DNA from: JAWLHK01 sp041690355 [NCBI: bacterium]
GTDB taxonomy: Bacteria; J088; JAWLBW01
Direction of reading: 5' to 3'
DNA: 64,000 nt
Assembly: GCA_041690355.1 (NCBI GenBank)
Contig: JAWLHK010000020.1
Span: 19,051 to 83,050 of the forward strand
Made by a program: the position numbers and the translations under genes. The notes under the pieces are model-generated. The model made no database searches, was not told where the DNA came from, and saw only the letters and a list, made by a program, of their open reading frames with translations. This document shows positions 1 through 64,000 of this stretch, one piece after another (positions within the stretch are counted from its first letter, which is position 1; each line of letters starts with the position of its first letter).

Positions 1-756
1 CTGCTCAGCGACCTGAAGAACCCGAGCATCGTCGTCATTGCCGAAGATGCGGTGAAGACCAAGGCCTGGCGCCGGCTGGCGACCGACCATGTGACCGGCT
101 ACCTGACGACCCGCAAGTTCGAAGTGCTCGACGAAGGGCAGGTCACGAAGCTGCAGGGCATGTCGGCCGATACCCGCGCGGCCGTGGGCACGGCCCCCGA
201 CGCCGTGGCGCAGATCGCGCTGCAGCTCGGCGGCGACATCTACATCGTTTACGACGTGAAGGTCGATCGGGCCAAGGTGGGCCGCGACGGCACGGTGAAG
301 GCCTCGGCCAGCGCACGTGCGTTCGAGACGACCACCGCCCGCAGCATCGGCAGCGCGACCGGCTTTTCGCGCGAGTACGCGGCGACGGCCGGCAGCGATG
401 AGAAGGCCGTGGCCGAGGCCCTCAGCGACGCCATCGACCGCGTGCTCGTCAATGTCATGGATTACTGGAAGGACGACGCCATCAAGGGCTTCCAGTTCCT
501 CATCGAAGTGCGCGGCGATTTCAAGGGCGACGGCGGCGAAAAGATCCGCCGCGACATCTACCGGATCGTGAAGGAGACGGCGCCCGAGTTCAAGGAGAAC
601 CTGGCGACCGATCGTTCGCTGAACTACCGCGTCTGGTACAAGGGCTCCAATACCGACCTGCTCTTTGCGCTGCAGGACCGCTTCGAAAGCGCGACCGGCC
701 GCAAACTGAAGTCGGTTTCGCAGAACCGCAAACTCATTCAGCTGGAAGTGCAATAA
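1..756 (+). CDS. Hypothetical protein, C-terminal part (5' end outside window)
   Basis: The frame is open from the first base, so the gene starts upstream of the window; an in-frame GTG at base 52 is not needed as a start. The visible 251 residues are hydrophilic with alternating alpha/beta character (IVVIAED, GGDIYIVYDVKV, FLIEVRGDF) and no membrane segment, resembling periplasmic proteins of the FlgT/LPP20/CsgG-like type, but I cannot assign a family. The stop codon precedes purM by one base, so the two are probably co-transcribed. Composition matches the core genome. Confidence 0.75.
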   Translation: MLSDLKNPSIVVIAEDAVKTKAWRRLATDHVTGYLTTRKFEVLDEGQVTKLQGMSADTRAAVGTAPDAVAQIALQLGGDIYIVYDVKVDRAKVGRDGTVKASASARAFETTTARSIGSATGFSREYAATAGSDEKAVAEALSDAIDRVLVNVMDYWKDDAIKGFQFLIEVRGDFKGDGGEKIRRDIYRIVKETAPEFKENLATDRSLNYRVWYKGSNTDLLFALQDRFESATGRKLKSVSQNRKLIQLEVQ

Positions 757-757
757 C

Positions 758-1822
758 GTGTCTGATTCGACCGAATCTCCGCGTCTGCGGACGACCTATC
801 GCGACGCCGGCGTCGACATCGACGCCGGCGACCGCTTCGTGCAGGACATCAAACCGCTCGTCAAGGGGACGCATCGCCCCGAGGTCATGAGCGGACTCGG
901 CGGGTTCGGCGCGCTGTTCAGGTTCAACGCCTCGAAGTACGAAAACCCGGTCCTGGTCTCGACCACCGACGGCGTGGGCACCAAGCTCAAGGTCGCCTTC
1001 GCCATGGACAAGCACGACACGATCGGCATCGATCTGGTCGCCATGAACGTGAACGACCTGATCGTGCAGGGGGCCGAGCCCCTCTTCTTTCTCGACTATC
1101 TGGCCTGCGGCAGCCTGAAGACGATTCAGCCCGTGAAGATCGTCGAGGGTATCGTGGCCGGCTGCAAGGAGGCCAACTGCGCGCTCGTCGGCGGCGAGAC
1201 GGCCGAAATGCCGGGCATGTACACCGATGGGGAATACGATCTGGCGGGGTTCGCGGTCGGCGCCGTCGATCGGGATCGCATCATCGATCACAGCCAGGTC
1301 AAGAAGGGGCACGTGCTCATCGGCGTGTCGTCGAGCGGCCTGCACAGCAACGGCTACAGCCTCGCGCGCAAGGTTTTTCTCCAGGATCATGGCCTGCAGC
1401 TCGACAAGCGCGTCGACGAATTCGGCCGTACGCTGGGCGAGCAGCTGCTTGAGCCGACGCGCATCTACGTGCGCGCCCTGCAGTCGATCGTGAAGGATCT
1501 TCCGATTCACGCAGTCGCGCACATCACGGGCGGCGGCATCGAAAACATCCCCCGCGTCCTGCCGGCCGGAACCCGGGCGGTCATCCAGCACGGATCGTGG
1601 GAGTGGCCGCCGGTTTTTCAGCTTCTGCAGAAACTCGGCCGCATCGACCGCGCCGAAATGTACCGCACGTTCAACTGCGGCATCGGCCTCGTCATCATCG
1701 TTCCCGAGATCGACGTCGAGACGGTCGTCTCGCGCCTGCGCGGCGCGGGTGAGACCGCCTTCGTCATTGGCCGCGTCGAAGAACAGAAGGGAGACGCCGA
1801 CCCGCGGGTCGCCGTCGTCTGA
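758..1822 (+). CDS. purM: Phosphoribosylformylglycinamidine cyclo-ligase (AIR synthetase)
   Basis: PurM closes FGAM to aminoimidazole ribonucleotide with ATP, the fifth step of de novo purine synthesis in the cytosol. The 354-residue product has the family landmarks in order: TYRDAGVDIDAGD near the N terminus, STTDGVGTKLKVA (the ATP/Mg loop), DLVAMNVNDLIVQGAEPLFFLDY, GGETAEMPGMY, SSGLHSNGYSLARKV and HITGGGIENIPRVLP. Length is close to the usual 345-350. The GTG start lies one base after the preceding stop and gives a normal N terminus. purN follows after three bases. Confidence 0.97.
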   Translation: MSDSTESPRLRTTYRDAGVDIDAGDRFVQDIKPLVKGTHRPEVMSGLGGFGALFRFNASKYENPVLVSTTDGVGTKLKVAFAMDKHDTIGIDLVAMNVNDLIVQGAEPLFFLDYLACGSLKTIQPVKIVEGIVAGCKEANCALVGGETAEMPGMYTDGEYDLAGFAVGAVDRDRIIDHSQVKKGHVLIGVSSSGLHSNGYSLARKVFLQDHGLQLDKRVDEFGRTLGEQLLEPTRIYVRALQSIVKDLPIHAVAHITGGGIENIPRVLPAGTRAVIQHGSWEWPPVFQLLQKLGRIDRAEMYRTFNCGIGLVIIVPEIDVETVVSRLRGAGETAFVIGRVEEQKGDADPRVAVV

Positions 1823-1825
1823 GGA

Positions 1826-2470
1826 ATGTTCCGTCTGGCCGTACTCGGGAGCGGCACCGGAAGCAACTACCAGGCGATTCAGGATGCCGTCGGGCGCGGT
1901 GAGATTCCCGCCCAGGTTGTCGGCGTCTTCTGCAACGTCGCGGGGGCGGGCATCCTTGCGCGCGCCGAGGCGGCCGGCGTGCCGGCCCGCCTGATCCCCT
2001 CGCGCGGCATAGCGGCACCCGAGGCCCGGCAGCGCTACGACGCCGAGCTTGCCGAACGGATTGCGGACCTCGAAGTCGACCTGGTCGTGCTCGCCGGCTG
2101 GATGCGCCTGCTTTCGGCCGAGTTCGTGGCCCGTTTTTCGGGCCGGCTCGTCAACATCCACCCCTCGCTTCTGCCGGCGTTTCCGGGGCTGCGCGTCCAC
2201 GAGTCGGTGCTCGCCTACGGCTGCAAGGTCTCGGGCTGTACCGTGCATTTCGTCAGCGAAGAGATGGACGCCGGGCCGATCATCGCCCAGGCCTGCGTGC
2301 CCGTATTCCATTCCGACACGCCCGAAAGCCTTGCGAACCGGGTGCACGGGGCAGAACACAAGCTCTATCCCTGGGTCGTGCGCCAGATTGCCCTCGGCGC
2401 CGTGCGCCTGCGCGGGCGCGTGGTCGAAGTCGACGCCGAGCTCCCCCCCTTCTGTGTGCCGGCGTCATGA
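1826..2470 (+). CDS. purN: Phosphoribosylglycinamide formyltransferase
   Basis: PurN transfers a formyl group from 10-formyl-tetrahydrofolate to GAR, the third step of purine synthesis. The 214-residue protein shows LGSGTGSNYQAI at the N terminus (phosphate-binding loop), VDLVVLAGWMRLL, the catalytic block NIHPSLLPAFPG with its Asn and His, and GCTVHFVSEEMDAGPII with the catalytic Asp. Length matches the E. coli enzyme (212). purM and purN sit three bases apart, the classic purMN arrangement, and the stop overlaps the next start by four bases (ATGA), so translation is likely coupled. Confidence 0.97.
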   Translation: MFRLAVLGSGTGSNYQAIQDAVGRGEIPAQVVGVFCNVAGAGILARAEAAGVPARLIPSRGIAAPEARQRYDAELAERIADLEVDLVVLAGWMRLLSAEFVARFSGRLVNIHPSLLPAFPGLRVHESVLAYGCKVSGCTVHFVSEEMDAGPIIAQACVPVFHSDTPESLANRVHGAEHKLYPWVVRQIALGAVRLRGRVVEVDAELPPFCVPAS

Positions 2471-3618
2471 AGAAACAGTACGACAGCGTCGTCATCGGCG
2501 GCGGCGTGGCGGGCTATCTTCTCGCGGCCCTGGCCTCGACGCAGGGGCACGTTCTCTTCTTCGAGAGCGAGCAGGAGCCGACGGATCCCCCCTGGACGAG
2601 CCCGATTCTGCCCGACGCACCGGGGAGCGCCTGGCATCGCGTGCGCGAAGCCCTGTCGCCCGCGGGGCTCGCGCCCGGCCGGTTCCGCTTCCAGCGTCTG
2701 AACGGCCGTGAACGCGACGACGGCTTTGAAACGCCGCCGCCCGAGCCCTTTCCCTTCGCCGAGTGGCTCACGGCCGAGCTCGCCGTGCCGCGCTGGTTCG
2801 ACGTCGTGCGCGGCTGGTTCGCTTCGCCGCCGCCGGGCCCGGCGCTCGCCCCCACGTGGATGCGGCTGACGACCGGCGTTGAACCGGCCCAGTCGGCCGT
2901 CCGGCGCTATCTGGCCGCCACCGCCGCAGACTGGTCGGCGCCGGCAGGCGAACTGGTCGATCTGCTGCGCGTCCTGCGTGAGCGGGCGGCGCGCGAAGGT
3001 ACCGAATTTCTCCCCGCCGGCCGGCTCGATGCCGTAATTCCCGGCGAGGGGGTGCGCGTCGAGGGGCTCGGCGCCACGCTGCGCTCGGCGCGCATGGCCG
3101 TCTGCGTCGACGTGGGCGAGTGGAGCCGCATCCCGGGGCTCGGCGCGCTGCCGCGCAAGGTGCTGCGCCGCGTGCGCCAGAACGGCGTGCGCGTGCGCGC
3201 GACCTGGACCTGCGCCGCCGAGGAACTGCCCGTGGGCCTCGCCGGACGCGGATGGTGGGCCGACGAGCCGCAGGCCTGGTACGACGTGACCGAGGGGGGG
3301 GGGCGCGCGACGCTGCGCGCCTGGACGATGGCCCCGTCGGGTCCCGACGTCGACGCGCCGGCGGTGGCCGCCGCCATGCACGCGGTGGTGCGCCGGTACG
3401 CGCCGTTCTTCAGCCCGAAGGCCGAAGAGGCCCAGGTGCTGGCGACGCCGGTTTACGGGTCAATCCACCGGAAAGGGCTGGGCGTGCCCGCCGAGTTGGC
3501 GGCCGGGTACGGCTATGCCGGCCCGCAGAGCTATCCCGGCTGGGGGGCCGAGGGCGAGATGGTCGCCGCCCTGCGCGTGAACCGGCGCTGGTATCCACCC
3601 GAATCGCCCGCGGCCTGA
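2467..3618 (+). CDS. FAD/NAD(P)-binding Rossmann-fold protein, unknown substrate
   Basis: The N terminus YDSVVIGGGVAGYLLAALAS is a dinucleotide-binding beta-alpha-beta fold with the GxGxxG pattern, followed by an acidic residue at the end of strand 2 (FFESE), as expected for FAD. The remaining 350 residues lack a recognised catalytic motif; the layout is loosely like flavin halogenases or NAD(P)/FAD oxidoreductases, but the tryptophan-halogenase WxWxIP motif is not seen. The gene is translationally coupled to purN through an ATGA overlap. Function is unknown. Confidence 0.75.
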   Translation: MKKQYDSVVIGGGVAGYLLAALASTQGHVLFFESEQEPTDPPWTSPILPDAPGSAWHRVREALSPAGLAPGRFRFQRLNGRERDDGFETPPPEPFPFAEWLTAELAVPRWFDVVRGWFASPPPGPALAPTWMRLTTGVEPAQSAVRRYLAATAADWSAPAGELVDLLRVLRERAAREGTEFLPAGRLDAVIPGEGVRVEGLGATLRSARMAVCVDVGEWSRIPGLGALPRKVLRRVRQNGVRVRATWTCAAEELPVGLAGRGWWADEPQAWYDVTEGGGRATLRAWTMAPSGPDVDAPAVAAAMHAVVRRYAPFFSPKAEEAQVLATPVYGSIHRKGLGVPAELAAGYGYAGPQSYPGWGAEGEMVAALRVNRRWYPPESPAA

Positions 3619-3736
3619 CGCGGCTCTGCACGCTGGAGCGTTCCGCTGCGCAGTGTCCCGGCGCGCTACAAAATCGACCACGGCGCGCTCCTGCTATGGC
3701 GGCCTGCGATGGTCTTGTGATAGTAATGTAAGCCGA

Positions 3737-4705
3737 TTGCAAGAGGAACGTAACCAGCGGCCGCCTCTGCGCGGCAAAGGGGTGCTCGTCATCGACGACA
3801 CGGATTCGATCCGTCGCCACGTCGTCGACTTTCTGCGCGGGCGCAACGTCTTTGACGATTATTTCGAGGCGAACGACGGCATCGTCGGCATCCGGATGCT
3901 GCTCGAGCACCATTCGCGCATCGACATCGTCATCACCGACCTCGAAATGCCGCGCATCGACGGTTTTCGCTTTCTGCAGCTGAAAGCCGAAACCCATCCG
4001 GCCTTCACCGAAATTCCGGTCATCATGCTCACGTCGCGCGGCGAGGTCGAGCGGCGCATCACCGGCCTCGAGCTCGGGGCGAGTGACTATCTCGTCAAGC
4101 CGGTCGACGATGCCGAGCTGCTCGCGCGGGTGCGCGTCCAGCTGCGCATCAAGCAGCTGCAGGACGAGCTGCGCAGCCGGAACGAAGAGCTCGAGCGCAT
4201 CAGCAACACCGACTCGCTCACCGGCCTCTTCAACCGGCGCCACTTCACGCACATCTTCGAGACCGAGTTTCAGCGGTCTTCGCGCCACGCCGATGATCTG
4301 TCGTTCGTCATGATCGACATCGATCACTTCAAGGCCGTCAACGACACCCACGGCCACCAGGTGGGCGACGAGGTGCTGCGCCACGTGGCTGCGGTGCTGC
4401 AGCGGGGGCTGCGCAGCGGCGACGTGCTGGCCCGCTACGGCGGCGAAGAGTTCGCGCTGCTGCTCCCCCAGACCTCGCCCGAGGGCGGTTTTGCGGCGGC
4501 CGAGCGTTACCGCAAGCTCGTGCAGGCGAGCCCCGCCCCCCACGTCGGCCAGCTCACCGTCAGCATGGGCATCAGCTCGAGCCAGCTGCCGGGCGTGACG
4601 AGCGTCGACGAACTGATGCGCACGGCCGACCAGGCGCTGTACAAGGCCAAGGGGCTCGGGCGCAACCGGTCGGTACTCTACGCCCGGGTCGAACAAGCCT
4701 CCTGA
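3737..4705 (+). CDS. PleD-like response regulator, REC-GGDEF diguanylate cyclase
   Basis: A receiver domain is followed by a GGDEF domain that would make cyclic di-GMP. The receiver has VLVIDDTDSIR, the phosphoacceptor Asp68 in ITDLEMP, the Thr/Ser switch in MLTSRGE and Lys in DYLVKPVD. A coiled linker (LRSRNEELERISNTDSLTGLFNRRHF) leads to the catalytic GGEEF (235-239). RSGD five residues before it is an RxxD inhibitory I-site, so product feedback is likely. I chose the TTG at 3737 because it places the receiver near the N terminus; a GTG at 3653 would add 28 residues that look non-coding. No partner kinase is adjacent. Confidence 0.88.
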   Translation: MQEERNQRPPLRGKGVLVIDDTDSIRRHVVDFLRGRNVFDDYFEANDGIVGIRMLLEHHSRIDIVITDLEMPRIDGFRFLQLKAETHPAFTEIPVIMLTSRGEVERRITGLELGASDYLVKPVDDAELLARVRVQLRIKQLQDELRSRNEELERISNTDSLTGLFNRRHFTHIFETEFQRSSRHADDLSFVMIDIDHFKAVNDTHGHQVGDEVLRHVAAVLQRGLRSGDVLARYGGEEFALLLPQTSPEGGFAAAERYRKLVQASPAPHVGQLTVSMGISSSQLPGVTSVDELMRTADQALYKAKGLGRNRSVLYARVEQAS

Positions 4706-4802
4706 AACCGGCCGTCCGCACGGCGGCCCCCTTTCGTTTTGCGCGCCTGCCCTCGGTTCGCTGCCGGGGGCGTTTCACCGTGCGTGTTTGCCGGCAATCC
4801 GA

Positions 4803-4808
4803 TACAAT
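4803..4808 (+). promoter_or_regulatory. Probable -10 box of tRNA-Leu(UAG)
   Basis: TACAAT lies 10 bases before the first base of the tRNA, a usual distance for stable RNA genes. I see no convincing -35 hexamer at 16-18 bases. Confidence 0.45.
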
Positions 4809-4818
4809 ATCAGGCTTT

Positions 4819-4903
4819 GCGAGAGTGGCGGAACTGGCAGACGCACTGGATTTAGGTTCCAGCGGGGCGACCCGTGGGGGTTCAAGTCCCCCCTCTCGCA
4901 CCA
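4819..4903 (+). tRNA. tRNA-Leu (anticodon TAG)
   Basis: An 85-base class II tRNA. The acceptor stem GCGAGAG pairs with CTCTCGC, followed by A and an encoded CCA. The anticodon stem CTGGA/TCCAG encloses the loop TTTAGGT with anticodon TAG, which reads CUN Leu codons. The variable arm is long and the T arm contains the standard GTTCAAGTC. tRNA-Leu just upstream of tig is also found in several proteobacterial genomes. Confidence 0.97.
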
Positions 4904-5028
4904 GGGTTGTGATCGGTCGATTTTGACTGCAGGAAGGCACGAGGACGCGCCCGACGCCACGCGCGCGGTTCGACCGGCTTCCGGCAGAGCGTTTCGTGGC
5001 GCCCCCGCCTCCCGAGTGAGGGGGCGTA

Positions 5029-5037
5029 TGCTATAAT
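5029..5037 (+). promoter_or_regulatory. Extended -10 promoter of tig
   Basis: TGCTATAAT is a perfect TATAAT with the extended TG motif, 26 bases before the tig start. No good -35 is visible, which is usual for extended -10 promoters. A GC-rich hairpin (GCCCCC/GGGGGC arms around 5001-5025) precedes it and may end the tRNA transcript, but it lacks a T run. Confidence 0.6.
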
Positions 5038-5063
5038 CCTCAACAGTTTTCCCCGAGTTAGCC

Positions 5064-6371
5064 GTGTCAGAACTGAATGTATCCGTTGAAGATCTGAGCC
5101 CCGTCCAGAAGCGCATCCAGGTAACGGTGCCCGCGCCCCTGGTCGATAAGGCCTTTGAAACCGTGGTGAGCAAGCTGCAGCGAAACGCCCGCATCAAGGG
5201 CTTTCGACCCGGCAAGGTGCCCCGCAACGTCGTCGAGAAGATGTACGGCCATGACATTCAGCACGAAGTCGCGAATCAGGTCGTGAACGACACCTACTTC
5301 GACGTCCTGCGCCAGCACGACATCCGGGCGGTCGACAACCCGCGTGTCGAGAACGATCACGCCCACCGGGGGAGCGAATTCAAGTACACCGCGACGGTCG
5401 AGGTGCTGGCGCCCGTGGAGCTGAAGACCTACAAGGGGCTCAAGCTGCAGAAGCCCAAGGCCGAGGCGACCGATGCGCAGGTGCAGCAGACGATCGACCA
5501 GCTGCTGGATTCCCGGGCGAAGCTCGAAGAGGTGACCGAGCCGCGCGAGATCCAGGAAGGCGATTACGCGGTCATCGATCTGAAGACGACCGAAGACGGC
5601 AAGCCGATCGCCAAGCTGTCGGCCGACGGGTTCACGATTCCCGTCGGTTCGAAGATGGTCTTTCCCGAGCTCGATACGGCCCTCATCGGCCGCAAGCCCG
5701 GCGAAGAGGGGAGCGTCGACGTCCTGATGCCCGACGACGCGGCCGACAAGAGCCTGGCCGGCAAGAAGCTGGTGCTTTCGTTCGCCGTGAAGTCACTGAA
5801 GGCGCGCGTGCGCCCCGAGCTCACCGATGAATACGCGAAGGAGCTCGGCGACTTCCAGACCGTCGACGACCTGCGCAAGCGGGTGCGCGAAGATCTGGAG
5901 CGCCACCTGGCGGATTATTCGGAACGGGCCGTGCGCGAAGACGCGCTGACGAAGCTGATCGAGGCGAACCCGATCGAGGTCTCGCAGGGGCTCGTCAACC
6001 GCGAGACGCAGGAGCTCATGCAGCGCGCCGCCCACGATTACGAGCAGCGCGGCATCGATGCCTCGCGCCTCGACCAGAACCGCATGTGGGATGAACTGCG
6101 CCCGACCGCCGAGCGCCGGATTCGCACCGAGCTGCTGCTCGACGCGATCGCCGACAAGGAGAACCTCCAGGTCGACGACGCCGTCATCGAGCGCTACTAC
6201 GAGCGCGAAGCGGCCCGCTCGGGCGCGACGCTGGAGACGGTGCGCCAGGCCCACCAGCACCTGAAAGAGCAGCTCGGCGACCGGCTGCGGCTCGACGAGG
6301 CTTTGCAGCTCGTCATCCGCGAGGCCAAGGTCGAAGAAGTCGAGACGCCGAGCGACGCCCTCGAGGGGTAA
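5064..6371 (+). CDS. tig: Trigger factor, ribosome-associated chaperone and prolyl isomerase
   Basis: Trigger factor binds ribosomal protein L23 at the exit tunnel and shields nascent chains. The 435-residue protein (E. coli 432) has the ribosome-binding signature GFRPGKVPRNVV around residues 50-60, an FKBP-like domain (EGDYAVIDLKTTEDGK to LIGRKPGEEG, about 165-215) and a long helical C-terminal arm. The GTG start gives MSELNVSVEDLSPVQKRIQV, the normal N terminus. The Shine-Dalgarno is poor (only GAG). It heads the conserved tig-clpP-clpX protein-quality-control cluster. Confidence 0.97.
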   Translation: MSELNVSVEDLSPVQKRIQVTVPAPLVDKAFETVVSKLQRNARIKGFRPGKVPRNVVEKMYGHDIQHEVANQVVNDTYFDVLRQHDIRAVDNPRVENDHAHRGSEFKYTATVEVLAPVELKTYKGLKLQKPKAEATDAQVQQTIDQLLDSRAKLEEVTEPREIQEGDYAVIDLKTTEDGKPIAKLSADGFTIPVGSKMVFPELDTALIGRKPGEEGSVDVLMPDDAADKSLAGKKLVLSFAVKSLKARVRPELTDEYAKELGDFQTVDDLRKRVREDLERHLADYSERAVREDALTKLIEANPIEVSQGLVNRETQELMQRAAHDYEQRGIDASRLDQNRMWDELRPTAERRIRTELLLDAIADKENLQVDDAVIERYYEREAARSGATLETVRQAHQHLKEQLGDRLRLDEALQLVIREAKVEEVETPSDALEG

Positions 6372-6395
6372 GGCCTGTGTGCGTCGGCGGCCGGA

Positions 6396-6419
6396 GAGGG
6401 GCACTCCGGAGGGCCCCTC
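6396..6419 (+). other. Hairpin between tig and clpP
   Basis: GAGGGGC and GCCCCTC form a perfect 7-base stem with a 10-base loop. There is no T run, so it is not an intrinsic terminator; it may stabilise or process the tig-clpP transcript. Confidence 0.4.
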
Positions 6420-6486
6420 GATCGCCGGTTGCCCAGGACCGGGATGTTCGTGTTCGACCTGAATGTTCGTAATGAGGAGTAGCGGC

Positions 6487-7122
6487 ATGTACAACCAACT
6501 CGTCCCCATGGTCATCGAGCAGACGCACCGCGGCGAACGCGCCTACGATATCTTTTCGCGCCTGCTGAAAGAGCGGATCATTTTCATCGGCACGCAGGTC
6601 GAAGACACGATGGCCAATCTGATCATCGCGCAGCTTCTCTTTCTCGAAGCCGAAGATCCCGACAAGGAGATCCACATCTATCTGAACAGCCCGGGCGGCG
6701 TCATCACGGCCGGCATGGCGATCTACGACACCATGCAGTACGTGAAGTGCCCTATCTCGACGCTCTGCATGGGGCAGGCGGCGAGCATGGGGGCGGTGCT
6801 GCTGGCCGCGGGCTCGAAGGGCAAGCGCTATGCGCTCCCCAACAGCCGCATCATGATTCACCAGCCGCTGGGGGGCTATCAGGGGCAGGCGACCGATATC
6901 GAGATCCACGCGAAAGAGGTCCTGCGCATGCGCCAGGATCTCAACCGCATCCTCGGTTTCCACACCGGTCAGAAGGCCGACAAGATCGAACGCGATACCG
7001 AGCGCGACTACTTCATGACCGCCGAAGAGGCGAAGGCGTACGGATTGATCGACGAGGTCGTCACCCGCGGTAAAGTGCCTCCGGAGCTGGGGGGCGGCAA
7101 GGAAAAGGGCGGTAAAAGCTAA
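6487..7122 (+). CDS. clpP: ATP-dependent Clp protease proteolytic subunit
   Basis: ClpP forms the tetradecameric serine-protease chamber that works with ClpX. The 211-residue product is highly conserved: [29 protein letters not shown]-like [18 protein letters not shown], the nucleophile Ser in [12 protein letters not shown], the catalytic His in [20 protein letters not shown] and the Asp in [11 protein letters not shown] chose the ATG at 6487 because GAGGAG lies eight bases upstream and the N terminus then matches the family; an in-frame ATG eight codons earlier lacks a site. clpX follows about 100 bases downstream behind a promoter and hairpin. Confidence 0.97.
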
Positions 7123-7157
7123 CGCGCTGCGGCGTGGAACTTGGCCCCCGGGCCCGA

Positions 7158-7206
7158 TATAATGTCTACGGACAACGATACAAGGCTCCTTCGGGGGCCT
7201 TTGTTT
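7158..7206 (+). promoter_or_regulatory. Promoter plus terminator-like hairpin in the clpP-clpX gap
   Basis: A perfect TATAAT (7158-7163) follows clpP; the best 17-base-spaced -35 is weak (TGGAAC). Eighteen bases later the stem AAGGCTCC/GGGGCCTT closes a TTCG tetraloop and is followed by TGTTT (7182-7206). The hairpin would end the clpP transcript. It would also sit at the 5' end of any transcript begun at this TATAAT, so it could attenuate clpX. Confidence 0.55.
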
Positions 7207-7226
7207 CGCCTGCTACGGAGACTGGT

Positions 7227-8480
<1,254 letters not shown>

Positions 8481-8512
8481 CCGCCCGCCGCAATGCCGGC
8501 CGGAACTTTCGG

Positions 8513-8541
8513 TTGTCGCGCTGCGTCGTTCTTGGTACACT
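8513..8541 (+). promoter_or_regulatory. Sigma-70-like promoter of tatA
   Basis: TTGTCG, a 17-base spacer and TACACT lie just upstream of tatA, so tatA probably has its own transcript separate from clpX. Confidence 0.5.
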
Positions 8542-8564
8542 GATCTCTTTCGTACGGAGCCCCC

Positions 8565-8750
8565 ATGGGTATCGGAACTACTGAACTTCTCATCATCCTG
8601 GCCATCGTGCTGCTGATCTTCGGCGCCGGCAAGCTGCCGCAGCTCGGCGCGGGCCTCGGCAAGGGGATTCAGAATTTCAAGAAGGCCGCGCGCGGAGACG
8701 ACGGCGAAGCGGCCGCCAAGACCGAAGCCGCCGAAGACAAAAAGGCCTGA
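8565..8750 (+). CDS. tatA: Twin-arginine translocase subunit TatA/TatE
   Basis: A 61-residue single-span protein. [20 protein letters not shown] is the N-out transmembrane helix, followed by the hinge [22 protein letters not shown] (FGxxKLP and the conserved Gly/Phe amphipathic helix) and a charged tail. TatA oligomers form the pore that exports folded proteins. tatB and tatC are not adjacent, so this is a stand-alone tatA/E gene. GGAG lies a few bases before the start. It is followed by a tRNA-Met gene. Confidence 0.95.
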
Positions 8751-8806
8751 ACCCAGGCCGGCCCGGGCGTCTCCACTCCGTTCCACATAGCCGGAATTTC
8801 GAAACC

Positions 8807-8881
8807 GGCGGCATAGCTCAGGGGTAGAGCAGGCGTCTCATAAGCGCCTTGTCGGTGGTTCAATTCCACCTGCCGCCACCA
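8807..8881 (+). tRNA. tRNA-Met (anticodon CAT)
   Basis: A 75-base tRNA. Acceptor GGCGGCA pairs with TGCCGCC, followed by A and an encoded CCA. D arm GCTC/GAGC, anticodon stem GGCGT/GCGCC with loop CTCATAA, T arm GGTGG/CCACC with TTCAATT. The 5' G pairs normally with the acceptor 3' C, so it is not the initiator. An elongator tRNA-Met is likely, though a lysidine-modified tRNA-Ile(CAU) cannot be excluded by eye. Confidence 0.92.
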
Positions 8882-8886
8882 AATGG

Positions 8887-8920
8887 ACGGGTGTCCCTCA
8901 TCGGGGGCACCCGTTTTTCT
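8887..8920 (+). terminator. Intrinsic terminator after tRNA-Met
   Basis: ACGGGTGTCCC pairs with GGGGCACCCGT (one wobble) around a six-base loop and is followed by TTTTTCTTT. This is a strong Rho-independent terminator for the tatA/tRNA transcript. Confidence 0.9.
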
Positions 8921-9261
8921 TTACGCGCCGGGAGAAATCTGAAACCCGCGCTTGCACCTGCGTATCCGCTCCGAGTCCCGGGCGCAGGCTGACGGTAAGT
9001 CAGTGCTTGATTCCGGATGGATGGCTCAAGGTAGCCTGGGACGGAAGTCCCGGGAAATGGGTCGGGTCGGTGAATTTAGCGGGCCCGGAAGCGCCGGAAG
9101 CGGCGCGGGCGAGCCGTCTTCAGGGTACTCTCTGTGCAAGAAGCTTCGCCCGCGGGATGCGGAGCCACGTTCATGCGAAGGATGTGGGGGATCATCGGCC
9201 CCGAGGGGGAGGGCTCCTGGGAGCCCGACGGTTCCGCTCTTGTCGGGTCGTTCTTGTTTCC
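8921..9261. other. Intergenic region with no supported gene
   Basis: Short open frames overlap here in several registers, but none has a Shine-Dalgarno, a protein-like sequence or continuity. A CCCGAC/GTCGGG hairpin followed by TCGTTCTTGTTT sits at about 9218-9260 and could terminate a + strand transcript, so a small RNA is possible but unsupported. Confidence 0.4.
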
Positions 9262-9289
9262 CGGCGTCCGACGTCCGGCGTCCGAAGAC
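9262..9289. repeat. Heptamer tandem repeat abutting a stop codon
   Basis: Four 7-base units read CGGCGTC, CGACGTC, CGGCGTC and CGAAGAC. The last touches the stop codon of the minus-strand gene that begins at 11367. Two other gene ends in this window carry unrelated heptamer arrays in the same place (29551 and 54613). Confidence 0.7.
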
Positions 9290-11367
9290 TACATGTAAGC
9301 CAGCCCGAGGCTGAACTGCAGGTAGTGCCCCTCGAGGCGGTTGCTCGAACCGAAGAAGCCGTACTCTGACGTATAGAGCGTGATCGGAAAGCGGTAACCG
9401 ATCGACAGCTCGAGCGGAAGCTTCAGCCACCCCTCGGGCAGGGCCGTGATGCCGACGCTGGGGCCGAGTCCCATGAAGAAGACGCGGTCGGGCGAAAGGC
9501 CGTCGAGGCCCGCGTAGACGAACGGTTCGAGATCGATGAGGAACCGCGCCGCCCAGCGCCAGTGGAACCCGTAGGAAAAATCGGCCGAGAACTGCTTACG
9601 GTCTTCGACGACGCCGAAGCGGTTGCGTCGCTCGGTGCGCCCGTCGGTAGAACGCACGCCGATGCGGTAGCTGGTCAACCAGGTGGCCCACGAGCCCAGT
9701 TCCTGGTAGAAAGCGACGTCGAGCCCGATCTGATTGCCGAGCCCGGCCAAATCGGTCGCTACCTTGACGGCCAGCGACTCGTAGGCGAAAAGCGGCGGGG
9801 GCACTGGTAGAGAGCCCGTGTGCAGACGCCAGGGAAGGGGACGCGTCGATTCGTGCCCCGCGACTCGTGTCGGCCCGAGCGGCAGATGGCGGCAGACGAA
9901 GGCCGTCGCGCCGGAGGGGGCCGGACACGGGTTCTCTTCGGGCTCCTTCATGATGCCGCCCGCACCCCAATCGATCAGGCTGGCCGCGACGGCGGCCACG
10001 ACCAGCCCGCGCTGATGGCGAATCAGGCAATCGGTCACTTCGTCGGGGCGCGCGGTGTCGCCGGTCGCGAGGCGGCTCCAGTCGCAGTCGGGCGCGCCGG
10101 TGAGCGCGGGCCCGAGCAGATAGGTATCGCCGAAAGCGACGAAGGGAAAGTCGCCGGCCGCCGTCTGCAGTATCGCGGTGACCCCTTCGCGGCTGTCGTA
10201 GTCGTGATCGTGGCGGCGCTCGCCCAGACTGCGGCGTGAGAGCACGGGGCGCATGTGCCCGCTCGACAGGCCGTCTTCGAGAAAGTGCAGGCCGCTCCCC
10301 TCGAACACGAGCCCCATGACCGCCGTGACCACCCGGTCGAGCATGGCCTGGCTGCCCGGCGAGCCGGCGTCGGCCCCGAAGCTTGCCAGGAGATCGGCGA
10401 CGGGGTGCAGGCGGTGCGGCTCGGCCCGTTCGGCCCACGCGAGCAGCCGCAGGCGCACCCGCTCGCGCAGCAGGCGGCAACCCTCGGTCTGCAGCATCGT
10501 CTCTTCCAGATCACTCCACGCCACCTCGCTGAATGCCGGGAGTCCTTCGGCGAAATCGGCCAGCTGCGCTCCTTGAAAACCGATGGCCGACGCGCAGGAG
10601 CGGCGCGAGATCTCGAGGCCCGCGCTGTGGTACCCCAGCCACGCGCCGTAGGCGTGGTCGGCGAAGTGATGGGTGTCGCGGAGAACGAGATCGAGAAAGT
10701 GCGGGTTGTCGAAGCTGTAGGCGCCCGACGGATCGGACGGCCCCGCGACGACCGCACTGCGCGCCAGCGGCGTGAGCAGCGGCCCGGGCACGCGGGCCGG
10801 CGTCACGGCGGTCGCCGAAAAGTAGGCGGCGACGTCGGCGTCGACGCGGCCCCAGTCGACGTCGGGATCGGTCTCGCAGGCGTCCTCGGCCACGTCGCCG
10901 ACGATACCGTCGGCCCCTTCGGGCTCGGCCGCGAGCCAGCGAAAAACCTGTTCGATGAGGCCGTCCTTCTGGTGCACCGTGCCGGGAAGTCCGCGTACGG
11001 GACCGAAACGGGACACGTGGTCGGGCAGCGCCGCAAAATCACCCAGGGATATGGCGACCTGATCCTTGTCTTCTTCGGGCAGCCGGTTCAGGGTCGCCTC
11101 GACCCGCTTGTAGCCGCCGGCGCAGTAGGGGCGCGTCCAGCGCGCGGGGCAGGCGAGGGCGAGAGCCAGATACCGCGAGGCAAGCGAGGCGTCCTCGGGC
11201 CGCGCCTCCATCTCGGCCGCCAGGGCGTCCTGGGCAGGCGCGCAGGCCCGGTCGGTGAAGAAGCTGTGCTCGAGGTAGTGAAAGGCGCGCGCCTCGTCGG
11301 CAGACCGGAGCAGAAAAGCGGCCGTGAAGAGGACGATGAGCGGCAGATGGCGGGTTCGCAGAAGCAT
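9289..11367 (-). CDS. Large secreted protein, PLC/P1-nuclease-like helical motifs and predicted beta-barrel C terminus
   Basis: A 692-residue protein with a signal peptide (MLLRTRHLPLIVLFTAAFLLRS, cleavage after DEARA). Two helices resemble metal-binding motifs of the zinc phospholipase C/P1 nuclease fold: FHYLEHSFFTDRAC just after the signal and LHFLEDGLSSGHMRP near residue 340. The last 180 residues have alternating hydrophobic strands and end in a hydrophobic strand (LQFSLGLAYM), like an outer-membrane barrel. Function is unknown; the enzymatic link is inference. GC-rich codon use matches the neighbours. It is divergent from the TatT-like lipoprotein gene. Confidence 0.75.
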   Translation of the reverse strand: MLLRTRHLPLIVLFTAAFLLRSADEARAFHYLEHSFFTDRACAPAQDALAAEMEARPEDASLASRYLALALACPARWTRPYCAGGYKRVEATLNRLPEEDKDQVAISLGDFAALPDHVSRFGPVRGLPGTVHQKDGLIEQVFRWLAAEPEGADGIVGDVAEDACETDPDVDWGRVDADVAAYFSATAVTPARVPGPLLTPLARSAVVAGPSDPSGAYSFDNPHFLDLVLRDTHHFADHAYGAWLGYHSAGLEISRRSCASAIGFQGAQLADFAEGLPAFSEVAWSDLEETMLQTEGCRLLRERVRLRLLAWAERAEPHRLHPVADLLASFGADAGSPGSQAMLDRVVTAVMGLVFEGSGLHFLEDGLSSGHMRPVLSRRSLGERRHDHDYDSREGVTAILQTAAGDFPFVAFGDTYLLGPALTGAPDCDWSRLATGDTARPDEVTDCLIRHQRGLVVAAVAASLIDWGAGGIMKEPEENPCPAPSGATAFVCRHLPLGPTRVAGHESTRPLPWRLHTGSLPVPPPLFAYESLAVKVATDLAGLGNQIGLDVAFYQELGSWATWLTSYRIGVRSTDGRTERRNRFGVVEDRKQFSADFSYGFHWRWAARFLIDLEPFVYAGLDGLSPDRVFFMGLGPSVGITALPEGWLKLPLELSIGYRFPITLYTSEYGFFGSSNRLEGHYLQFSLGLAYM

Positions 11368-11495
11368 GATAGTCACGGATGGGGCGTCCGGAACGTCCGG
11401 GCGGCTGCGCGTCCACCTACCATTGTGGGCCCGAAGCGCCCGGCGCGACAGGTGTCCATGCCGTAGAGCGGTCGGCCCGGGCATTGTATCAGAAT

Positions 11496-11524
11496 TTGAC
11501 CTGCCGGGAGCGACCCGATAAGAT
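11496..11524 (+). promoter_or_regulatory. Sigma-70-like promoter of the TatT-like lipoprotein gene
   Basis: TTGACC, a 17-base spacer and TAAGAT lie about 70 bases before the start codon. This is a close match to consensus in an otherwise GC-rich gap. Confidence 0.7.
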
Positions 11525-11593
11525 GGCGGGAAACTGCTTTCTGCCCGACGGCCCGTTCTGCCGGGGGCATCCCACCCGATGAGGAGACGCATG

Positions 11594-12496
11594 ATGCGCA
11601 AGATTCTGCTGGTGGCCGGCCTGGTTCCGGCCCTGACCGCCTGTTCTCTGTTTGCGACCAAGCGCGATGCGGGGTTCGAGCAGCTCGACGCCCCGGCCGC
11701 CGAGGCCACCGACGAAGGCCGTCTCTCTGAAACCCTGAGCGCCGCCGACGAAAAGTGGGCCGGGCGCCAGGATCGCGCGACCCTCGAAGCGGCAATCAAG
11801 CTGTACGAAGAGGCCCTCGGCTACACGAATGACGGCGTCAAGCGCCGCGAGATCATGGAGCGCATCGCCCGCGGCACCTACTTTCTCGCCGACGGCCTGA
11901 CGCGTAACGACCCGGCGAAACAGAAGGAACTCTACAACCTGGCCACCACCTGGGGCGAGCGCTGCATGGCTATCGATCCGCAGTTCAAGGCCAAGGTCGA
12001 CGCCGGCGAACGCACCGAAGAGGCGGTCAAGGTTCTCGGCAAGGAGTATGCCGGGTGCGTCTACTGGGCGGCTTCGGGCCTGGGCAAGTGGGCCAAGATG
12101 GAAGGTTTCGCGACGCAGGTCAGCAACAAGGACCGCATCAAGAACTTCGTCGAAGTCGTGACCGAAAAGGATCGCAACTACTTCTACGGCGGTCCGGATC
12201 GCTACTGGGGCGCCTACTACTCGATCATTCCGGGGTTCATGGGCAAGGATCTGACCAAGAGCGCCGAGTATTTCGAGGCGTCGATGAAGATCTCGCCCGA
12301 CTACCTGGGCACCAAGGTCCTCATGGCCGACACCCTGGCCAATCAGAAGGACGACCGTCAGCTGTTCGAGACGCTGCTGAAGGCGGTCATCGAGGCCGAC
12401 CCCGCCGCCAACGCCGAAATCGAACCCGAGAACCGCATCGAGCAGGAGAAGGCGCGCGAGCTGCTCAGCCGCATCGACGAGCTCTATCCGCAGTAA
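11594..12496 (+). CDS. TRAP-transporter TatT-like lipoprotein
   Basis: A 300-residue lipoprotein: MRKILLVAGLVPALTACSLF carries a lipobox with Cys at about position 17. The body is helical with TPR-like repeats (AAIKLYEEALGYTNDGVKRREIMERIARGTYFLADGL; EERCMAIDP-type repeats; AEYFEASMKISPDYLGTKVLMADTLA). The central WAASGLGKWAKMEG and GGPDRYWGAYYSIIPG match the TatT component associated with TRAP transporters (PF16811 type), a periplasmic TPR protein. No TRAP membrane or binding subunits are adjacent. The second of two consecutive ATGs was chosen, seven bases from GAGGAG. Confidence 0.8.
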   Translation: MRKILLVAGLVPALTACSLFATKRDAGFEQLDAPAAEATDEGRLSETLSAADEKWAGRQDRATLEAAIKLYEEALGYTNDGVKRREIMERIARGTYFLADGLTRNDPAKQKELYNLATTWGERCMAIDPQFKAKVDAGERTEEAVKVLGKEYAGCVYWAASGLGKWAKMEGFATQVSNKDRIKNFVEVVTEKDRNYFYGGPDRYWGAYYSIIPGFMGKDLTKSAEYFEASMKISPDYLGTKVLMADTLANQKDDRQLFETLLKAVIEADPAANAEIEPENRIEQEKARELLSRIDELYPQ

Positions 12497-12520
12497 GCGG
12501 AAAACCGGAACGCGAAACGG

Positions 12521-12550
12521 ACGGCGGCCCTGGGGGTCGCCGTTTTTTTT
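12521..12550 (+). terminator. Intrinsic terminator after the TatT-like gene
   Basis: ACGGCGGCCC pairs with GGGTCGCCGT (one wobble) around a three-base loop, followed by a run of eight T. Confidence 0.92.
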
Positions 12551-12626
12551 CGGGCCGAGTTTCCGCCTGCATAGGTCCCGAGCAAGGCCGCCGCTCAGGC
12601 GACCGAGGCCGCATTGAGTTGCGGTC

Positions 12627-12656
12627 TTGACGCATCCTTGCCTGCGCTGCTATTCT
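12627..12656 (+). promoter_or_regulatory. Sigma-70-like promoter of rpsF operon
   Basis: TTGACG, an 18-base spacer and TATTCT lie upstream of rpsF, giving an untranslated leader of about 80 bases before the start. Confidence 0.7.
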
Positions 12657-12741
12657 AAAAGGATTCACTTTGGGTCGAATTCCCGGCCCAACTCCTTGCT
12701 CCCGAGAGGGGGCTGTTGCATCCGAAAGGAGAACCATCGAC

Positions 12742-13254
12742 ATGCGACGTTACGAAACTGTTTTTATTGCGGCCGATCAGACGCCCGACGACCAGGTGCG
12801 CGAGATTGCCGAGCGCAGCCGCGCCGTGGTCGAGCGCACCGGCGGCAAGCCGATCCGCACCGACTTCTGGGGTCGCCGGACGCTGTCCTACGAGATCCAG
12901 AAATCGCGCCGCGGCAACTACGTCCTGCTGGTCTACGCCGGCGGCGGCGAATCGGTCGCCGAGCTCGAGCGCACGCTGCAGATCAACGAATCGATCATCC
13001 GTTTTCACACCATCAAGGTTGAAGACCAGGTCAATCCCGAAGCCATCGGGCCCGAAGAGTCCAAGCCGGCGCCGGCCGACATCTTCGCCGAATCCGCCGA
13101 GCGCGGCGATCGTGACCGCGATCGCGACCGTGACCGCGATCGTGACCGCGACCGTGATCGCGACCGTGATCGCGACCGCGACCGCGCCCCGCGCGAAGAA
13201 GAAGAAGGCGAAGAGGAGTCCGAAGAATCGGCCGACGAAGGGAAGGGGGAATAA
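12742..13254 (+). CDS. rpsF: 30S ribosomal protein S6 with an (Asp-Arg)13 tail
   Basis: S6 sits on the platform of the 30S subunit and binds S18. Residues 1-95 are the normal ferredoxin-like S6 fold (MRRYETVFIAADQTPDDQV, RTDFWGRRTLSYEIQKSRRGNYVLLVYAG, INESIIRFHTIKVED). The 170-residue protein then carries a long extra tail: 13 Asp-Arg dipeptides followed by a Glu-rich end (EEEEGEEESEESADEG). E. coli S6 also has an acidic, glutamylated tail, but the alternating DR block is unusual. AAAGGAG lies about ten bases upstream. rpsR starts three bases after the stop. Confidence 0.95.
   Translation: MRRYETVFIAADQTPDDQVREIAERSRAVVERTGGKPIRTDFWGRRTLSYEIQKSRRGNYVLLVYAGGGESVAELERTLQINESIIRFHTIKVEDQVNPEAIGPEESKPAPADIFAESAERGDRDRDRDRDRDRDRDRDRDRDRDRDRAPREEEEGEEESEESADEGKGE
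13108..13185 (+). repeat. Hexanucleotide repeat encoding (Asp-Arg)13 in rpsF
   Basis: Thirteen GAY-CGY units run in frame. Third positions vary between T and C, so the array is not perfectly homogenised, but slippage in steps of six bases would keep the frame. Confidence 0.95.
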
Positions 13255-13257
13255 ACC

Positions 13258-13485
13258 ATGGCTATGATGAAATCCCGCAAGAAGGTCTGCCGTTTCTGCG
13301 CTGATCGCAAGCAGACGATTGACTACAAGGACGTGCGGCTGCTGATGAACTTCATCACCGACCGCGGCAAGATCATTCCCCGCCGGATCTCGGGCAATTG
13401 CGCACTGCACCAGCGCGAAGTCCAGACGGCGATCAAGCGCGCCCGCGTGCTGGCGCTCGTCCCGTTCACCACGGTTGGTTTGTAA
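13258..13485 (+). CDS. rpsR: 30S ribosomal protein S18
   Basis: A 75-residue basic protein, the same length as E. coli S18. [56 protein letters not shown] is the full family signature. It keeps three cysteines (VCRFC and GNCALHQ), suggesting a zinc-binding (C+) form. It lies between rpsF and rplI with no ssb or priB, which fits several proteobacterial and related lineages. Confidence 0.97.
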
Positions 13486-13495
13486 GAGGTCGCCC

Positions 13496-13987
13496 ATGGA
13501 AATCATCCTTCTTGAAGACATCCCCAAGCTGGGACACATCGGCGACATCGTTCGCGTTCGCGACGGGTATGCCCGCAACTTCCTGATCCCGCGCCGCAAG
13601 GCCATGCTGGCCGACACGAACAACATCCGCGCCCTGGAGCACCAGAAGCGGGTGGCCTCGAAGAAGCTGGCCAAGGCCCGCGGCGGCGCCGAAGAACGGC
13701 GCGCGGCCATCGAGAAGCTCGAGCTGACCTTCACGCAGAAGGCCGGCGAGACGGGTAAGCTCTTCGGTTCGGTCACGAACATCATGATCGCCGAAGAACT
13801 GGCGCGGCAGGGGGTCGAAATCGACCGCCACCTCATTCAGACCGAGCCCCTCAAGGCGACCGGGTCGTTCAAGGTGCCGGTCAAGCTGCACCGCGACGTC
13901 GTGGCCAACCTTCGCGTCGTCGTCGTCGGCGAGCAGACGGGCGAACAGCCCGCCCCTGCGGCGCCGGCCGCCGAGGCCGCCGAATAA
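13496..13987 (+). CDS. rplI: 50S ribosomal protein L9
   Basis: The 163-residue product begins MEIILLEDIPKLGHIGDIVRVRDGYARNFLIPRRKA, the conserved L9 N-terminal domain that binds 23S rRNA at the base of the L1 stalk. A connecting helix (HQKRVASKKLAKARGGAEERRAAIEKLELTF) leads to the C-terminal domain (LFGSVTNIMIAEELARQGVEIDR). A short Ala/Pro-rich end is extra. AGAGGT lies six bases before the ATG. It is the last gene of the S6-S18-L9 operon. Confidence 0.97.
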   Translation: MEIILLEDIPKLGHIGDIVRVRDGYARNFLIPRRKAMLADTNNIRALEHQKRVASKKLAKARGGAEERRAAIEKLELTFTQKAGETGKLFGSVTNIMIAEELARQGVEIDRHLIQTEPLKATGSFKVPVKLHRDVVANLRVVVVGEQTGEQPAPAAPAAEAAE

Positions 13988-14012
13988 GCACGCAAACAAG
14001 CCTGCTCTTTCC

Positions 14013-14044
14013 AATGCCCTGTTTCGACAGGGCATTTCTATTTT
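14013..14044 (+). terminator. Intrinsic terminator after rplI
   Basis: AATGCCCTGT pairs perfectly with ACAGGGCATT around a TTCG loop, followed by TCTATTTT. Confidence 0.88.
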
Positions 14045-14163
14045 CGGGCCCCGACTTCCGCCCGGGGGGCAAACCGTGCTAGGTTGGGGAGGTGGCGTCT
14101 TCAACACACCCATTGCACGGTTCCCCAGGTCGTACCGACGGATCCGCAGGGCGGTCCTCCTGG

Positions 14164-14565
14164 ATGTCGGTCGCCTGCGGCTGCGGCGCGCGCATCCGGC
14201 TGCGGGTGCACGAGGTCGTCGATCTGAACGTGCCCCGCATGCGTGCCCGGCTCGAGGCGGGGCTGCTGCATAACGCACCCTGCCGCAGGTGCGGGCGGCG
14301 CGTCCAGGTCGAGAAGTGGTTTCTCTGCCGCGATCGGCGTCAGGGGCTGCTCATCCACGTCTTTCCCAGCGACTACCGGCTGCTGCACGCGCGCGTTCGC
14401 GCCCAGGTGCAGGCCCTGCACCGCCTGTGCGAGCTGGGCGAAAGCGCACGGACCGAGGTCGTATTCGGCTACGTCGAGCTGATGGCCGTCCTTCGGGGTG
14501 AAACGCTTCCGCCACCGCCGCCGACTGAGCCGTTCGATCCGGCGACCCCGCGCCAGGTGCACTGA
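14164..14565 (+). CDS. CpXC-type small zinc-ribbon protein
   Basis: The 133-residue product starts MSVACGCGARIRLRVHEVVDLNVPRMRARLEAGLLHNAPCRRCGRR: two Cys pairs (CxC and CxxC) either side of a short helical stretch resemble the CpXC domain (PF14353 type). The C-terminal half is helical (RVRAQVQALHRLCELGESARTEVVFGYVELMAVL). The role of such proteins is unknown. Start choice is uncertain: a GTG at 14092 lies directly behind GGGGAGG but too close, and the ATG at 14164 puts the first Cys near the N terminus. Confidence 0.65.
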   Translation: MSVACGCGARIRLRVHEVVDLNVPRMRARLEAGLLHNAPCRRCGRRVQVEKWFLCRDRRQGLLIHVFPSDYRLLHARVRAQVQALHRLCELGESARTEVVFGYVELMAVLRGETLPPPPPTEPFDPATPRQVH

Positions 14566-14614
14566 GCCGTAACCGGTCGCGCCGCCGGTCGAGATTCCCG
14601 GGCCGCATTCTGGA

Positions 14615-14644
14615 TTGGCGCCGACTTTCCCGGCGTGCTATGCT
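14615..14644 (+). promoter_or_regulatory. Possible promoter of the Hsp70-like gene
   Basis: TTGGCG, an 18-base spacer and TATGCT lie about 50 bases before the start. The -35 match is moderate. No CIRCE element is visible. Confidence 0.45.
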
Positions 14645-14692
14645 TTAGCTGGCCATTTCTTTCATGAGCATGATTTTGCAAGAGATTCGGGC

Positions 14693-16432
14693 ATGAGTCG
14701 CGTCATCGGAGTCGATCTCGGAACGACCTATTCGTGCGTTGCGGTGGTCGAGAACGGGAAGCCGAAGGTCATCCCCTCGCGCCACGGCGAGAACACGATC
14801 CCGTCCATCGTGGCCCATGACAGCAAGGGTAACCGGCTGGTGGGCGCCGCGGCCAAGCGCCAGAGCGTCACGAATCCCAAGGATACGATCTACGGCGCCA
14901 AGCGCCTCATCGGCCGCAGCTTTCAGAGCAACGTCGTCGAAACGATCAAGAACCGCTTCACCTACGATATTGTTGAAGGCGAAGGGCACGAAGCGGCGAT
15001 CGAAGTGGCCGGCCACCACTACGAGCTGACCGACATCTCGGCCCAAATTCTCGAAGAGATCCGCAACGTCGCGCAGGATTACCTCGACGAAAAGATCACG
15101 CGGGTGGTCGTCTCGGTTCCCGCCTACTTCAACAACAAGCAGCGCGAAGCCGTGCGCAAGGCAGGCGAGAAGGCCGGACTGCAGGTTCTGCGCATCATCA
15201 ACGAGCCGACGGCCGCCGCGCTCGCTTACGGCTTCGGCAAGAAGCTGAAAGAGAAAATCTGCATCTACGACCTGGGCGGCGGCACGTTCGACGTCACGGT
15301 GCTCGAGCTGTTTGAAGATGTCTACGAAGTCATCGCCGTCGGAGGAGATTCCTTTCTGGGCGGTCTCGATTTCGACGAAACGCTCGCCGGCTATCTCATC
15401 GACGAGTTCAAGAAGGCCGAAGGGGTCGACCTCTCGGCTGATCGGCTTGCCGTGCAGCGAGTGCGCGATGCGGCCGAAAAGGCCAAGCGCGACCTTTCGA
15501 CGGCGGGCGAAACGATGGTAAGCCTGCCCTTCATCACGATGGTCAACGGGCAGAGCAAGAATCTCGAAGTGCGCGTTTCGCGCGAGAAGTTCGAAGAGCT
15601 CACCAAGCCTCTGCTCGACCGCACGATGGACATCCTGCGCCAGACGATGGCTGAGCGCAATCTGAAGCCGACTGATGTCTCCGACGTCGTGCTCGTGGGC
15701 GGGCAGACGCGCATGCCGGCGGTGGCGCGCCGCATCGAAGAGCTGTTCGGCAAGCCGGCCCGCAAAGGCGTCCATCCCGACGAGGTGGTCGCGCTCGGGG
15801 CGGCCATTCTGGCGAACGCCCTCGAAAGCGGCCAGAATCCGGTTACCCTGGTCGACGTGACGCCGGCGAGCATCGGCATCGGCATGGCCGGCGGCAAATT
15901 CAAGAAGATCATCGGCAAGAACACGGCCATCCCGTGCGAACGCACGTACACGCTTGCGACCAGCCGTGAGAACCAGCCGGCCATGCGCATCCGGGTCTTC
16001 CAGGGCGAAGATCCGATGGCGACCGCCAACGAATATCTCGGCGAATTCGTCTTCTCGGGTCTGCGCAACGGTGCTGCCGGCAGCGTCAAGGTCGAGGTCA
16101 AGTTCAAGCTCGACAACGACTGCCTGCTGCACGTTTCGGCCCGCGACCCCGACACGGGTACCGAGATGACGCATACCTTCTCGACCGAAGCCGCCGAGAG
16201 CCGCGAAACCTACCGCGCCGACAAAGTCGTCTCGTCCCAGGGGGAGGCACCCACGCCGCAGGGGACCGCCACGGCTACGGCGACGCGACCGGCTGCAGCT
16301 CCGGCGCAGACCCGTCCGGCTGCTCCGCCTCCGGCGAAGCCCGCCGCCCGGCCGGCCGTCATCACCGCCAAGGCCCCCGAGCCCGAGAAGAAACCGGGCT
16401 TTCTGGCGCGCCTGTTCGGCAAGAAGGGCTGA
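14693..16432 (+). CDS. Hsp70/DnaK-family chaperone lacking the helical lid
   Basis: Residues 1-385 are a complete actin-like ATPase: VIGVDLGTTYSCVAVVENG (phosphate 1), IINEPTAAALAYGFG, IYDLGGGTFDVTVLELF (phosphate 2) and VLVGGQTRMPAVARRI (adenosine). The beta substrate-binding domain follows (about 390-500). Instead of the helical lid there is an Ala/Pro/Thr-rich linker of about 55 residues ending in PGFLARLFGKKG, a short basic amphipathic tail. Total 579 residues against about 640 for DnaK. No grpE or dnaJ is near, so this is probably a specialised Hsp70, not the housekeeping DnaK. A SpoIID-like gene follows. Confidence 0.9.
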   Translation: MSRVIGVDLGTTYSCVAVVENGKPKVIPSRHGENTIPSIVAHDSKGNRLVGAAAKRQSVTNPKDTIYGAKRLIGRSFQSNVVETIKNRFTYDIVEGEGHEAAIEVAGHHYELTDISAQILEEIRNVAQDYLDEKITRVVVSVPAYFNNKQREAVRKAGEKAGLQVLRIINEPTAAALAYGFGKKLKEKICIYDLGGGTFDVTVLELFEDVYEVIAVGGDSFLGGLDFDETLAGYLIDEFKKAEGVDLSADRLAVQRVRDAAEKAKRDLSTAGETMVSLPFITMVNGQSKNLEVRVSREKFEELTKPLLDRTMDILRQTMAERNLKPTDVSDVVLVGGQTRMPAVARRIEELFGKPARKGVHPDEVVALGAAILANALESGQNPVTLVDVTPASIGIGMAGGKFKKIIGKNTAIPCERTYTLATSRENQPAMRIRVFQGEDPMATANEYLGEFVFSGLRNGAAGSVKVEVKFKLDNDCLLHVSARDPDTGTEMTHTFSTEAAESRETYRADKVVSSQGEAPTPQGTATATATRPAAAPAQTRPAAPPPAKPAARPAVITAKAPEPEKKPGFLARLFGKKG

Positions 16433-16444
16433 TCCCGACGCGCC

Positions 16445-18064
16445 ATGCGTTTGTGTTCTGCCCCGCTGCGCTTTCAGGCCTGCGCGGCTTTCCTGGTCTC
16501 GATTTTCCTTCTTCTGGCGCCTGCCCGAGCGGTCGCGGCTGCGGGCTTCGACGAGCAGGCCTGGCGCCTGCTGACGGTCAGCGATCCGCTGCAGGCCGTC
16601 GACCAGATGCGCGCGCGCATCCAGGAGCACTCGCTCACCCCTGCTGAGCGGGCCCGCGCCCATGTGCTGCTCGGGGCGCTGCTCGGCGAACAGCTCGGCG
16701 ATCTGGCGGGGGGCGCCGACCACTACCGCAAAGCGCTCATGCTCGAGCCGTCGAGCGCTGACAGCGCCGACGTGCGCTATGCGCTGGCGCTTCTGCTCAT
16801 CTCGTCGGGACAGTACGGCGAAGCGCGCAGAGAGCTCGCCTACCTGCTCAAGCAGATGCCGAACCACCCCCAGGCGTTTTCTATCCGGGCGACCCTGAGC
16901 GACCTCGAGGGGCGAAGCGATCGGCCGCAGGCCCCACGACCGGTCTCCCCGCTTCCCGAGAAGAAGCTGCTCCCCGGCCTGGGCACGGCGACGCCGGTCG
17001 CTTCGCCGCCCCAGACTTCGCGGGAGCCCTCGGTTCGAGTGCTCGTGCATCGTGCCCCCTCGCTGCGCATCGCGAGCGAAGGCAGCCTGTTTCTGTATGA
17101 CGCCTCCGGAAAGCTGCTGACGCGACAGGCGCCGCCGCTGCACTGCGCGACCGCTGGCGCCGGGGTACGGTGCGGCGAACATGCCGCGGCGGCCCTCCAG
17201 ATCATTCCCGCGCGCGGACGGCACTTGACCCTGAACGGCAAGGGGTACCGCGGCGTGCTCGTCCTGCACGCCGAGGCGCAGAAGCTGATCGCCGTGAACC
17301 GGCTTCCGGTCGAGCGCTATCTTTATGGCGTGCTTCCGCGCGAGGTGCCGCACGACTGGCCGATCGAAGCGCTCAAGGCGCAGGCCGTGGCCGCGCGCAC
17401 CTACGCCTACAGCCAGATGCAGCGGGCGAACGGCCTCCCCTACGACGTCGAAGCCACGGTCATGAGCCAGGTCTACGGCGGCCTCGACGGCGAACAGCCT
17501 GCAACGAGCCGCGCGGTCGATGAAACGGCGAACGAGATCCTGACGTGGAACGGGCAGAGCGTCATTGCCTACTTTCACAGCCACAGCGGCGGCCGTACGG
17601 AAGATCCGGCCAACGTGTGGGGGGCGAGTCTCCCCTATCTCGTCAGCCGCGACGACCCGTACAGCCTGCAAGGTGATCCGATGCGCTGGCAGGCCCGGTT
17701 CCACTGGCGTGACGTCCGCGCAAGGCTCGAACGCGCTTATCCGCATATCGGCAGGCTGCGGGGCATCGCCGTTGGCGCCCGTGCAGGCAAGCGGGCGGTC
17801 AAAATGAAGCTCGTCGGCACCCGGAGTTCCGAAATGATTTCGGCCAACCGTCTGCGCATCCTGCTCGGTCCGGCCGTGCTCAAGAGCACCGCCTTTGAAA
17901 TGAAGCGCAATGATCGCCAGGTCGTGTTCAGCGGCACCGGATACGGTCACGGCGTCGGGTTGAGCCAGTGGGGTGCCTATGCCATGGCCTCGGCGGGCAA
18001 AGGGTACCGTGAGATTTTGAGTTTCTATTACCACGGTGTTACCATACAGCCGGGCTCCCGTTGA
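16445..18064 (+). CDS. SpoIID/LytB-domain protein with N-terminal TPR-like repeats
   Basis: A 539-residue exported protein: signal peptide AFLVSIFLLLAPARAVAAA, then TPR-like helices (about 60-170; ADHYRKALMLEPSSADSADVRYALALLL) and a Pro-rich linker. The SpoIID domain spans about 275-535, with VERYLYGVLPREVPHDWPIEALKAQAVAARTYA, the catalytic-type Glu in REVP, SHSGGRTEDPANVWG and GYGHGVGLSQWGAYAMA. SpoIID-family proteins cleave denuded peptidoglycan glycan strands; outside spore-formers the partner is usually unknown. It lies 12 bases behind the Hsp70-like gene, likely in one operon. Confidence 0.9.
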   Translation: MRLCSAPLRFQACAAFLVSIFLLLAPARAVAAAGFDEQAWRLLTVSDPLQAVDQMRARIQEHSLTPAERARAHVLLGALLGEQLGDLAGGADHYRKALMLEPSSADSADVRYALALLLISSGQYGEARRELAYLLKQMPNHPQAFSIRATLSDLEGRSDRPQAPRPVSPLPEKKLLPGLGTATPVASPPQTSREPSVRVLVHRAPSLRIASEGSLFLYDASGKLLTRQAPPLHCATAGAGVRCGEHAAAALQIIPARGRHLTLNGKGYRGVLVLHAEAQKLIAVNRLPVERYLYGVLPREVPHDWPIEALKAQAVAARTYAYSQMQRANGLPYDVEATVMSQVYGGLDGEQPATSRAVDETANEILTWNGQSVIAYFHSHSGGRTEDPANVWGASLPYLVSRDDPYSLQGDPMRWQARFHWRDVRARLERAYPHIGRLRGIAVGARAGKRAVKMKLVGTRSSEMISANRLRILLGPAVLKSTAFEMKRNDRQVVFSGTGYGHGVGLSQWGAYAMASAGKGYREILSFYYHGVTIQPGSR

Positions 18065-18137
18065 ATCGGCAGACGGGCCCGGCACGGCAGCCGGCGGGCA
18101 GAGGGTTCGGCGGCCCACCTTACACGGCAGTTCTCGG

Positions 18138-18431
18138 ATGGAAACTCACTGCGCGGCTTGCGGAAAGCCGATTACCGTTGATCTCCCCGTGGGGCGGCGC
18201 GACGAATGCCGGCACTGCGCGGGCGATCTGCATGCCTGCATCCAGTGCGCAAGTTTCGATGCACGCGGCGGTATCTGCAGAGAGCCCCATGCCGAGCCGC
18301 AGCGGGATCGGCAGGCCGCCAATGCCTGCGAGTGGTTCCGCTTTGCGGGATCGAAGGTGGCGGGCGCGGCCGGACCTTCGAAAGAAGAGCTGCGAGCGGC
18401 CGCCGAAGCGCTGTTCCGCAAGAAGCCGTGA
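18138..18431 (+). CDS. Small Cys-rich zinc-ribbon-like protein
   Basis: The 97-residue product has METHCAACGKPITVDLPVGRRDECRHCAGDLHACIQCASFDARGGIC, four CxxC-type pairs or near pairs, then an AANACEWFRF block and a charged helix. It looks like a double zinc ribbon; the family is conserved without a known function. The ATG at 18138 precedes the first Cys pair. The stop overlaps a GTG (GTGA) at the start of the next frame. Confidence 0.75.
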   Translation: METHCAACGKPITVDLPVGRRDECRHCAGDLHACIQCASFDARGGICREPHAEPQRDRQAANACEWFRFAGSKVAGAAGPSKEELRAAAEALFRKKP

Positions 18432-18457
18432 ACCCGGAGCCTACGTTGAGGACCGAC

Positions 18458-19234
18458 GTGAACAAAGAAGTGTTGATTGAGCGCCGCAATGCGGTTTCCA
18501 TTCTTACCTTGAACCGCCCCGACGCGTACAATGCGCTCGGCATCTCGATCGCAGAGCAGTTTGCCAACGCGATCATTGACGAGGGAACCGATCCGGATGT
18601 GCGCGTGCTGGTCGTGACTGGCGCCGGCAAGGCCTTTTCGGGCGGCGGCGACATCAAGGGCATGCAGGAGTACATGAGCGGCGACCCGGTCCTCTTCTTC
18701 AAGCGCCTGGTCATGTACCTGAATGCGGCCATCCTCGAGATGACGCGCCTCGAGAAGCCGATTCTCGGGGCCATCAACGGTATTGCCGCCGGAGCGGGCC
18801 TCAGCGTGGCCCTCTGCTGCGACATGCTCTTTGCCGCTGAAAGCGCCCGCTTCGACGCCGCCTATCACCGTGCCGGGGTCGTTCCCGACGGCGCGGCTTC
18901 GTTTCTGCTGCCGCGCACGCTGGGCTATCACCGGGCCATCGAGCTGATTTTCAGCGACCGGGCCCTCTCGGCACAGGAGGCGCTCGACTGGGGATTGATC
19001 AACCGCGTCGTGCCCGATACCGAACTCATGCCGCATGTGCTGGCGTTTGCTGAAAAGCTGGCCTCGGGCCCGATGACCGCGCTGGGGACGGCGAAGCGCC
19101 TCTTTCTCGAAGGCATGCAGAATACGCTGGAGTCGACCCTGGAGATTGAGCGCCAGGCGATTGCCGCGCGCGGGCGCACCGAAGAGTTCCGCCAGGCGGT
19201 GTCGCGGTTCATGAGCCGGGGGCGAAAAGACTGA
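18458..19234 (+). CDS. Enoyl-CoA hydratase/isomerase family protein
   Basis: A crotonase-fold enzyme of 258 residues acting on CoA thioesters. Landmarks: LNRPDAYNALGISI, the oxyanion-hole motif GKAFSGGGDIKGM, INGIAAGAGLSVALCCDMLFAAESARF and LPRTLGYHRAIELIFS. The first Glu position of the hydratase pair is replaced by the sequence AAYHRAGVVPDGAAS with Asp, which is more like isomerases or PaaG, so the exact reaction is open. GTG at 18458 has GAGGA five bases upstream; a GTG at 18428 overlapping the previous stop is possible. The next gene overlaps the stop by one base. Confidence 0.88.
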   Translation: MNKEVLIERRNAVSILTLNRPDAYNALGISIAEQFANAIIDEGTDPDVRVLVVTGAGKAFSGGGDIKGMQEYMSGDPVLFFKRLVMYLNAAILEMTRLEKPILGAINGIAAGAGLSVALCCDMLFAAESARFDAAYHRAGVVPDGAASFLLPRTLGYHRAIELIFSDRALSAQEALDWGLINRVVPDTELMPHVLAFAEKLASGPMTALGTAKRLFLEGMQNTLESTLEIERQAIAARGRTEEFRQAVSRFMSRGRKD

Positions 19235-20988
19235 TGGATGCAGAGGTCCGGCGGCAACTTGATCTGCAGTCGCTGGGTCCCTTCGACCCGCGCGGTTTCG
19301 ACCGGACCCTGCTCGACGACCGGGAACTGCGCGATTACCTGCCAGCCCTCCGGTTTCTGACCTACATCTTCATCTTCGGCTCGTCGCTCTGCCTCACGCT
19401 GCTGAGCATCTTCGGCCTGCTCGTGGCGCCGCTCTGGACGGTGCTCCTCATTCCCCTGGGCTGCTGGAGCTATGTCACCATCGCCGCCCGCAGGATGCGC
19501 GACGAGCCGCGCCGCTTTCACGTTCACACCACGTTCGCGGCTGCCGTCAGCACGTTGCTCTTCGTGCCGTTCGCGCGCGAGCCGGTTTCGACGCTCATGG
19601 TCTTCGTCGAGCTGGCCTTTCTCGCCCATTGCCTCTTCGCCTCGACGCCGCGCATGGCGCTGCGCCTGTGGGTGCTCGTGCTCGCGTCGATCTTCGGCGT
19701 CCGCGTTGCGCAGACCCAGCTGGGCAGCCCGGTCGGCCTCGCGCCGTATCCGGTGAACTGGGCGGCCATGATGGGTGTCGGCTGGGTGCTCGTGGTCGGC
19801 TTTCTCGTCGTGTGGATGCTTACGTATTCCGTCTGGCAGCAGAAGCTGCGGGGGATGCAGGCGCAGGCCGAACTCGATCGCGCCTATCAGGATCTGCGCG
19901 CGCTCGAGCGTTCGCGCAGCGAATTCCTGAGCTCCATCACGCACGATCTGAAGACGCCGCTCGTTACGATACACGGTTATCTGGACCTCGCCCTGCGGCA
20001 GCAGATTGCGCCCGGTCTCGCCCAGGGGCTGCGGGTGGCGAAACGCAACGCGACCCGCCTGCAGCACCTGATTGAAGACCTGCTGCTGGCGGCGGATCCG
20101 CAATCGGCCCGCACCCGGCTGCGCTTCGAGCAGGTGTCGCTCGCCGAGGTCATCGAAGAAGAGCGGGCCAGCTTTCACAACCTGGCCGGCTCGAAACAGC
20201 TGCAGATCGTCATGCGCACCGAGGGGGCGCCGGTGGCGTGGGCCGATCGGCAGCGGGTCGGCCAGATTCTGGGGAACCTGCTCGACAATGCCATCCGTTT
20301 TTCGCCCGAGCGGGCGACGGTCGAAATCGGCGCCGCGCCCGACGGCCCCGGCGAGACGCGGATGTGGATTCAGGATGCCGGCCCGGGCATTCCCCCCGAG
20401 CACATCAAGCACCTCTTCGAAACGCACTACATTCGCGCCCAGGACGAGCGGGCGAAACCGGGGATGGGGATGGGCCTGGTCATCTGCCAGCGCCTTGCCA
20501 CCGCCATGGGCGGACGCATCTCGGTCGAAAGCCGTCCGGGGCAGGGAACCCGCTTCGACATCGTTTTTCCCACGCGCGAACCGGGCCGCGTCGAAACGGC
20601 GCCGGCCGACCGGCGCCGGGCCCTGGTGCTCGACGACGAGAGCGACGTGCTCGAACTCGTCGCCTACCACCTGCGCACGGCGGGCTTTGATCCGGTTCTC
20701 ATCCAGAACGGTACGGCCGCCCTGGAAAGGGCCATGCAGGAGGATTTCGAGCTCATCCTGCTCGACGTGAACGTGCCCGGCCTGACGGGGGTCGAGGTGT
20801 CGCGGCGGCAGCGCGAGGCGCGCCGTCAGGGCAAGATCCTGCTGTTTTCGGCGCTCATCCGCCACGACGCAGAACGCCTGCTGCTCGAAGCGCGCGCCGA
20901 CGGTTTTCTCCCGAAACCATTCGGCTTCGAGCAGATCGCGCAGGTGCTCTCCGAAGCGGCCCAGGACGGCACTTCGGCCGTGAACTGA
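19234..20988 (+). CDS. Membrane hybrid histidine kinase with C-terminal receiver
   Basis: A 584-residue sensor. Five or six hydrophobic helices occupy residues 35-210 (FLTYIFIFGSSLCLTLLSIFGLLVA, WVLVVGFLVVWMLTY). HisKA carries His237 in SSITHDLKTPL. The HATPase has the N box LLDNAIRF, G1 DAGPGIPPEH and G2 GMGMGLVICQRL. The C-terminal receiver has LVLDDESDVLEL, Asp511 in ILLDVNVPG and Lys in FLPKPFG. No DNA-binding output is attached, so signal probably passes to another protein, possibly by phosphorelay. The TGATG overlap couples it to the enoyl-CoA hydratase gene. Confidence 0.93.
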   Translation: MDAEVRRQLDLQSLGPFDPRGFDRTLLDDRELRDYLPALRFLTYIFIFGSSLCLTLLSIFGLLVAPLWTVLLIPLGCWSYVTIAARRMRDEPRRFHVHTTFAAAVSTLLFVPFAREPVSTLMVFVELAFLAHCLFASTPRMALRLWVLVLASIFGVRVAQTQLGSPVGLAPYPVNWAAMMGVGWVLVVGFLVVWMLTYSVWQQKLRGMQAQAELDRAYQDLRALERSRSEFLSSITHDLKTPLVTIHGYLDLALRQQIAPGLAQGLRVAKRNATRLQHLIEDLLLAADPQSARTRLRFEQVSLAEVIEEERASFHNLAGSKQLQIVMRTEGAPVAWADRQRVGQILGNLLDNAIRFSPERATVEIGAAPDGPGETRMWIQDAGPGIPPEHIKHLFETHYIRAQDERAKPGMGMGLVICQRLATAMGGRISVESRPGQGTRFDIVFPTREPGRVETAPADRRRALVLDDESDVLELVAYHLRTAGFDPVLIQNGTAALERAMQEDFELILLDVNVPGLTGVEVSRRQREARRQGKILLFSALIRHDAERLLLEARADGFLPKPFGFEQIAQVLSEAAQDGTSAVN

Positions 20989-21012
20989 CCCCGTTTTCCG
21001 GGCTTCGCGCTC

Positions 21013-21042
21013 TTGACACTCCAATCCCCGGCTTTCTACAAT
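21013..21042 (+). promoter_or_regulatory. Strong sigma-70-like promoter of glyQS-ppdK
   Basis: Perfect TTGACA, an 18-base spacer and TACAAT. This is the best promoter in the window. Confidence 0.85.
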
Positions 21043-21051
21043 AAGGGATTC

Positions 21052-21102
21052 ATGACCGAGCGCCCCGGCAGCGTTTTTTCTCCTCAGCCAGGACTCCAGT
21101 GA
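21052..21102 (+). CDS. Possible 16-codon leader ORF overlapping glyQ start
   Basis: ATG at 21052, preceded by AAGGG at five bases, opens a 16-codon frame ([16 protein letters not shown]) whose TGA overlaps the glyQ GTG as GTGA. Position between the promoter and glyQ suggests translational coupling. It contains only two glycine codons, so a classical glycine attenuation peptide is not obvious. A chance ORF cannot be excluded. Confidence 0.35.
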
Positions 21103-21977
21103 CCTTTCAGCAGTTGATCCTCGCCCTGCAGACCTACTGGGCGAAACAGAATTGCGTCATCCAGCAGCCGTACGACATGGAAGTCGGCGCCGGCACGTTT
21201 CACCCGGCGACCCTGCTGCGCGTGCTTGGCCCAGAACCGTGGAATGCGGCCTACGTGCAGCCCAGCCGCCGACCGACCGACGGACGTTACGGCGAGAATC
21301 CGAACCGGCTGCAGCACTACTACCAGTTCCAGGTCATCATGAAGCCGAGCCCGCTGAACATTCAGGAGCTCTACCTGAACAGCCTGCGCGCCTTCGGCAT
21401 CGATCCATTGGAACATGACATCCGTTTCGTGCGCGACGACTGGGAGAGCCCCACGCTCGGCGCCTGGGGGCTCGGCTGGGAGGTCTGGCTCGACGGCATG
21501 GAGATCACCCAGTTTACCTACTTCCAGCAGGCGGGCGGCATCGATCTGAAACCGGTCACGGTTGAAATTACGTACGGAGTCGAGCGCATCGCCATGTACC
21601 TGCAGGGGGTGAACTCGGTCTACGATCTCGTGTGGACTCCCGGCGTGACCTACGGCGATGTCTTTCACCAGAACGAAGTCGAAGGGTCGACCTTCAACTT
21701 TGAAATCGCCGACACCGCGCTGTACTTCCAGCTCTTCGACCAGTTCGAGCGCGAATGCAACCGCGTGCTCGATGCCGGCCTCGTGCTCCCGGCCTACGAG
21801 TACTGCCTCAAGTGCTCGCACTCCTTCAACATCCTCGATGCCCGCCGCGCCATTTCGGTTACCGAGAGGCAGCGGTTCATCGGCCGGGTGCGCGCGTTGG
21901 CCAAGCGCTGTGCCGAAGCTTACGTCGCCCAGCGCGAGCGGCTCGGCTTTCCGATGCTGAAAGATCGGGCGGCCTGA
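21099..21977 (+). CDS. glyQ: Glycyl-tRNA synthetase alpha subunit
   Basis: GlyQ is the catalytic subunit of the alpha2beta2 bacterial glycyl-tRNA synthetase. The 292-residue protein (E. coli 303) is highly conserved: [75 protein letters not shown] at the N terminus, then [18 protein letters not shown] and [18 protein letters not shown]. The GTG start is preceded by AGGA. The bacterial two-subunit form, rather than a single-chain enzyme, helps limit the lineage. glyS follows nine bases later. Confidence 0.97.
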
Positions 21978-21986
21978 GGAGAATCC

Positions 21987-24092
21987 ATGCCCGAACTGCT
22001 TTTTGAAATCGGTTGCGAGGAAATCCCCGCCGATGCCGTCGCCGGCGCCATCGCCGGTCTGCGCCAGCAGGCGCTCGAACGCTTTCAGTCGGCGCGGCTC
22101 GCGGTCGACCCGGCGTGCGTGCATGTCTGGTGCACTCCGCGCCGCCTGACGCTCGCCGTCGAAGAGCTTCCCGCCGCGCAGCCGGCCGTTGAAGAAGAAC
22201 TGACGGGCCCCCCGTGGAAGGTGGCCTTCGACGCCGAAGGCAAGCCGACCAAGGCGGCCGAATCCTTCGCCCAGCGCAATGGCGTGCCGGTCGCGAAGCT
22301 GCAGCGCATCGCGACCGACAAGGGCGACTATGTCGGCGTCCGGCGCAAGCTGAAGGCCGAGAAGACCGCGAAGCTGCTCCCCGGCCTGCTCGGGGAACTG
22401 ATTCGTTCGGTTCCGTTTCCCAAATCGATGCGCTGGGGCGCTCACGATGAAACCTTCGTGCGCCCGGTGCATTGGCTGGTCGCCCTGTTCGACGGTCGCC
22501 GCATCCACGTCGAGTTCACGGGCATCCGCAGTGGAAACAAGACGCGCGGGCACCGCTTTCTCGCGCCGAAGTCTTTCGCGGTGTCGTCGATCGACGACTA
22601 CCGGACGAAACTCGAGGCCGCCTTTGTCGTCGTCGATCAGGATGAGCGCAAGCGGCGAATCGCCGAGCAGGCTGCGGCGCGCGCGGCCGAGGCCGGCGGG
22701 CGGATCAAGGAGGCCCCCGAGCTGCTCGAGCAGGTGACGCATCTTGTGGAGTGGCCCAACGCCCTGCGGGGAACGATTGAGGAGCGGTTTCTCGAGATCC
22801 CCGCCGAAGTCATCAGCACGTCCATGGCCGATCACCAGCGCTACTTCTCGGTCGTCGCCCCCGACGCACGCCTGTTGCCGTTCTTCGTCACCATCAGCAA
22901 CATGAAGACCGACGCGCACTCCGAGAAGATCATTCTCTCGGGGAACCAGCGTGTACTTGCCGCGCGTCTCTCCGACGCCGCTTTCTTCGTGCGTGAGGAC
23001 CTCAAGCGTCCGCTCGCCGAACGCACGGTCGACCTGAAGACGATTACCTTCCAGGCGAAGCTCGGTTCCTCCTACGAGAAGTACGAGCGCTTCGCGAAGC
23101 TGGCCCGCGACTTCAATCTCCTTCTCCGCCGCGTCGACGAACCGGCGCTCGATAGGGCGGCGCTCCTGGCCAAGGCCGATCTTACGACGGGCATGGTGGG
23201 CGAATTTCCCGAGCTGCAGGGCGACATCGGCGCCGAATACGCCCGCCGTCAGGGCGAGCCGGCCGATGTCGCGCAGGCGGTTGCCGATCACTACCGGCCG
23301 CGCTTTGCCAGCGACGCGCTGCCGCAGGGCGACCTCGGCGCGCTGGTTGGCCTCGCCGATCGCATCGATACGGTCGTCGGCATCTTCGGCATCGGCCTCA
23401 TGCCGACCGGTACGGCCGACCCGTTCGCGCTGCGCCGCAACGCGCTCGCGATACTCAACATTCTGCTCGATCGCCGTTACGATCTGCACCTGAGCGCCAT
23501 GGTCGATCTGGCCCTCGATCTGCTGGAACCGAAGCTGACGCGTGCGCGCGCCGACGTGCGCAACGACGTTCTCCAGTTCTTCCGCGGGCGCTACGAGAAC
23601 CTGCTGCGCACGCAGGGGATGGCGCTCGACGAAATCGAGGCCGTACTCGCGCGCGGGTTCGACGACGCGGTCGACGCGCGCGACCGTATCGGCGCGCTGC
23701 ACCGGTTCCGCCAGGACCCCGCCTTCGAGGCGCTCGCGACGGCATTCAAGCGGGCCGCGAACATCGTGCAGAAGGAGCTGGGCGGCCAGCCTGCGGCAGC
23801 GGTCGAGGCCGCGCTCTTCGAGCACGATGCCGAACGCGATCTGCTCGCGCGCCTCGACGCAGACCAGGGCGAGATTGCCCGGCTGTTCGCCGAACGAAAA
23901 TATGAAGATGCCCTGCGGGTCGTGAGCGGCCTGCGGGAGCCCGTCGACCGGTTTTTTACGGACGTGCTGGTCGTCGCTCAGGACCCCCGGGTCAAGGCGA
24001 ACCGCCTCGCGCTGCTGGCGAAGCTGCGCGGGCTGTTCGATTCCTTCGCCGATTTCACCCGCCTCGGGGGCGGAGCCGCGTCCGGCAGCTGA
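21987..24092 (+). CDS. glyS: Glycyl-tRNA synthetase beta subunit
   Basis: GlyS recognises tRNA-Gly and completes the heterotetramer. The 701-residue protein (E. coli 689) begins MPELLFEIGCEEIPADAV, the standard start, and contains FPKSMRWG, FVRPVHWLVALFDG, ISTSMADHQRYFSV, the HD-like region VGEFPELQGDIGAEYARRQGE and a C-terminal anticodon-binding-like helical domain ending RLALLAKLRGLFDSFADFTRL. AGGAG lies seven bases before the ATG. ppdK starts 13 bases after the stop. Confidence 0.97.
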   Translation: MPELLFEIGCEEIPADAVAGAIAGLRQQALERFQSARLAVDPACVHVWCTPRRLTLAVEELPAAQPAVEEELTGPPWKVAFDAEGKPTKAAESFAQRNGVPVAKLQRIATDKGDYVGVRRKLKAEKTAKLLPGLLGELIRSVPFPKSMRWGAHDETFVRPVHWLVALFDGRRIHVEFTGIRSGNKTRGHRFLAPKSFAVSSIDDYRTKLEAAFVVVDQDERKRRIAEQAAARAAEAGGRIKEAPELLEQVTHLVEWPNALRGTIEERFLEIPAEVISTSMADHQRYFSVVAPDARLLPFFVTISNMKTDAHSEKIILSGNQRVLAARLSDAAFFVREDLKRPLAERTVDLKTITFQAKLGSSYEKYERFAKLARDFNLLLRRVDEPALDRAALLAKADLTTGMVGEFPELQGDIGAEYARRQGEPADVAQAVADHYRPRFASDALPQGDLGALVGLADRIDTVVGIFGIGLMPTGTADPFALRRNALAILNILLDRRYDLHLSAMVDLALDLLEPKLTRARADVRNDVLQFFRGRYENLLRTQGMALDEIEAVLARGFDDAVDARDRIGALHRFRQDPAFEALATAFKRAANIVQKELGGQPAAAVEAALFEHDAERDLLARLDADQGEIARLFAERKYEDALRVVSGLREPVDRFFTDVLVVAQDPRVKANRLALLAKLRGLFDSFADFTRLGGGAASGS

Positions 24093-24105
24093 AGGAGCAA
24101 GTACT

Positions 24106-27006
<2,901 letters not shown>

Positions 27007-27027
27007 TCCCGCGGGCGGACTTTTGGA

Positions 27028-27065
27028 ACGGGCGTCTCCTGCCGGGGGCGTCCGTTTCTTTCTTT
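27028..27065 (+). terminator. Intrinsic terminator after ppdK
   Basis: ACGGGCGTC pairs with GGCGTCCGT (two wobbles) around a ten-base loop, followed by TTTCTTTCTTT. Confidence 0.75.
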
Positions 27066-27091
27066 CACAACGCGCGCCTCTTCTCGGGGCC

Positions 27092-27718
27092 TCAGGGAGC
27101 CACGGTCGTCGGAGCGCCGCCGCCCGCGGCCCGGCGGAACTCGCGTGTCCACGTGACCGCTTTCGGCAGGCGGTCGCTGCTGATCGAAACCTGAAGCGTG
27201 AGCGTGTTCCCGTCTTCAGACAAGTCGTAGACATTGCGCCGGACGCCGTCGCGGTTGCCGATGGCCTGCACGAGGCGGCCGTCGTCCCACGCGTGCGCGG
27301 CCTGAAAGGTCTCGCCCTCGGTGCGGTAATCCGTGGTTCCCCCGTCGAGTTCGTCGACGACCGGCGGACGCTCATCACACGTGACCGAAACCCGCGTGCC
27401 TTCAGCCGCGATGTCGAGCGCGCTGCAGGCCACGGCGATGTTCTGCAGCTTGCGGCGCGCGAACGGCCGCTTCAGAAAGAACATCTCGGCCACCGTCGCG
27501 TCAATGGCGCTGCCGATAATCGCCTGGGCCTCTTCGGGCGTGGCCGCCGACGTCCAGCTTCCGGTCAGCCGTTCGAGCTCGGCGGGCACGTCCTGTGCCG
27601 GGGCCGGTGCCGCGAGAAACACCCAGGCGGCCGCCACGCAGGCCGTTGCCATCCGCCGAAACGCGGGCGGCCAAAATGCACCTCGCGGTGCAGGGTCGGA
27701 GGTTCTCCTTCGGCGCAT
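27092..27718 (-). CDS. Secreted hypothetical protein
   Basis: A 208-residue protein with a signal peptide (MATACVAAAWVFLAAPAPAQD, cleavage after APAQ) beginning at a second in-frame ATG; the first ATG at 27718 has GAGG-like purines upstream. The mature part is beta-rich in its second half (GTRVSVTCDERPPVVDELDGG, NTLTLQVSISSDRLPKAVTWTREFRRA), suggesting a lipocalin-like or small beta fold. No family recognised. It is convergent with ppdK and divergent from ettA. Confidence 0.7.
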   Translation of the reverse strand: MRRRRTSDPAPRGAFWPPAFRRMATACVAAAWVFLAAPAPAQDVPAELERLTGSWTSAATPEEAQAIIGSAIDATVAEMFFLKRPFARRKLQNIAVACSALDIAAEGTRVSVTCDERPPVVDELDGGTTDYRTEGETFQAAHAWDDGRLVQAIGNRDGVRRNVYDLSEDGNTLTLQVSISSDRLPKAVTWTREFRRAAGGGAPTTVAP

Positions 27719-27826
27719 GGCTTCAGCATACGCCCGGGGAGACGCGCATGCGACGGCAGGGGGCGACCCGGCCGACGGCGGGGGAGCGGAGTGCCCGGGG
27801 GAGCCTGTCGGGAACCGGGGGGGAAT

Positions 27827-27835
27827 TGTTACAAT
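27827..27835 (+). promoter_or_regulatory. Extended -10 promoter of ettA
   Basis: TGTTACAAT is an extended -10 box about 50 bases before the start codon; no clear -35. Confidence 0.45.
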
Positions 27836-27883
27836 GATCGATTCCAATCCTACTTTTTTGCCCACCCAGGGAGCACAGCCGCA

Positions 27884-29554
27884 ATGAGCGACCAGAAAAT
27901 CATCTTCTCCATGTCGAAGGTCTCGAAGGCCTATAAGGACAAGAAGGTCATCGAAGACATCAGCCTTTCGTTCTTCTACGGCGCCAAGATCGGCGTACTT
28001 GGGTTGAACGGGGCGGGTAAATCGACGCTGCTGCGGATCATTGCCGGCGAAGACAAGCAGTACATGGGCGAGGTGAACGCCAGCAAAGGGGTGAGCTTCG
28101 GGATGCTGGCCCAGGAGCCGCAGCTCGACGAGTCCCGCACGGTCAAGCAAATCGTGCGCGAAGGCGCCGCCGAAGTCGCCGAGCTGCTCGAGAAGTACGA
28201 GGCCGTCAGCGCGAAGTTCGCCGATCCCGATGCGGACTACGACAAACTCATGGAAGAGCAGGGCAAGCTGCAGGACCGCATCGAGCAGCTGAATGGCTGG
28301 GATCTCGACAGCCGCCTCGAGCAGGCCATGGACGCGCTGCGTTGCCCCGACGGCGACACGCCGATCAAGGTCTGCTCGGGCGGCGAGCGCCGCCGGGTCG
28401 CCCTGTGCCGCCTGCTGCTGCAGAAGCCCGACGTCCTGCTCCTCGACGAGCCGACGAACCATCTCGACGCCGAGTCGGTGGCCTGGCTCGAGAAGTTTCT
28501 CCAGGACTACGAGGGGACGGTCATCGCGGTCACGCACGATCGCTACTTTCTCGACAACGTCGCCGGCTGGATCCTCGAGCTCGACCGCGGCCGCGGTATT
28601 CCCTTCAAGGGCAACTATTCCGGCTGGCTCGAACAGAAGTCTGCGCGCCTGGCCGTCGAGGAGAAGCAGGAGTCGAAGCGGCAGAAGACGCTCGAACGCG
28701 AACTCGAGTGGATTCGCACGAATCCCAAGGGGCGCACGGTCAAGAGCAAGGCGCGCATCACTGCTTATGAGGAACTGCTGTCGGAACAGGCCGACAAGCG
28801 GCGCGAGGATCTGGAAATCTACATCCCGCCCGGCCCGCGTCTCGGCGACAACGTGATTGCCTTCGACGACGTCGCGAAGTCGTTCGGCGATCGGCTGCTG
28901 TATGAGAATCTGAGTTTCCGCCTCCCGCCCGGCGGCATCGTCGGTATCATCGGTCCGAACGGCGCCGGTAAGTCGACCCTTTTCCGCATGATCATCGGGC
29001 AGGAGAAGCCCGACGCCGGCACGATCTCCATCGGCGAAACGGTCAAGCTCGGCTACGTCGATCAGAATCGGCCGCTCGACCCCAAGAAGCGCATCTGGGA
29101 AGAAATCGGTGACGGCCAGGATACGGTCCGGCTCGGCAAGCAGGAAGTGAACACCCGTTCCTACGTCGCGCGGTTCAACTTCACCGGCAGCGACCAGCAG
29201 AAGCTGACCACCGAGGTCTCGGGGGGCGAACGCAACCGCGTGCATCTCGCCAAGATGCTCAAGGAGGGGGCGAACGTGCTGCTGCTCGACGAACCGAGCA
29301 ACGACCTCGACGTGAACACCCTGCGCGCGCTCGAAGAAGCGCTGTTGAACTTCGCGGGCTGCGCCGTGGTCATCTCGCACGATCGCTGGTTTCTCGACCG
29401 TATCGCCACGCACATTCTCGCCTTCGAGGGTGACAGCGAGGTGGTCTGGTTCGAGGGCAACTATCAGGACTACGAAGCGGACCGCCGCCGCCGCCTCGGC
29501 GACAGGGCCGACCGGCCGCACCGCATCCAGTACAAGAAGCTCACGCGGAATTGA
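27884..29554 (+). CDS. ettA: Energy-dependent translational throttle protein (ABC-F ATPase)
   Basis: EttA binds the ribosomal E site and gates translation according to ATP/ADP. Two ABC domains in 556 residues (E. coli 555): Walker A GLNGAGKST and GPNGAGKST, signatures CSGGERRRVALCRLLL and VSGGERNRVHLAKML, Walker B LLLDEPTNHLD and LLLDEPSNDLD, H loops VTHDRYFLD and ISHDRWFLD. The arm and linker (WIRTNPKGRTVKSKARITAYEELL) carry the EttA-type insertion. GGGAG lies upstream of the ATG. The TGA stop lies inside the terminal repeat of the adjacent four-helix-bundle element, so the native last codons may have been altered. Confidence 0.95.
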   Translation: MSDQKIIFSMSKVSKAYKDKKVIEDISLSFFYGAKIGVLGLNGAGKSTLLRIIAGEDKQYMGEVNASKGVSFGMLAQEPQLDESRTVKQIVREGAAEVAELLEKYEAVSAKFADPDADYDKLMEEQGKLQDRIEQLNGWDLDSRLEQAMDALRCPDGDTPIKVCSGGERRRVALCRLLLQKPDVLLLDEPTNHLDAESVAWLEKFLQDYEGTVIAVTHDRYFLDNVAGWILELDRGRGIPFKGNYSGWLEQKSARLAVEEKQESKRQKTLERELEWIRTNPKGRTVKSKARITAYEELLSEQADKRREDLEIYIPPGPRLGDNVIAFDDVAKSFGDRLLYENLSFRLPPGGIVGIIGPNGAGKSTLFRMIIGQEKPDAGTISIGETVKLGYVDQNRPLDPKKRIWEEIGDGQDTVRLGKQEVNTRSYVARFNFTGSDQQKLTTEVSGGERNRVHLAKMLKEGANVLLLDEPSNDLDVNTLRALEEALLNFAGCAVVISHDRWFLDRIATHILAFEGDSEVVWFEGNYQDYEADRRRRLGDRADRPHRIQYKKLTRN

Positions 29555-29585
29555 CGATTTACGATTGACGATTGACGATTGACCG
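29550..29585 (+). repeat. Left terminal inverted repeat (heptamers)
   Basis: Five 7-base units: TTGACGA, TTTACGA, TTGACGA, TTGACGA, TTGACCG. The first contains the TGA stop of ettA. Confidence 0.85.
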
Positions 29586-29656
29586 GCAAGAGCAGGAGTC
29601 GATTCTGCTCCAGTCGGTGCCCTCAGCCGACATCGGCTCGTCTTCGCCCGTGAGTG

Positions 29657-30025
29657 TCAGGGAGAGTTTTCGTTGCGGCGGGTCGTTCGGATGGAGGAGA
29701 CCAGAATCGCGAAGAGCTGGTCGGCCTCTTCCTGGATGCCGCTCAGCCGTTCGTGAAGCTTTTCCAGATGCGGCCGGTCGCGCAGCAGTTCGAGCCAGTA
29801 CCGGCATTCGTCGGCTTCCTCTTCGGCAATCTTGAGCTTCGCTATGAAATCGGCCCTGGACCGTCCAAGGCAGGCGGCCCGGTAGTTTGCGCCGACCGAT
29901 GTAGAGCATCGGATAAGCTGGTGCCCGATGACGCGCGTTGCTGCGCCCTCAGGAAGCGATTCCACAAAATCGATGACGGAATTGGCGAAGCGGCGCATCC
30001 GGCGCTTCATGGCGTCAGGGTTCAT
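29657..30025 (-). CDS. Four-helix-bundle protein, S23 (23S rRNA intervening sequence)/avd-like family
   Basis: A 122-residue protein. RRFANSVIDFVESLP, THQ-type IGHQLIRCSTSVGANYRAACLGRSRADFIAKLKIAEEEADECRYWLELL is the diagnostic signature of the TIGR02436 four-helix-bundle family, which includes proteins encoded in 23S rRNA intervening sequences and is related to bAvd, the RNA-binding accessory protein of diversity-generating retroelements. It lacks catalytic residues; its pentameric bundle in homologues binds nucleic acid. A TATACT box (complement of 30038-30043) lies 12 bases upstream of the ATG. It is the sole gene of the TIR-bounded element. Confidence 0.93.
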   Translation of the reverse strand: MNPDAMKRRMRRFANSVIDFVESLPEGAATRVIGHQLIRCSTSVGANYRAACLGRSRADFIAKLKIAEEEADECRYWLELLRDRPHLEKLHERLSGIQEEADQLFAILVSSIRTTRRNENSP

Positions 30026-30090
30026 CCCTGCTACGCTAGTATAGTCGCGGCTTACCCGTCAACGAAAAAGCACTTATTTCCGATTTGAAA

Positions 30091-30124
30091 GTAATCGTCA
30101 TTCGTCAATCGTAAATTGTCAATC
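30091..30124 (-). repeat. Right terminal inverted repeat (heptamers)
   Basis: Read on the minus strand it is GATTGACAATTTACGATT followed by GACGAATGACGATTAC. It is the inverted copy of the left end with two mismatches over 31 bases. Confidence 0.85.
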
Positions 30125-30126
30125 AG

Positions 30127-30162
30127 CAAAAAACCCAACTGCACAAGTTGCACAGTTGGGTT
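30127..30162 (-). terminator. Intrinsic terminator after tRNA-Leu(GAG)
   Basis: On the minus strand AACCCAACTG pairs with CAGTTGGGTT around an 11-base loop that can add three inner pairs, followed by six T. It ends the gap operon/tRNA transcript. The element terminus starts four bases beyond it. Confidence 0.88.
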
Positions 30163-30168
30163 CAAGTA

Positions 30169-30253
30169 TGGTGCCGAAGGCGGGATTCGAACCCGCACGG
30201 GTTTCCCCGCCACCCCCTCAAGATGGTGTGTCTGCCAGTTCCACCACTTCGGC
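30169..30253 (-). tRNA. tRNA-Leu (anticodon GAG)
   Basis: An 85-base class II tRNA on the minus strand. Acceptor GCCGAAG pairs with CTTCGGC, followed by A and an encoded CCA. Anticodon stem CCATC/GGTGG encloses TTGAGGG with anticodon GAG, reading CUC/CUU. It lies 26 bases behind secG, an association also known in other bacteria, and probably is cut from the secG transcript. Confidence 0.96.
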
Positions 30254-30279
30254 AAAGGGTCTGAGTCTTTTCGCGGACG

Positions 30280-30636
30280 TTACTGCGTTTCGTCGGTCAG
30301 CGGCTGGGCCACCGCTTCGTCGGCCGGCGCCGTCACCGGCGAACCCGGCTCTTCGGGCGCGACCTCGGACGGAACCGGTGCGCCCCCCATGATGCTCGTG
30401 GCGCCGCGGCCCGACATGTAGGCCAGCGAGAGCGACGTGAGGCCGAAGATGATGGCCGCGGCCGTCGTCACCTTGCCCATGAAGCCGCCGGCGCCGGAGC
30501 TGCCGAACACCGTCGAGCTCGAACCGCCGCCGCCGAAGGCAAGCCCCATGCCGCCGCCCTTGCCGGGCTGCAGCAGCACCATCACTACGAGAACGATGGC
30601 GTCGATGACGTGAATGACTTTGAGAAACGTTTCCAT
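30280..30636 (-). CDS. secG: Preprotein translocase subunit SecG
   Basis: SecG is the accessory subunit of SecYEG. The 118-residue protein has TM1 (FLKVIHVIDAIVLVVMVLLQPG), the conserved loop GKGGGMGLAFGGGGSSSTVFGSSGAGGFMGKVTTAAAIIFGLTSLSLAYM containing TM2, and a Pro/Glu-rich tail. Length is near E. coli SecG (110). It follows tpiA by 78 bases in the gap-pgk-tpiA-secG order. Confidence 0.95.
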   Translation of the reverse strand: METFLKVIHVIDAIVLVVMVLLQPGKGGGMGLAFGGGGSSSTVFGSSGAGGFMGKVTTAAAIIFGLTSLSLAYMSGRGATSIMGGAPVPSEVAPEEPGSPVTAPADEAVAQPLTDETQ

Positions 30637-30714
30637 GAAATCAGCGAATCCTGTTTCTCTCCGGGGGTCCCTGAGAAAGGCTCGAAGGGAATGCAGAAGA
30701 GTGAAACGATTATC

Positions 30715-31482
30715 TTACCGGAAGTGCAGAAGCTTTGCAAATTTTCCGGCATCGAGGCTGGCGCCCCCCACCAGAGCCCCGTCGACGTCCGGCTGCGCGA
30801 GCAGGATCGCGACGTTCTCCGGCGTGACCGAGCCGCCGTAGAGAATGCGTACCGCCGCCAGCGTTTCGGCGCCGAACCGCAGTGCAAGGTGCGTGCGGAT
30901 GAACGAGTGCACCTCCTGCGCCTGATCCGGGGTCGCCGTCTCGCCGGTGCCGATGGCCCAGACCGGTTCGTAGGCGAGCACGAGACGCGCTACGGCGGCC
31001 GCTTCAAGATCGGCGAGGGCGCCGTCGAGCTGGCGCGCGATCACGTCGAGTGTCTGATTGGATTTGCGGTCCTCGAGCCGCTCGCCGATGCAGACCACGG
31101 CCTGGAGGTCGGCCGCCAGCGCGGCTTTCAGCCGCTGATTCACGGTCGCGTCAGTCTCGCCGAAGTACTGGCGGCGCTCCGAGTGCCCGATGAGGGCCCC
31201 CGCGGCGCCGGCTTCCGTCAGCATGGCCGCCGATAACTCGCCGGTATAGGCGCCGTGGGTCGCCCAGTGCACGTTCTGTCCGTACACACGCACGCCGAGC
31301 GTCTGTCCCTCGGCCGCCGCATGCAGGGCGGTGGCCGGCGGGGCGATGCCGGCCTCGACATCGGCAGGCATTCCGGCAGAGCCGAGTTCGCGCGCCAGAT
31401 CGGCGAAGAAAGACCGGGCCTCAGCCGCGGTCTTGTGCATTTTCCAGTTGCCGATGATGAGCGGCGTGCGGGATTCGTTCAT
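30715..31482 (-). CDS. tpiA: Triosephosphate isomerase
   Basis: TpiA interconverts DHAP and glyceraldehyde-3-phosphate. All catalytic landmarks of the 255-residue TIM barrel are present: Asn/Lys in IIGNWKMHK, His in [13 protein letters not shown], Glu in [24 protein letters not shown] (loop 6), and the phosphate loop [32 protein letters not shown]. Length equals E. coli TpiA. It lies 22 bases downstream of pgk. Confidence 0.98.
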
Positions 31483-31504
31483 GGAGTCTCCTCTGGCGCG
31501 CGGC

Positions 31505-32680
31505 TCAGCGCTGCAGGGCCTTGATGCCGGGCAGTTCGCGCCCTTCGAGAAATTCGAGGCTCGCGCCGCCGCCGGTCGAGACGTGCGCGATGCGATCGGC
31601 CAGGCCCGTCTGATTCAGCGCCGCGACGCTGTCGCCGCCGCCGACGACATGAAAGGCGCTGCTGGCGGCCAGGGCGTCGGCGACGGCCCGCGTGCCCTGG
31701 GCGAAGGCGGGATTCTCGAAGAGCCCCATGGGCCCGTTCCAGAGAATCGTCTTCGCGTTCGCAACCCGCGCCTGGTAGAGGACCACCGATTGGGGGCCGA
31801 TGTCGAAGCCCTTCTGCCCGTCGGGAATCGCGACCCCCGGCGTCGTCGCGGGGGGGGCGTCGGGTGCCGAGGCGATGATGTGATCGACGGGAAGGTGAAT
31901 GGCGACCCCTTTCTCCTTCGCGGCCTTCAGAATCGCGAGGGCGTCGTCGAGCCGATCGTTCTCGACCAGCGAGTCGCCGACGGCGATCCCCTGCGCCTTG
32001 AGAAAAGTGTAGGCCATGGCGCCGCCGATGAGAAATTCGTCCACGACGCCGAGCAGGTGCCGGATGACCCCCATCTTGTCGGAGACCTTGGCGCCGCCGA
32101 TGACGACGCAGAACGGCTTCTCCGGATTCGAGAGCAGGCGTCCCAGAGCGTCGACTTCCTTCTGCATGAGCAGGCCGGCGGCGACTTCGGGGATGCGCTC
32201 GGCTACCCCGACGGTCGAGACATGCGCCCGGTGAGCGGCCCCGAAGGCGTCATTCACGAAGACGTCGGCCAGTTTCGCCATCTGCTCGGCGAGCGCCGGA
32301 TCGTTTTTTTCCTCGCCGGCATGAAAACGCGTGTTTTCGAGCAGGATCACCTCGCCCGACGCGAGTTCGCCGGCCATCCGTTCGACCTCGGGGCCGACGC
32401 AGTCGGGGGCCAGGCGCACCGGTTTCCCGAGCAGTTCGCCCAGCCGGGCGGCCACGGGGGCCAGAGAGTACTTGTCGTTCCGGGTCCCTTTGGGCCGGCC
32501 CAGGTGCGACGCGACCAGCACGCGGGCCCCCTTCGCGAGGCAGAGCCGGAGGGTCGGGAGCGATTCGCGGATACGCGTGTCGTCGGTGATGCGGGTGCCT
32601 TCGAGCGGCACGTTCAGATCGGCGCGGAGCAGCACCCGCTTGCCGGCCAGATCGAGGTCGTTGACGGAACGCAGGGCCAT
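31505..32680 (-). CDS. pgk: Phosphoglycerate kinase
   Basis: Pgk makes ATP from 1,3-bisphosphoglycerate. The 391-residue protein (E. coli 387) contains [47 protein letters not shown] (substrate basic patch), [40 protein letters not shown], the hinge [14 protein letters not shown] and the nucleotide site [15 protein letters not shown] with GGGDSVAAL. It sits between gap and tpiA in the operon. Confidence 0.98.
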
Positions 32681-32756
32681 GCAGAACCTCGGCGGAACAG
32701 GAGGAGGAGAGGACCGGAAGAAAAGGGGGCAGAAGCCCCCTCGGAGTCCGGCGGAA

Positions 32757-33832
<1,076 letters not shown>

Positions 33833-34005
33833 CGGAGGGGGCAACTGGGCAGACGGTTCCATCTCCGGCATTCGGCGTTGTCGGGTCGGGTGCGGCGACG
33901 CAAGGTGGGAGGAAGCGACGCAGTACTGCGCCGCGGGATGCGCGTATTTCACCCGTTTCACAGGCACCCATTTTCGCCCGCATCGGGCAAGCGCAGGAGG
34001 ATAAC

Positions 34006-34578
34006 ATGGACGAAAGACGCAACGATTTTGCAGGCCCCGGCAGCCCCGGCCGCACCCGCAGCGCCCCCGGCGCGCCGGGTGAGCCGCTGACGAATCAGGG
34101 CTTCGGAACGAAGCAGACCGGACGGCTGCGCGACAAGTTGACGGCGACCACGGGCCGCTTCCGGCGTGAGACGCGGCGCGGTCTCGATCAGGCCGAAAAC
34201 GGCGCCGAGCAGGTCGAGCAGTATGCGCGCAAGGTCGAAGACGTCATCCGCAAGACCGAGAGCCGGCTCGAGCAGCTCATCGACTCTGCCGAGCGGCTGA
34301 TGGAGCGCGGCGCCCGGTACGGATCGAACGCCCGCAGCTGGGTGAATCAGCATCCGGAATATAAGGAGAGGGCAAACCAGGTTCTCTCCCGTGCCAGGCA
34401 CGCTCGTGAACGGGCTCAGCAGAAGGGGGCGTCTCTGCGATCGGGGGGCGCCTCGGATCAGGGCAGCGCCCGTGGCGCGATCGACTACGTGCGCGAGAAC
34501 CCGCTGCAGATCCTCGCCGCCGCGACGGCGGCCGGGGTGGTCGCCGGTGCGGTCGCGCGCAGTGTGATGAGGGGGTAA
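34006..34578 (+). CDS. Hydrophilic DUF883/YqjD-like protein with a C-terminal membrane anchor
   Basis: A 190-residue protein: a Gly/Pro/Arg-rich N terminus, a long charged coiled region (FRRETRRGLDQAENGAEQVEQYARKVEDVIRKTESRLEQLIDSAERLM) and a C-terminal hydrophobic anchor after YVRENPLQILAAATAAGVVAGAVARSVMRG, the typical end of DUF883/YqjD/ElaB proteins. In E. coli YqjD associates ribosomes with the inner membrane in stationary phase; that role is inferred here only by architecture. The ATG follows a perfect AGGAGG. First of three genes like the yqjDE(K) set. Confidence 0.82.
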   Translation: MDERRNDFAGPGSPGRTRSAPGAPGEPLTNQGFGTKQTGRLRDKLTATTGRFRRETRRGLDQAENGAEQVEQYARKVEDVIRKTESRLEQLIDSAERLMERGARYGSNARSWVNQHPEYKERANQVLSRARHARERAQQKGASLRSGGASDQGSARGAIDYVRENPLQILAAATAAGVVAGAVARSVMRG

Positions 34579-34580
34579 CC

Positions 34581-35126
34581 ATGGGAAGCTTTGACCGCAC
34601 GCGGGCCGCAGCGCGCAATCTGCGGGACGATGCTCGCGGCAACGTCGACTCGGTTTCGGAGGACGTGCGCTCCGTACTGCGCGGCATGGCCGAGCGGGCC
34701 GGTATCGCCGAAGATGAGGCGCAGCGCATGGCGCGCGACCTCACGTCCTATGGGCGCGACTGGGCCAACCTTGTCCGTGACGACATCAGCCGGGAGCTCA
34801 AGATCACCATCACGAACGCGCTCATGGTCGCCGGCGCCGGATTCGTGGCCGCAATCGGCTTTGTGCTCCTGAACTTCGGCGCTGTCTGGTCGATTGCCAA
34901 TGTCGGCGGAAACGTCGGCATCTGGTTCTTCATCTTCGGCGGCGCGTGGCTCGTCATCGCTGCCGTGCTCGGGGCGACCGCCTACGCATGGCAGAAGAAG
35001 GCGACCCGCCGAGCGTCCCAGAAATTCAAGGAAGACGTCTCGGTCCCGCGCAGGCATGCCCGCGACGTCGTTCATCATCTTCAGGAGGTGCGGCGTGACT
35101 CGTCAGGAACGCATGGACACGCTTGA
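34581..35126 (+). CDS. Phage-holin-superfamily (YqjE/DUF1469-like) membrane protein
   Basis: The 181-residue product has a helical cytoplasmic region (DEAQRMARDLTSYGRDWANLVRDDISRELKITITNALMVAGAGFVAAIG) with the helix that leads into TM1, then TM2 (VGIWFFIFGGAWLVIAAVLGATAYAW) and a charged tail. This is the PF07332/DUF1469 layout of YqjE. It starts two bases after the previous stop and overlaps the next start by 32 bases, so the three genes form one unit. Confidence 0.8.
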   Translation: MGSFDRTRAAARNLRDDARGNVDSVSEDVRSVLRGMAERAGIAEDEAQRMARDLTSYGRDWANLVRDDISRELKITITNALMVAGAGFVAAIGFVLLNFGAVWSIANVGGNVGIWFFIFGGAWLVIAAVLGATAYAWQKKATRRASQKFKEDVSVPRRHARDVVHHLQEVRRDSSGTHGHA

Positions 35127-35466
35127 ACGGGAAAACTCCCAGCTTCAACGCGATCTGGAACATCTCATCGGTGTGGCCGACAACGCCCGTAAGGCGCTGC
35201 GCGATCGGCTGCGGGTCATGCGCGAGGCCGTGGCCCAGGATGTGAAGCAGGCATCGAAGGAGCTGGCCTCCGATTCGCGCGCCGTCGCCGGCCAGGCCGT
35301 GAGCGATACTTCGGCCGCGGCAAAAGACGCCGTCGTACGGGGCGCGCGAACCGCCGCCGACAAGGTCGACCCGCGCCATGTCGCCGAGCGCCAGCCGGTG
35401 CTCGGGGTCGCGCTGGCCCTCGGGGCCGGATTCGCGGTCGGTATGGCGCTGCGCCGCGCCGTCTGA
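35095..35466 (+). CDS. Second DUF883/YqjD-like protein
   Basis: A 123-residue protein: coiled N-terminal region (MDTLERENSQLQRDLEHLIGVADNARKALRDRLRVMREAVAQDVKQASKEL), Ala-rich linker and glycine-zipper anchor ERQPVLGVALALGAGFAVGMALRRAV. The GTG at 35095 has AGGAGG six bases upstream, inside the end of the preceding gene. Paralogous in design to the first gene of this cluster. Confidence 0.8.
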   Translation: MTRQERMDTLERENSQLQRDLEHLIGVADNARKALRDRLRVMREAVAQDVKQASKELASDSRAVAGQAVSDTSAAAKDAVVRGARTAADKVDPRHVAERQPVLGVALALGAGFAVGMALRRAV

Positions 35467-35480
35467 GTCTGGAAATCATC

Positions 35481-35523
35481 AGCGGGCGGAGATCGGCACT
35501 CCCGGTCTGCGCCCGCTTTTTTC
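35481..35523 (+). terminator. Intrinsic terminator of the YqjDE-like operon
   Basis: AGCGGGCG pairs perfectly with CGCCCGCT; an inner GAGATCGG/CCGGTCTG stem extends it with one mismatch. Six T follow. It ends two bases before the stop of the convergent YkgJ-like gene. Confidence 0.9.
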
Positions 35524-35524
35524 G

Positions 35525-36184
35525 TCAGGAACGAGGCGGCAGCGGCCCGGTGCGCAGGAAGCGCTGTTCGAAACGGGGGGTCGTCACGGCGGGTATCAGG
35601 AAGCGGGCATCCGGGTCCAACCCCGCCTGTTGCAGAAGATTGCCCTCGGCGCCGAACAGCTCAGTAAAGTCGTGCCCCGGCCATTGAGCGCGCTCGGGGG
35701 GCCCCGCCGTGAAGTTGAGTTCGCAGTCGGTGTCGATGTCGGCCTCGCCGCCGGCGTCGCGGATCTTGAGCCCGTGCACCCGGCAGTAGAACGGACGCGC
35801 GGCGTACAGGGAACAACTTCGGTCTTCGCCGAGCACCGGGCAGGCCACCAGGCCCAGCGTCTCGAGAATCCGGTCGACTTCATCTTCCTCCAACGCGTCG
35901 ACGCGAAACGGATAGGCCCACCCCGGTCGCAGGCGGGCGATCTCGGCGAGCAGCCGTTCAGCGCGATCGGCAATGGCGGTACGCAAGGGGCCGGGCGCGC
36001 GCAACCACGCTTCATGCAGGAGCAGGGCGTCGAGCACCCCGATGTCGAACAGGCCGTGGCAGCACAGCGCGCAGCCGCGGCGGCACTGGACGGCGTCGCC
36101 GAACGCCGCCCGGGAACTCTCGGTGAGGCCCTCGAGTCGCGACAGCAGCTGTTGATATTGCCCGGCGGTTTCGGATTCGTTCAC
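35525..36184 (-). CDS. YkgJ-family cysteine-cluster protein
   Basis: A 219-residue protein with the YkgJ/CxxxCxxCC metal-binding pattern: VQCRRGCALCCHGLFDIG, then ACPVLGEDRSCSLYAARPFYCRVHGLKIRD. Such proteins are predicted Zn or Fe-S chelators of unknown role. I start it at the GTG at 36184 (VNESETAGQYQQLLSRLEGL). A longer reading frame upstream would run through the HU promoter region. Convergent with the YqjDE-like operon and divergent from the HU gene. Confidence 0.82.
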   Translation of the reverse strand: MNESETAGQYQQLLSRLEGLTESSRAAFGDAVQCRRGCALCCHGLFDIGVLDALLLHEAWLRAPGPLRTAIADRAERLLAEIARLRPGWAYPFRVDALEEDEVDRILETLGLVACPVLGEDRSCSLYAARPFYCRVHGLKIRDAGGEADIDTDCELNFTAGPPERAQWPGHDFTELFGAEGNLLQQAGLDPDARFLIPAVTTPRFEQRFLRTGPLPPRS

Positions 36185-36242
36185 GGTGTTCTCGCAGATT
36201 TCGCAACTGTACTCGCCACGGGTATCCGGAGGGCAGCCGGAT

Positions 36243-36270
36243 TTGCGTGCGATAGCGTAAATGGTATGAT
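36243..36270 (+). promoter_or_regulatory. Sigma-70-like promoter of the HU gene
   Basis: TTGCGT, a 16-base spacer and TATGAT lie about 50 bases before the start codon. Confidence 0.6.
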
Positions 36271-36317
36271 AACTCGATTTTTGCGGAAATCCCTTCCGCG
36301 AATCCAGGAGGAGAGAG

Positions 36318-36749
36318 ATGAACCGTAAAGAGTTGGTCGCCGAGGTTGCCAAGCGCACCGAAGTGGCGATGAGCCAGATCAACCACACGCTTGATCACGT
36401 TCTCGATGCCATCTCCGAAGCGCTGACGGGCGGCCGCGACGTGGCGCTCAAGGGTTTCGGCACGTTCTCGGTCTCGAAGCGCGCTGCTCGCGTTGGCCGC
36501 AATCCCCAGACCGGCGCCACCATCAAGATCGGCGCCAGCAAGAGCCCGAAGTTCAAGCCCTCGTCGCAGCTGAAGCAGGCCGTCAAGGCCGGCAAGGTTG
36601 CCAAGAAGGCCGCGCCGGCCAAGAAGGCTTCGAAGCCTGCCGCCAAGAAGGCTGCACCGAAGAAGGCCGCTGCCAAGCCGGCCGCCAAGAAGGTTGCCAA
36701 GAAGGCCCCCGCCAAGAAGGCGCCGGCCAAGAAGGCTGCCAAGAAGTAA
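36318..36749 (+). CDS. HU-family DNA-binding protein with a Lys/Ala repeat tail
   Basis: Residues 1-90 are a complete HU: MNRKELVAEVAKRTEVAMSQINHTLDHVLDAISEALTGGRDVALKGFGTFSVSKRAARVGRNPQTGATIKIGASKSPKFKPSSQLKQAV, including the DNA-binding arm with RNPQTG. A 53-residue tail of AKK/PAKK repeats follows, like histone H1 and like HupS or mycobacterial HupB tails; it should bind linker DNA non-specifically. AGGAGG precedes the ATG. The same type of tail is fused to the N terminus of PpdK in this window. Confidence 0.96.
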   Translation: MNRKELVAEVAKRTEVAMSQINHTLDHVLDAISEALTGGRDVALKGFGTFSVSKRAARVGRNPQTGATIKIGASKSPKFKPSSQLKQAVKAGKVAKKAAPAKKASKPAAKKAAPKKAAAKPAAKKVAKKAPAKKAPAKKAAKK

Positions 36750-36771
36750 CTCTTGGAGTTTCGCATTTTCG

Positions 36772-36802
36772 AAAAGCCGGCCGCGAGCCGGCTTTTCTTT
36801 TG
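36772..36802 (+). terminator. Intrinsic terminator after the HU gene
   Basis: AAAAGCCGGC pairs perfectly with GCCGGCTTTT around CGCGA, followed by TCTTTT. Confidence 0.92.
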
Positions 36803-36853
36803 GTGCGCCCGGCAAGGGGGGCGATGCGCCTTGCTGAGCGGAACCCTCAGGGT

Positions 36854-36859
36854 TAAAAT
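36854..36859 (+). promoter_or_regulatory. -10 box of plsX, probably leaderless
   Basis: TAAAAT lies nine bases before the plsX ATG. Transcription should start at or just before the start codon; no Shine-Dalgarno is present. Confidence 0.5.
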
Positions 36860-36868
36860 GCTCGTCTC

Positions 36869-37918
36869 ATGATCAGCATTGCCGTAGACACGATGGGGGG
36901 CGACCACGGGCCCGCCGATTTCGTGGATGCCGTCGCCGCCGCGAGCATCAACCTCAACGTCGAGTTTCTGCTCGTCGGTCACGAACGCACCCTCACGGCG
37001 CTGCTCTCCGAACGCGAACACAACCCCGAGCGCATCGCCGTCTACCACGCGCCCGATGCCGTGGGCCAGTATGAAGACGCCGGCCGGGCCGTCGCGGCGA
37101 AACCCGACGCAAGCATCGCCATTGCGGCGCGCCTGGTTCGTGAAGGGCTCGCCCAGACCCTGGTGACGGCCGGCAACCCGCGCGCCATACTGCTTACGGC
37201 CGACCGCAGTTTTGCGCGCATCGCAGGGGTCGGCAACGTCGCCCTTGCCTCGGTGTTTCCCACCGAGACCCGCCGCGGCGAAAAAGAAGACCCGTTCTCG
37301 CTGATTCTCGATACGGGGGCCGCCCCGCGAGCGACCGCGCACGATCTGGTCGCCTATGCGGTCATGGGCGGCGCCTATGCATCGGTCGTGTCCAGAAACC
37401 TGCGTCCGCGCGTGGGCCTGCTCAGCAACGGCACCGAAGAAGAGGCCGAACTGACGCCCGAAATCCGCGAGGCGTCGGCCGCTCTGCGCGAGCATCCCGG
37501 CGTGCATTACATCGGCCCCATCGACGCCATGGACATCCCGCGCGGGACGGCGGATATCGTCGTCTGTTCCGGCTTTACCGGCAGCATCGCCACCAAGCTG
37601 CTCGAGGGGGTGCACGAGACCGTGCTCAGCCTCGCCCGCTACGCCTACAAGGAGCGGGCCATGAAGCGGGCCGCGCTCGTCATGCTGCAGGGGGGCGTCT
37701 CGCAGCTCAAGCAGCTCACCGATTGGGAGCAGTACGGCGGCGCGCCGATACTCGGCTTCGAATATCCCATCATCCGCGCGCACGGCCGCTCGCATGCCCG
37801 CGCCCTGCACAACGCCATCAAGATCGCCGCCAAGGTCGCCGGAAGCGATCTGATCGCGCGCATCCGCACGGGGCTGGCCGCCTGCCCGCCCGACGCCGGC
37901 GACGGAGCCTCATCGTGA
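36869..37918 (+). CDS. plsX: Phosphate acyltransferase PlsX
   Basis: PlsX makes acyl-phosphate from acyl-ACP for phospholipid synthesis. The 349-residue protein (E. coli 356) begins MISIAVDTMGGDHGPADFVDA, the family signature, and contains ASIAIAARLVREGLAQTLVTAGNPRAIL (substituting for the usual SAGNTGA), GLLSNGTEEE and IVVCSGFTGSIATKLLEG. The middle motif TAGNPRA is divergent but in place. The usual neighbours rpmF and fabH are absent; instead an APP1-like phosphatase overlaps by four bases (GTGA), hinting at a joint role in lipid metabolism. Confidence 0.92.
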   Translation: MISIAVDTMGGDHGPADFVDAVAAASINLNVEFLLVGHERTLTALLSEREHNPERIAVYHAPDAVGQYEDAGRAVAAKPDASIAIAARLVREGLAQTLVTAGNPRAILLTADRSFARIAGVGNVALASVFPTETRRGEKEDPFSLILDTGAAPRATAHDLVAYAVMGGAYASVVSRNLRPRVGLLSNGTEEEAELTPEIREASAALREHPGVHYIGPIDAMDIPRGTADIVVCSGFTGSIATKLLEGVHETVLSLARYAYKERAMKRAALVMLQGGVSQLKQLTDWEQYGGAPILGFEYPIIRAHGRSHARALHNAIKIAAKVAGSDLIARIRTGLAACPPDAGDGASS

Positions 37919-38961
37919 GCATCCGGCGAGTCTACCGCTGGGATCTCGACAAGACGTACCTGCGCACCGATTTCGATTCGGCGCTCGGCCTGCTGCGCGC
38001 CGCGTTCGAGGGGGCGCAGTCCAAACAGAACGTTCCCGGCACGGCGGGCCTGCTGCGTGAGCTGCGGCGCGCGGGGAGCGCAAGCGAAGTGAACCGGATC
38101 TACTTCATCAGCGGCAGTCCGCGGCAGATGCGTCCGGTGATCGAGCAGAAGCTGCGCATCGACGGCGTGCAGTGGGATGGTCTCGTCCTTAAACCGAACA
38201 TCGAGAACATGCTGCGCGGCCGTCTGCGGGCCGTCAAGGAACAGATCGGCTACAAGCTGCCCGTCCTGCTCGAGTCGCGCGGCGGCATTGAGCCGCCGAG
38301 CCCCGAGATTCTGTTCGGCGACGACGCCGAGTGGGACGCTTTTATTTATTCCCTCTACGGCGATCTGATTGCCGGGCGCGTCGAGGGGGTCGATCTCGAG
38401 CGGACGCTGCAGCTCGCCCGCGTTTATCCCGATGCCCGGGCGCGCATCCTGCGGGCGCTCCACATGGTGCCGCCCTTCGATGCCGTGCGCCGGATCTTCA
38501 TCAATCTTGACCGCCGGACCCCGCCGACGCACCTGGCTCCCTACGGGCGGCGGGTGGTCCCGATCTACAACTACTTTCAAGCGGCCCTCGTGCTCGGCGA
38601 GACGGGCGAGCTGACCCCCGAAGCGGTCATCCGCGTCGCGCTCGAAATGATCCGCAAGCACGAGTACGAGGTCGAACAGCTTTCGAATTCGTATCAGGAG
38701 CTGTTGCGCCGGAGAACCATTTCCGGCGCCATCGGCGAGGCGCTTGCCGTCGCGCTTCGCGACTTCCAGACTCCACCCGGCATGCCGTCGGCCGAAGAGG
38801 TGCTCTTCAGCTTCCAGCGGCGAGTACGGGCGATCGCTCATTCGGGACGCATGGCGCCGCCCGAAGACGAGCCGATCGACTATCCCACCCTGTTCGTGCG
38901 CGAGCAACGCCGCCATCACGAGGCGAAAGCGCGGCGCAAAGCCCCCTCGCTTTTCGAATGA
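37915..38961 (+). CDS. APP1-like (DUF2183/LNS2-type HAD) phosphatase
   Basis: The 348-residue product starts VYRWDLDKTYLRTDF: DLDKT is the HAD DxDxT motif found in phosphatidate phosphatases of the lipin/APP1 type. YFISGSPRQMRPVIEQKL is HAD motif II (Ser), VLLFE-like LPVLLESRGGIEPPSPEILFGDDAEWDAFIYS contains the motif III/IV Asp pair (GDDAEWD). The C-terminal third is helical. Inferred role: dephosphorylating a lipid phosphate, consistent with coupling to plsX. A GTG overlapping the plsX stop is the start. Confidence 0.78.
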   Translation: MSIRRVYRWDLDKTYLRTDFDSALGLLRAAFEGAQSKQNVPGTAGLLRELRRAGSASEVNRIYFISGSPRQMRPVIEQKLRIDGVQWDGLVLKPNIENMLRGRLRAVKEQIGYKLPVLLESRGGIEPPSPEILFGDDAEWDAFIYSLYGDLIAGRVEGVDLERTLQLARVYPDARARILRALHMVPPFDAVRRIFINLDRRTPPTHLAPYGRRVVPIYNYFQAALVLGETGELTPEAVIRVALEMIRKHEYEVEQLSNSYQELLRRRTISGAIGEALAVALRDFQTPPGMPSAEEVLFSFQRRVRAIAHSGRMAPPEDEPIDYPTLFVREQRRHHEAKARRKAPSLFE

Positions 38962-38991
38962 ACGCGGGTGGAGGGGGCGGCGGGTTCCGGG

Positions 38992-38997
38992 TACCAT
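38992..38997 (+). promoter_or_regulatory. Possible -10 box of tmk
   Basis: TACCAT lies ten bases before the ATG at 39008, with no Shine-Dalgarno between, compatible with a leaderless or near-leaderless mRNA. Confidence 0.35.
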
Positions 38998-39007
38998 GAA
39001 CGTTTTC

Positions 39008-39643
39008 ATGGCCGGATATTTCATCACCATCGAAGGGGGCGAAGGGGCGGGCAAGACCACCCTGCAGCATGCCCTCTCGCGCCGTCTCGAAGAGGCGGGG
39101 TTCACCGTGCTGACGACCCGCGAGCCGGGGGGCACGGCGCTCGGGGCGCGCCTGCGCGGCGAGCTCCTGAACGGGGGGGCGGTGGCGCCGACGGCCGAGC
39201 TGCTGCTCTATGCCGCCGATCGGGCCCAGCACGTCTCCGAGGTCATCGCCCCGGCCCTGGCGCGCGGTACCGTCGTGCTCTGCGATCGCTTCAGCGACTC
39301 GACGCTCGCCTACCAGGGCTTCGGCCGGGGGCTCGATGCGGCGCTCATCCGCCGGCTGAACCGCGTGGCCCAGCAGGGGGTTGCGCCGCAGTTGACCCTC
39401 TGGCTCGACCTTCCGGTCGCCAAAGGCCTCGCCCGCGTTAGCGGGCGGGGGGCGGGCCGCGACCGCTTCGAAACCGAAGCGCGCCGCTTTCACGAACGGG
39501 TGCGGCGGGGTTTCGCCGAGCTTGCCCGGCAGCATCCCCGACGGATCCTGCGCGTCGACGCCGACCAGGATCCCGCCGGGGTGCTCGAAGCCTGCTGGCA
39601 GATTGTTCTTCCCCGCGTGCGGAGGCGACATGCCCGGCTTTGA
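39008..39643 (+). CDS. tmk: Thymidylate kinase
   Basis: Tmk phosphorylates dTMP to dTDP. From the ATG at 39008 the 211-residue protein begins MAGYFITIEGGEGAGKTTLQHALS, placing the P loop GGEGAGKT as in E. coli Tmk (213 residues); an ATG four codons earlier is possible. Further motifs: TREPGGTALGARLRGELL (DRx-type P-loop partner), AADRAQHVSEVIAPALARGTVVLCDRFSDSTLAYQGFGRGLD with the DRF/Y signature, and the lid SGRGAGRDRFETEARRFHERVRRGF. The stop overlaps holB by 14 bases. Confidence 0.96.
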   Translation: MAGYFITIEGGEGAGKTTLQHALSRRLEEAGFTVLTTREPGGTALGARLRGELLNGGAVAPTAELLLYAADRAQHVSEVIAPALARGTVVLCDRFSDSTLAYQGFGRGLDAALIRRLNRVAQQGVAPQLTLWLDLPVAKGLARVSGRGAGRDRFETEARRFHERVRRGFAELARQHPRRILRVDADQDPAGVLEACWQIVLPRVRRRHARL

Positions 39644-40619
39644 AGACGTGCTCGGACACCGCGACGTCAAGGATCGTCTCGGGCGCAGCGCGCGCCTCGA
39701 GCGGGTCGGCAGCGGCTATCTCTTTCTCGGACCCGCGGGGGTCGGCCGCCGCCTGACCGCCGTCGCATGGGCGGCCGTTCTCAACTGCGAGCAGCCGGGC
39801 GATCTGTATCCCTATGCCTGCGGGCAGTGCCGCCCGTGCCGGCTCATCGGCCAGCAGCAGCATCCGGACCTGATCCAGATCGCCGCCGAACCGAACAAGG
39901 ATCTCAAGATCGAACAGATTCGCGAGGCCGTGCGCGAGGCCCACTTCAAACCATACGAGGCGAAGAAGAAGGTCTTTCTCTTCGACAACGCCGATCACAT
40001 GACCGACGGCGCGGCGAATGCGCTGCTGAAGACGCTCGAGGAGCCGTCGTCGACGCTGGTCCTCATCCTCATTGCCGAAAGCGAAGGCCGCCTGCTTCCC
40101 ACGATCCGAAGCCGCTGCCAGATGGTGCGGTTCGGCGCGCTGGCGCTCGACCTCGTGGCCGCCGAGCTGGTCAAGCGGGGAGCCAGCGAACAGAAGGCAC
40201 GCCTGCTCGCTCACCAGTCGAGTGGCAGCCTGGGGCGCGCCATCGAGGCCCTGGAAGAGGGCGAGACGCAGGAGCAGCTGCGCACCGACCTCTTTCAGAA
40301 GCTGGGCGATCGGGAGTCAAACCCCATTCTCGGTTACCATCTGGCCGAGCGTTACAAGACGAACGACGAGCTCGGCCCCGTCTTCGCCTTTCTCAAGAGT
40401 TTCTACCGCGATGCCGTACTGCTGGCGAGCGGCGCCGATGTCCGGCGCATCGCCAACGAAGACCAGTTCGAGCTCGTGCGTGCCGAAGCGCTGCGGCACT
40501 CGCCCGACGAACTGGCCGAGAAGTTCGCGGCCATCGAGGCGGCCGAACGGCGCATTTTCGACGTCCACGCGAACAAGCAGCTCGTGCTCGATCAGCTTTT
40601 CAATCTGCTCACGGCCTGA
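39630..40619 (+). CDS. holB: DNA polymerase III delta' subunit
   Basis: The delta' subunit is part of the clamp loader. The 329-residue protein has FEDVLGHRDVKDRLGRSARLERVGSGYLFLGPAGVGRRLTAVAWAA: the P loop lost its Lys (GPAGVGRRL), as in many delta' subunits, which are not ATPases. The zinc module CEQPGDLYPYACGQCRPCRLI is intact, the Walker-B-like FDNADHMTDGAANALLKTLEEPSSTLVLILIAES and SRC motif IRSRCQMVRF follow. tmk-holB is a common pair. GGAGG precedes the ATG. Confidence 0.95.
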   Translation: MPGFEDVLGHRDVKDRLGRSARLERVGSGYLFLGPAGVGRRLTAVAWAAVLNCEQPGDLYPYACGQCRPCRLIGQQQHPDLIQIAAEPNKDLKIEQIREAVREAHFKPYEAKKKVFLFDNADHMTDGAANALLKTLEEPSSTLVLILIAESEGRLLPTIRSRCQMVRFGALALDLVAAELVKRGASEQKARLLAHQSSGSLGRAIEALEEGETQEQLRTDLFQKLGDRESNPILGYHLAERYKTNDELGPVFAFLKSFYRDAVLLASGADVRRIANEDQFELVRAEALRHSPDELAEKFAAIEAAERRIFDVHANKQLVLDQLFNLLTA

Positions 40620-40670
40620 AGGCCGTGGTGCGGAATCGATGAATGGAATCCGAAACACCCGGAGTGAACC

Positions 40671-40994
40671 ATGGCGAATGTGAGCGACGTGACCGAAGCC
40701 GATTTCCAGTCTGAAGTTCTTCAGGCGGGCACCCCTGTGCTCGTCGATTTCTGGGCCACCTGGTGCGCCCCCTGCAAGGCGATCGCCCCGATTCTCGATG
40801 AACTGGCGGGCGTCTACGGCGACAAGCTGCGCATCGTCAAGGTCAACGGCGACGAGAATCCGCGCATCATGACCCAGTACAACGTGCGCTCGCTGCCTAC
40901 GGTGCTGCTCTTCAAGGGCGGACAGATCGTGGGGCAGCAGATCGGCGCGGCTCCGAAGTCCAAATTCGAGGCGCTGGTCAAACCGCACCTCTGA
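40671..40994 (+). CDS. trxA: Thioredoxin
   Basis: A 107-residue thioredoxin. FQSEVLQAGTPVLVDFWATWCAPCKAIAPILDELA has the active-site motif WCAPCK (classic WCGPCK with Ala), followed by VNGDENPRIMTQYNVRSLPTVLLFKGGQIV with the cis-Pro (LPT). It reduces protein disulfides in the cytosol. The start is preceded by GGAGTGAACC. An ordinary stand-alone trxA. Confidence 0.96.
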   Translation: MANVSDVTEADFQSEVLQAGTPVLVDFWATWCAPCKAIAPILDELAGVYGDKLRIVKVNGDENPRIMTQYNVRSLPTVLLFKGGQIVGQQIGAAPKSKFEALVKPHL

Positions 40995-41201
40995 GTCGCC
41001 CCGGACACGCCCTCGCAGTCTGCGGACTGCGTCTGCACGGCCTTCGTCAACCCGGCCGCGGCCGGTCGGCGCTCGCGAGCGCAGCGGCGGGCGCGTCCAT
41101 CCTACAGTGGCGGGGAGAGTCGCGCGGCGCGACCGGGAGCGGCATGCCTTTTTACGCCCCTTCGCGCTGCGCCGGCAACCCGCATGGGAAGAGGTCGAGG
41201 G

Positions 41202-41576
41202 ATGGAGCCGATTGGACGCCGGCGCTGGGCCATAGCCGAGGGGTACATTCCCCGCGAAAGCCATGGTCCTGCTCCCGAAATGGAGAGCCATGAGACCGTC
41301 TGCATCCTGAATGCCGGCGAACGGGAGGCGCACGTCGCCGTCACCGTTTTCTATGCCGACCGCGATCCGGTCGCCTACCGGATCGTAGTGCCCGCCCGGC
41401 GCACCCGCCACGTGCGATTCAACAACCTAAACGATCCGGAGCCGATCCCCAGGGGGACCGATTTCGCGAGCGTCATCGAATCCGACGTCCCCATCGTCTG
41501 TCAGCACACGCGCCTCGACTCGCGGCAGGCCGAGAACGCGCTGCTTTCGACGATGGCCTGGGCCGAATCGGGTTGA
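41202..41576 (+). CDS. Sensory rhodopsin transducer (ASRT-like) family protein
   Basis: The 124-residue product closely resembles the Anabaena sensory rhodopsin transducer (PF07100): GRRRWAIAEGYIPRESHGPAPEMESHETVCILNAGEREAHVAVTVFYADRDPV, VPARRTRHVRFNNLNDPEPIPRGTDFASVIESDVPIVCQHTRLDSRQAENALLS. The Anabaena protein is a soluble tetramer that binds sensory rhodopsin. No rhodopsin gene is in this window, and most homologues occur without one, so the ligand is unknown; the beta-sandwich fold suggests small-molecule or DNA binding. AGAGG lies seven bases before the ATG at 41202. Confidence 0.93.
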   Translation: MEPIGRRRWAIAEGYIPRESHGPAPEMESHETVCILNAGEREAHVAVTVFYADRDPVAYRIVVPARRTRHVRFNNLNDPEPIPRGTDFASVIESDVPIVCQHTRLDSRQAENALLSTMAWAESG

Positions 41577-41591
41577 GGAGCGAGGCGACAC

Positions 41592-41666
41592 ATGGCCAGC
41601 CAGACCGTAGCAGACTTTCTGATCGAGGATGAGCGCTCTCGCAGTACGGCGAAGGGTGTTTCGTGA
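41592..41666 (+). pseudogene. Relic start of a thiamine-diphosphate-dependent enzyme
   Basis: After a good ribosome site (GAGGCG) a 24-codon frame begins MASQTVADFLIED and stops soon after. MxxQTVADFLxE is the typical N terminus of thiamine-pyrophosphate-requiring (pyruvate oxidase/acetolactate synthase-like) proteins, which in related bacteria can neighbour this transducer and dehydrogenase. From residue 13 the sequence no longer matches. The simplest reading is an internal deletion that removed nearly all of the gene between the transducer and the dehydrogenase. Confidence 0.5.
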
Positions 41667-41716
41667 CGAGTGGGGGACTCGGTAACCGGGTACTGGCCGC
41701 TGTATGAGGAGTGAGC

Positions 41717-42736
41717 ATGGCGCCGAAAAAACCTGAAGTCGTCATCGTCACGGGGGCCTCGGCGGGCGTGGGCCGCGCCGTCGTCCGCGAATTCGGAAAG
41801 CACGGCGCCTATGTGGGGCTGATCGCCCGGGGGCGCGCCGGCCTCGAAGCCGCGCGGCGCGAAGTCGAAGACCTCGGCGGGCGCGCCGTGACCGCCTGCG
41901 CCGACGTGGCCGACTACGAGGCCCTGCGCCGGGCGGCCGAACGCATCGAGAAGCACTTCGGCGTACCCGATATCTGGATCAACTGCGCCATGTCGACGGT
42001 CTTCGGCGACGTGCGCGACGTCACGCCCGAGGAGTTTCGCCGTGTGACCGACGTGACCTATCACGGCTACGTGTGGGGCACCAAAATCGCCCTCGAGCGC
42101 ATGCGCCGGCGGGGGCGGGGGACGATTGTGCAGGTCGGATCGGCTCTGGCTTACCGCGGCATTCCTCTTCAGTCAGCCTATTGTGGTGCGAAGCACGCCA
42201 TTCAGGGGTTCACCGAGTCGCTGCGGACCGAGCTGCGCTACCACGGCAGCCGAATTCACGTGACCAGCGTGCATCTGCCCGGGTTGAACACGCCGCAGTT
42301 CGACTGGCAGCGCAACAAGATGCGCTATCGAGCGCAGCCGGTGCCGCCGATCTTTCAGCCCGAGGTGGCGGCCCGGGCAATCTACTGGGCGGCCCACCGG
42401 CGTCGCCGCGAAGTCTGGGTCGGCTGGCCCACGGTCAAAACGATCGTCGGTAACCGGACCGTACCCTGGTACGTCGAGTGGTACCTCGCGCGCAATGTCT
42501 ATGACGGGCAGCAGACCGACGATCCGGCGCTCGACCGGCCCGACAACCTGTTCCGTCCGGTCGCCGGCGATCACGGCGCGCACGGCCGCTTCGACGACCG
42601 CTCGAAGCCGCGCAGCGTGCAGACCTGGTTCTCCCGGCACCGGCTGCTCGCCGGCGTCGGCGGCGTGGCGCTGCTTGCGGGGGCGGCCGGCGTGGCGGCG
42701 CGTGCGGGTGCGCGCGAGGCCATGAACATCGAGTGA
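41717..42736 (+). CDS. Short-chain dehydrogenase/reductase with C-terminal membrane anchor
   Basis: A classical SDR: NAD(P) site VVIVTGASAGVGRAVVREFG (TGxxxGxG), D in ACADVAD, N in WINCAMST (degenerate NNAG), catalytic Ser in VQVGSALAYRG and YxxxK in YCGAKHAIQGFTESL. After residue 250 a linker leads to a hydrophobic helix (LLAGVGGVALLAGAAGVAARAG), so the 339-residue protein is probably membrane-tethered. Substrate unknown. GAGGAG lies five bases before the ATG. It overlaps no neighbour but is in the transducer operon. Confidence 0.92.
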   Translation: MAPKKPEVVIVTGASAGVGRAVVREFGKHGAYVGLIARGRAGLEAARREVEDLGGRAVTACADVADYEALRRAAERIEKHFGVPDIWINCAMSTVFGDVRDVTPEEFRRVTDVTYHGYVWGTKIALERMRRRGRGTIVQVGSALAYRGIPLQSAYCGAKHAIQGFTESLRTELRYHGSRIHVTSVHLPGLNTPQFDWQRNKMRYRAQPVPPIFQPEVAARAIYWAAHRRRREVWVGWPTVKTIVGNRTVPWYVEWYLARNVYDGQQTDDPALDRPDNLFRPVAGDHGAHGRFDDRSKPRSVQTWFSRHRLLAGVGGVALLAGAAGVAARAGAREAMNIE

Positions 42737-42771
42737 ACCGCGTGCGGCGGCTACCGCCAAGGGAGGCGAAC

Positions 42772-42990
42772 ATGGAACCAATGGATTCGAAAGTCGAGAA
42801 CACAGGGTTCGTGCGGCGTGCTGAGCAGAAGCTCGATGACGCCCTGCACGGGCCCCACCGGGGGCGCGTTCTGGCCGGTCTGGGGGCGCTCGGACTCTTC
42901 ACCGCGTATCGCCTCGGACCCGGGCGCGTGATACGGTACGCACCGCTGGCGGTGAAGGGAATTCAGCGGATTCGGAAGGGAGGGGCCTGA
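42772..42990 (+). CDS. Small membrane-associated protein of unknown function
   Basis: A 72-residue protein: a charged N-terminal half (VENTGFVRRAEQKLDDALHGPHRGRVL) and one weak hydrophobic helix (AGLGALGLFTAYRLGPGRVIRYAPLAV) with a basic tail. GGGAGG lies upstream of the ATG. The TGA overlaps the next ATG (TGATG), so it is coupled to the membrane protein that follows. No family recognised. Confidence 0.65.
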   Translation: MEPMDSKVENTGFVRRAEQKLDDALHGPHRGRVLAGLGALGLFTAYRLGPGRVIRYAPLAVKGIQRIRKGGA

Positions 42991-43574
42991 TGCGCCCGGC
43001 CCGGCTCAGCGAAGAATTGCGGTTCAGCCACGAGCCCGTCCTGCGGCGCCGACGCGGCATCGCCCTGCTGACGCTGCTGTCGATGGGGGGCATGGCGGCG
43101 GTCAGCCTCTTTCAGCTCGGCATTCTGCGCGATCTCCCCGATGTGCGGGGCGACATCTTCGATGCCGAGAGCGTCGACGCCGCGCCGGAGGCATACGGCC
43201 GCCTGTCCATGCCCGACGGCGTGATCGGACTGGGGAGCTACGCGGTCACCCTGGCGCTGGCCGCGGCCGATGGAGAACGCAGGGTCGCACGCCGGCCATG
43301 GCTTCCGATTCTCCTGGGCGCGAAAACGGCTCTCGATGCCGTCGAGGCTGTGCGCCTCACGGTCGCCCAGTGGCGGGATCACCGGGCCTTCAGCCTGTAC
43401 GGGCTGCTGGCGACGGGGGCGACGCTGACGGCGCTGCCGCTGGCGATTCCCGAAGCATGGGAAGGGCTGAAGCGGCTGACGCACCCGGGGCAGCGCAACG
43501 TGCTCCTGCGCAGCCGCGACTTCGATTTCAATCTGCCGCTCGCAGAGTCCGTCGGCTCGCATCAGGGGATGTAG
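42990..43574 (+). CDS. Integral membrane protein, possibly VKOR-like without the redox cysteines
   Basis: A 194-residue protein with about four hydrophobic helices (RGIALLTLLSMGGMAAVSLFQLGIL; VIGLGSYAVTLALAA; WLPILLGAKTALDAVEAV; FSLYGLLATGATLTALPLAIP). The helix order and the LxSxGSM, FQLGIL and DGVIGLGSYA blocks resemble bacterial proteins annotated as vitamin K epoxide reductase family, but the CxxC expected before the last helix is FSLYG here and there is no Cys in the whole protein. If related, it cannot do thiol redox chemistry. Family assignment is tentative. Confidence 0.6.
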   Translation: MRPARLSEELRFSHEPVLRRRRGIALLTLLSMGGMAAVSLFQLGILRDLPDVRGDIFDAESVDAAPEAYGRLSMPDGVIGLGSYAVTLALAAADGERRVARRPWLPILLGAKTALDAVEAVRLTVAQWRDHRAFSLYGLLATGATLTALPLAIPEAWEGLKRLTHPGQRNVLLRSRDFDFNLPLAESVGSHQGM

Positions 43575-43669
43575 GCAGGAGCGCACGACATCGTGCGTCC
43601 CGGGCCGGCGTTCGCGAAGAGTGTGAGCACGGCAGCGAGGGCTGCGGCTGTCTCGCCGCGCGAAGCGGT

Positions 43670-43675
43670 TACAAT
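43670..43675 (+). promoter_or_regulatory. -10 box of the serine hydrolase gene, probably leaderless
   Basis: TACAAT lies six bases before the ATG, the distance expected from -10 to the transcript start, and no Shine-Dalgarno is present. Confidence 0.5.
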
Positions 43676-43681
43676 GTCGGG

Positions 43682-44677
43682 ATGCGCGAAGCGACAACGG
43701 CACCGCTGATCTGGGCCCGCCTGCGGAATGGAGCGCTCGACTCGGGCGTGCAGGCGGCCTCCGGCCATTCCCCGGCCGCCACTGTGTACGGAACGGAGGA
43801 TCGGTTTCTCGTCTACAGCTACACGAAGACGATTCTCGCCTGCGCCGCGCTTCGCCTGGCGGGCCGCGGAAGCCTGGGCCTCGAGGATCCGCTTTCACGC
43901 TGGATTCCCGATGCGCCGCATGCCGAGCGCATCCGCATCCGGCACATTCTGGCGCACACGAGCGGACTTCCCGACTACGGCGGGCTGGCCGAATATCACG
44001 CGGCCGTGCGCTCCGGTGAGGTTCCGTGGACGCGCGAGGAGTACTTCACGCGCACCCAGGCCGACCGGCTCCTTTTTCCTCCCGGCGCAGGCTGGGCCTA
44101 CTCGAACCTCGGCTACCGGCTCGTGCGGGAGGTCGTCGACGCGGCGAGCGGCAAGGGTATCGACGACTTTCTTCGGGAAGAATTCTTCGCGCCGCTCGGC
44201 CTCGCGGCCACGGCCTGGGTGAACGACGACGACGGCCTGGCCGGCCTGGCCTTCGGGCCCAGCGCCTATCTGGGCGGCGACGCGGCCCCCCGCCAAGTGG
44301 CGGGCCATTACGCCGTTGGCTGGGTGGCGCACGGCGTCGTCGCTTCGACGGTCAGCGAGGCGGCCCGGTTTCACGCCGCGCTGCTTTCCGGCCAACTCCT
44401 CGCGCCCGACCTGCTGCACGAAATGATGGCGCTGCGGGTCGTCGCCGAGCCGATGGCGGGCCGCCCCTTCGGCAAGCCGGGCTACGGCCTCGGGCTCATG
44501 GGTGACGCGGTCGAGCCCCCCGGACCGTTCGGCCACACCGGCGGGGGACCGGGGGCGAGTGTGGCTGTCTACGGCCGGCCGGGGCCCCAGCCCCTCGTGG
44601 CCGCGGTGTTCACCCCGGGTGAGCTGACGGGGCCGGCCGAGAATCTGGCTTTCGAGCTGGTCGCGACGGCTTCCTGA
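43682..44677 (+). CDS. Serine hydrolase, beta-lactamase class C/PBP4*-like family
   Basis: A 331-residue protein with the three penicilloyl-serine motifs: the nucleophile SxxK as SYTK (residues about 49-52), YSN at AYSNLGYRLV and the KTG equivalent HTGGG near the C terminus. HILAHTSGLPDY is typical of the esterase/D-aminopeptidase branch. No signal peptide is visible, so it is probably cytoplasmic, an esterase or amidase rather than a resistance enzyme. A copy of its 3' end occurs as a degraded fragment at 49226. Confidence 0.92.
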   Translation: MREATTAPLIWARLRNGALDSGVQAASGHSPAATVYGTEDRFLVYSYTKTILACAALRLAGRGSLGLEDPLSRWIPDAPHAERIRIRHILAHTSGLPDYGGLAEYHAAVRSGEVPWTREEYFTRTQADRLLFPPGAGWAYSNLGYRLVREVVDAASGKGIDDFLREEFFAPLGLAATAWVNDDDGLAGLAFGPSAYLGGDAAPRQVAGHYAVGWVAHGVVASTVSEAARFHAALLSGQLLAPDLLHEMMALRVVAEPMAGRPFGKPGYGLGLMGDAVEPPGPFGHTGGGPGASVAVYGRPGPQPLVAAVFTPGELTGPAENLAFELVATAS

Positions 44678-44708
44678 CGCGAAACTGGCCCGCTGCCCGG
44701 CCCGAAGG

Positions 44709-44714
44709 TACCAT
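44709..44714 (+). promoter_or_regulatory. Possible -10 box of the ATC-hydrolase-like gene
   Basis: TACCAT lies six bases before the ATG at 44721 with no Shine-Dalgarno, again compatible with a leaderless mRNA. Confidence 0.4.
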
Positions 44715-44720
44715 GCCTGC

Positions 44721-45389
44721 ATGGGTGATCAAGCGGTTCCCCCGCGAAAACAGGCTGCACGCGTTCAGCGTTTCCGCCGCCGGCTTCCTCTTTTCCGCGA
44801 CGCCGCCGAACGCGTGCGTCCGGGCGATGGGGATGCCGTTGCGGCGGATACCGCGGCCCGCCTCGTGCCGCTGCTCGCCCGCGTACCGGCCGAACCGGGG
44901 AACCCGCTCGAAGAGAACCTGGTCATCGCGGCCTGGTTTCTGGCCTTTTTCCAGGCACTGCGTGCGCGCGGGGCCGACGACGCCGAGCTCTCGCTCGCCG
45001 GCGAGAGCGCTGCCGAGCAGCTGGTGGCGCAGAAGCCGGTCTGGGTACGCCGCGTCGAAGCCTGGGTCGTTCGGCAAGGGTGGATGCAGCGGGTCTTGAC
45101 CCGCGTGGGGCGGCGCAGCCTCATGCGCCCTTCGCCGCTCGGGTTCGCGCTCGAATTCGTTTCCGGCGACGGACGGAGCGCTCCCTTCGGCTACGACGTG
45201 CACACCTGCGGCATCTGCCGCCTGTTTGCGGCCGAGGGGGCGCCGGAGCTGGTTCCGCTCATGTGCCGCATCGACTACGTCACGAGCCGTCTCGCCGGCC
45301 TCGAGCTGACGCGCACGGGTACGATCGGAAACGGCGCCGCGAAGTGCGATTTCCGGTTCTCGCTGGCCGCCCGCGACATGAACCGTTAG
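44721..45389 (+). CDS. L-2-amino-thiazoline-4-carboxylate hydrolase-like protein
   Basis: The C-terminal half of this 222-residue protein matches the ATC hydrolase family (PF14196): GYDVHTCGICRLFAAEGAPELVPLMCRIDYVTSRLAGLELTRTGTIGNGAAKCDFRFS, with the conserved CGIC, the C-x-D pair and GxxxCDFR. Characterised members open the thiazoline ring to S-carbamyl-cysteine; most homologues have unknown substrates. The N-terminal half is helical. It is convergent with the RCC1 lipoprotein gene, with overlapping stop regions. Confidence 0.85.
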   Translation: MGDQAVPPRKQAARVQRFRRRLPLFRDAAERVRPGDGDAVAADTAARLVPLLARVPAEPGNPLEENLVIAAWFLAFFQALRARGADDAELSLAGESAAEQLVAQKPVWVRRVEAWVVRQGWMQRVLTRVGRRSLMRPSPLGFALEFVSGDGRSAPFGYDVHTCGICRLFAAEGAPELVPLMCRIDYVTSRLAGLELTRTGTIGNGAAKCDFRFSLAARDMNR

Positions 45390-48300
45390 GGAATCGGTAC
45401 GATCCCCGGTTCAATCAGCCAGGCTGTCCCGTCGCCCAGGTTTCCGTCACCGTTGTCGCCCCAGGACCACAGCGTGCCGGCGCCGCGCAGGCCGTATGTT
45501 GCATAGGTTGCGACGTCAATCCCGGTCCAATCGAGCGGACCCCCGGAATCCACCTGGGTGGGAACCGTCCGTGCGACTTCGTCGCCGAGACCGAGCTTTC
45601 CGGAGTAATTGTCACCCCAGCAATAGAGTGCATTGTTGACGCCGTCGCCGCGAATCCCACACGTGGTCATGTCGCCCGCGGCGATGTCCAGCCAGTCGGC
45701 GGCGCTCCCCACCTGCACGGGGGTATAGGCGCAATCGTACAGGTACGTCGTGCCGCACTGGTGCGGCGACGAGCCGGTGCCGAGCGGCCGGGTGCTGCCA
45801 TGGTTGAACCCCCAGCACCAGAGGGTGCCGTCGGTGCGAATCGCGCAATTGTGGTAGTCGCCGCTCGCAATCTTGACGAACGAGGTGCCCGCCGTGACTT
45901 CGCGCGGCGACGTTGCGCACCCGATGCCGTTGCAGTCGTCGGGGCCGGTCGAGGGTCCGAGCCCCAATTGCCCGTACCGGTTTTCGCCCCAGCACCAGAG
46001 CGATCCGTCGACCTTGAGGGCGCAGACGTGCGCGTATCCGATCGACGCGGCCATCCAGTCGGCGGTCGAGCTGACGGCTGACGGGGCGCGGATCTGGAAC
46101 TCGGTCGAGCTGCTGACGGCATGATACCGATTGTATCCCCAGCAGTAGAGGCGTTGGTCGCCGGCGACGCCGCAGGAGACGTCTTCGCCGGTTGCGAGCG
46201 CGCCCGGCGCCGTGCTCCAGGTCTGCAGGGTGCTTTCCCGGATCCATGAGAGCGTCCAGGTACCGGAAGCGTCGTTCCCCAGTTGCCCGCTCCCATTGCC
46301 TCCGGCGCACCACAGCGAACCGTCGCCGCGCACGGCGCAGCCATGTGACCTGCCCACCTCAAAAAGCGACCAGCCGGTGTCTGTCGTAATCGCAACGGGA
46401 TAGGACGCGCTGAATTCAAGCCCCAGGCCGTATTGACCATCGTTATACCCCCAGCACGCCGGGGTGCCGTCGGTCTGAAGGCCGCACGCCGAATAGTTGC
46501 CCCCGCTGACCGACGTCCAGGTGGCACTGCCGACCTGTGCCGGCACCAATCGTTCCTGCACGCCCGGGGTTCCCGTCTGCGACGACCAGTTATTGCCCCA
46601 GCAGAGGCGCTGCCCGTTACGCCGGACGCCACACGTCAGACTCCCCTCCATGTCGACTGACGCCCAGTCGGTGTCATTCCCCACGCGGGTTGGGATGTGC
46701 CCTGGTTGCTGGAACCCGACCCCAAGCTCGCCGTAGTAGTTCCCGCCCCAGCACCACAGGGAACCGTCGGTTTTGATGGCGCAGGACCCGTTGGAGGCAG
46801 CGCCCGATCGCCAGTCGGTATCGGTACCGACCTGTGTCGGAGTGTCCATCCGCGCGAGTTGGCCGTTCGAGCCGTCATTGGAGGCCCCCCAGCACCAGAG
46901 CGTTCCGTCGGTCTTGGTGGCGCAGGCATGAATGCTGCCCGCGAATATCGACGCCCAGTCGCTGTCGGCGCCGACCTGCGCAGGCGTGGCGGCCGAGCTC
47001 GTGGCCATCCCCAGCCCCAGCTGGCCGTAGTTGTTGAGCCCCCAGCACCACAGCGTTCCCGGCGCGCGAATGCCGCAGCTGAAGGCCGAACCGGCCGCGA
47101 CCGTGATCCAGTCGGCACCGCCGACGGAGACGGGGGTCAGATATTGAGTCGAGGTCGGCACGCCTGCCTGGGACTGTTGGTTCGCTCCCCAGCACAACAG
47201 CGATCCGTCGGTGCCCACGGCGCAGGCATGGGCGTCGCCGACGGCAATGTCGACCATGCTCCCCCCAACGAAGGACGGCGCGAAAGTGCTGCCGCTCGTG
47301 ATGCCGAGCCCCGTGCGGCCCGAGAGGTTCGACCCCCAGCACCAGAGTTCGAAGAGGCTCGTGAGCGCGCACATGAAGGTGCCGCTGCCGTCGATGACCG
47401 CGACGGGGTTCAACAGGGTCGTCACGGGGACACTCGACTGCGAATACGAACCGGTACCGATGTAGCCGTTGCCCCAGCAGTACAGCTCATCGGTGCCGGT
47501 GGTCGTCGCGCAAGCGTAGCCGGAACCGCTTGCCGCCGCGCGCCGGCCCGTCACATAGACGGTTTGCTCGACCCAGGGGGAATAAAGCTCGCCGTCGAAG
47601 GCGCGCACCGCGAAGGTGGCATGCCCGGCAAATCCGGCTTCAGGGTCGAAGCTGAAACTTCCCGTGGCAGAGTCGTTGAGAAGGACCGAAACGCCGGCGC
47701 CGTCGACCAGCTGGAGGGTAAGGGTCGATCGGGCGGTATCGGGGTCGGCCACGGCGAGGGTACCCGACCGGCCCACGGATTCGAGGGTCCGGAACGTCAG
47801 GGAGCTGACCGCCGGGGGATCGTTGACCGGCGTGACCGTGATCGAAACGGTAGCCGGGGCCGCATCGATCTGACCGTCGGATACCCGGAACGTGAACGAG
47901 TCAGCGCCGGAAAAATCCGCATCCGGCGTGTACGTGAACGAGCCGTCGGGTTGCAGACCGAGCGTCCCGTGGGCCGGGCCCGAAGCGATGGTATAGGTCA
48001 GCGACCCGCTGTCGACGTCGGTGCCCGTGACCGTTCCCGCATACGGGGTATCCTCAGCCGTCGTCACCCAGTCGGGCCAGGCAACGGGGGCGTCATTGAC
48101 GGCGGTGACCGCGAGGGCGATGAAAACTGTCGCCGACCAGGCCGTGCCGTCGCTGACGCACAGGCCGAAGCCGTCGGCACCCGATACGTCCCGGGCGGGG
48201 GTATACGTAAAGGTGCCCAACAGCGCGTCGAAGGTGACGAGGCCCAGGGTGGGAGCGGTGACCAACTCATACGTCAGGCCATCGAAGTCTGCGTCGGTGA

Positions 48301-49051
48301 CGGGCGCAGGCGCCATCAACGGCTCGTCTTCGAAAAGGGCGGTCGAAACCGGCCAGGCTTTTGGCATCGAATTACCGATGACCACTGGCGAACTCTGCAC
48401 CGCCGCGCCCGCGTCGGTGCCGTCGAAGGGGGTGACGACGGCAAAGACCACATCGTTCTTCGAGAAAAACGTTCCCGGAAGCGCGGAGTCCGCAGCAAGA
48501 GTACCGAGCGGGGTGCCGTTGACCGTCCACGAATAGCGATACCCGGGCGCGTCGCCGTCGACATCGAGCCAGCCCAGTGCGTCGACCGGAATGAGTGAAT
48601 CCGTAACGTATTCGCCTGCGGGGATGACGGCCCCCGTGATGGTCGGCGGGTCATTCACCGGGAGAATGGTGAGCGAAACCGTAGCTGTGCGGCTTACGGT
48701 GTCTTCGAGCGTCGCCGAGAGGGTAAAACGGTCGGTGCCGTGATAGTCGGCGTCGGGCGTGTACGTCCAGGCCAGCCCGTCGCCCGTCAGCGTGCCGTGC
48801 CCGGGAGAGGTTACGACGGTAATCGCGGGGATCGACTCGCTGCCGGTTACGGCGGGGTCGACGACGATGTCGAGGCTTGCGTCTTCGTCGACCGAGAGTT
48901 CGACATCGTTCAACGTGATGGTCACCGCGGGAGGCGGATCGTTCTCGTCATCCGGGTCCAAAGTACGCGAGCGCGGATCCGGTTCGGATGCACAGGCGCT
49001 CAGGGCGGCAAATAAGGCTGCCCAGGCGAAAACGCGGAAATGGTTGTGCAT
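45386..49051 (-). CDS. Large lipoprotein with Ig/cadherin-like repeats and RCC1 repeats
   Basis: A 1221-residue surface or periplasmic protein. The signal is MHNHFRVFAWAALFAALSAC with lipobox LSAC, and GGGAGG precedes this ATG. Residues about 45-540 hold four or five tandem beta-sandwich repeats separated by VNDPP or VNDAP (cadherin-like/Big_9 type). Residues about 550-1221 hold about a dozen RCC1-like units (LWCWGxNxxGQLGxG, CAxxxDGSLWCWG), enough for a beta-propeller or two. Such fusions are frequent in Myxococcota and relatives; binding partners are unknown. Internal repeats make copy-number change likely. Confidence 0.9.
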   Translation of the reverse strand: MHNHFRVFAWAALFAALSACASEPDPRSRTLDPDDENDPPPAVTITLNDVELSVDEDASLDIVVDPAVTGSESIPAITVVTSPGHGTLTGDGLAWTYTPDADYHGTDRFTLSATLEDTVSRTATVSLTILPVNDPPTITGAVIPAGEYVTDSLIPVDALGWLDVDGDAPGYRYSWTVNGTPLGTLAADSALPGTFFSKNDVVFAVVTPFDGTDAGAAVQSSPVVIGNSMPKAWPVSTALFEDEPLMAPAPVTDADFDGLTYELVTAPTLGLVTFDALLGTFTYTPARDVSGADGFGLCVSDGTAWSATVFIALAVTAVNDAPVAWPDWVTTAEDTPYAGTVTGTDVDSGSLTYTIASGPAHGTLGLQPDGSFTYTPDADFSGADSFTFRVSDGQIDAAPATVSITVTPVNDPPAVSSLTFRTLESVGRSGTLAVADPDTARSTLTLQLVDGAGVSVLLNDSATGSFSFDPEAGFAGHATFAVRAFDGELYSPWVEQTVYVTGRRAAASGSGYACATTTGTDELYCWGNGYIGTGSYSQSSVPVTTLLNPVAVIDGSGTFMCALTSLFELWCWGSNLSGRTGLGITSGSTFAPSFVGGSMVDIAVGDAHACAVGTDGSLLCWGANQQSQAGVPTSTQYLTPVSVGGADWITVAAGSAFSCGIRAPGTLWCWGLNNYGQLGLGMATSSAATPAQVGADSDWASIFAGSIHACATKTDGTLWCWGASNDGSNGQLARMDTPTQVGTDTDWRSGAASNGSCAIKTDGSLWCWGGNYYGELGVGFQQPGHIPTRVGNDTDWASVDMEGSLTCGVRRNGQRLCWGNNWSSQTGTPGVQERLVPAQVGSATWTSVSGGNYSACGLQTDGTPACWGYNDGQYGLGLEFSASYPVAITTDTGWSLFEVGRSHGCAVRGDGSLWCAGGNGSGQLGNDASGTWTLSWIRESTLQTWSTAPGALATGEDVSCGVAGDQRLYCWGYNRYHAVSSSTEFQIRAPSAVSSTADWMAASIGYAHVCALKVDGSLWCWGENRYGQLGLGPSTGPDDCNGIGCATSPREVTAGTSFVKIASGDYHNCAIRTDGTLWCWGFNHGSTRPLGTGSSPHQCGTTYLYDCAYTPVQVGSAADWLDIAAGDMTTCGIRGDGVNNALYCWGDNYSGKLGLGDEVARTVPTQVDSGGPLDWTGIDVATYATYGLRGAGTLWSWGDNGDGNLGDGTAWLIEPGIVPIP

Positions 49052-49136
49052 GGCCCCTCCCATCGGGTTTGCAGTGTCCCGACACCTTATCACTGCAGGC
49101 TATGGAGCGCAACGCTGGGCGGGCCCTGGCGGCTCC

Positions 49137-49228
49137 TCAGCCGGATGAAATCATCTCCCTCGGCCGGCAGACCGTGTTCCAGTTGCGCAGCGTACCGGGC
49201 GCTCCGGCAAGCCGATCGAGAAGGGCGC
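49137..49228 (-). pseudogene. Fragment of a DUF1697 gene, 3' end only
   Basis: Read on the minus strand it encodes RALLDRLAGAPGTLRNWNT followed by VCRPREMISSG and a stop, nearly the same as the C terminus of the intact DUF1697 protein (50579-51121), and the DNA is close to 90 percent identical over about 90 bases. Similarity extends some 20 bases past the stop. Upstream codons are missing: the fragment ends where a serine-hydrolase fragment of opposite direction begins. Confidence 0.8.
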
Positions 49229-49298
49229 GTACTACGGCCGGCCGGGTACCCGCCATTTTCGTGGCCGTGTTCACCCCGGGCGAGCGGGCCGACCGCGG
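49226..49298 (+). pseudogene. Fragment of a serine hydrolase gene, 3' end only
   Basis: On the plus strand YYGRPGTRHF and, after a frameshift, FVAVFTPGERADRG match YGRPGPQPLVAAVFTPGELTG at the end of the intact hydrolase (43682-44677). The nucleotide blocks CTACGGCCGGCCGGG and GTGTTCACCCCGGG are shared. It abuts the DUF1697 fragment and ends near a terminator. Confidence 0.7.
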
Positions 49299-49308
49299 CA
49301 GGCCGGCG

Positions 49309-49345
49309 AAAAAAAAAAGCGCCGGGAAATCCCGGCGCTTTTTCG
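49309..49345 (-). terminator. Bidirectional intrinsic terminator
   Basis: AGCGCCGGG pairs perfectly with CCCGGCGCT around a four-base loop. On the minus strand it is followed by a run of ten T, serving the lipoprotein gene at 49372-50436; T residues also follow on the plus strand. Confidence 0.9.
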
Positions 49346-49371
49346 CGATCCCGCTCCGTGCGCGAAGCCGC

Positions 49372-50436
49372 TCAGTAGTACCAGAGGAAGTTCTCGATCG
49401 TGACGTTGATGCCGGCCTTGATGGTTTCGCCGTTGAGACCCGGGTACTGAACGTGCCCCTGGACGACGACGGTGCCCGTAGCTTCGGTGCAATCGTCGTC
49501 GGCGCCGAAGCAGTTGGCGCCGGCAGAAGACGACTCGGTCCACGAAACGACGTTCAGCCCGCTCACGGAATCATGCGTATACGTGTTGCCGTCGCACACC
49601 ACCGTGAATTTGCCCGCGGGGAGCGGCTGGGGGAAGGTGGCCGATGCGTCGAAGAGCAGCTGGCCCGATTCCACGAGCATCGTCGTTCCCGTTCCGCCCG
49701 AGAACGAGAAGCCGAAGCCCCCGGCGACGATGAACGTGCTCCCCTCCGCCGAAAAACCATCCTGCCGGCCGACGCACAGAACGTCTTCGTCGTGCGTGAC
49801 CTTGTATGCAAAAGCACCGGGATCGACGGCGCCGCCCTTGTAGTCGACACGCCAAGCCGCGGCGAAGGCGGCGTCCAGGTCCTTGGTTTCACCGGCGACG
49901 GTCTGCGTTCCCTGATCGACGCTGCTTCCGTCGATCGCCGATATCCCGTCCGACGAGAAGCGGCCGAGCGCAAACTCGTTCAGGGGATATGCGGTGTCCT
50001 TCGCGTACGGAAGCGTGATGGAGATGTCCGTCTGCAGATCAATCGCCTGCAGCGAGGGGAGGCCCACAATGGCGATCGTCGCGAACGGGCCGGCAGCCTT
50101 GACCGCGTCGGTGGCAGTAGCCCCGGGCTCACCGGCGGTCTGAATCGTGGCGGCTGCACGTTCAATGTCGGCGGGCAATGCGCCTGTCGGTATGATGACA
50201 CGGGCCCCGAACAGCGGGCTTTCGGCATCCGTAACTGCGAGCTCGTATTCCTGGCCCGGTGCCAGCAGGACGGCGGCGCCGCCGTTATCTTCGGCCGTTT
50301 GCCGGAGCGCGTCGAACGCCGATTCGATCAGGGTGTTTTCGAGGTCGTTGCCGAGGTTTTCAAGTTCGGCATCGACGTCGCAGGCGGTCAGGCTCGTGAT
50401 GATCGCGGTCGCCGTCAGAAAGCGAAGTGTTCGCAT
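49372..50436 (-). CDS. Hypothetical lipoprotein
   Basis: A 354-residue protein with signal MRTLRFLTATAIITSLTAC (lipobox LTAC). The mature part is acidic and beta-rich (EYELAVTDAESPLFGARVIIPTGALP; ATIAIVGLPSLQAIDLQTDISITLPY, which looks like a ZU5/Ig-type strand pattern), ending in GLNGETIKAGINVTIENFLWYY. No family recognised. The ATG chosen gives the signal peptide; the preceding 21 codons of the open frame are not signal-like. A strong terminator follows. Confidence 0.78.
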   Translation of the reverse strand: MRTLRFLTATAIITSLTACDVDAELENLGNDLENTLIESAFDALRQTAEDNGGAAVLLAPGQEYELAVTDAESPLFGARVIIPTGALPADIERAAATIQTAGEPGATATDAVKAAGPFATIAIVGLPSLQAIDLQTDISITLPYAKDTAYPLNEFALGRFSSDGISAIDGSSVDQGTQTVAGETKDLDAAFAAAWRVDYKGGAVDPGAFAYKVTHDEDVLCVGRQDGFSAEGSTFIVAGGFGFSFSGGTGTTMLVESGQLLFDASATFPQPLPAGKFTVVCDGNTYTHDSVSGLNVVSWTESSSAGANCFGADDDCTEATGTVVVQGHVQYPGLNGETIKAGINVTIENFLWYY

Positions 50437-50578
50437 GGTGTCATCCCTCTGGTTGCAGAAGCGGTCAGGCAGGACAGGGGCTGCCCTATTGCAGGCCACT
50501 ATAGCACAACGGGATTATCTGCGCCCGTCGGTGACGGGGCGAGCCGTCGCGAGAGGCGGGTGCCCCTTGGCGGGTCGT

Positions 50579-51121
50579 TCAGCCGGATCCCATCATCTCC
50601 GTCAGCCGGCAGACCGTGTTCCAGTTGCGCAACGTGACGGGCGATCCGGCAAGCCGATCGAGAAGGGCGGGGGTGAGCTTCGAGCGTCCCGCCCCCTGCG
50701 GAAAATGGATCCACAGCGCGCCTTCGCTCCGGCACACCTGCTCGCCGTCCGTTGCGCGAGCCGCCAGCGCTGACGCCGCGCTTTCGCGAAGGGGCTGCTT
50801 CGCGAGGCCGAGCATGACGAAATTGGGCTTTTCTGCCGAAGCCTGCGCAAAGGGATTGGCGCGCACCATGCCGTTCCACTCCCGCCCGGATCGCACGATC
50901 ACGGGGATGGAGAGGCCGAAGCGATCGGCGATCGCCTGTTCGAGCTGCGCCTCGAGTCCGGCCGGGCGGCCTGCCGCCGAGAAGATCAGATTGCCGCTCT
51001 GGATGTAATGGCGCGCAGAAGCCCAGCCGAGGCCCACGGCCAGCGCAACCAGCTCGGCCATGGGAATCCGGTTGCGGCCGCCGACGTTGATGCCGCGCAG
51101 GAGCGCGATGTGCGTGGGCAT
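50579..51121 (-). CDS. DUF1697 domain protein
   Basis: The 180-residue product matches DUF1697 throughout: MPTHIALLRGINVGGRNRIPMAELVALAVGLGWASARHYIQSGNLIFS, an alpha/beta repeat, then NPFAQASAEKPNFVMLGLA and GRSKLTPALLDRLAGSPVTLRNWNTV. DUF1697 proteins are small, widespread, laterally mobile and of unknown function. It lies 18 bases downstream of the GST-like gene. A copy of its last 28 codons occurs 1.4 kb away at 49137. Confidence 0.93.
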   Translation of the reverse strand: MPTHIALLRGINVGGRNRIPMAELVALAVGLGWASARHYIQSGNLIFSAAGRPAGLEAQLEQAIADRFGLSIPVIVRSGREWNGMVRANPFAQASAEKPNFVMLGLAKQPLRESAASALAARATDGEQVCRSEGALWIHFPQGAGRSKLTPALLDRLAGSPVTLRNWNTVCRLTEMMGSG

Positions 51122-51139
51122 GCGGGGTTCTCCGAGGGG

Positions 51140-51934
51140 CTAGCGAAGCCCCAGCTCTTCATCGGTCGCGCTGTGACCGTACTTGTCTGTCGGCGGCCAG
51201 GGGCGGTCGCGCCAGTGGGGCTCGAAGACGAACGACGAGCGGGTCCGTCCCGGAAGCAGGGCCCCGTTGCCGGCCCCCTTGGCGTAATCGTAGTAGTACT
51301 TCACGATCTCTTCCTTCGTCACCTGCTGTGCGGCCGGATGGGCAAGGCACGCCTCACGCCAGCGCCGGACGCGGGCGAACTCCGGGGTGAGGGGAAGGTC
51401 GAAATCCTCGTAGTATTCGAGGAACCAGAAGCGCATGAAGAACGGTGTGTACACCGCCTCGGCCCAGCCGAATTCCTCGAAGAGGAAGGTTCCGTCGGGC
51501 GCATGCTCTTCGAGAAAGGCGTTCAGCTTCGCGTACTGCCTCAGCATCCCCTCGCGCAGCGCGTCTCTGCGGGCACGATCCTGGTTCATCACGAAGACGT
51601 AGCCCTGCGTGACGAAGTCGCCCTCGAGCCGGGTCATCATGTTCTCGACCGCGCGCCGGTAGGGATCCTGCTGGGCCACGGGCGGATCGGAAAAGAGATC
51701 CTCCAGGTACTGCATGAGCACGAGGCTCTCCTTGAGAATGCGCCCGTCAGCGGTTTCGAGGACGGGAAGGGCGGTGGTGCCGCGCGTCTTCGCGAGCAGG
51801 GCGGGGTCGCGCGGCTGCGTGATGTCGACGACGCGGAACTCGACGTCGGCGGAGCGTCCCTTGAGGGCCAGCAGGACCTCGAGCCGCTGGCAGAAGGGGC
51901 AGACCGGGATGTGGTAGACGACGGGTCTGGGCAT
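51140..51934 (-). CDS. Glutathione S-transferase-like protein
   Basis: The N terminus VVYHIPVCPFCQRLEVLLALKGRSADVEFRVVDITQP is a thioredoxin-fold GST domain with a CPFC motif as in glutaredoxin-like or omega-class GSTs, followed by LPVLETADGRILKESLVLMQYLEDLF (cis-Pro and the Glu-Ser glutathione site). The C-terminal domain is all-helical (264 residues in total). A mixed disulfide or dehalogenase role is possible. Start chosen at the ATG with CTGGAG upstream. Confidence 0.88.
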   Translation of the reverse strand: MPRPVVYHIPVCPFCQRLEVLLALKGRSADVEFRVVDITQPRDPALLAKTRGTTALPVLETADGRILKESLVLMQYLEDLFSDPPVAQQDPYRRAVENMMTRLEGDFVTQGYVFVMNQDRARRDALREGMLRQYAKLNAFLEEHAPDGTFLFEEFGWAEAVYTPFFMRFWFLEYYEDFDLPLTPEFARVRRWREACLAHPAAQQVTKEEIVKYYYDYAKGAGNGALLPGRTRSSFVFEPHWRDRPWPPTDKYGHSATDEELGLR

Positions 51935-51965
51935 CTCCAGATGGTGAAGGCCGGGGCGGCGTCTG

Positions 51966-52553
51966 TCAAGGCGCGGTTGAGGGGGCCGGCTCCTGCCGTG
52001 GCCGCAGCGTTGCAACGCGAAGCAGGACAGCGTTTCCGCCGCCGTCATCGGTCTTGATCACCTTTACCTGCGCCTTATCGACGACGAGCACCTGCGAGAA
52101 CGTTCCCAGGTCAGGCGTGAGCGGGCCTGCGGGGGGCTCGATGCGTTTGACCGTGACCGTCAGTACACCCTGATCGGGCCCGGAGACGGCGAGCTCGCCG
52201 CGGATCATCCCCGAACTGAAGAAGCGATGGGTAAAAAACAGGGCTTCACGCCCGAAGTCGATCCCGGCGGCATCGATGAGGCCCTGACATCGGTCGGCCC
52301 ATTGCCTGGCCCGCGTCTCGGCCCCTTCGCCACGGCTGGTACAGGGGGCACCCGCCAGCATCGTCTCCAGTTCGTCGCGTGTGGAGAGAAGGGTGTTCGC
52401 ATGGGTCGAGGGGCAGAAGCATGCGGTCAGGGACGGACTGAGCCGGTACGCGTCTGAGGCGTCCGGTGCCCGGCGTTCCGAAGCGCTTCCGTCGAGGACG
52501 AGGGCCATCACCCCCGCGGCGACCCCGAGCTTCACTGAAAGACTCGATAGCAT
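51966..52553 (-). CDS. Secreted hypothetical protein
   Basis: The 195-residue product has a hydrophobic N terminus (MLSSLSVKLGVAAGVMALVLDGSASE) that fits a signal peptide. The body has two short Cys clusters (LTACFCPSTHAN and a later APCTSRGEGAETRARQWADRCQG) that could form disulfides, then a beta-rich end. No family recognised. Confidence 0.65.
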   Translation of the reverse strand: MLSSLSVKLGVAAGVMALVLDGSASERRAPDASDAYRLSPSLTACFCPSTHANTLLSTRDELETMLAGAPCTSRGEGAETRARQWADRCQGLIDAAGIDFGREALFFTHRFFSSGMIRGELAVSGPDQGVLTVTVKRIEPPAGPLTPDLGTFSQVLVVDKAQVKVIKTDDGGGNAVLLRVATLRPRQEPAPSTAP

Positions 52554-52651
52554 GCGAATCGTTCCCCATGGTGTTAGCGCCCGGATAGTTTACCGGTTCG
52601 GCCCGGCGGAAACACGCGGCGACTGAAAGCGGAACCGAACGCGAGACGCCG

Positions 52652-53200
52652 TCAGAATTCGGCCTTCCAGAGACCGGGATAGTCGACCACGAAGCCGGCG
52701 TCGTTCGCCTGCAGGTCGGCGGCGTAACCGAACCGGGGCGCCTCATACCGGTACGTGCGGGCATCGCGCCGCTCATAGGACTGACGCAAACGCTCGAGGG
52801 TACCGCTCGCGATATCCAGCCACGCGACCGACACGTCCTGCACGGCGCCGATCGGAAGCGCGAGCCGGCGCAGCTGGGTGAGGTTCGTCGCCGGCGTGAA
52901 GCCCAGGTCGAGATCATGGCAGCCGTTCAGCCCGGGAACGTCACGCCCGTTGAGCGTCCACAGACCCGTGCGGGCCCGCTCTATCCGGTAATCCACCGGT
53001 TGGTTGCCGATCCAGCCTTCGACGAGTCCCGTTTGCGTCTGCCACGATTCGTCGCAGTCGAGTGCGTAGCGAAGATTCGCCGGCACGCCCTGGTCACAGA
53101 AGACCGCGGCCCCTTCGAGGCGCCAGCCGCCGGGTGCAGACAACAGGCGGCAGGCATCGTGCCCCATCGAGTCGAGTCGGCGCCAGAGAATTGAATCCAC
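52652..53200 (-). CDS. Putative glycolipid-binding protein
   Basis: The 182-residue protein resembles PF06475 (putative glycolipid-binding): ILWRRLDSMGHDACRLLSAPGGWRLEGAAVF, ALDCDESWQTQTGLVEGWIGN, GLNGCHDLDLGFTPATNLTQLRRLAL and YEAPRFGYAADLQANDAGFVVDYPGLWKAEF. The Pseudomonas member with known structure is a beta-barrel; binding of glycolipids is the published suggestion and not tested here. Single gene. Confidence 0.87.
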   Translation of the reverse strand: MDSILWRRLDSMGHDACRLLSAPGGWRLEGAAVFCDQGVPANLRYALDCDESWQTQTGLVEGWIGNQPVDYRIERARTGLWTLNGRDVPGLNGCHDLDLGFTPATNLTQLRRLALPIGAVQDVSVAWLDIASGTLERLRQSYERRDARTYRYEAPRFGYAADLQANDAGFVVDYPGLWKAEF

Positions 53201-53410
53201 GGCCCCATCTTACCACTGCGGCCCGCCGGGTAAAGAACGAAATGGTGTAAGCAGGCTGGATCACCGGGCGTCCGGTCTGCCCATCCTGGCTGTCCCATAT
53301 CGATACAGAACCCCCCGGGACCGCTACACGGGCCGCGCATTTCAAGCGGAATTCGTCGGCTGGCACACCCTTTGCTGTGCAGAGAAGCAGGAATGAGGAG
53401 GCTGCCGGGC

Positions 53411-54220
53411 ATGGACGTTCGATGGAGACGAATCGCGTGGGTCTTGATTGTGGCTGCCGGCTGTGGAGCCGAGGAGCCCGAACCGGAGCCTGGGCTTTCG
53501 GCGGCGCAGCGCCGGTCGCTGCTCTCACTCTTCGCGCTGCAGGCGCGGGACATGGGTGACCAGGCAGGAGACGGCTCTGCCGCGGCGGCTCCGTATCGCG
53601 CCTCGACGACGGTCAACTGCACGCCCCAGGAGCTGACCCCGCCGACGGACTGCCCTGATGGCGGAAACATTTATTACACGATCGATCTCGGCTGTACGGG
53701 CCCGTCGCTCTGCTGCGGTCAGGAGCCACCTTGCACGGAGGACCTCTTCTCCATCGCCGGACTGGGAACGGTGCTTTACAACAACTGCACGGTGATCGAC
53801 GACCAGGGCGGGCGTATCGTCGTCAACGGCTCCCTGCACGTCGGCATCGACTCCGACACGCGGTTCACCTGTTCAGGCGTCTACGACTCGGAGACCGTAG
53901 TTCGGGTGAACGGCATGCCCACCGTGCAGCATAACGGACGCGAGGTCTGTCCGGGCCTCGTGACGCTGGAGGCGCGCGCGACGCTCGGCTACGAAGTGGT
54001 GACCACGGTCAAGGGTACCGTCTGCGGCGTCGAGGTCAGCGAGCTGTATGCCGAGGGGTGCATGGTGACCTGCGGCGACGGCGCCTGCTGCCCGGGCGGA
54101 ACCACGTGTTCGACCTGCGTCAGCGGCTGCGTTCCCGAGGGCCATGTCGACTGCTGCAATGGCAAGCACTGCCCGCCAGGCACGCAGTGCACCCCGGATG
54201 GACAGGCCTGCATGTTGTGA
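53411..54220 (+). CDS. Cys-rich lipoprotein
   Basis: The 269-residue protein starts with a signal peptide IAWVLIVAAGCGAEEPEPEPG carrying a lipobox Cys (VAAGC). After an acidic linker come Cys pairs (CPDGG, DLGCTGPSLCCGQEPPC) and a C-terminal knot-like segment GDGACCPGGTTCSTCVSGC followed by CCNGKHCPPGTQCTPDGQAC. Such Cys-rich tails are common in secreted proteins of Myxococcota-type bacteria. I prefer the ATG at 53411 because GAGGAGG lies nine bases upstream; an ATG at 53393 is possible. Confidence 0.72.
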   Translation: MDVRWRRIAWVLIVAAGCGAEEPEPEPGLSAAQRRSLLSLFALQARDMGDQAGDGSAAAAPYRASTTVNCTPQELTPPTDCPDGGNIYYTIDLGCTGPSLCCGQEPPCTEDLFSIAGLGTVLYNNCTVIDDQGGRIVVNGSLHVGIDSDTRFTCSGVYDSETVVRVNGMPTVQHNGREVCPGLVTLEARATLGYEVVTTVKGTVCGVEVSELYAEGCMVTCGDGACCPGGTTCSTCVSGCVPEGHVDCCNGKHCPPGTQCTPDGQACML

Positions 54221-54265
54221 TTGCTTGAAGACGGATGTGAGAAATAACCGGAGAAGGAGGTAGAG

Positions 54266-54301
54266 ATGCCACGCCAGACAGGAGATCGTTTCCGTCGATG
54301 A
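54266..54301 (+). CDS. Possible 11-residue micro-ORF behind a perfect Shine-Dalgarno
   Basis: AAGGAGGTAGAG precedes an ATG that opens a 12-codon frame (MPRQTGDRFRR). The perfect ribosome site in a region without another gene is the only support. It may be a leader for downstream RNA or chance. Confidence 0.3.
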   Translation: MPRQTGDRFRR

Positions 54302-54442
54302 CGCCGGTGCCGTAGGCCGGTGTGGAAGCCGGCCGCCGGAGTCAGGCGGCCTGCTCGGGGGGGTAACGGCGCATGGTAGACCTCGCTCAACGGTCCGGAG
54401 CTGCGGCTACCGGAATCGCAGATCCGTAAAGACCGGACATCC

Positions 54443-54589
54443 CACGCGGAGGCGCGGAGCCGCGGAGAGGAAAAGATTCGGAACGAGCGCGTTCTTTTTC
54501 GTAACGTGAGAACCGTGGGCTCACGTCCGAAAGAGGAATACGCTCTTGTCGCGTACTTGCTTCTCTCCGCGACTCCGCGGCTCCGCGTG
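54443..54589. repeat. 147-base imperfect palindrome tipped with octamer repeats
   Basis: The two halves pair along almost their full length around a centre near 54515: ACGTGAG/CTCACGT at the core and CACGCGGA/TCCGCGTG at the tips. The tips contain CGCGGAGN octamers (three per arm). RNA from either strand would form a long hairpin. It resembles a MITE or the widespread GCGGAG-type intergenic repeat, and it lies just behind the methyltransferase gene and its heptamer repeat. Confidence 0.8.
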
Positions 54590-54612
54590 CAATCGCCCTT
54601 TGCCCTTGCCGA

Positions 54613-54647
54613 CTGCCCAGCGCCCAGAAACCAGCGTCCAGCGCCCG
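54613..54647. repeat. Heptamer tandem repeat next to the methyltransferase stop
   Basis: Five 7-base units: CTGCCCA, GCGCCCA, GAAACCA, GCGTCCA, GCGCCCG. The array ends one base before the stop codon of the minus-strand methyltransferase gene. Confidence 0.72.
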
Positions 54648-54648
54648 G

Positions 54649-55485
54649 TTACCGCTTGCGGAACTTCAACGTCATCCGATCGCTCTCGCCGATGGCCGCA
54701 TACTTCTCACGGTCCACGTCCTTCAGCGCGAACGAGGGGGGAAGCGTCCAGACGCCGCGCGGATGATCCTTCGTGTCGTTCGGGTTCGCATTGATCTCCG
54801 AACGATCCACCAGCTCGAAGCCCGCCTGTTCCGCAAGACGGATGACTTGCGCCTCAGAGACGTAGCCGGTGGGCGCCGTCGCATCCTCGGGGGCGCCGGC
54901 CGGTGCGCGGTGCTCCACGACCCCGAGAATTCCCCCCGGCTTGAGGGCCGTGTGGAAGGCGCGGAAGACTTCCCCGGCGGATCCGGCGCTCATCCAGTTG
55001 TGCACGTTGCGAAAGGTGAGCACCATGTCGGCCGACCCCGCGGGCGCAATGTCGAGCGCCTTCGGCGGCGCGAAGTCGGTCACCTCGACCTTGCCGTACA
55101 CTTCGGGGTTCGCCGCGAGCATGGCATCGAATTTCTTCCGCGAGTTCCGGAAATACTCCCGTTCGCTGTCGGCGGGGAAGTGGGCGGCGTAGAGCTTCCC
55201 CTCGTCCTTCAGGTAGGGGGCCAGGATCTCGGTGTACCAGCCGCCGCCCGGCGATATCTCGACGACCGCCATGTCGGCGCGGATGCCGAAGAACGCCAGG
55301 GTCTCGGCCGGATGCCGGTACCGGTCGCGCGTGCGGTTCTCCAGCGCCCGGTGTTCTCCGGCGACGGCTTCGAGGAGCTTCGCGTCGGGCTGCGCAGGTT
55401 CCGCGGAAGTCCGTGCGGACTCGGTGTGCGCCGTACAGGCGGCGAGGGCGAGGGCAGCGGCAACCAGTGCGATGCGTGCGTTCAT
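54649..55485 (-). CDS. Exported SAM-dependent methyltransferase-like protein
   Basis: A 278-residue protein whose N terminus MNARIALVAAALALAACTA is a lipoprotein or signal peptide. The rest resembles the COG4798 predicted methyltransferases: AVVEISPGGGWYTEILAPYLKDEGKLYAAHFPAD (SAM motif I as EISPGGG), NVHNWM (post-motif), FHTALKPGGILGVVEHRA and a C-terminal FALKDVDREKYAAIGESDRMTLKF. An exported methyltransferase fold is odd because SAM is cytosolic, but the family often carries signal peptides. Enzymatic activity is unproven. Confidence 0.88.
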   Translation of the reverse strand: MNARIALVAAALALAACTAHTESARTSAEPAQPDAKLLEAVAGEHRALENRTRDRYRHPAETLAFFGIRADMAVVEISPGGGWYTEILAPYLKDEGKLYAAHFPADSEREYFRNSRKKFDAMLAANPEVYGKVEVTDFAPPKALDIAPAGSADMVLTFRNVHNWMSAGSAGEVFRAFHTALKPGGILGVVEHRAPAGAPEDATAPTGYVSEAQVIRLAEQAGFELVDRSEINANPNDTKDHPRGVWTLPPSFALKDVDREKYAAIGESDRMTLKFRKR

Positions 55486-55586
55486 GCGGCGACTCCGTGA
55501 TGCGGGTTGAAAAGGGGATCATACCCGCAGCGCGGGGCCGGCGGCTACGGAGATTGCGGAAAATTGAGGTGGCGAAACAGAGCGGG

Positions 55587-56009
55587 CTACCTTCCGAAAT
55601 ACATCGTCAGTGCATCGGCAGGTGACAGGATAGGAATGTCTTGGAAAGGATGAAGGATAAGGAGATCACGGTCGCCTGTGACGATACAATCCGCATTGCC
55701 GAGGACCGCCGTTTCGAGAAACTTGTCATCATCGAGGTCACGGCACCCCATCCGGCTTCCTGGAATGAACACGCGCTCCGAGACGGCGTCCAACTGTGCG
55801 AGGAACTGTTTTCGCAGTGAGACCGTGACGTAGGCGTCGAATTTTTTCTGAAGCAGACGATCGTGAAGTTCTGCTAGGGTCTCGTCGGAGAAGAGGAGAA
55901 TGACCCGGGCGGACCGAAAGGCCTCCAGCAGCCTGGCCGGCGGTCCGGAACCACGCAGCGACGCGCTGATGAGCACGTTGGTGTCGACGACGAAACGCTC
56001 AGCCTTCAT
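55587..56009 (-). CDS. PIN-domain toxin (VapC-like)
   Basis: The 140-residue protein has the PIN acidic residues: FVVDTNVLISAS (first Asp), SDETLAELHDRL (Glu), GCRDLDDDKFLETAVLGNADCIVTGDRDLL (Asp cluster). It fits the TIGR00305 'putative toxin, PIN family' branch, predicted to cleave RNA. Its start overlaps the antitoxin stop by 11 bases, the usual antitoxin-first arrangement. Confidence 0.92.
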   Translation of the reverse strand: MKAERFVVDTNVLISASLRGSGPPARLLEAFRSARVILLFSDETLAELHDRLLQKKFDAYVTVSLRKQFLAQLDAVSERVFIPGSRMGCRDLDDDKFLETAVLGNADCIVTGDRDLLILHPFQDIPILSPADALTMYFGR

Positions 56010-56250
56010 CGTCGAGCAGGGCCTGGAGTGCCTTGTCCGTCAACCCTTTCCTGGCGGCGTGGGTTTGCATGGCCTGGACGGTTTCGCCAAGGCGATCCCA
56101 AGCCGCACCCCTCAGCCTCTGGTACTGCTCTTCGGAGAGGATTACCCCCGCAGAGCGCCCGTGTTTCGTGACGCGAACGGGTTCACGTTGCGCCCAGTCC
56201 AACAGCTGACCGAACTGGTTCTTGGCATCCCTTGCGCTCATTTCCTTCAT
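55999..56250 (-). CDS. Phd/YefM-type antitoxin
   Basis: The 83-residue protein starts MKEMSARDAKNQFGQLLDWAQREPVRVTKHGRSAGVILSEEQYQRL, a complete Phd/YefM DNA-binding N terminus, then a helical tail that would neutralise the PIN toxin. An inverted repeat overlaps its -10 box, as expected for autoregulation. Confidence 0.92.
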   Translation of the reverse strand: MKEMSARDAKNQFGQLLDWAQREPVRVTKHGRSAGVILSEEQYQRLRGAAWDRLGETVQAMQTHAARKGLTDKALQALLDDEG

Positions 56251-56251
56251 A

Positions 56252-56275
56252 TAGCCATTGTAGCTTTTTTGGCTA
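56252..56275 (-). promoter_or_regulatory. Promoter/operator of the toxin-antitoxin operon
   Basis: TAGCCA and TGGCTA form a perfect 6-base inverted repeat with a 12-base spacer. On the minus strand TACAAT (-10) overlaps the arm nearest the gene, so a bound antitoxin would block it. Confidence 0.5.
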
Positions 56276-56418
56276 ATAAAGCGAAAGGCTGCTGGTTGTT
56301 ATAGGGGCGGCCGCAGCGGCTCCCCTCGGCTGCCGGACAGGCCTCCGGGTCGCCCGATTGCTCACGAGCGGTTAAAATAAGCGACGCTTGTTTTTCGTTT
56401 CGTGCCCCCCGGTGCCCC

Positions 56419-58713
56419 ATGAAATTCCCTTTCGTCCGTCCGGTCTTCGCCCTGCTTCCCCTCGTCCTGTCCGGCGCCTGCTCGGCTGAACCTGCGACGC
56501 CCGCAGCGCAGCCCCCCTTCCGCGTCATCGAAGGGGTTCAGCAGCTGACCATCGTCGAGGCCGAAGCCGGCCTGGCCGCCACCCTGTTCGACCCGAACGG
56601 GAAGGAGCTCATCACGCTCATCACGGATGAATTCGGGCAGGCGCATTTCGCCTATATTCCGAACGAGCCGACGACCTACCAGACCGGCGAGGGCGGCGAT
56701 CTGCCGTCCTACGACGGGGCCACGTTGAAGCCGGGCACGGGATACACCTTCCGCACGGAAGAGGGAACCTACGGGCCCTACCGCGTGCTCGGCATCGACG
56801 ATCATCCGCCCGTGGCGCTGTACGAGAAGCAGAGCCTGGGGCGGGGGATGAACTACATCGAGACCCGCGACGGAACCCTGCTTTCGGCGGCCGTCTGGAT
56901 TCCGGATCCCCTGCTGTGCGGCGACGGTCCCTGGCCGACCATCGTGGAGTATTCCGGCTACAGCCCCTCGAACCCGCGCGAGGCGCAGCCCGGCTCGATG
57001 ATCGCCAACCTGATGCTCTGCTACGTGGCCGTGGGGGTGAACATGCGCGGCACCGGCTGCTCGGGCGGCGTGTTCGACGTCTTCAACCCCGCCCAGTCGG
57101 CCGACGCCTACGACATCATCGAAGTGGCCGGCCGCCAGTGGTTCACGCTGCACAACAAGGTGGGGATGGTGGGGCTCTCCTATCCGGGGATCACGCAGCT
57201 CTACGCGGCCGCGACCAACCCGCCGCACTTGGCCGCCATCGCGCCGCAGTCGGTCATCGAAGACCCCTGGCGGCAGGCCTGGCCGGGCGGCATCTACAAC
57301 AGCGGCTTCACGCGCCAGTGGATCGAGGCCCGCGACCGCTATGCCGAGGCCGGCGGCGGCGACTGGGTGCGCAAGCGCATCGACGAGGGGGATACCGTCT
57401 GCGAGGCCAATCAGCAGCTGCGCTCGCAGAACGTGAACTTCAAGGTGTTCAGCGAGTCGCTTGACACCTTTCCGCCCGACGCCGGCGAGCGCCGCCTGTC
57501 GAATCTGGTGCCGCGCATCGACGTCCCCGTCTTTCTTACGGGCGCCTGGCAGGACGAGCAGACCGGGTCGCGCTTTGCGACCATGCTCGACGACTTCGAG
57601 AACGCGCCGGTCAAGCGCTTCACGATGTTCAACGGACGGCATCCCGACGGCTACCTGCCGCTGACGCTGACCCGCTGGGCCGAGTTCCTCGAATTCTACG
57701 TCGCGCGGCGCATTCCGGTCATCAGCCCGATTCTACGCGTCGCCCAGGAAGACCTCTTCGCGGCCATCTTCGACGCCGACGGGCTGCGCTTCGAGCCCGA
57801 TCGATTTCTGTACTTCCCCGATTACGAGAGCGCGCTCGCGGCCTACGAAGCCGAACCGCCGGTGCGCATTCTGTTCGAGAGCGGCTACGGCAGCGACGTG
57901 ACCGAAGCGCCGGTGGCCCGCTTCGAGCGCAGCTTTGCGAGCTGGCCGCCGTCGGCCGAGGCGAAGACCTGGTACCTCGGGCCCGACGGCACGCTGACCG
58001 ACGGCGCGCCCGCTTCGCTCCCCGTGGGGGACGACGGACTGGACCACTACCGGCATGACCCCGAGGCGGGGGACCAGAGCTACATTTACCACGACAGCCT
58101 TTTCCGCCTCGGCTGGGATTGGCCGTATGCGGGCGCGGGCTACGCGCTCGCGTACACGACGGCGCCGTTCGCCGAAGACACGCTCATCGTCGGCAACGGC
58201 GGGTATGTGGATCTCTGGTTCGCGAGCACGGCTTCGGAGGCGCACGTGGAGGTGAACATCCTCGAGGTGCGCCCCGACGGCACCGAGTTTCTCGTGCAGA
58301 ACGGGGTCTTCGACCTGCGCTTCCGCAACGGCGTCGACGAGGCGCGCTCCGGCGAGTTCCTGGTGGAATACACGTATGCGGCCGACAGCGTTGCCGAGCT
58401 GGTGCCGGGCGAGTACGTGAACGCGCGGATTCCGATTCGGCCGTTCGGTCATGCCTTCCGCAAGGGGACGCGGCTGCGCCTGGAGATCGACACGCCGGGG
58501 CGCGACCATGGCTTCTGGGAATACGAGAATCCGGCCTACGGCGATGAGGTCATTCACACGGTCGCGCGCACGCCGGCCAGGCCGACGAGCCTGAAGCTTC
58601 CGCTGATCACCGGCACCGACATTCCCGACGAGGCCCCGCCGTGCTACTCCCTGCGCGGCATCGTCTGCCGCGACTGGATGCCGCTGCCGAACACGACGGT
58701 GACGCTGGACTGA
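56419..58713 (+). CDS. CocE/NonD-type (S15) alpha/beta hydrolase lipoprotein
   Basis: A 764-residue lipoprotein (LPLVLSGACSAEP; lipobox SGAC). After an N-terminal beta domain (about 35-120, Ig or transthyretin-like), the S15 hydrolase domain starts at YIETRDGTLLSAAVWIPDP. The nucleophile is Ser254 in MVGLSYPGITQLY; VNMRGTGCSGGVFDVF and the Asp in VFLTGAWQDEQTG follow the family pattern, and HPDGY is a candidate His region. The C-terminal beta-sandwich of X-Pro peptidases ends at about 755. Likely a periplasmic peptidase or ester hydrolase. Not followed by another gene; a perfect inverted repeat lies 12 bases after the stop. Confidence 0.92.
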   Translation: MKFPFVRPVFALLPLVLSGACSAEPATPAAQPPFRVIEGVQQLTIVEAEAGLAATLFDPNGKELITLITDEFGQAHFAYIPNEPTTYQTGEGGDLPSYDGATLKPGTGYTFRTEEGTYGPYRVLGIDDHPPVALYEKQSLGRGMNYIETRDGTLLSAAVWIPDPLLCGDGPWPTIVEYSGYSPSNPREAQPGSMIANLMLCYVAVGVNMRGTGCSGGVFDVFNPAQSADAYDIIEVAGRQWFTLHNKVGMVGLSYPGITQLYAAATNPPHLAAIAPQSVIEDPWRQAWPGGIYNSGFTRQWIEARDRYAEAGGGDWVRKRIDEGDTVCEANQQLRSQNVNFKVFSESLDTFPPDAGERRLSNLVPRIDVPVFLTGAWQDEQTGSRFATMLDDFENAPVKRFTMFNGRHPDGYLPLTLTRWAEFLEFYVARRIPVISPILRVAQEDLFAAIFDADGLRFEPDRFLYFPDYESALAAYEAEPPVRILFESGYGSDVTEAPVARFERSFASWPPSAEAKTWYLGPDGTLTDGAPASLPVGDDGLDHYRHDPEAGDQSYIYHDSLFRLGWDWPYAGAGYALAYTTAPFAEDTLIVGNGGYVDLWFASTASEAHVEVNILEVRPDGTEFLVQNGVFDLRFRNGVDEARSGEFLVEYTYAADSVAELVPGEYVNARIPIRPFGHAFRKGTRLRLEIDTPGRDHGFWEYENPAYGDEVIHTVARTPARPTSLKLPLITGTDIPDEAPPCYSLRGIVCRDWMPLPNTTVTLD

Positions 58714-58725
58714 GGGCCGCCCCCC

Positions 58726-58767
58726 GGCCCCCCTGTCGTCCCCCGTCCGGGGGACGACAGGGGGGCC
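58726..58767. repeat. Perfect 19-base inverted repeat with a 4-base loop
   Basis: GGCCCCCCTGTCGTCCCCC and its exact reverse complement flank GTCC. A very stable hairpin without a T run; it may block 3'-to-5' decay of the upstream mRNA or act as a terminator with Rho. Confidence 0.85.
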
Positions 58768-59007
58768 GTGAGTGAAATCCGCGGGACGGCTTGAATTCCA
58801 GCTTGTCGTGAAGTCCGTGCTGTGCTCACCGACCCCAGTGGCGTCGCATTCCTCAGGCCGCGGTGGCAGCCGCAGGCGCGTGGGCCGGCGAATGCTCCGG
58901 GCTTGGGCGCCGCCGGAAGCGGCGCGTGGCGGGGGTGACCGGAGCGGAGCGTGGCGGGTGCCAAGGGCAATTGGGGAAGGGCCTTCTCTCGGTCGGGAAG
59001 CTTGGGG
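58768..59007. other. Non-coding GC-rich stretch before the AT-richer island
   Basis: No open frame here looks like a protein. The stretch is GC-rich with G-runs. From 59.3 kb onward the composition falls markedly, so this is the left shoulder of the accessory island. Confidence 0.4.
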
Positions 59008-59100
59008 GGGTAACGATGAAGCTGAGCGGAACCAACCAGCTCACGCTGAGAGCCTACCACAAATCGCTACGGTTGGCTTCCGCTCGAGTTGGTGTTAGGC
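59008..59100 (+). repeat. attC-like site 1
   Basis: The stretch begins GGGTAACGATGAAGCTGAGCG and ends CCGCTCGAGTTGGTGTTAGGC. Inner arms GAGCGGAA-CCAACC and GGTTGG-C-TTCCGCTC pair with one extra base, like the extrahelical base of integron attC sites. The right end GTTAGGC fits the R' consensus GTTRRRY; the left box keeps only the TAAC of RYYYAAC. A second, related site lies at 60775. Confidence 0.5.
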
Positions 59101-59329
59101 ACAGGCATCGGCTGTTTTGGCCAGCATCACGAATCTCGACAAGTTCGCCGCATTTGGGTAGAGCAAGAGCCGACTGAAGTGTGGAACCGAGTAATCCCTC
59201 GTCCGTGCGTATAGGTATTCCGCAGCGCCACGCAAACCAGCCTGGGTGCAGGACCCGCGATATCACTGTCACTAGTCAAGAAACTCACGTATTTAACTGC
59301 CTTGCGAGTCTACTCAAGCACCACTTGGG
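59101..59329. other. Spacer behind the nuclease gene
   Basis: No gene or strong hairpin seen. It would be the 3' untranslated part of the nuclease gene and the left part of the presumed cassette. Confidence 0.4.
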
Positions 59330-60643
59330 CTAACCAAACTGGCGTTGTAGTTCCTCGTGTATATAGGTTTCAAGGGGAAAACTTACAAACGGAGCTATCT
59401 TCCTAAAGTCCTTCGACAGCCACCTCTCGACCTTCTCAACATCCTCAGCCCCCCAATCGTCCGACAACCAAGAGGCAGCTTCTTTATTTATCTTAGCCTT
59501 AACGTAGTCATCTGCCGTGCCCACGTTTTGCCGCAAGGCGCTTTTCGCAAGCTCAACTTGAGGATAGCCTGAATAACGATCACTAAGCACAAAGTCGGCG
59601 AATAGATTAAGTAGTTTACGTTGGGTCTTACCCAACAGATGGTCAAAGATTGGTTCTGTAGCGCTTGCTAGTCGGTTTTCAACATCATAATCCGAGGCAG
59701 CGTTCTCCCACTGTGAGAGCAATCTCTTTTCGATCGTTTTCCTTTTGGATTCGTCAAGCTTAGAGTAGGACGGAGCGAAAATATCCTGCAGAGATTCAAG
59801 CATCCTATGCTTAAATCCTTCTGAATAGTGATCGTAATATTCGGAAGTGAGACTAGTTTGCTCGGAACTCTTAAGAAGCTTAAAGATCTCTTGGAGAAGA
59901 ACTTTAAGGTTCCGAGCCTTCCAGTCAGATGCATAGGTCTCTGTAGACAACGAGTAAAACTTGCCAATTATTTCTTTGCCAAGTTCGACTCGCTCGTTTT
60001 CATCGAGTCTGGCGGCTATCTCGTCTAGGATGTTCTCCTTCCGCTCATCGGCTATAGCCTCTCTATATGCTTTAGTCACCTCTTGCGCTTGGGAAGCCGG
60101 AGTAGAGTCCACTTTCTGTCTATCTTGAATCCCTTGAAGAAATTCCTTTGTCGGATAATGAAGTATATTATCGAAGGACAGCTCCTCTTTAAGCTTTGCG
60201 AGGTATTCCTTCAACTTAAAGTCAATTGAAAACAAGTTGTCGATATCTTCGCCATGCATCACCATTACTGATTGCCGCCGGCCTCGGCGTAATGCATTCA
60301 AGAAATTCTCCGACAATGGTTCCTTGGAAAGAAAAAGACCTAGGGTACCGGTAAATTTGTTCTCGACTTTTCCGATAAACGAAAAAAGCTCTGACGCCGC
60401 CAAGCCGCTCTCCACCCACTTAACTTCTAGAAGACAAACAGTGCCATCAAGCTTTATCGCGCCGTCTATTTGCTCAGACTTGTTATCGGATGTGTAGTAG
60501 GAACGTTTAACCAGAAGCCGCGCCTCCTCAAAGATATCCAAAACCAAGTCTTCAAAAGCTCTACCCCTGGCTTGTGGATCAACCTTGCTAACCCTTTGCA
60601 GCTTGCCATATTGCTTAATAATCTCTGGCTTGGATCTTGTCAT
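59330..60643 (-). CDS. PD-(D/E)xK-type nuclease (Mrr-like restriction endonuclease fold)
   Basis: A 437-residue protein of AT-richer codon use than its surroundings. Near the N terminus RAFEDLVLDIFEEA, then Asp60 in SEQIDGAI and Glu73/Lys75 in LLEVKWVESG give the D...ExK triad of restriction-type nucleases, followed by FIGKVENKFTGTLGLFLS, as in Mrr domains. The C-terminal 250 residues are helical and unrecognised. I prefer the ATG at 60643 (MTRSKPEIIKQYG); a GTG at 60727 adds 28 residues. Downstream of the ATPase gene on the same strand; attC-like sites lie on both sides. Confidence 0.8.
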   Translation of the reverse strand: MTRSKPEIIKQYGKLQRVSKVDPQARGRAFEDLVLDIFEEARLLVKRSYYTSDNKSEQIDGAIKLDGTVCLLEVKWVESGLAASELFSFIGKVENKFTGTLGLFLSKEPLSENFLNALRRGRRQSVMVMHGEDIDNLFSIDFKLKEYLAKLKEELSFDNILHYPTKEFLQGIQDRQKVDSTPASQAQEVTKAYREAIADERKENILDEIAARLDENERVELGKEIIGKFYSLSTETYASDWKARNLKVLLQEIFKLLKSSEQTSLTSEYYDHYSEGFKHRMLESLQDIFAPSYSKLDESKRKTIEKRLLSQWENAASDYDVENRLASATEPIFDHLLGKTQRKLLNLFADFVLSDRYSGYPQVELAKSALRQNVGTADDYVKAKINKEAASWLSDDWGAEDVEKVERWLSKDFRKIAPFVSFPLETYIHEELQRQFG

Positions 60644-60774
60644 CGCCGGTTTACCAAAAGAATAGGGGGCTGTTTCATAACGGGCGGGCTCTAATACCTT
60701 GTTAAGTTGCCAACTTCGGTAGGCCACCCCACCTAGGTCAGCCTTTTTTGTGGGGCTTGCACGTTTGGCCGAAC

Positions 60775-60862
60775 GGTTGACAGTGAGCGGCGAGTCCGAC
60801 TCATCATGAAAGCCTAGCAGAAAGCGAAACAGGCTGCTGCCCGCTCGAGTATCGTGTTAGGG
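60775..60862 (+). repeat. attC-like site 2
   Basis: The stretch begins GGTTGACAGTGAGCGGCGAG and ends CCCGCTCGAGTATCGTGTTAG plus GG. It shares the right end CCGCTCGAGTxxxGTGTTAGG and the left GAGCGG arm with site 1, in the same orientation and with a similar length (88 against 93 bases). R' is GTTAGGG, one base off consensus at the last position. Confidence 0.45.
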
Positions 60863-60911
60863 TCGAGGGGGGGGGCGGCTAGAAGATAGAGTGCTCTCTA
60901 TTACACAACGC

Positions 60912-63092
60912 TCAGAGTGTAAGTGGAGTGATGCTCAGCGACTCGACTTCCCGGTAGAGTTCTTTTAAGTGCTCCACAGATAGGTCTAGAATCGGTTCAT
61001 ACATAAAAGAGTTCAGGTGTATATTTGAACTGACCGTTATGCTAACTTTGTCGAGCGTCGCCATCGGTCTTGTCGGTGGGCCGTAGCTTGCGTACTGATC
61101 ATTTAGCACCCGAAACTGGTTCTCCTCTTCGCACCAATAATCGTCTTGCCCCATATAGCCACGTATCTGGTCCACAAGAAAGACCTCGGCCTTCATACGT
61201 ATAGCAATAGATAGGACAACCTTGTCCTCCAGAATTAGACCCGGTTGAGTTGTTTTAGTACAAATTTCATCGGCCTCTCTGAACAGAACGTCTCGAAGCG
61301 GTTCCGTACGACCAGTATCGTAGCTCGTGCCGAAAAGCCGGTTGTAAACCTTGATGTAGTCTCCAACGGTAATTGCGGCTGTGTCACGCTTCCAGTGCAA
61401 CAGGCTGGTGAGCTGGAGATAGTCGCGGTCTGTGCTTCCCTTTGTATACTCGATCAGATTTCGGGAAAAAGGGATAGTAGCGCATAGAATGCAGTCATCG
61501 GTGGTGACATTGTCCTTCCATTTCCCAATGAAGTAGTTCCTTACGCCATCAGCTTTGGTAAGGATTATTTCGCCTGCGGCCTTGTTTGCCATTAGGCAAC
61601 GTTCATATGGAACAAAAGTAAGATTCAGTGTCCTGTAGAAGTCAAAGTTATGTGTCAATACGATTTGATGGAAGTGCTCGATACGGCTGACATCCCTTAA
61701 GTACTGAACGATCGCGTGTTTATTCTTGTAGTCAAAGGAGTCCGCAATATCATCAATGATGAAGACAGTCTCCTTTGTCGCGAGCTTCCGAGCCTCCACC
61801 TCAAAGATGAAGTTCAACAGGTAGAGCGCACGTTTTTCGCCTTGGCTCAAAGTCTTCAATTCCGATCGTGACCACTCGACTATGTCAGCGCCATCCTTGA
61901 AAGTGAATTTGAGCTTCGCTTTGTCCTTCCCAAGCGCGGCTTCAGCTTGATTAGCCACCGAAAGAGTAAATGGCATATCGACGAACCTACTGTTAAACAG
62001 CTCGACGGCATTCGTCCACGTGGGAACAGCTTGAGTGGCCTCGATCTCAATGCGCTTTATTTCCTCTTTACTTTCAGCCCAAAGAGTGACATAGGGGGAA
62101 GCATCTGGGGAGGCTTGAACGTAAAATGCCCAAAGTTCTTGGCGGAACTCGTCTTGGTTTTCTGGCTTAAGTTTCTCCAATAAGTATTCAACCTGGTGCG
62201 ACGAAAGCTTTTCAATTAAGTCTGTTAGAGCTAATGTCTGTGCGTTCTTGGCTAAGTTTTCGCGAAGCTTCTTTAGGCCTTCATCAGCATCAATCCTTGC
62301 ATTAATTGCGTCCAGTTTCTGGCGCAGCTCTGTTTCATCTACGGGATTTGCGTCCCCCCTGAGATGAACACGATGGCCCCCAGCAAAGAAGCCCTGTTTA
62401 CTTAGGGCGCCAATAGACGCTTCCGCCCTTGCCGGGTTGAAGACGCCCCGTAGGTAGACTGTGCCTGCTTGATTGAAGAGCTCTTGGTAGCGTTGGTTGA
62501 ATTCATCGGCTTTTTCAGCAAACTCTTTGCTCTTCAGAACTTCGATCGCTTTGGGATCGAAAATAGTCGCATATTCGAACGCGCTCAGGTCTTCTTCGAC
62601 AGTGATCCCCTTGATTTTCTCGACACAGGCAGCGAAGTCGCTTTGCCCCCAGTCGGCCAGCATCTTTCCTTCGATGTCGCCCTTTTTTACTTTTGATGCC
62701 TTTTGCAGCGAGGCGATGAGTTTGCTCTTCATCTTCTCGAGATCAACAAGGAGCTCATCGTATCGAGCCTTTTGGGCTGGGTTAACCAAGATATTGGTTA
62801 TAGCAGAGCCGTCCGAAGAGATATCAATCTCCGACTTTAGAACGTAGACATCCTCTTTGGAAATAGGACTTCCGTCCGCCTGCACAAGACACGTCGAAGG
62901 TCTGTTGAAACGTTCCTCTTTCGGTGACTCGCCGCTTGCAAGGGCTTCAAAAGTCTTGGCGAAAGACGACTTCATTAAACCGTTTGGCGCGTAGACTGCA
63001 TACGCCTTAGGCTTATTGCCTCTGAAGTCGAACTCGTGTTCCAAGTGGGCTATACCATAGCAGTTTTTCAATTCTACTTTGAGCTTTTTCAT
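60912..63092 (-). CDS. SMC/RecF-like ATPase of the PrrC/AAA_13-type group
   Basis: A 726-residue protein with low GC content. Walker A is APNGLMKSS (residues 35-43), a subtype in which Met replaces the usual Gly before Lys. A coiled-coil-rich middle (about 100-390) follows, then the ABC signature LSQGEKRALYLL (about 413-425), Walker B VFIIDDIADSFD (about 442-453) with Asp-Asp instead of Asp-Glu, and H loop VLTHNFDF (about 478). The C-terminal 240 residues are unrecognised. This architecture occurs in anti-phage and tRNA-cleaving systems (PrrC, RloC), but the anticodon nuclease motif is not evident. With the nuclease gene behind it, it is a candidate defence module. Confidence 0.85.
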   Translation of the reverse strand: MKKLKVELKNCYGIAHLEHEFDFRGNKPKAYAVYAPNGLMKSSFAKTFEALASGESPKEERFNRPSTCLVQADGSPISKEDVYVLKSEIDISSDGSAITNILVNPAQKARYDELLVDLEKMKSKLIASLQKASKVKKGDIEGKMLADWGQSDFAACVEKIKGITVEEDLSAFEYATIFDPKAIEVLKSKEFAEKADEFNQRYQELFNQAGTVYLRGVFNPARAEASIGALSKQGFFAGGHRVHLRGDANPVDETELRQKLDAINARIDADEGLKKLRENLAKNAQTLALTDLIEKLSSHQVEYLLEKLKPENQDEFRQELWAFYVQASPDASPYVTLWAESKEEIKRIEIEATQAVPTWTNAVELFNSRFVDMPFTLSVANQAEAALGKDKAKLKFTFKDGADIVEWSRSELKTLSQGEKRALYLLNFIFEVEARKLATKETVFIIDDIADSFDYKNKHAIVQYLRDVSRIEHFHQIVLTHNFDFYRTLNLTFVPYERCLMANKAAGEIILTKADGVRNYFIGKWKDNVTTDDCILCATIPFSRNLIEYTKGSTDRDYLQLTSLLHWKRDTAAITVGDYIKVYNRLFGTSYDTGRTEPLRDVLFREADEICTKTTQPGLILEDKVVLSIAIRMKAEVFLVDQIRGYMGQDDYWCEEENQFRVLNDQYASYGPPTRPMATLDKVSITVSSNIHLNSFMYEPILDLSVEHLKELYREVESLSITPLTL

Positions 63093-63766
63093 TTCAACCC
63101 GATACCATTCAGACAGGCAGCCGCGTACCGTGCCTAGTAAAGTGATTTATCTAGCGCTCGATTCGCTTCGGTAGATGAACCCCTAGTGTACCAGATTGCT
63201 AAGCAGACATCGCACAGAAGCAAGAAAGTAGAAAGCCTGCCGAGAGTTACGGGAAGAAGTCGATATCGCAGTACTGCCACCTTGGAAGTGGGAGAAATTG
63301 TAGTTCTCAATTTGTTTCAGGTCGCCGATAGGATGGTCAACTCCGAACAAGTAGCGCGAGGGACACATTCGAACAGGGGGGGGGCTAAGGGGCAAGGCCC
63401 CTCATCGGATGGGCGGAGACGGAGTCGGCCTAACTACTGTTTATGCCCCCGATCTGCCGACCGCAAATCCACCAATTCGGGGGCCTAAGATCCCGTCCGG
63501 GCGGCTAGGTCGTTGTTTTCAGGGGGGCGCCCCGGGATTCGCCCCCCCGAACCACGGATCTGTTATATCCCAGAGGTCAGCGGAATTCAAACCGCCCTCG
63601 TAGCACGCGGTCGCGGAATGGCGCTGAGGTGGGCAGGCGCCCGCGGCCGCTCGGGTATCGCCCGGTGGGTGCAGGTTGCGGGCATGCAGGTCACCAGGTC
63701 GAGCTCGCCCGTGGGCCACGAATCCCCTTGCAGGCGGCAGAAAGCCGATGGCCAGGCTCGCCGGTT
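63093..63766. other. Region without a supported gene
   Basis: About 670 bases with short frames only, none protein-like. It contains G-runs near 63376 and returns to high GC after about 63.4 kb, marking the right edge of the AT-richer island. No third attC-like site is visible. Confidence 0.4.
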
Positions 63767-63784
63767 TGTGCAATCAATTGCACA
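63767..63784. promoter_or_regulatory. Operator-like palindrome
   Basis: TGTGCAAT-CA-ATTGCACA is a perfect 8-base inverted repeat with a 2-base centre, 40 bases upstream of the last gene of the window. It has the size and symmetry of a homodimeric repressor site. Confidence 0.5.
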
Positions 63785-63824
63785 CGTGTAACTGCGCGGA
63801 ACCCTTGAGAAAAAGGGGGTTGAA

Positions 63825-64000
63825 TTGACGCAAGTCGCACTGCGTCAAGGCGCCGGAGTTTGGCTGTTCGTTGACGCCGCTGACGAGCCCTTTACAGAGA
63901 CGGTGCAACGGCGCTGCCGGCCCGACCCATACGTTTCTTTCGTGCTCACCCGCGGCCACAAGGAACCACTGGACGGCGCCGAGCACGTCCGCGGTATCGC
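63825..64000 (+). CDS. Partial CDS at the right edge, unknown function
   Basis: A TTG preceded at five bases by AGGGGGT opens a frame that runs off the window after 58 codons: LTQVALRQGAGVWLFVDAAD, then EPFTETVQRRC and PDPYVSFVLTRGH. The residue mix and GC-rich third positions look coding. No family recognised. A minus-strand frame over the same bases looks less protein-like. Confidence 0.45.
   Translation, partial: MTQVALRQGAGVWLFVDAADEPFTETVQRRCRPDPYVSFVLTRGHKEPLDGAEHVRGI

What the first reader, a model, noticed from the sequence alone, without database searches (positions are those of the whole stretch)
29550..30123. Small TIR-bounded element carrying a four-helix-bundle (S23/avd-like) gene, docked on the ettA stop codon
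Inverted ends match at 29 of 31 bases and consist of heptamers (TTGACGA type). Between them lies only a four-helix-bundle gene with its own TATACT box. The left end supplies the ettA stop and the right end stops four bases from the tRNA-Leu terminator, so insertion was harmless. Homologous proteins are encoded in 23S rRNA intervening sequences whose ends pair, and relatives (bAvd) serve retroelements. This may be a free-living form of that element class, mobilised in trans or by an RNA intermediate.
Basis: partly seen in the sequence, partly recalled or inferred. Interest (0 to 1): 0.8.

Follow-up and report, generated by a model that had tools for sequence, protein, structure and literature searches.

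The report
Tiny one-gene foldback element, heptamer arms
A 570-base piece of DNA between two ordinary genes carries one small gene between two mirrored arms of a repeated seven-letter word; the same design recurs in many bacterial phyla and looks like an overlooked kind of minimal mobile element that may also explain puzzling seven-letter repeats in bacterial genomes.

Summary
Two arms of about five 7-nt units (29550-29583, 30093-30124; 29/31 inverted match, best of 40 shuffles 24) enclose one minus-strand gene, a PF05635/TIGR02436 four-helix-bundle (FHB) protein. The left arm contains the ettA stop codon; the right arm ends 4 nt from the T-run of the tRNA-Leu terminator.

It is not a one-off. 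FHB genes from over a dozen phyla, and family samples from Bacteroidota and Cyanobacteria, mostly have inverted tandem arms of period 7 or 8. Arms differ between copies in one genome but match within a copy. Arm sequence follows FHB protein clade across genomes, and in 20 of 20 loci at one cyanobacterial site where two element types replace each other. One Akkermansia site occurs empty, as a geneless foldback, or FHB-filled. Arms tend to start at the upstream stop codon. Arrays without the gene give hundreds of matches in some genomes, most where a matching FHB exists, with exceptions.

Best reading: a selfish foldback element, kin of 23S rRNA intervening sequences, whose FHB protein recognises its arms and helps it spread to gene ends. 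How DNA is cut and joined is unknown; 13 of 20 FHB-bearing genomes show no RVT_1 reverse transcriptase. My ten paper searches found nothing linking heptamers to FHB genes generally.

The parts
29550..29583 (.). Left arm: 4.9 copies of a 7-nt unit (ATTGACG; one copy ATTTACG); its first unit contains the ettA stop codon
29552..29554 (+). ettA stop codon TGA inside the first heptamer (gene named from its ABC_tran/ABC_tran_Xtn domains)
29657..30025 (-). Four-helix-bundle gene, 122 aa, PF05635 / TIGR02436; near-invariant family residues at Q36, R39, S43, N47, E73
30093..30124 (.). Right arm: 4.6 copies of the reverse-complement unit; the odd unit (TTTACGA) sits second in both arms
29550..30123 (-). 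Whole element; as minus-strand RNA the two arms pair in the predicted fold (29545-30128 folded: MFE -228.2 kcal/mol, z -4.40, 0 of 100 shuffles as stable)
30128..30162 (-). Terminator of tRNA-Leu(GAG), the boundary on the right

Best explanation
The locus holds a minimal foldback element: [heptamer array] - one FHB gene - [inverted heptamer array], about 570 nt, lodged between the end of ettA and the tRNA-Leu terminator. It belongs to a very widespread family of which the 23S rRNA intervening sequences (IVS) look like the rRNA-inserted branch. Shown here: the anatomy, its recurrence in many phyla, arm-arm matching within copies, arm-protein matching between genomes, stop-codon docking, site polymorphism, and abundant geneless arrays. 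Inferred: the FHB protein, by homology a ring-shaped homopentamer, recognises the repeats of its own arms (modal five units per arm), in the DNA or in the RNA/ssDNA stem the arms can form; this lets the element and geneless foldbacks with the same unit insert at gene ends, and the stem in the transcript lets RNase III cut the element's RNA out, which makes the insertion harmless. Not known: what cuts and joins DNA. The protein has no recognised transposase domain, but five near-invariant polar residues (Q36, R39, S43, N47, E73) mark a functional site.
For: Period-7 arrays (score >=0.81) in 57% of 74 upstream and 60% of 78 downstream 200-nt flanks of FHB genes against 2.3% of 1621 control pieces; no other period from 4 to 12 stands out. 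Samples chosen without regard to arms (Bacteroidota, Cyanobacteria): inverted-arm score >=16 in 33 of 56 loci with both flanks, 0 of 169 controls. In G006 the copies have different units, yet own arms match best in 13 of 19, mean 22.3 against 9.8 between copies. Arm similarity follows FHB identity between genomes: 2% of pairs <30% identical share arms, 56% at 60-70%, 14 same-site pairs dropped; Mantel 0 of 300. At one site arm type and FHB clade agree 20 of 20, one change on the FHB tree but five on the flank tree, where shuffled labels average six. Akkermansia site: 9 FHB, 10 geneless, 7 empty, 1 other, of 27 read. Stop codon at -2..+1 of the array start in 34 of 80 loci. AGTCATT arrays in 7 of 24 FHB-bearing and 1 of 35 other cyanobacterial genomes, with the highest counts in the three with the matching FHB clade; GTTGGCA matches median 42 with type-B FHB against 6 with type A, p 0.0034. 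Arms mirror each other in unit order and pair as RNA.
Against: No fresh insertion was seen: no pair of near-identical genomes differing only by the element, hence no target duplication or exact junction. No near-identical multi-copy family was noticed within one genome (a tandem pair in G001 apart), so movement is slow or mostly horizontal. The internal piece of one geneless form occurs once per genome where found, so that form is more likely a deletion product than a transposed derivative. G166, G184 and G158 have AGTCATT matches (215, 188, 39; G158 also 14 control matches) without a matching FHB seen (one of four FHB copies examined in G184), and type-A genome G210 has 60 type-B matches. 23 of 56 sampled loci score below 16. 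Orthologous FHBs can carry different arms, so recognition is not strict or the arms evolve fast. Own arms are best in only 2 of 6 copies in G015 and 3 of 5 in G001 and G018. Part of the stop-codon docking could arise because many units contain stop codons. Mirrored order is significant on its own (p<=0.05) in only 17 of 118 loci.
Confidence: 0.6

Rival explanations
1. Gene-end RNA processing module, not mobile now. The arms are bidirectional hairpins (terminator/RNase III substrates) kept because they insulate neighbouring genes; the FHB protein binds its own mRNA stem and regulates itself. Spread is by ordinary recombination of flanking genes.
For: Arms pair in the predicted RNA and stay matched while their sequence changes; elements sit at gene ends with FHB usually in the direction of the upstream gene (50 of 64 loci with an upstream gene called); IVS RNA is cut by RNase III (passages of PMC4990558).
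Against: Arm type and FHB swap as a unit at a site whose flank tree is independent of the type; two separate FHB clades occupy the same Akkermansia site; arms resemble each other between phyla at unrelated sites when the FHBs are related; geneless arrays in hundreds of matches are not explained.
Confidence: 0.2
2. Retroelement-like spread: the element RNA, bound by FHB as Avd serves the DGR reverse transcriptase, is copied by a reverse transcriptase in trans and integrated.
For: PF05635 resembles Avd, which is essential for DGR retrohoming (passages of PMC10053308); element mostly co-oriented with upstream genes; arms match as in an RNA stem.
Against: RVT_1 in only 7 of 20 FHB-bearing genomes; none in G006 (23 FHB matches), G015 (13), G018 (11), G016 (10); incomplete genomes and divergent or lost RTs remain possible.
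Confidence: 0.1
3. The heptamer arrays are simple sequence repeats that grow by slippage, and the FHB is a host protein that binds them (replication, repair, chromosome organisation); proximity of gene and arrays is autoregulation.
For: Heptamer arrays are known as orphan repeats in several bacteria (passages of PMC4692102, PMC4679880, PMC2700814); most solo arrays examined have no clear inverted partner (23 of 40).
Against: Slippage does not make two matched inverted arms enclosing a gene in elements of 433-803 nt, different in each copy of one genome, nor empty/filled states with two FHB clades at one site.
Confidence: 0.08
4. Ordinary intergenic gene with a chance inverted repeat.
For: None beyond the small size.
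Against: Shuffle and control tests.
Confidence: 0.01

Closest known systems
23S rRNA intervening sequences (IVS) with S23p ORF, e.g. the Coxiella burnetii IVS (PMC4990558, passages read)
   Same: Small selfish-looking element, a single FHB (S23p) ORF, complementary ends forming a 28-bp stem, tandem heptamers (GACAGAT, 2-3 plus a degenerate one, number varying by strain) beside the ORF.
   Different: This one sits between a protein gene and a tRNA gene, not in 23S rRNA; both arms are heptamer arrays; the family has many intergenic copies per genome with different units, and geneless derivatives.
DGR accessory protein Avd (PF05635-like; PMC10053308, passages read)
   Same: Same protein fold family.
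   Different: No reverse transcriptase among the neighbouring genes identified; the rest of the window was not scanned for one or for template/variable repeats.
REP/REPIN - RAYT system (PMC3116915, PMC8266576: search listing with start of abstract only)
   Same: Works like it: short inverted repeat units scattered in extragenic space, one dedicated protein gene flanked by the same units, matched specificity.
   Different: Units are tandem heptamers; the protein is FHB, not a Y1 (TnpA-REP) transposase; Y1 genes were not found in 4 of 20 FHB-bearing genomes.
Orphan bacterial heptamer repeats: GGGAATC (Xanthomonas) and GGGGA(C/T)T (Nostoc) PMC4692102; TAACTGA (Beggiatoaceae) PMC4679880; Geobacter heptanucleotide elements PMC2700814 (passages read of each)
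   Same: Tandem heptamers, largely intergenic; near or over stop codons, and 70-75 inverted pairs in two Xanthomonas genomes.
   Different: In the passages I saw none is linked to FHB genes; PMC4692102 reports no general association with insertion sequences or transposable elements.
Foldback (FB) transposable elements of Drosophila (recalled)
   Same: Inverted arms built of short tandem repeats.
   Different: Eukaryotic, with an unrelated protein.

Membership tests
23S rRNA intervening sequence (IVS) | Inserted in a 23S rRNA gene | tested here: not met
   Lies between ettA and tRNA-Leu; none of the loci held at that time matched E. coli 23S by blastn
23S rRNA intervening sequence (IVS) | ORF of the S23p/FHB family | tested here: met
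   PF05635 1.5e-16, TIGR02436 6.5e-24
23S rRNA intervening sequence (IVS) | Complementary ends forming a long stem | tested here: met
   29/31 inverted match; RNA fold z -4.40
23S rRNA intervening sequence (IVS) | Excision of the RNA by RNase III | not testable with these tools
   needs RNA work
DGR / Avd | Adjacent reverse transcriptase with template and variable repeats | tested here: inconclusive
   Genes nearby are ettA, secG, tpiA, pgk, gap, PPDK by domain or by reading the sequence; the rest of the 64 kb was not scanned for RT or TR/VR
REPIN-RAYT | Y1 HUH transposase encoded by the element | tested here: not met
   Only PF05635 matches the protein at E<=0.001
Classical insertion sequence / MITE | Recognised transposase in the element | tested here: not met
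   One gene, only PF05635 / TIGR02436
Classical insertion sequence / MITE | Target-site duplication | tested here: inconclusive
   No sufficiently close empty/filled pair
FHB foldback family as described here | FHB gene between inverted tandem arms of period 6-8 at a gene end | tested here: met
   family pattern

The most novel reading that the evidence does not exclude
A categorically new transposition system: a ring-shaped four-helix-bundle pentamer reads five heptamers per arm, one per subunit, and is itself sufficient, with general host enzymes, to move its own foldback element and hundreds of geneless foldbacks into gene ends. The protein-repeat code is clade-specific and evolves quickly, and the orphan heptamer repeats of cyanobacteria, Xanthomonas, Beggiatoaceae and Geobacter, together with 23S rRNA intervening sequences, are its products.
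Probability: 0.3. Interest if true: 0.95.

Novelty: new variant of a known kind. Interest (0 to 1): 0.85.

Why it matters
Proteins annotated 'four helix bundle protein' of unknown role occur in 45 of 61 Bacteroidota and 28 of 59 cyanobacterial genomes sampled. Tying them to heptamer arms turns two old puzzles (what S23p does; why heptanucleotide repeats were the commonest class of long simple repeats in most genomes of an earlier survey, as a passage of PMC4679880 reports) into one testable question: does the FHB protein recognise and spread its heptamers? If yes, it would be a mobile-element class whose only protein is about 120 residues with no known transposase domain, and a natural protein-repeat code with very many co-varying pairs.

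Tried and rejected
MITE family with a conserved core in Akkermansia: the shared internal piece of one geneless form is found once each in 3 of 4 genomes, so rejected for that form. Reverse transcriptase or Y1 transposase as a resident mobiliser: RVT_1 in 7 of 20, Y1 in 16 of 20 FHB-bearing genomes, neither in G018, G009 and G020; not supported as a requirement, not excluded. A near-perfect empty site: the L175 site shows the arms only in G014, but the other loci are at most 79% identical and include paralogues, so it gives no junction. A second genus (G114) was searched; its junctions were not analysed. 23S-inserted copies: none among the loci held at that time. Own sigma-70 promoter: not found. 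Phages: 2 records with a relative; plasmids: 26 records, no element-free counterpart of the Planktothrix site at high identity. Structure prediction, fold search, Rfam and covariance models were not used. Gene names prfB, trmD, mlaF, mlaD and ettA were read from sequence or domains, not from an annotation. Paper searches; most subscription papers are missing from the library and bioRxiv is not held as such.
Full report
THE OBSERVATION. The window holds at 29550-30123 one gene between two arms of tandem heptamers. The gene is on the minus strand (30025..29657) and encodes a PF05635/TIGR02436 four-helix-bundle (FHB) protein; by sequence its nearest solved relative is 2rld (phmmer E 1.9e-16, one entry with five chains). 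The arms match at 29 of 31 positions; 40 dinucleotide shuffles of the region gave at most 24. The odd unit (TTTACGA) is second in both arms, so the arms mirror each other in unit order. The ettA stop lies in the first unit of the left arm, and the right arm stops four bases from the T-run of the terminator of tRNA-Leu(GAG). Folded as minus-strand RNA the arms pair (z -4.40, 0 of 100 shuffles as stable). The scan for a sigma-70 promoter found none.

THE FAMILY. The one scan of genome contigs returned the best 80 of 535 relatives (46-57% identity), from more than a dozen phyla by record title. In their 200-nt flanks the period-7 score reaches 0.81 in 57% of 74 upstream and 60% of 78 downstream pieces, against 2.3% of 1621 control pieces; no other period from 4 to 12 does so in more than 1.4%. 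With a laxer threshold (0.71, for which no control was computed) 56 of 72 loci with full flanks have arrays on both sides. Two samples chosen without regard to arms gave the same: PF05635 occurs in 45 of 61 genomes of the Bacteroidota sample and 28 of 59 of the cyanobacterial one; of 60 loci taken, 2 gave no tblastn hit and 2 lacked a flank; of the remaining 56, 33 have inverted arms scoring 16 or more and 42 scoring 14 or more, against 0 and 1.8% of 169 controls. Among 118 loci with arms of at least three units the period was 7 in 101 and 8 in 17 (periods 6-8 tried), and five units was the commonest arm length (48 left, 45 right). Period 6 was seen by eye in a few.

COPIES IN ONE GENOME. Twenty genomes reached through these loci have 1 to 23 FHB matches. 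In G006 (Acidobacteria by the title of L016) the copies carry different units (ACGAGTG, AAGTGGC, AGGCAGT, AAGTATG, GATTGAC and so on), yet in most copies left and right are reverse complements: own left-right score 22.3 against 9.8 for left of one copy with right of another, own best in 13 of 19. Over seven genomes own was best in 36 of 54 copies, as low as 2 of 6 in G015. Random positions scored 9.7 (301 pairs). Unit order is mirrored more than when the units of one arm are shuffled (18.6 against 16.2, Wilcoxon 6e-11 over 118 loci; single-locus p<=0.05 in 17, p>=0.5 in 45).

ARMS FOLLOW THE PROTEIN. Between different genomes, pairs of FHBs less than 30% identical share arm sequence (score >=16) in 2% of pairs (a sample of such pairs), 45-50% identical in 15%, 55-60% in 28%, 60-70% in 56%, above 70% in 88% (16 pairs), after 14 same-site pairs were dropped; a Mantel test gave 0 of 300 permutations at or above the observed correlation. 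In an unnamed cyanobacterial genus the site between two genes that I read as mlaF and mlaD was found in 26 loci: 20 have an FHB, 3 are geneless, 3 are cut by contig ends. Type A (AGTCATT arms, 13) and type B (GTTGGCA arms, 7) are distinct FHB clades; arm and clade agree in 20 of 20. On the FHB tree the type changes once; on the tree of the adjacent upstream gene it needs 5 changes, near the shuffled mean of 6.0 (496 of 2000 shuffles at or below). Gene and both arms are thus replaced together while the flank stays.

SITE STATES. In Akkermansia a 591-base probe ending at the site between genes I read as prfB and trmD matched 58 of 59 genomes (one of these only weakly); 30 loci were fetched and 27 could be read across. 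By my reading 9 hold an FHB element (463-677 nt between the genes), 10 a geneless foldback of 80-118 nt (one of them degenerate), 7 are empty (28-60 nt) and 1 has 164 nt without arms. The FHBs fall in two separate clades of a FastTree tree whose supports I did not inspect. Within a clade the arms of orthologues can differ largely while left and right still match, also at a second site: arms evolve faster than the gene, and in concert. One geneless form shares an internal piece with an FHB element, found once each in 3 of 4 genomes searched, and so may be a deletion product.

DOCKING. Of 65 loci with both arms, 64 have an upstream and 61 a downstream gene called; the FHB runs the same way as the upstream gene in 50. 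In those 50 the array begins within -9 to +4 nt of the end of the stop codon in 27, with a mode of -2 (crude ORF calling). With another ORF test, 34 of 80 loci have the stop codon at -2 to +1 of the array start (loci were chosen for a stop within -40..+30, and units that contain stops add to the effect). Some elements follow a tRNA gene directly: tRNA-SeC in L019, L022 and L075; between two tRNA genes in L007 and L015. The window's element, seen in its own orientation, likewise follows a tRNA gene.

GENELESS ARRAYS. The pattern RGTCATT x3 occurs in 8 of 59 cyanobacterial genomes: 7 of 24 with an FHB over the Pfam cut-off and 1 of 35 others (Fisher p 0.0058, no phylogenetic correction). The three genomes whose sampled FHB is 64-100% identical to type A have the highest counts (736, 735 and 326 overlapping matches); G166 (215), G184 (188), G158 (39, with 14 matches to the reversed pattern), G178 (28) and G160 (26) lack a close type-A FHB among the copies I looked at. 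Forty arrays from G175 and G166, the first listed ones, were fetched: none has a type A/B FHB in the stretch fetched, 24 start within -15..+13 nt of the stop of a co-directional ORF, and 17 have an inverted partner scoring 12 or more within 170 nt, against 0 in two control stretches and 8 for a direct partner. In the genus above, GTTGGCA x3 matches have median 42 in the 7 genomes with type B at the site and 6 in the 13 with type A (p 0.0034; reversed-pattern control 7 and 4, p 0.12; exception G210, type A, 60 matches; 9 of 29 genomes not classed).

MECHANISM. Shown: anatomy, family, arm-arm and arm-protein matching, docking, site polymorphism. Inferred: recognition of the repeats by the FHB protein, stem formation in RNA or ssDNA, mobility, and action in trans. 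The S23p of Xanthomonas campestris is a toroidal homopentamer of four-helix bundles according to a passage of PMC4990558; five repeats per arm would suit one repeat per subunit, which is a guess. Across 122 FHBs, residues Q36, N47, E73, S43 and R39 (window numbering) are 99, 99, 98, 97 and 93% conserved, which suggests a functional site. No resident RVT_1 or Y1 enzyme is evidently required: RVT_1 in 7 of 20 and Y1 in 16 of 20 FHB-bearing genomes, neither in G018 with 11 FHB matches. IVS RNA is cut by RNase III in Coxiella (passages); the same would keep intergenic copies harmless.

WHAT IS KNOWN. IVSs have been suspected to be remnants of transposition or mobile elements (passage of PMC4990558), and that paper notes tandem GACAGAT heptamers in the 5' arm, varying in number between strains; in the passages I read it does not extend this to intergenic FHB genes. 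Heptamer arrays are reported without a settled function in Xanthomonas and Nostoc (PMC4692102: commonest length four units, 70-75 inverted pairs, close to or over stop codons, no general association with mobile elements), Beggiatoaceae (PMC4679880) and Geobacter (PMC2700814, called putative regulatory elements). PF05635 is compared with Avd in PMC10053308. I saw passages only, no whole paper. Ten searches listed no paper joining FHB genes with heptamer arrays in general; the library lacks many papers.

VERDICT. A real and surprising feature: a member of an apparently undescribed, very widespread group of FHB foldback elements, best filed for now as a new variant of the IVS kind. Anatomy and family-wide pattern are near certain; recognition of the arms by the protein is likely; mobility is likely but indirect; the chemistry is open.

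Noticed in passing
L180, L181, L183 (Planktothrix agardhii plasmids): An FHB gene lies between drmD of a DISARM defence locus and a methyltransferase-type gene (annotated MmeI in L181, PglX in L183); its arrays look doubled, with an inner inverted array on each side, and differ in unit number between plasmids 97-99% identical.
   Followed up: partly
L019, L022, L075: FHB elements directly behind tRNA-SeC genes in three Acidobacteria contigs, the same gene-end habit as in the window.
   Followed up: partly
L009, L089: FHB elements inside glycolytic gene runs in other phyla (after a tpiA homologue in L009; between pgk and tpiA homologues in L089); the window's element lies close to gap-pgk-tpiA-secG too.
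   Followed up: no
L127, L128, L130 (G005, Akkermansia): FHB copies without heptamer arrays but with other strong inverted flanking repeats (scores 33, 20, 46), perhaps another arm type.
   Followed up: no
G001:C203:168-485 and 693-1010 (L111): Two FHB genes with the same score 525 nt apart, with the same arm repeats; looks like a tandem duplication through the arms.
   Followed up: no
G102, G114, G130: Several FHB genes about 1.5-1.7 kb apart at seemingly corresponding places in related Bacteroidota genomes: FHB-rich spots.
   Followed up: no
window 36600-36746: Several overlapping tandem periods that read as Lys/Ala-rich coding repeats, like a histone-like tail.
   Followed up: no
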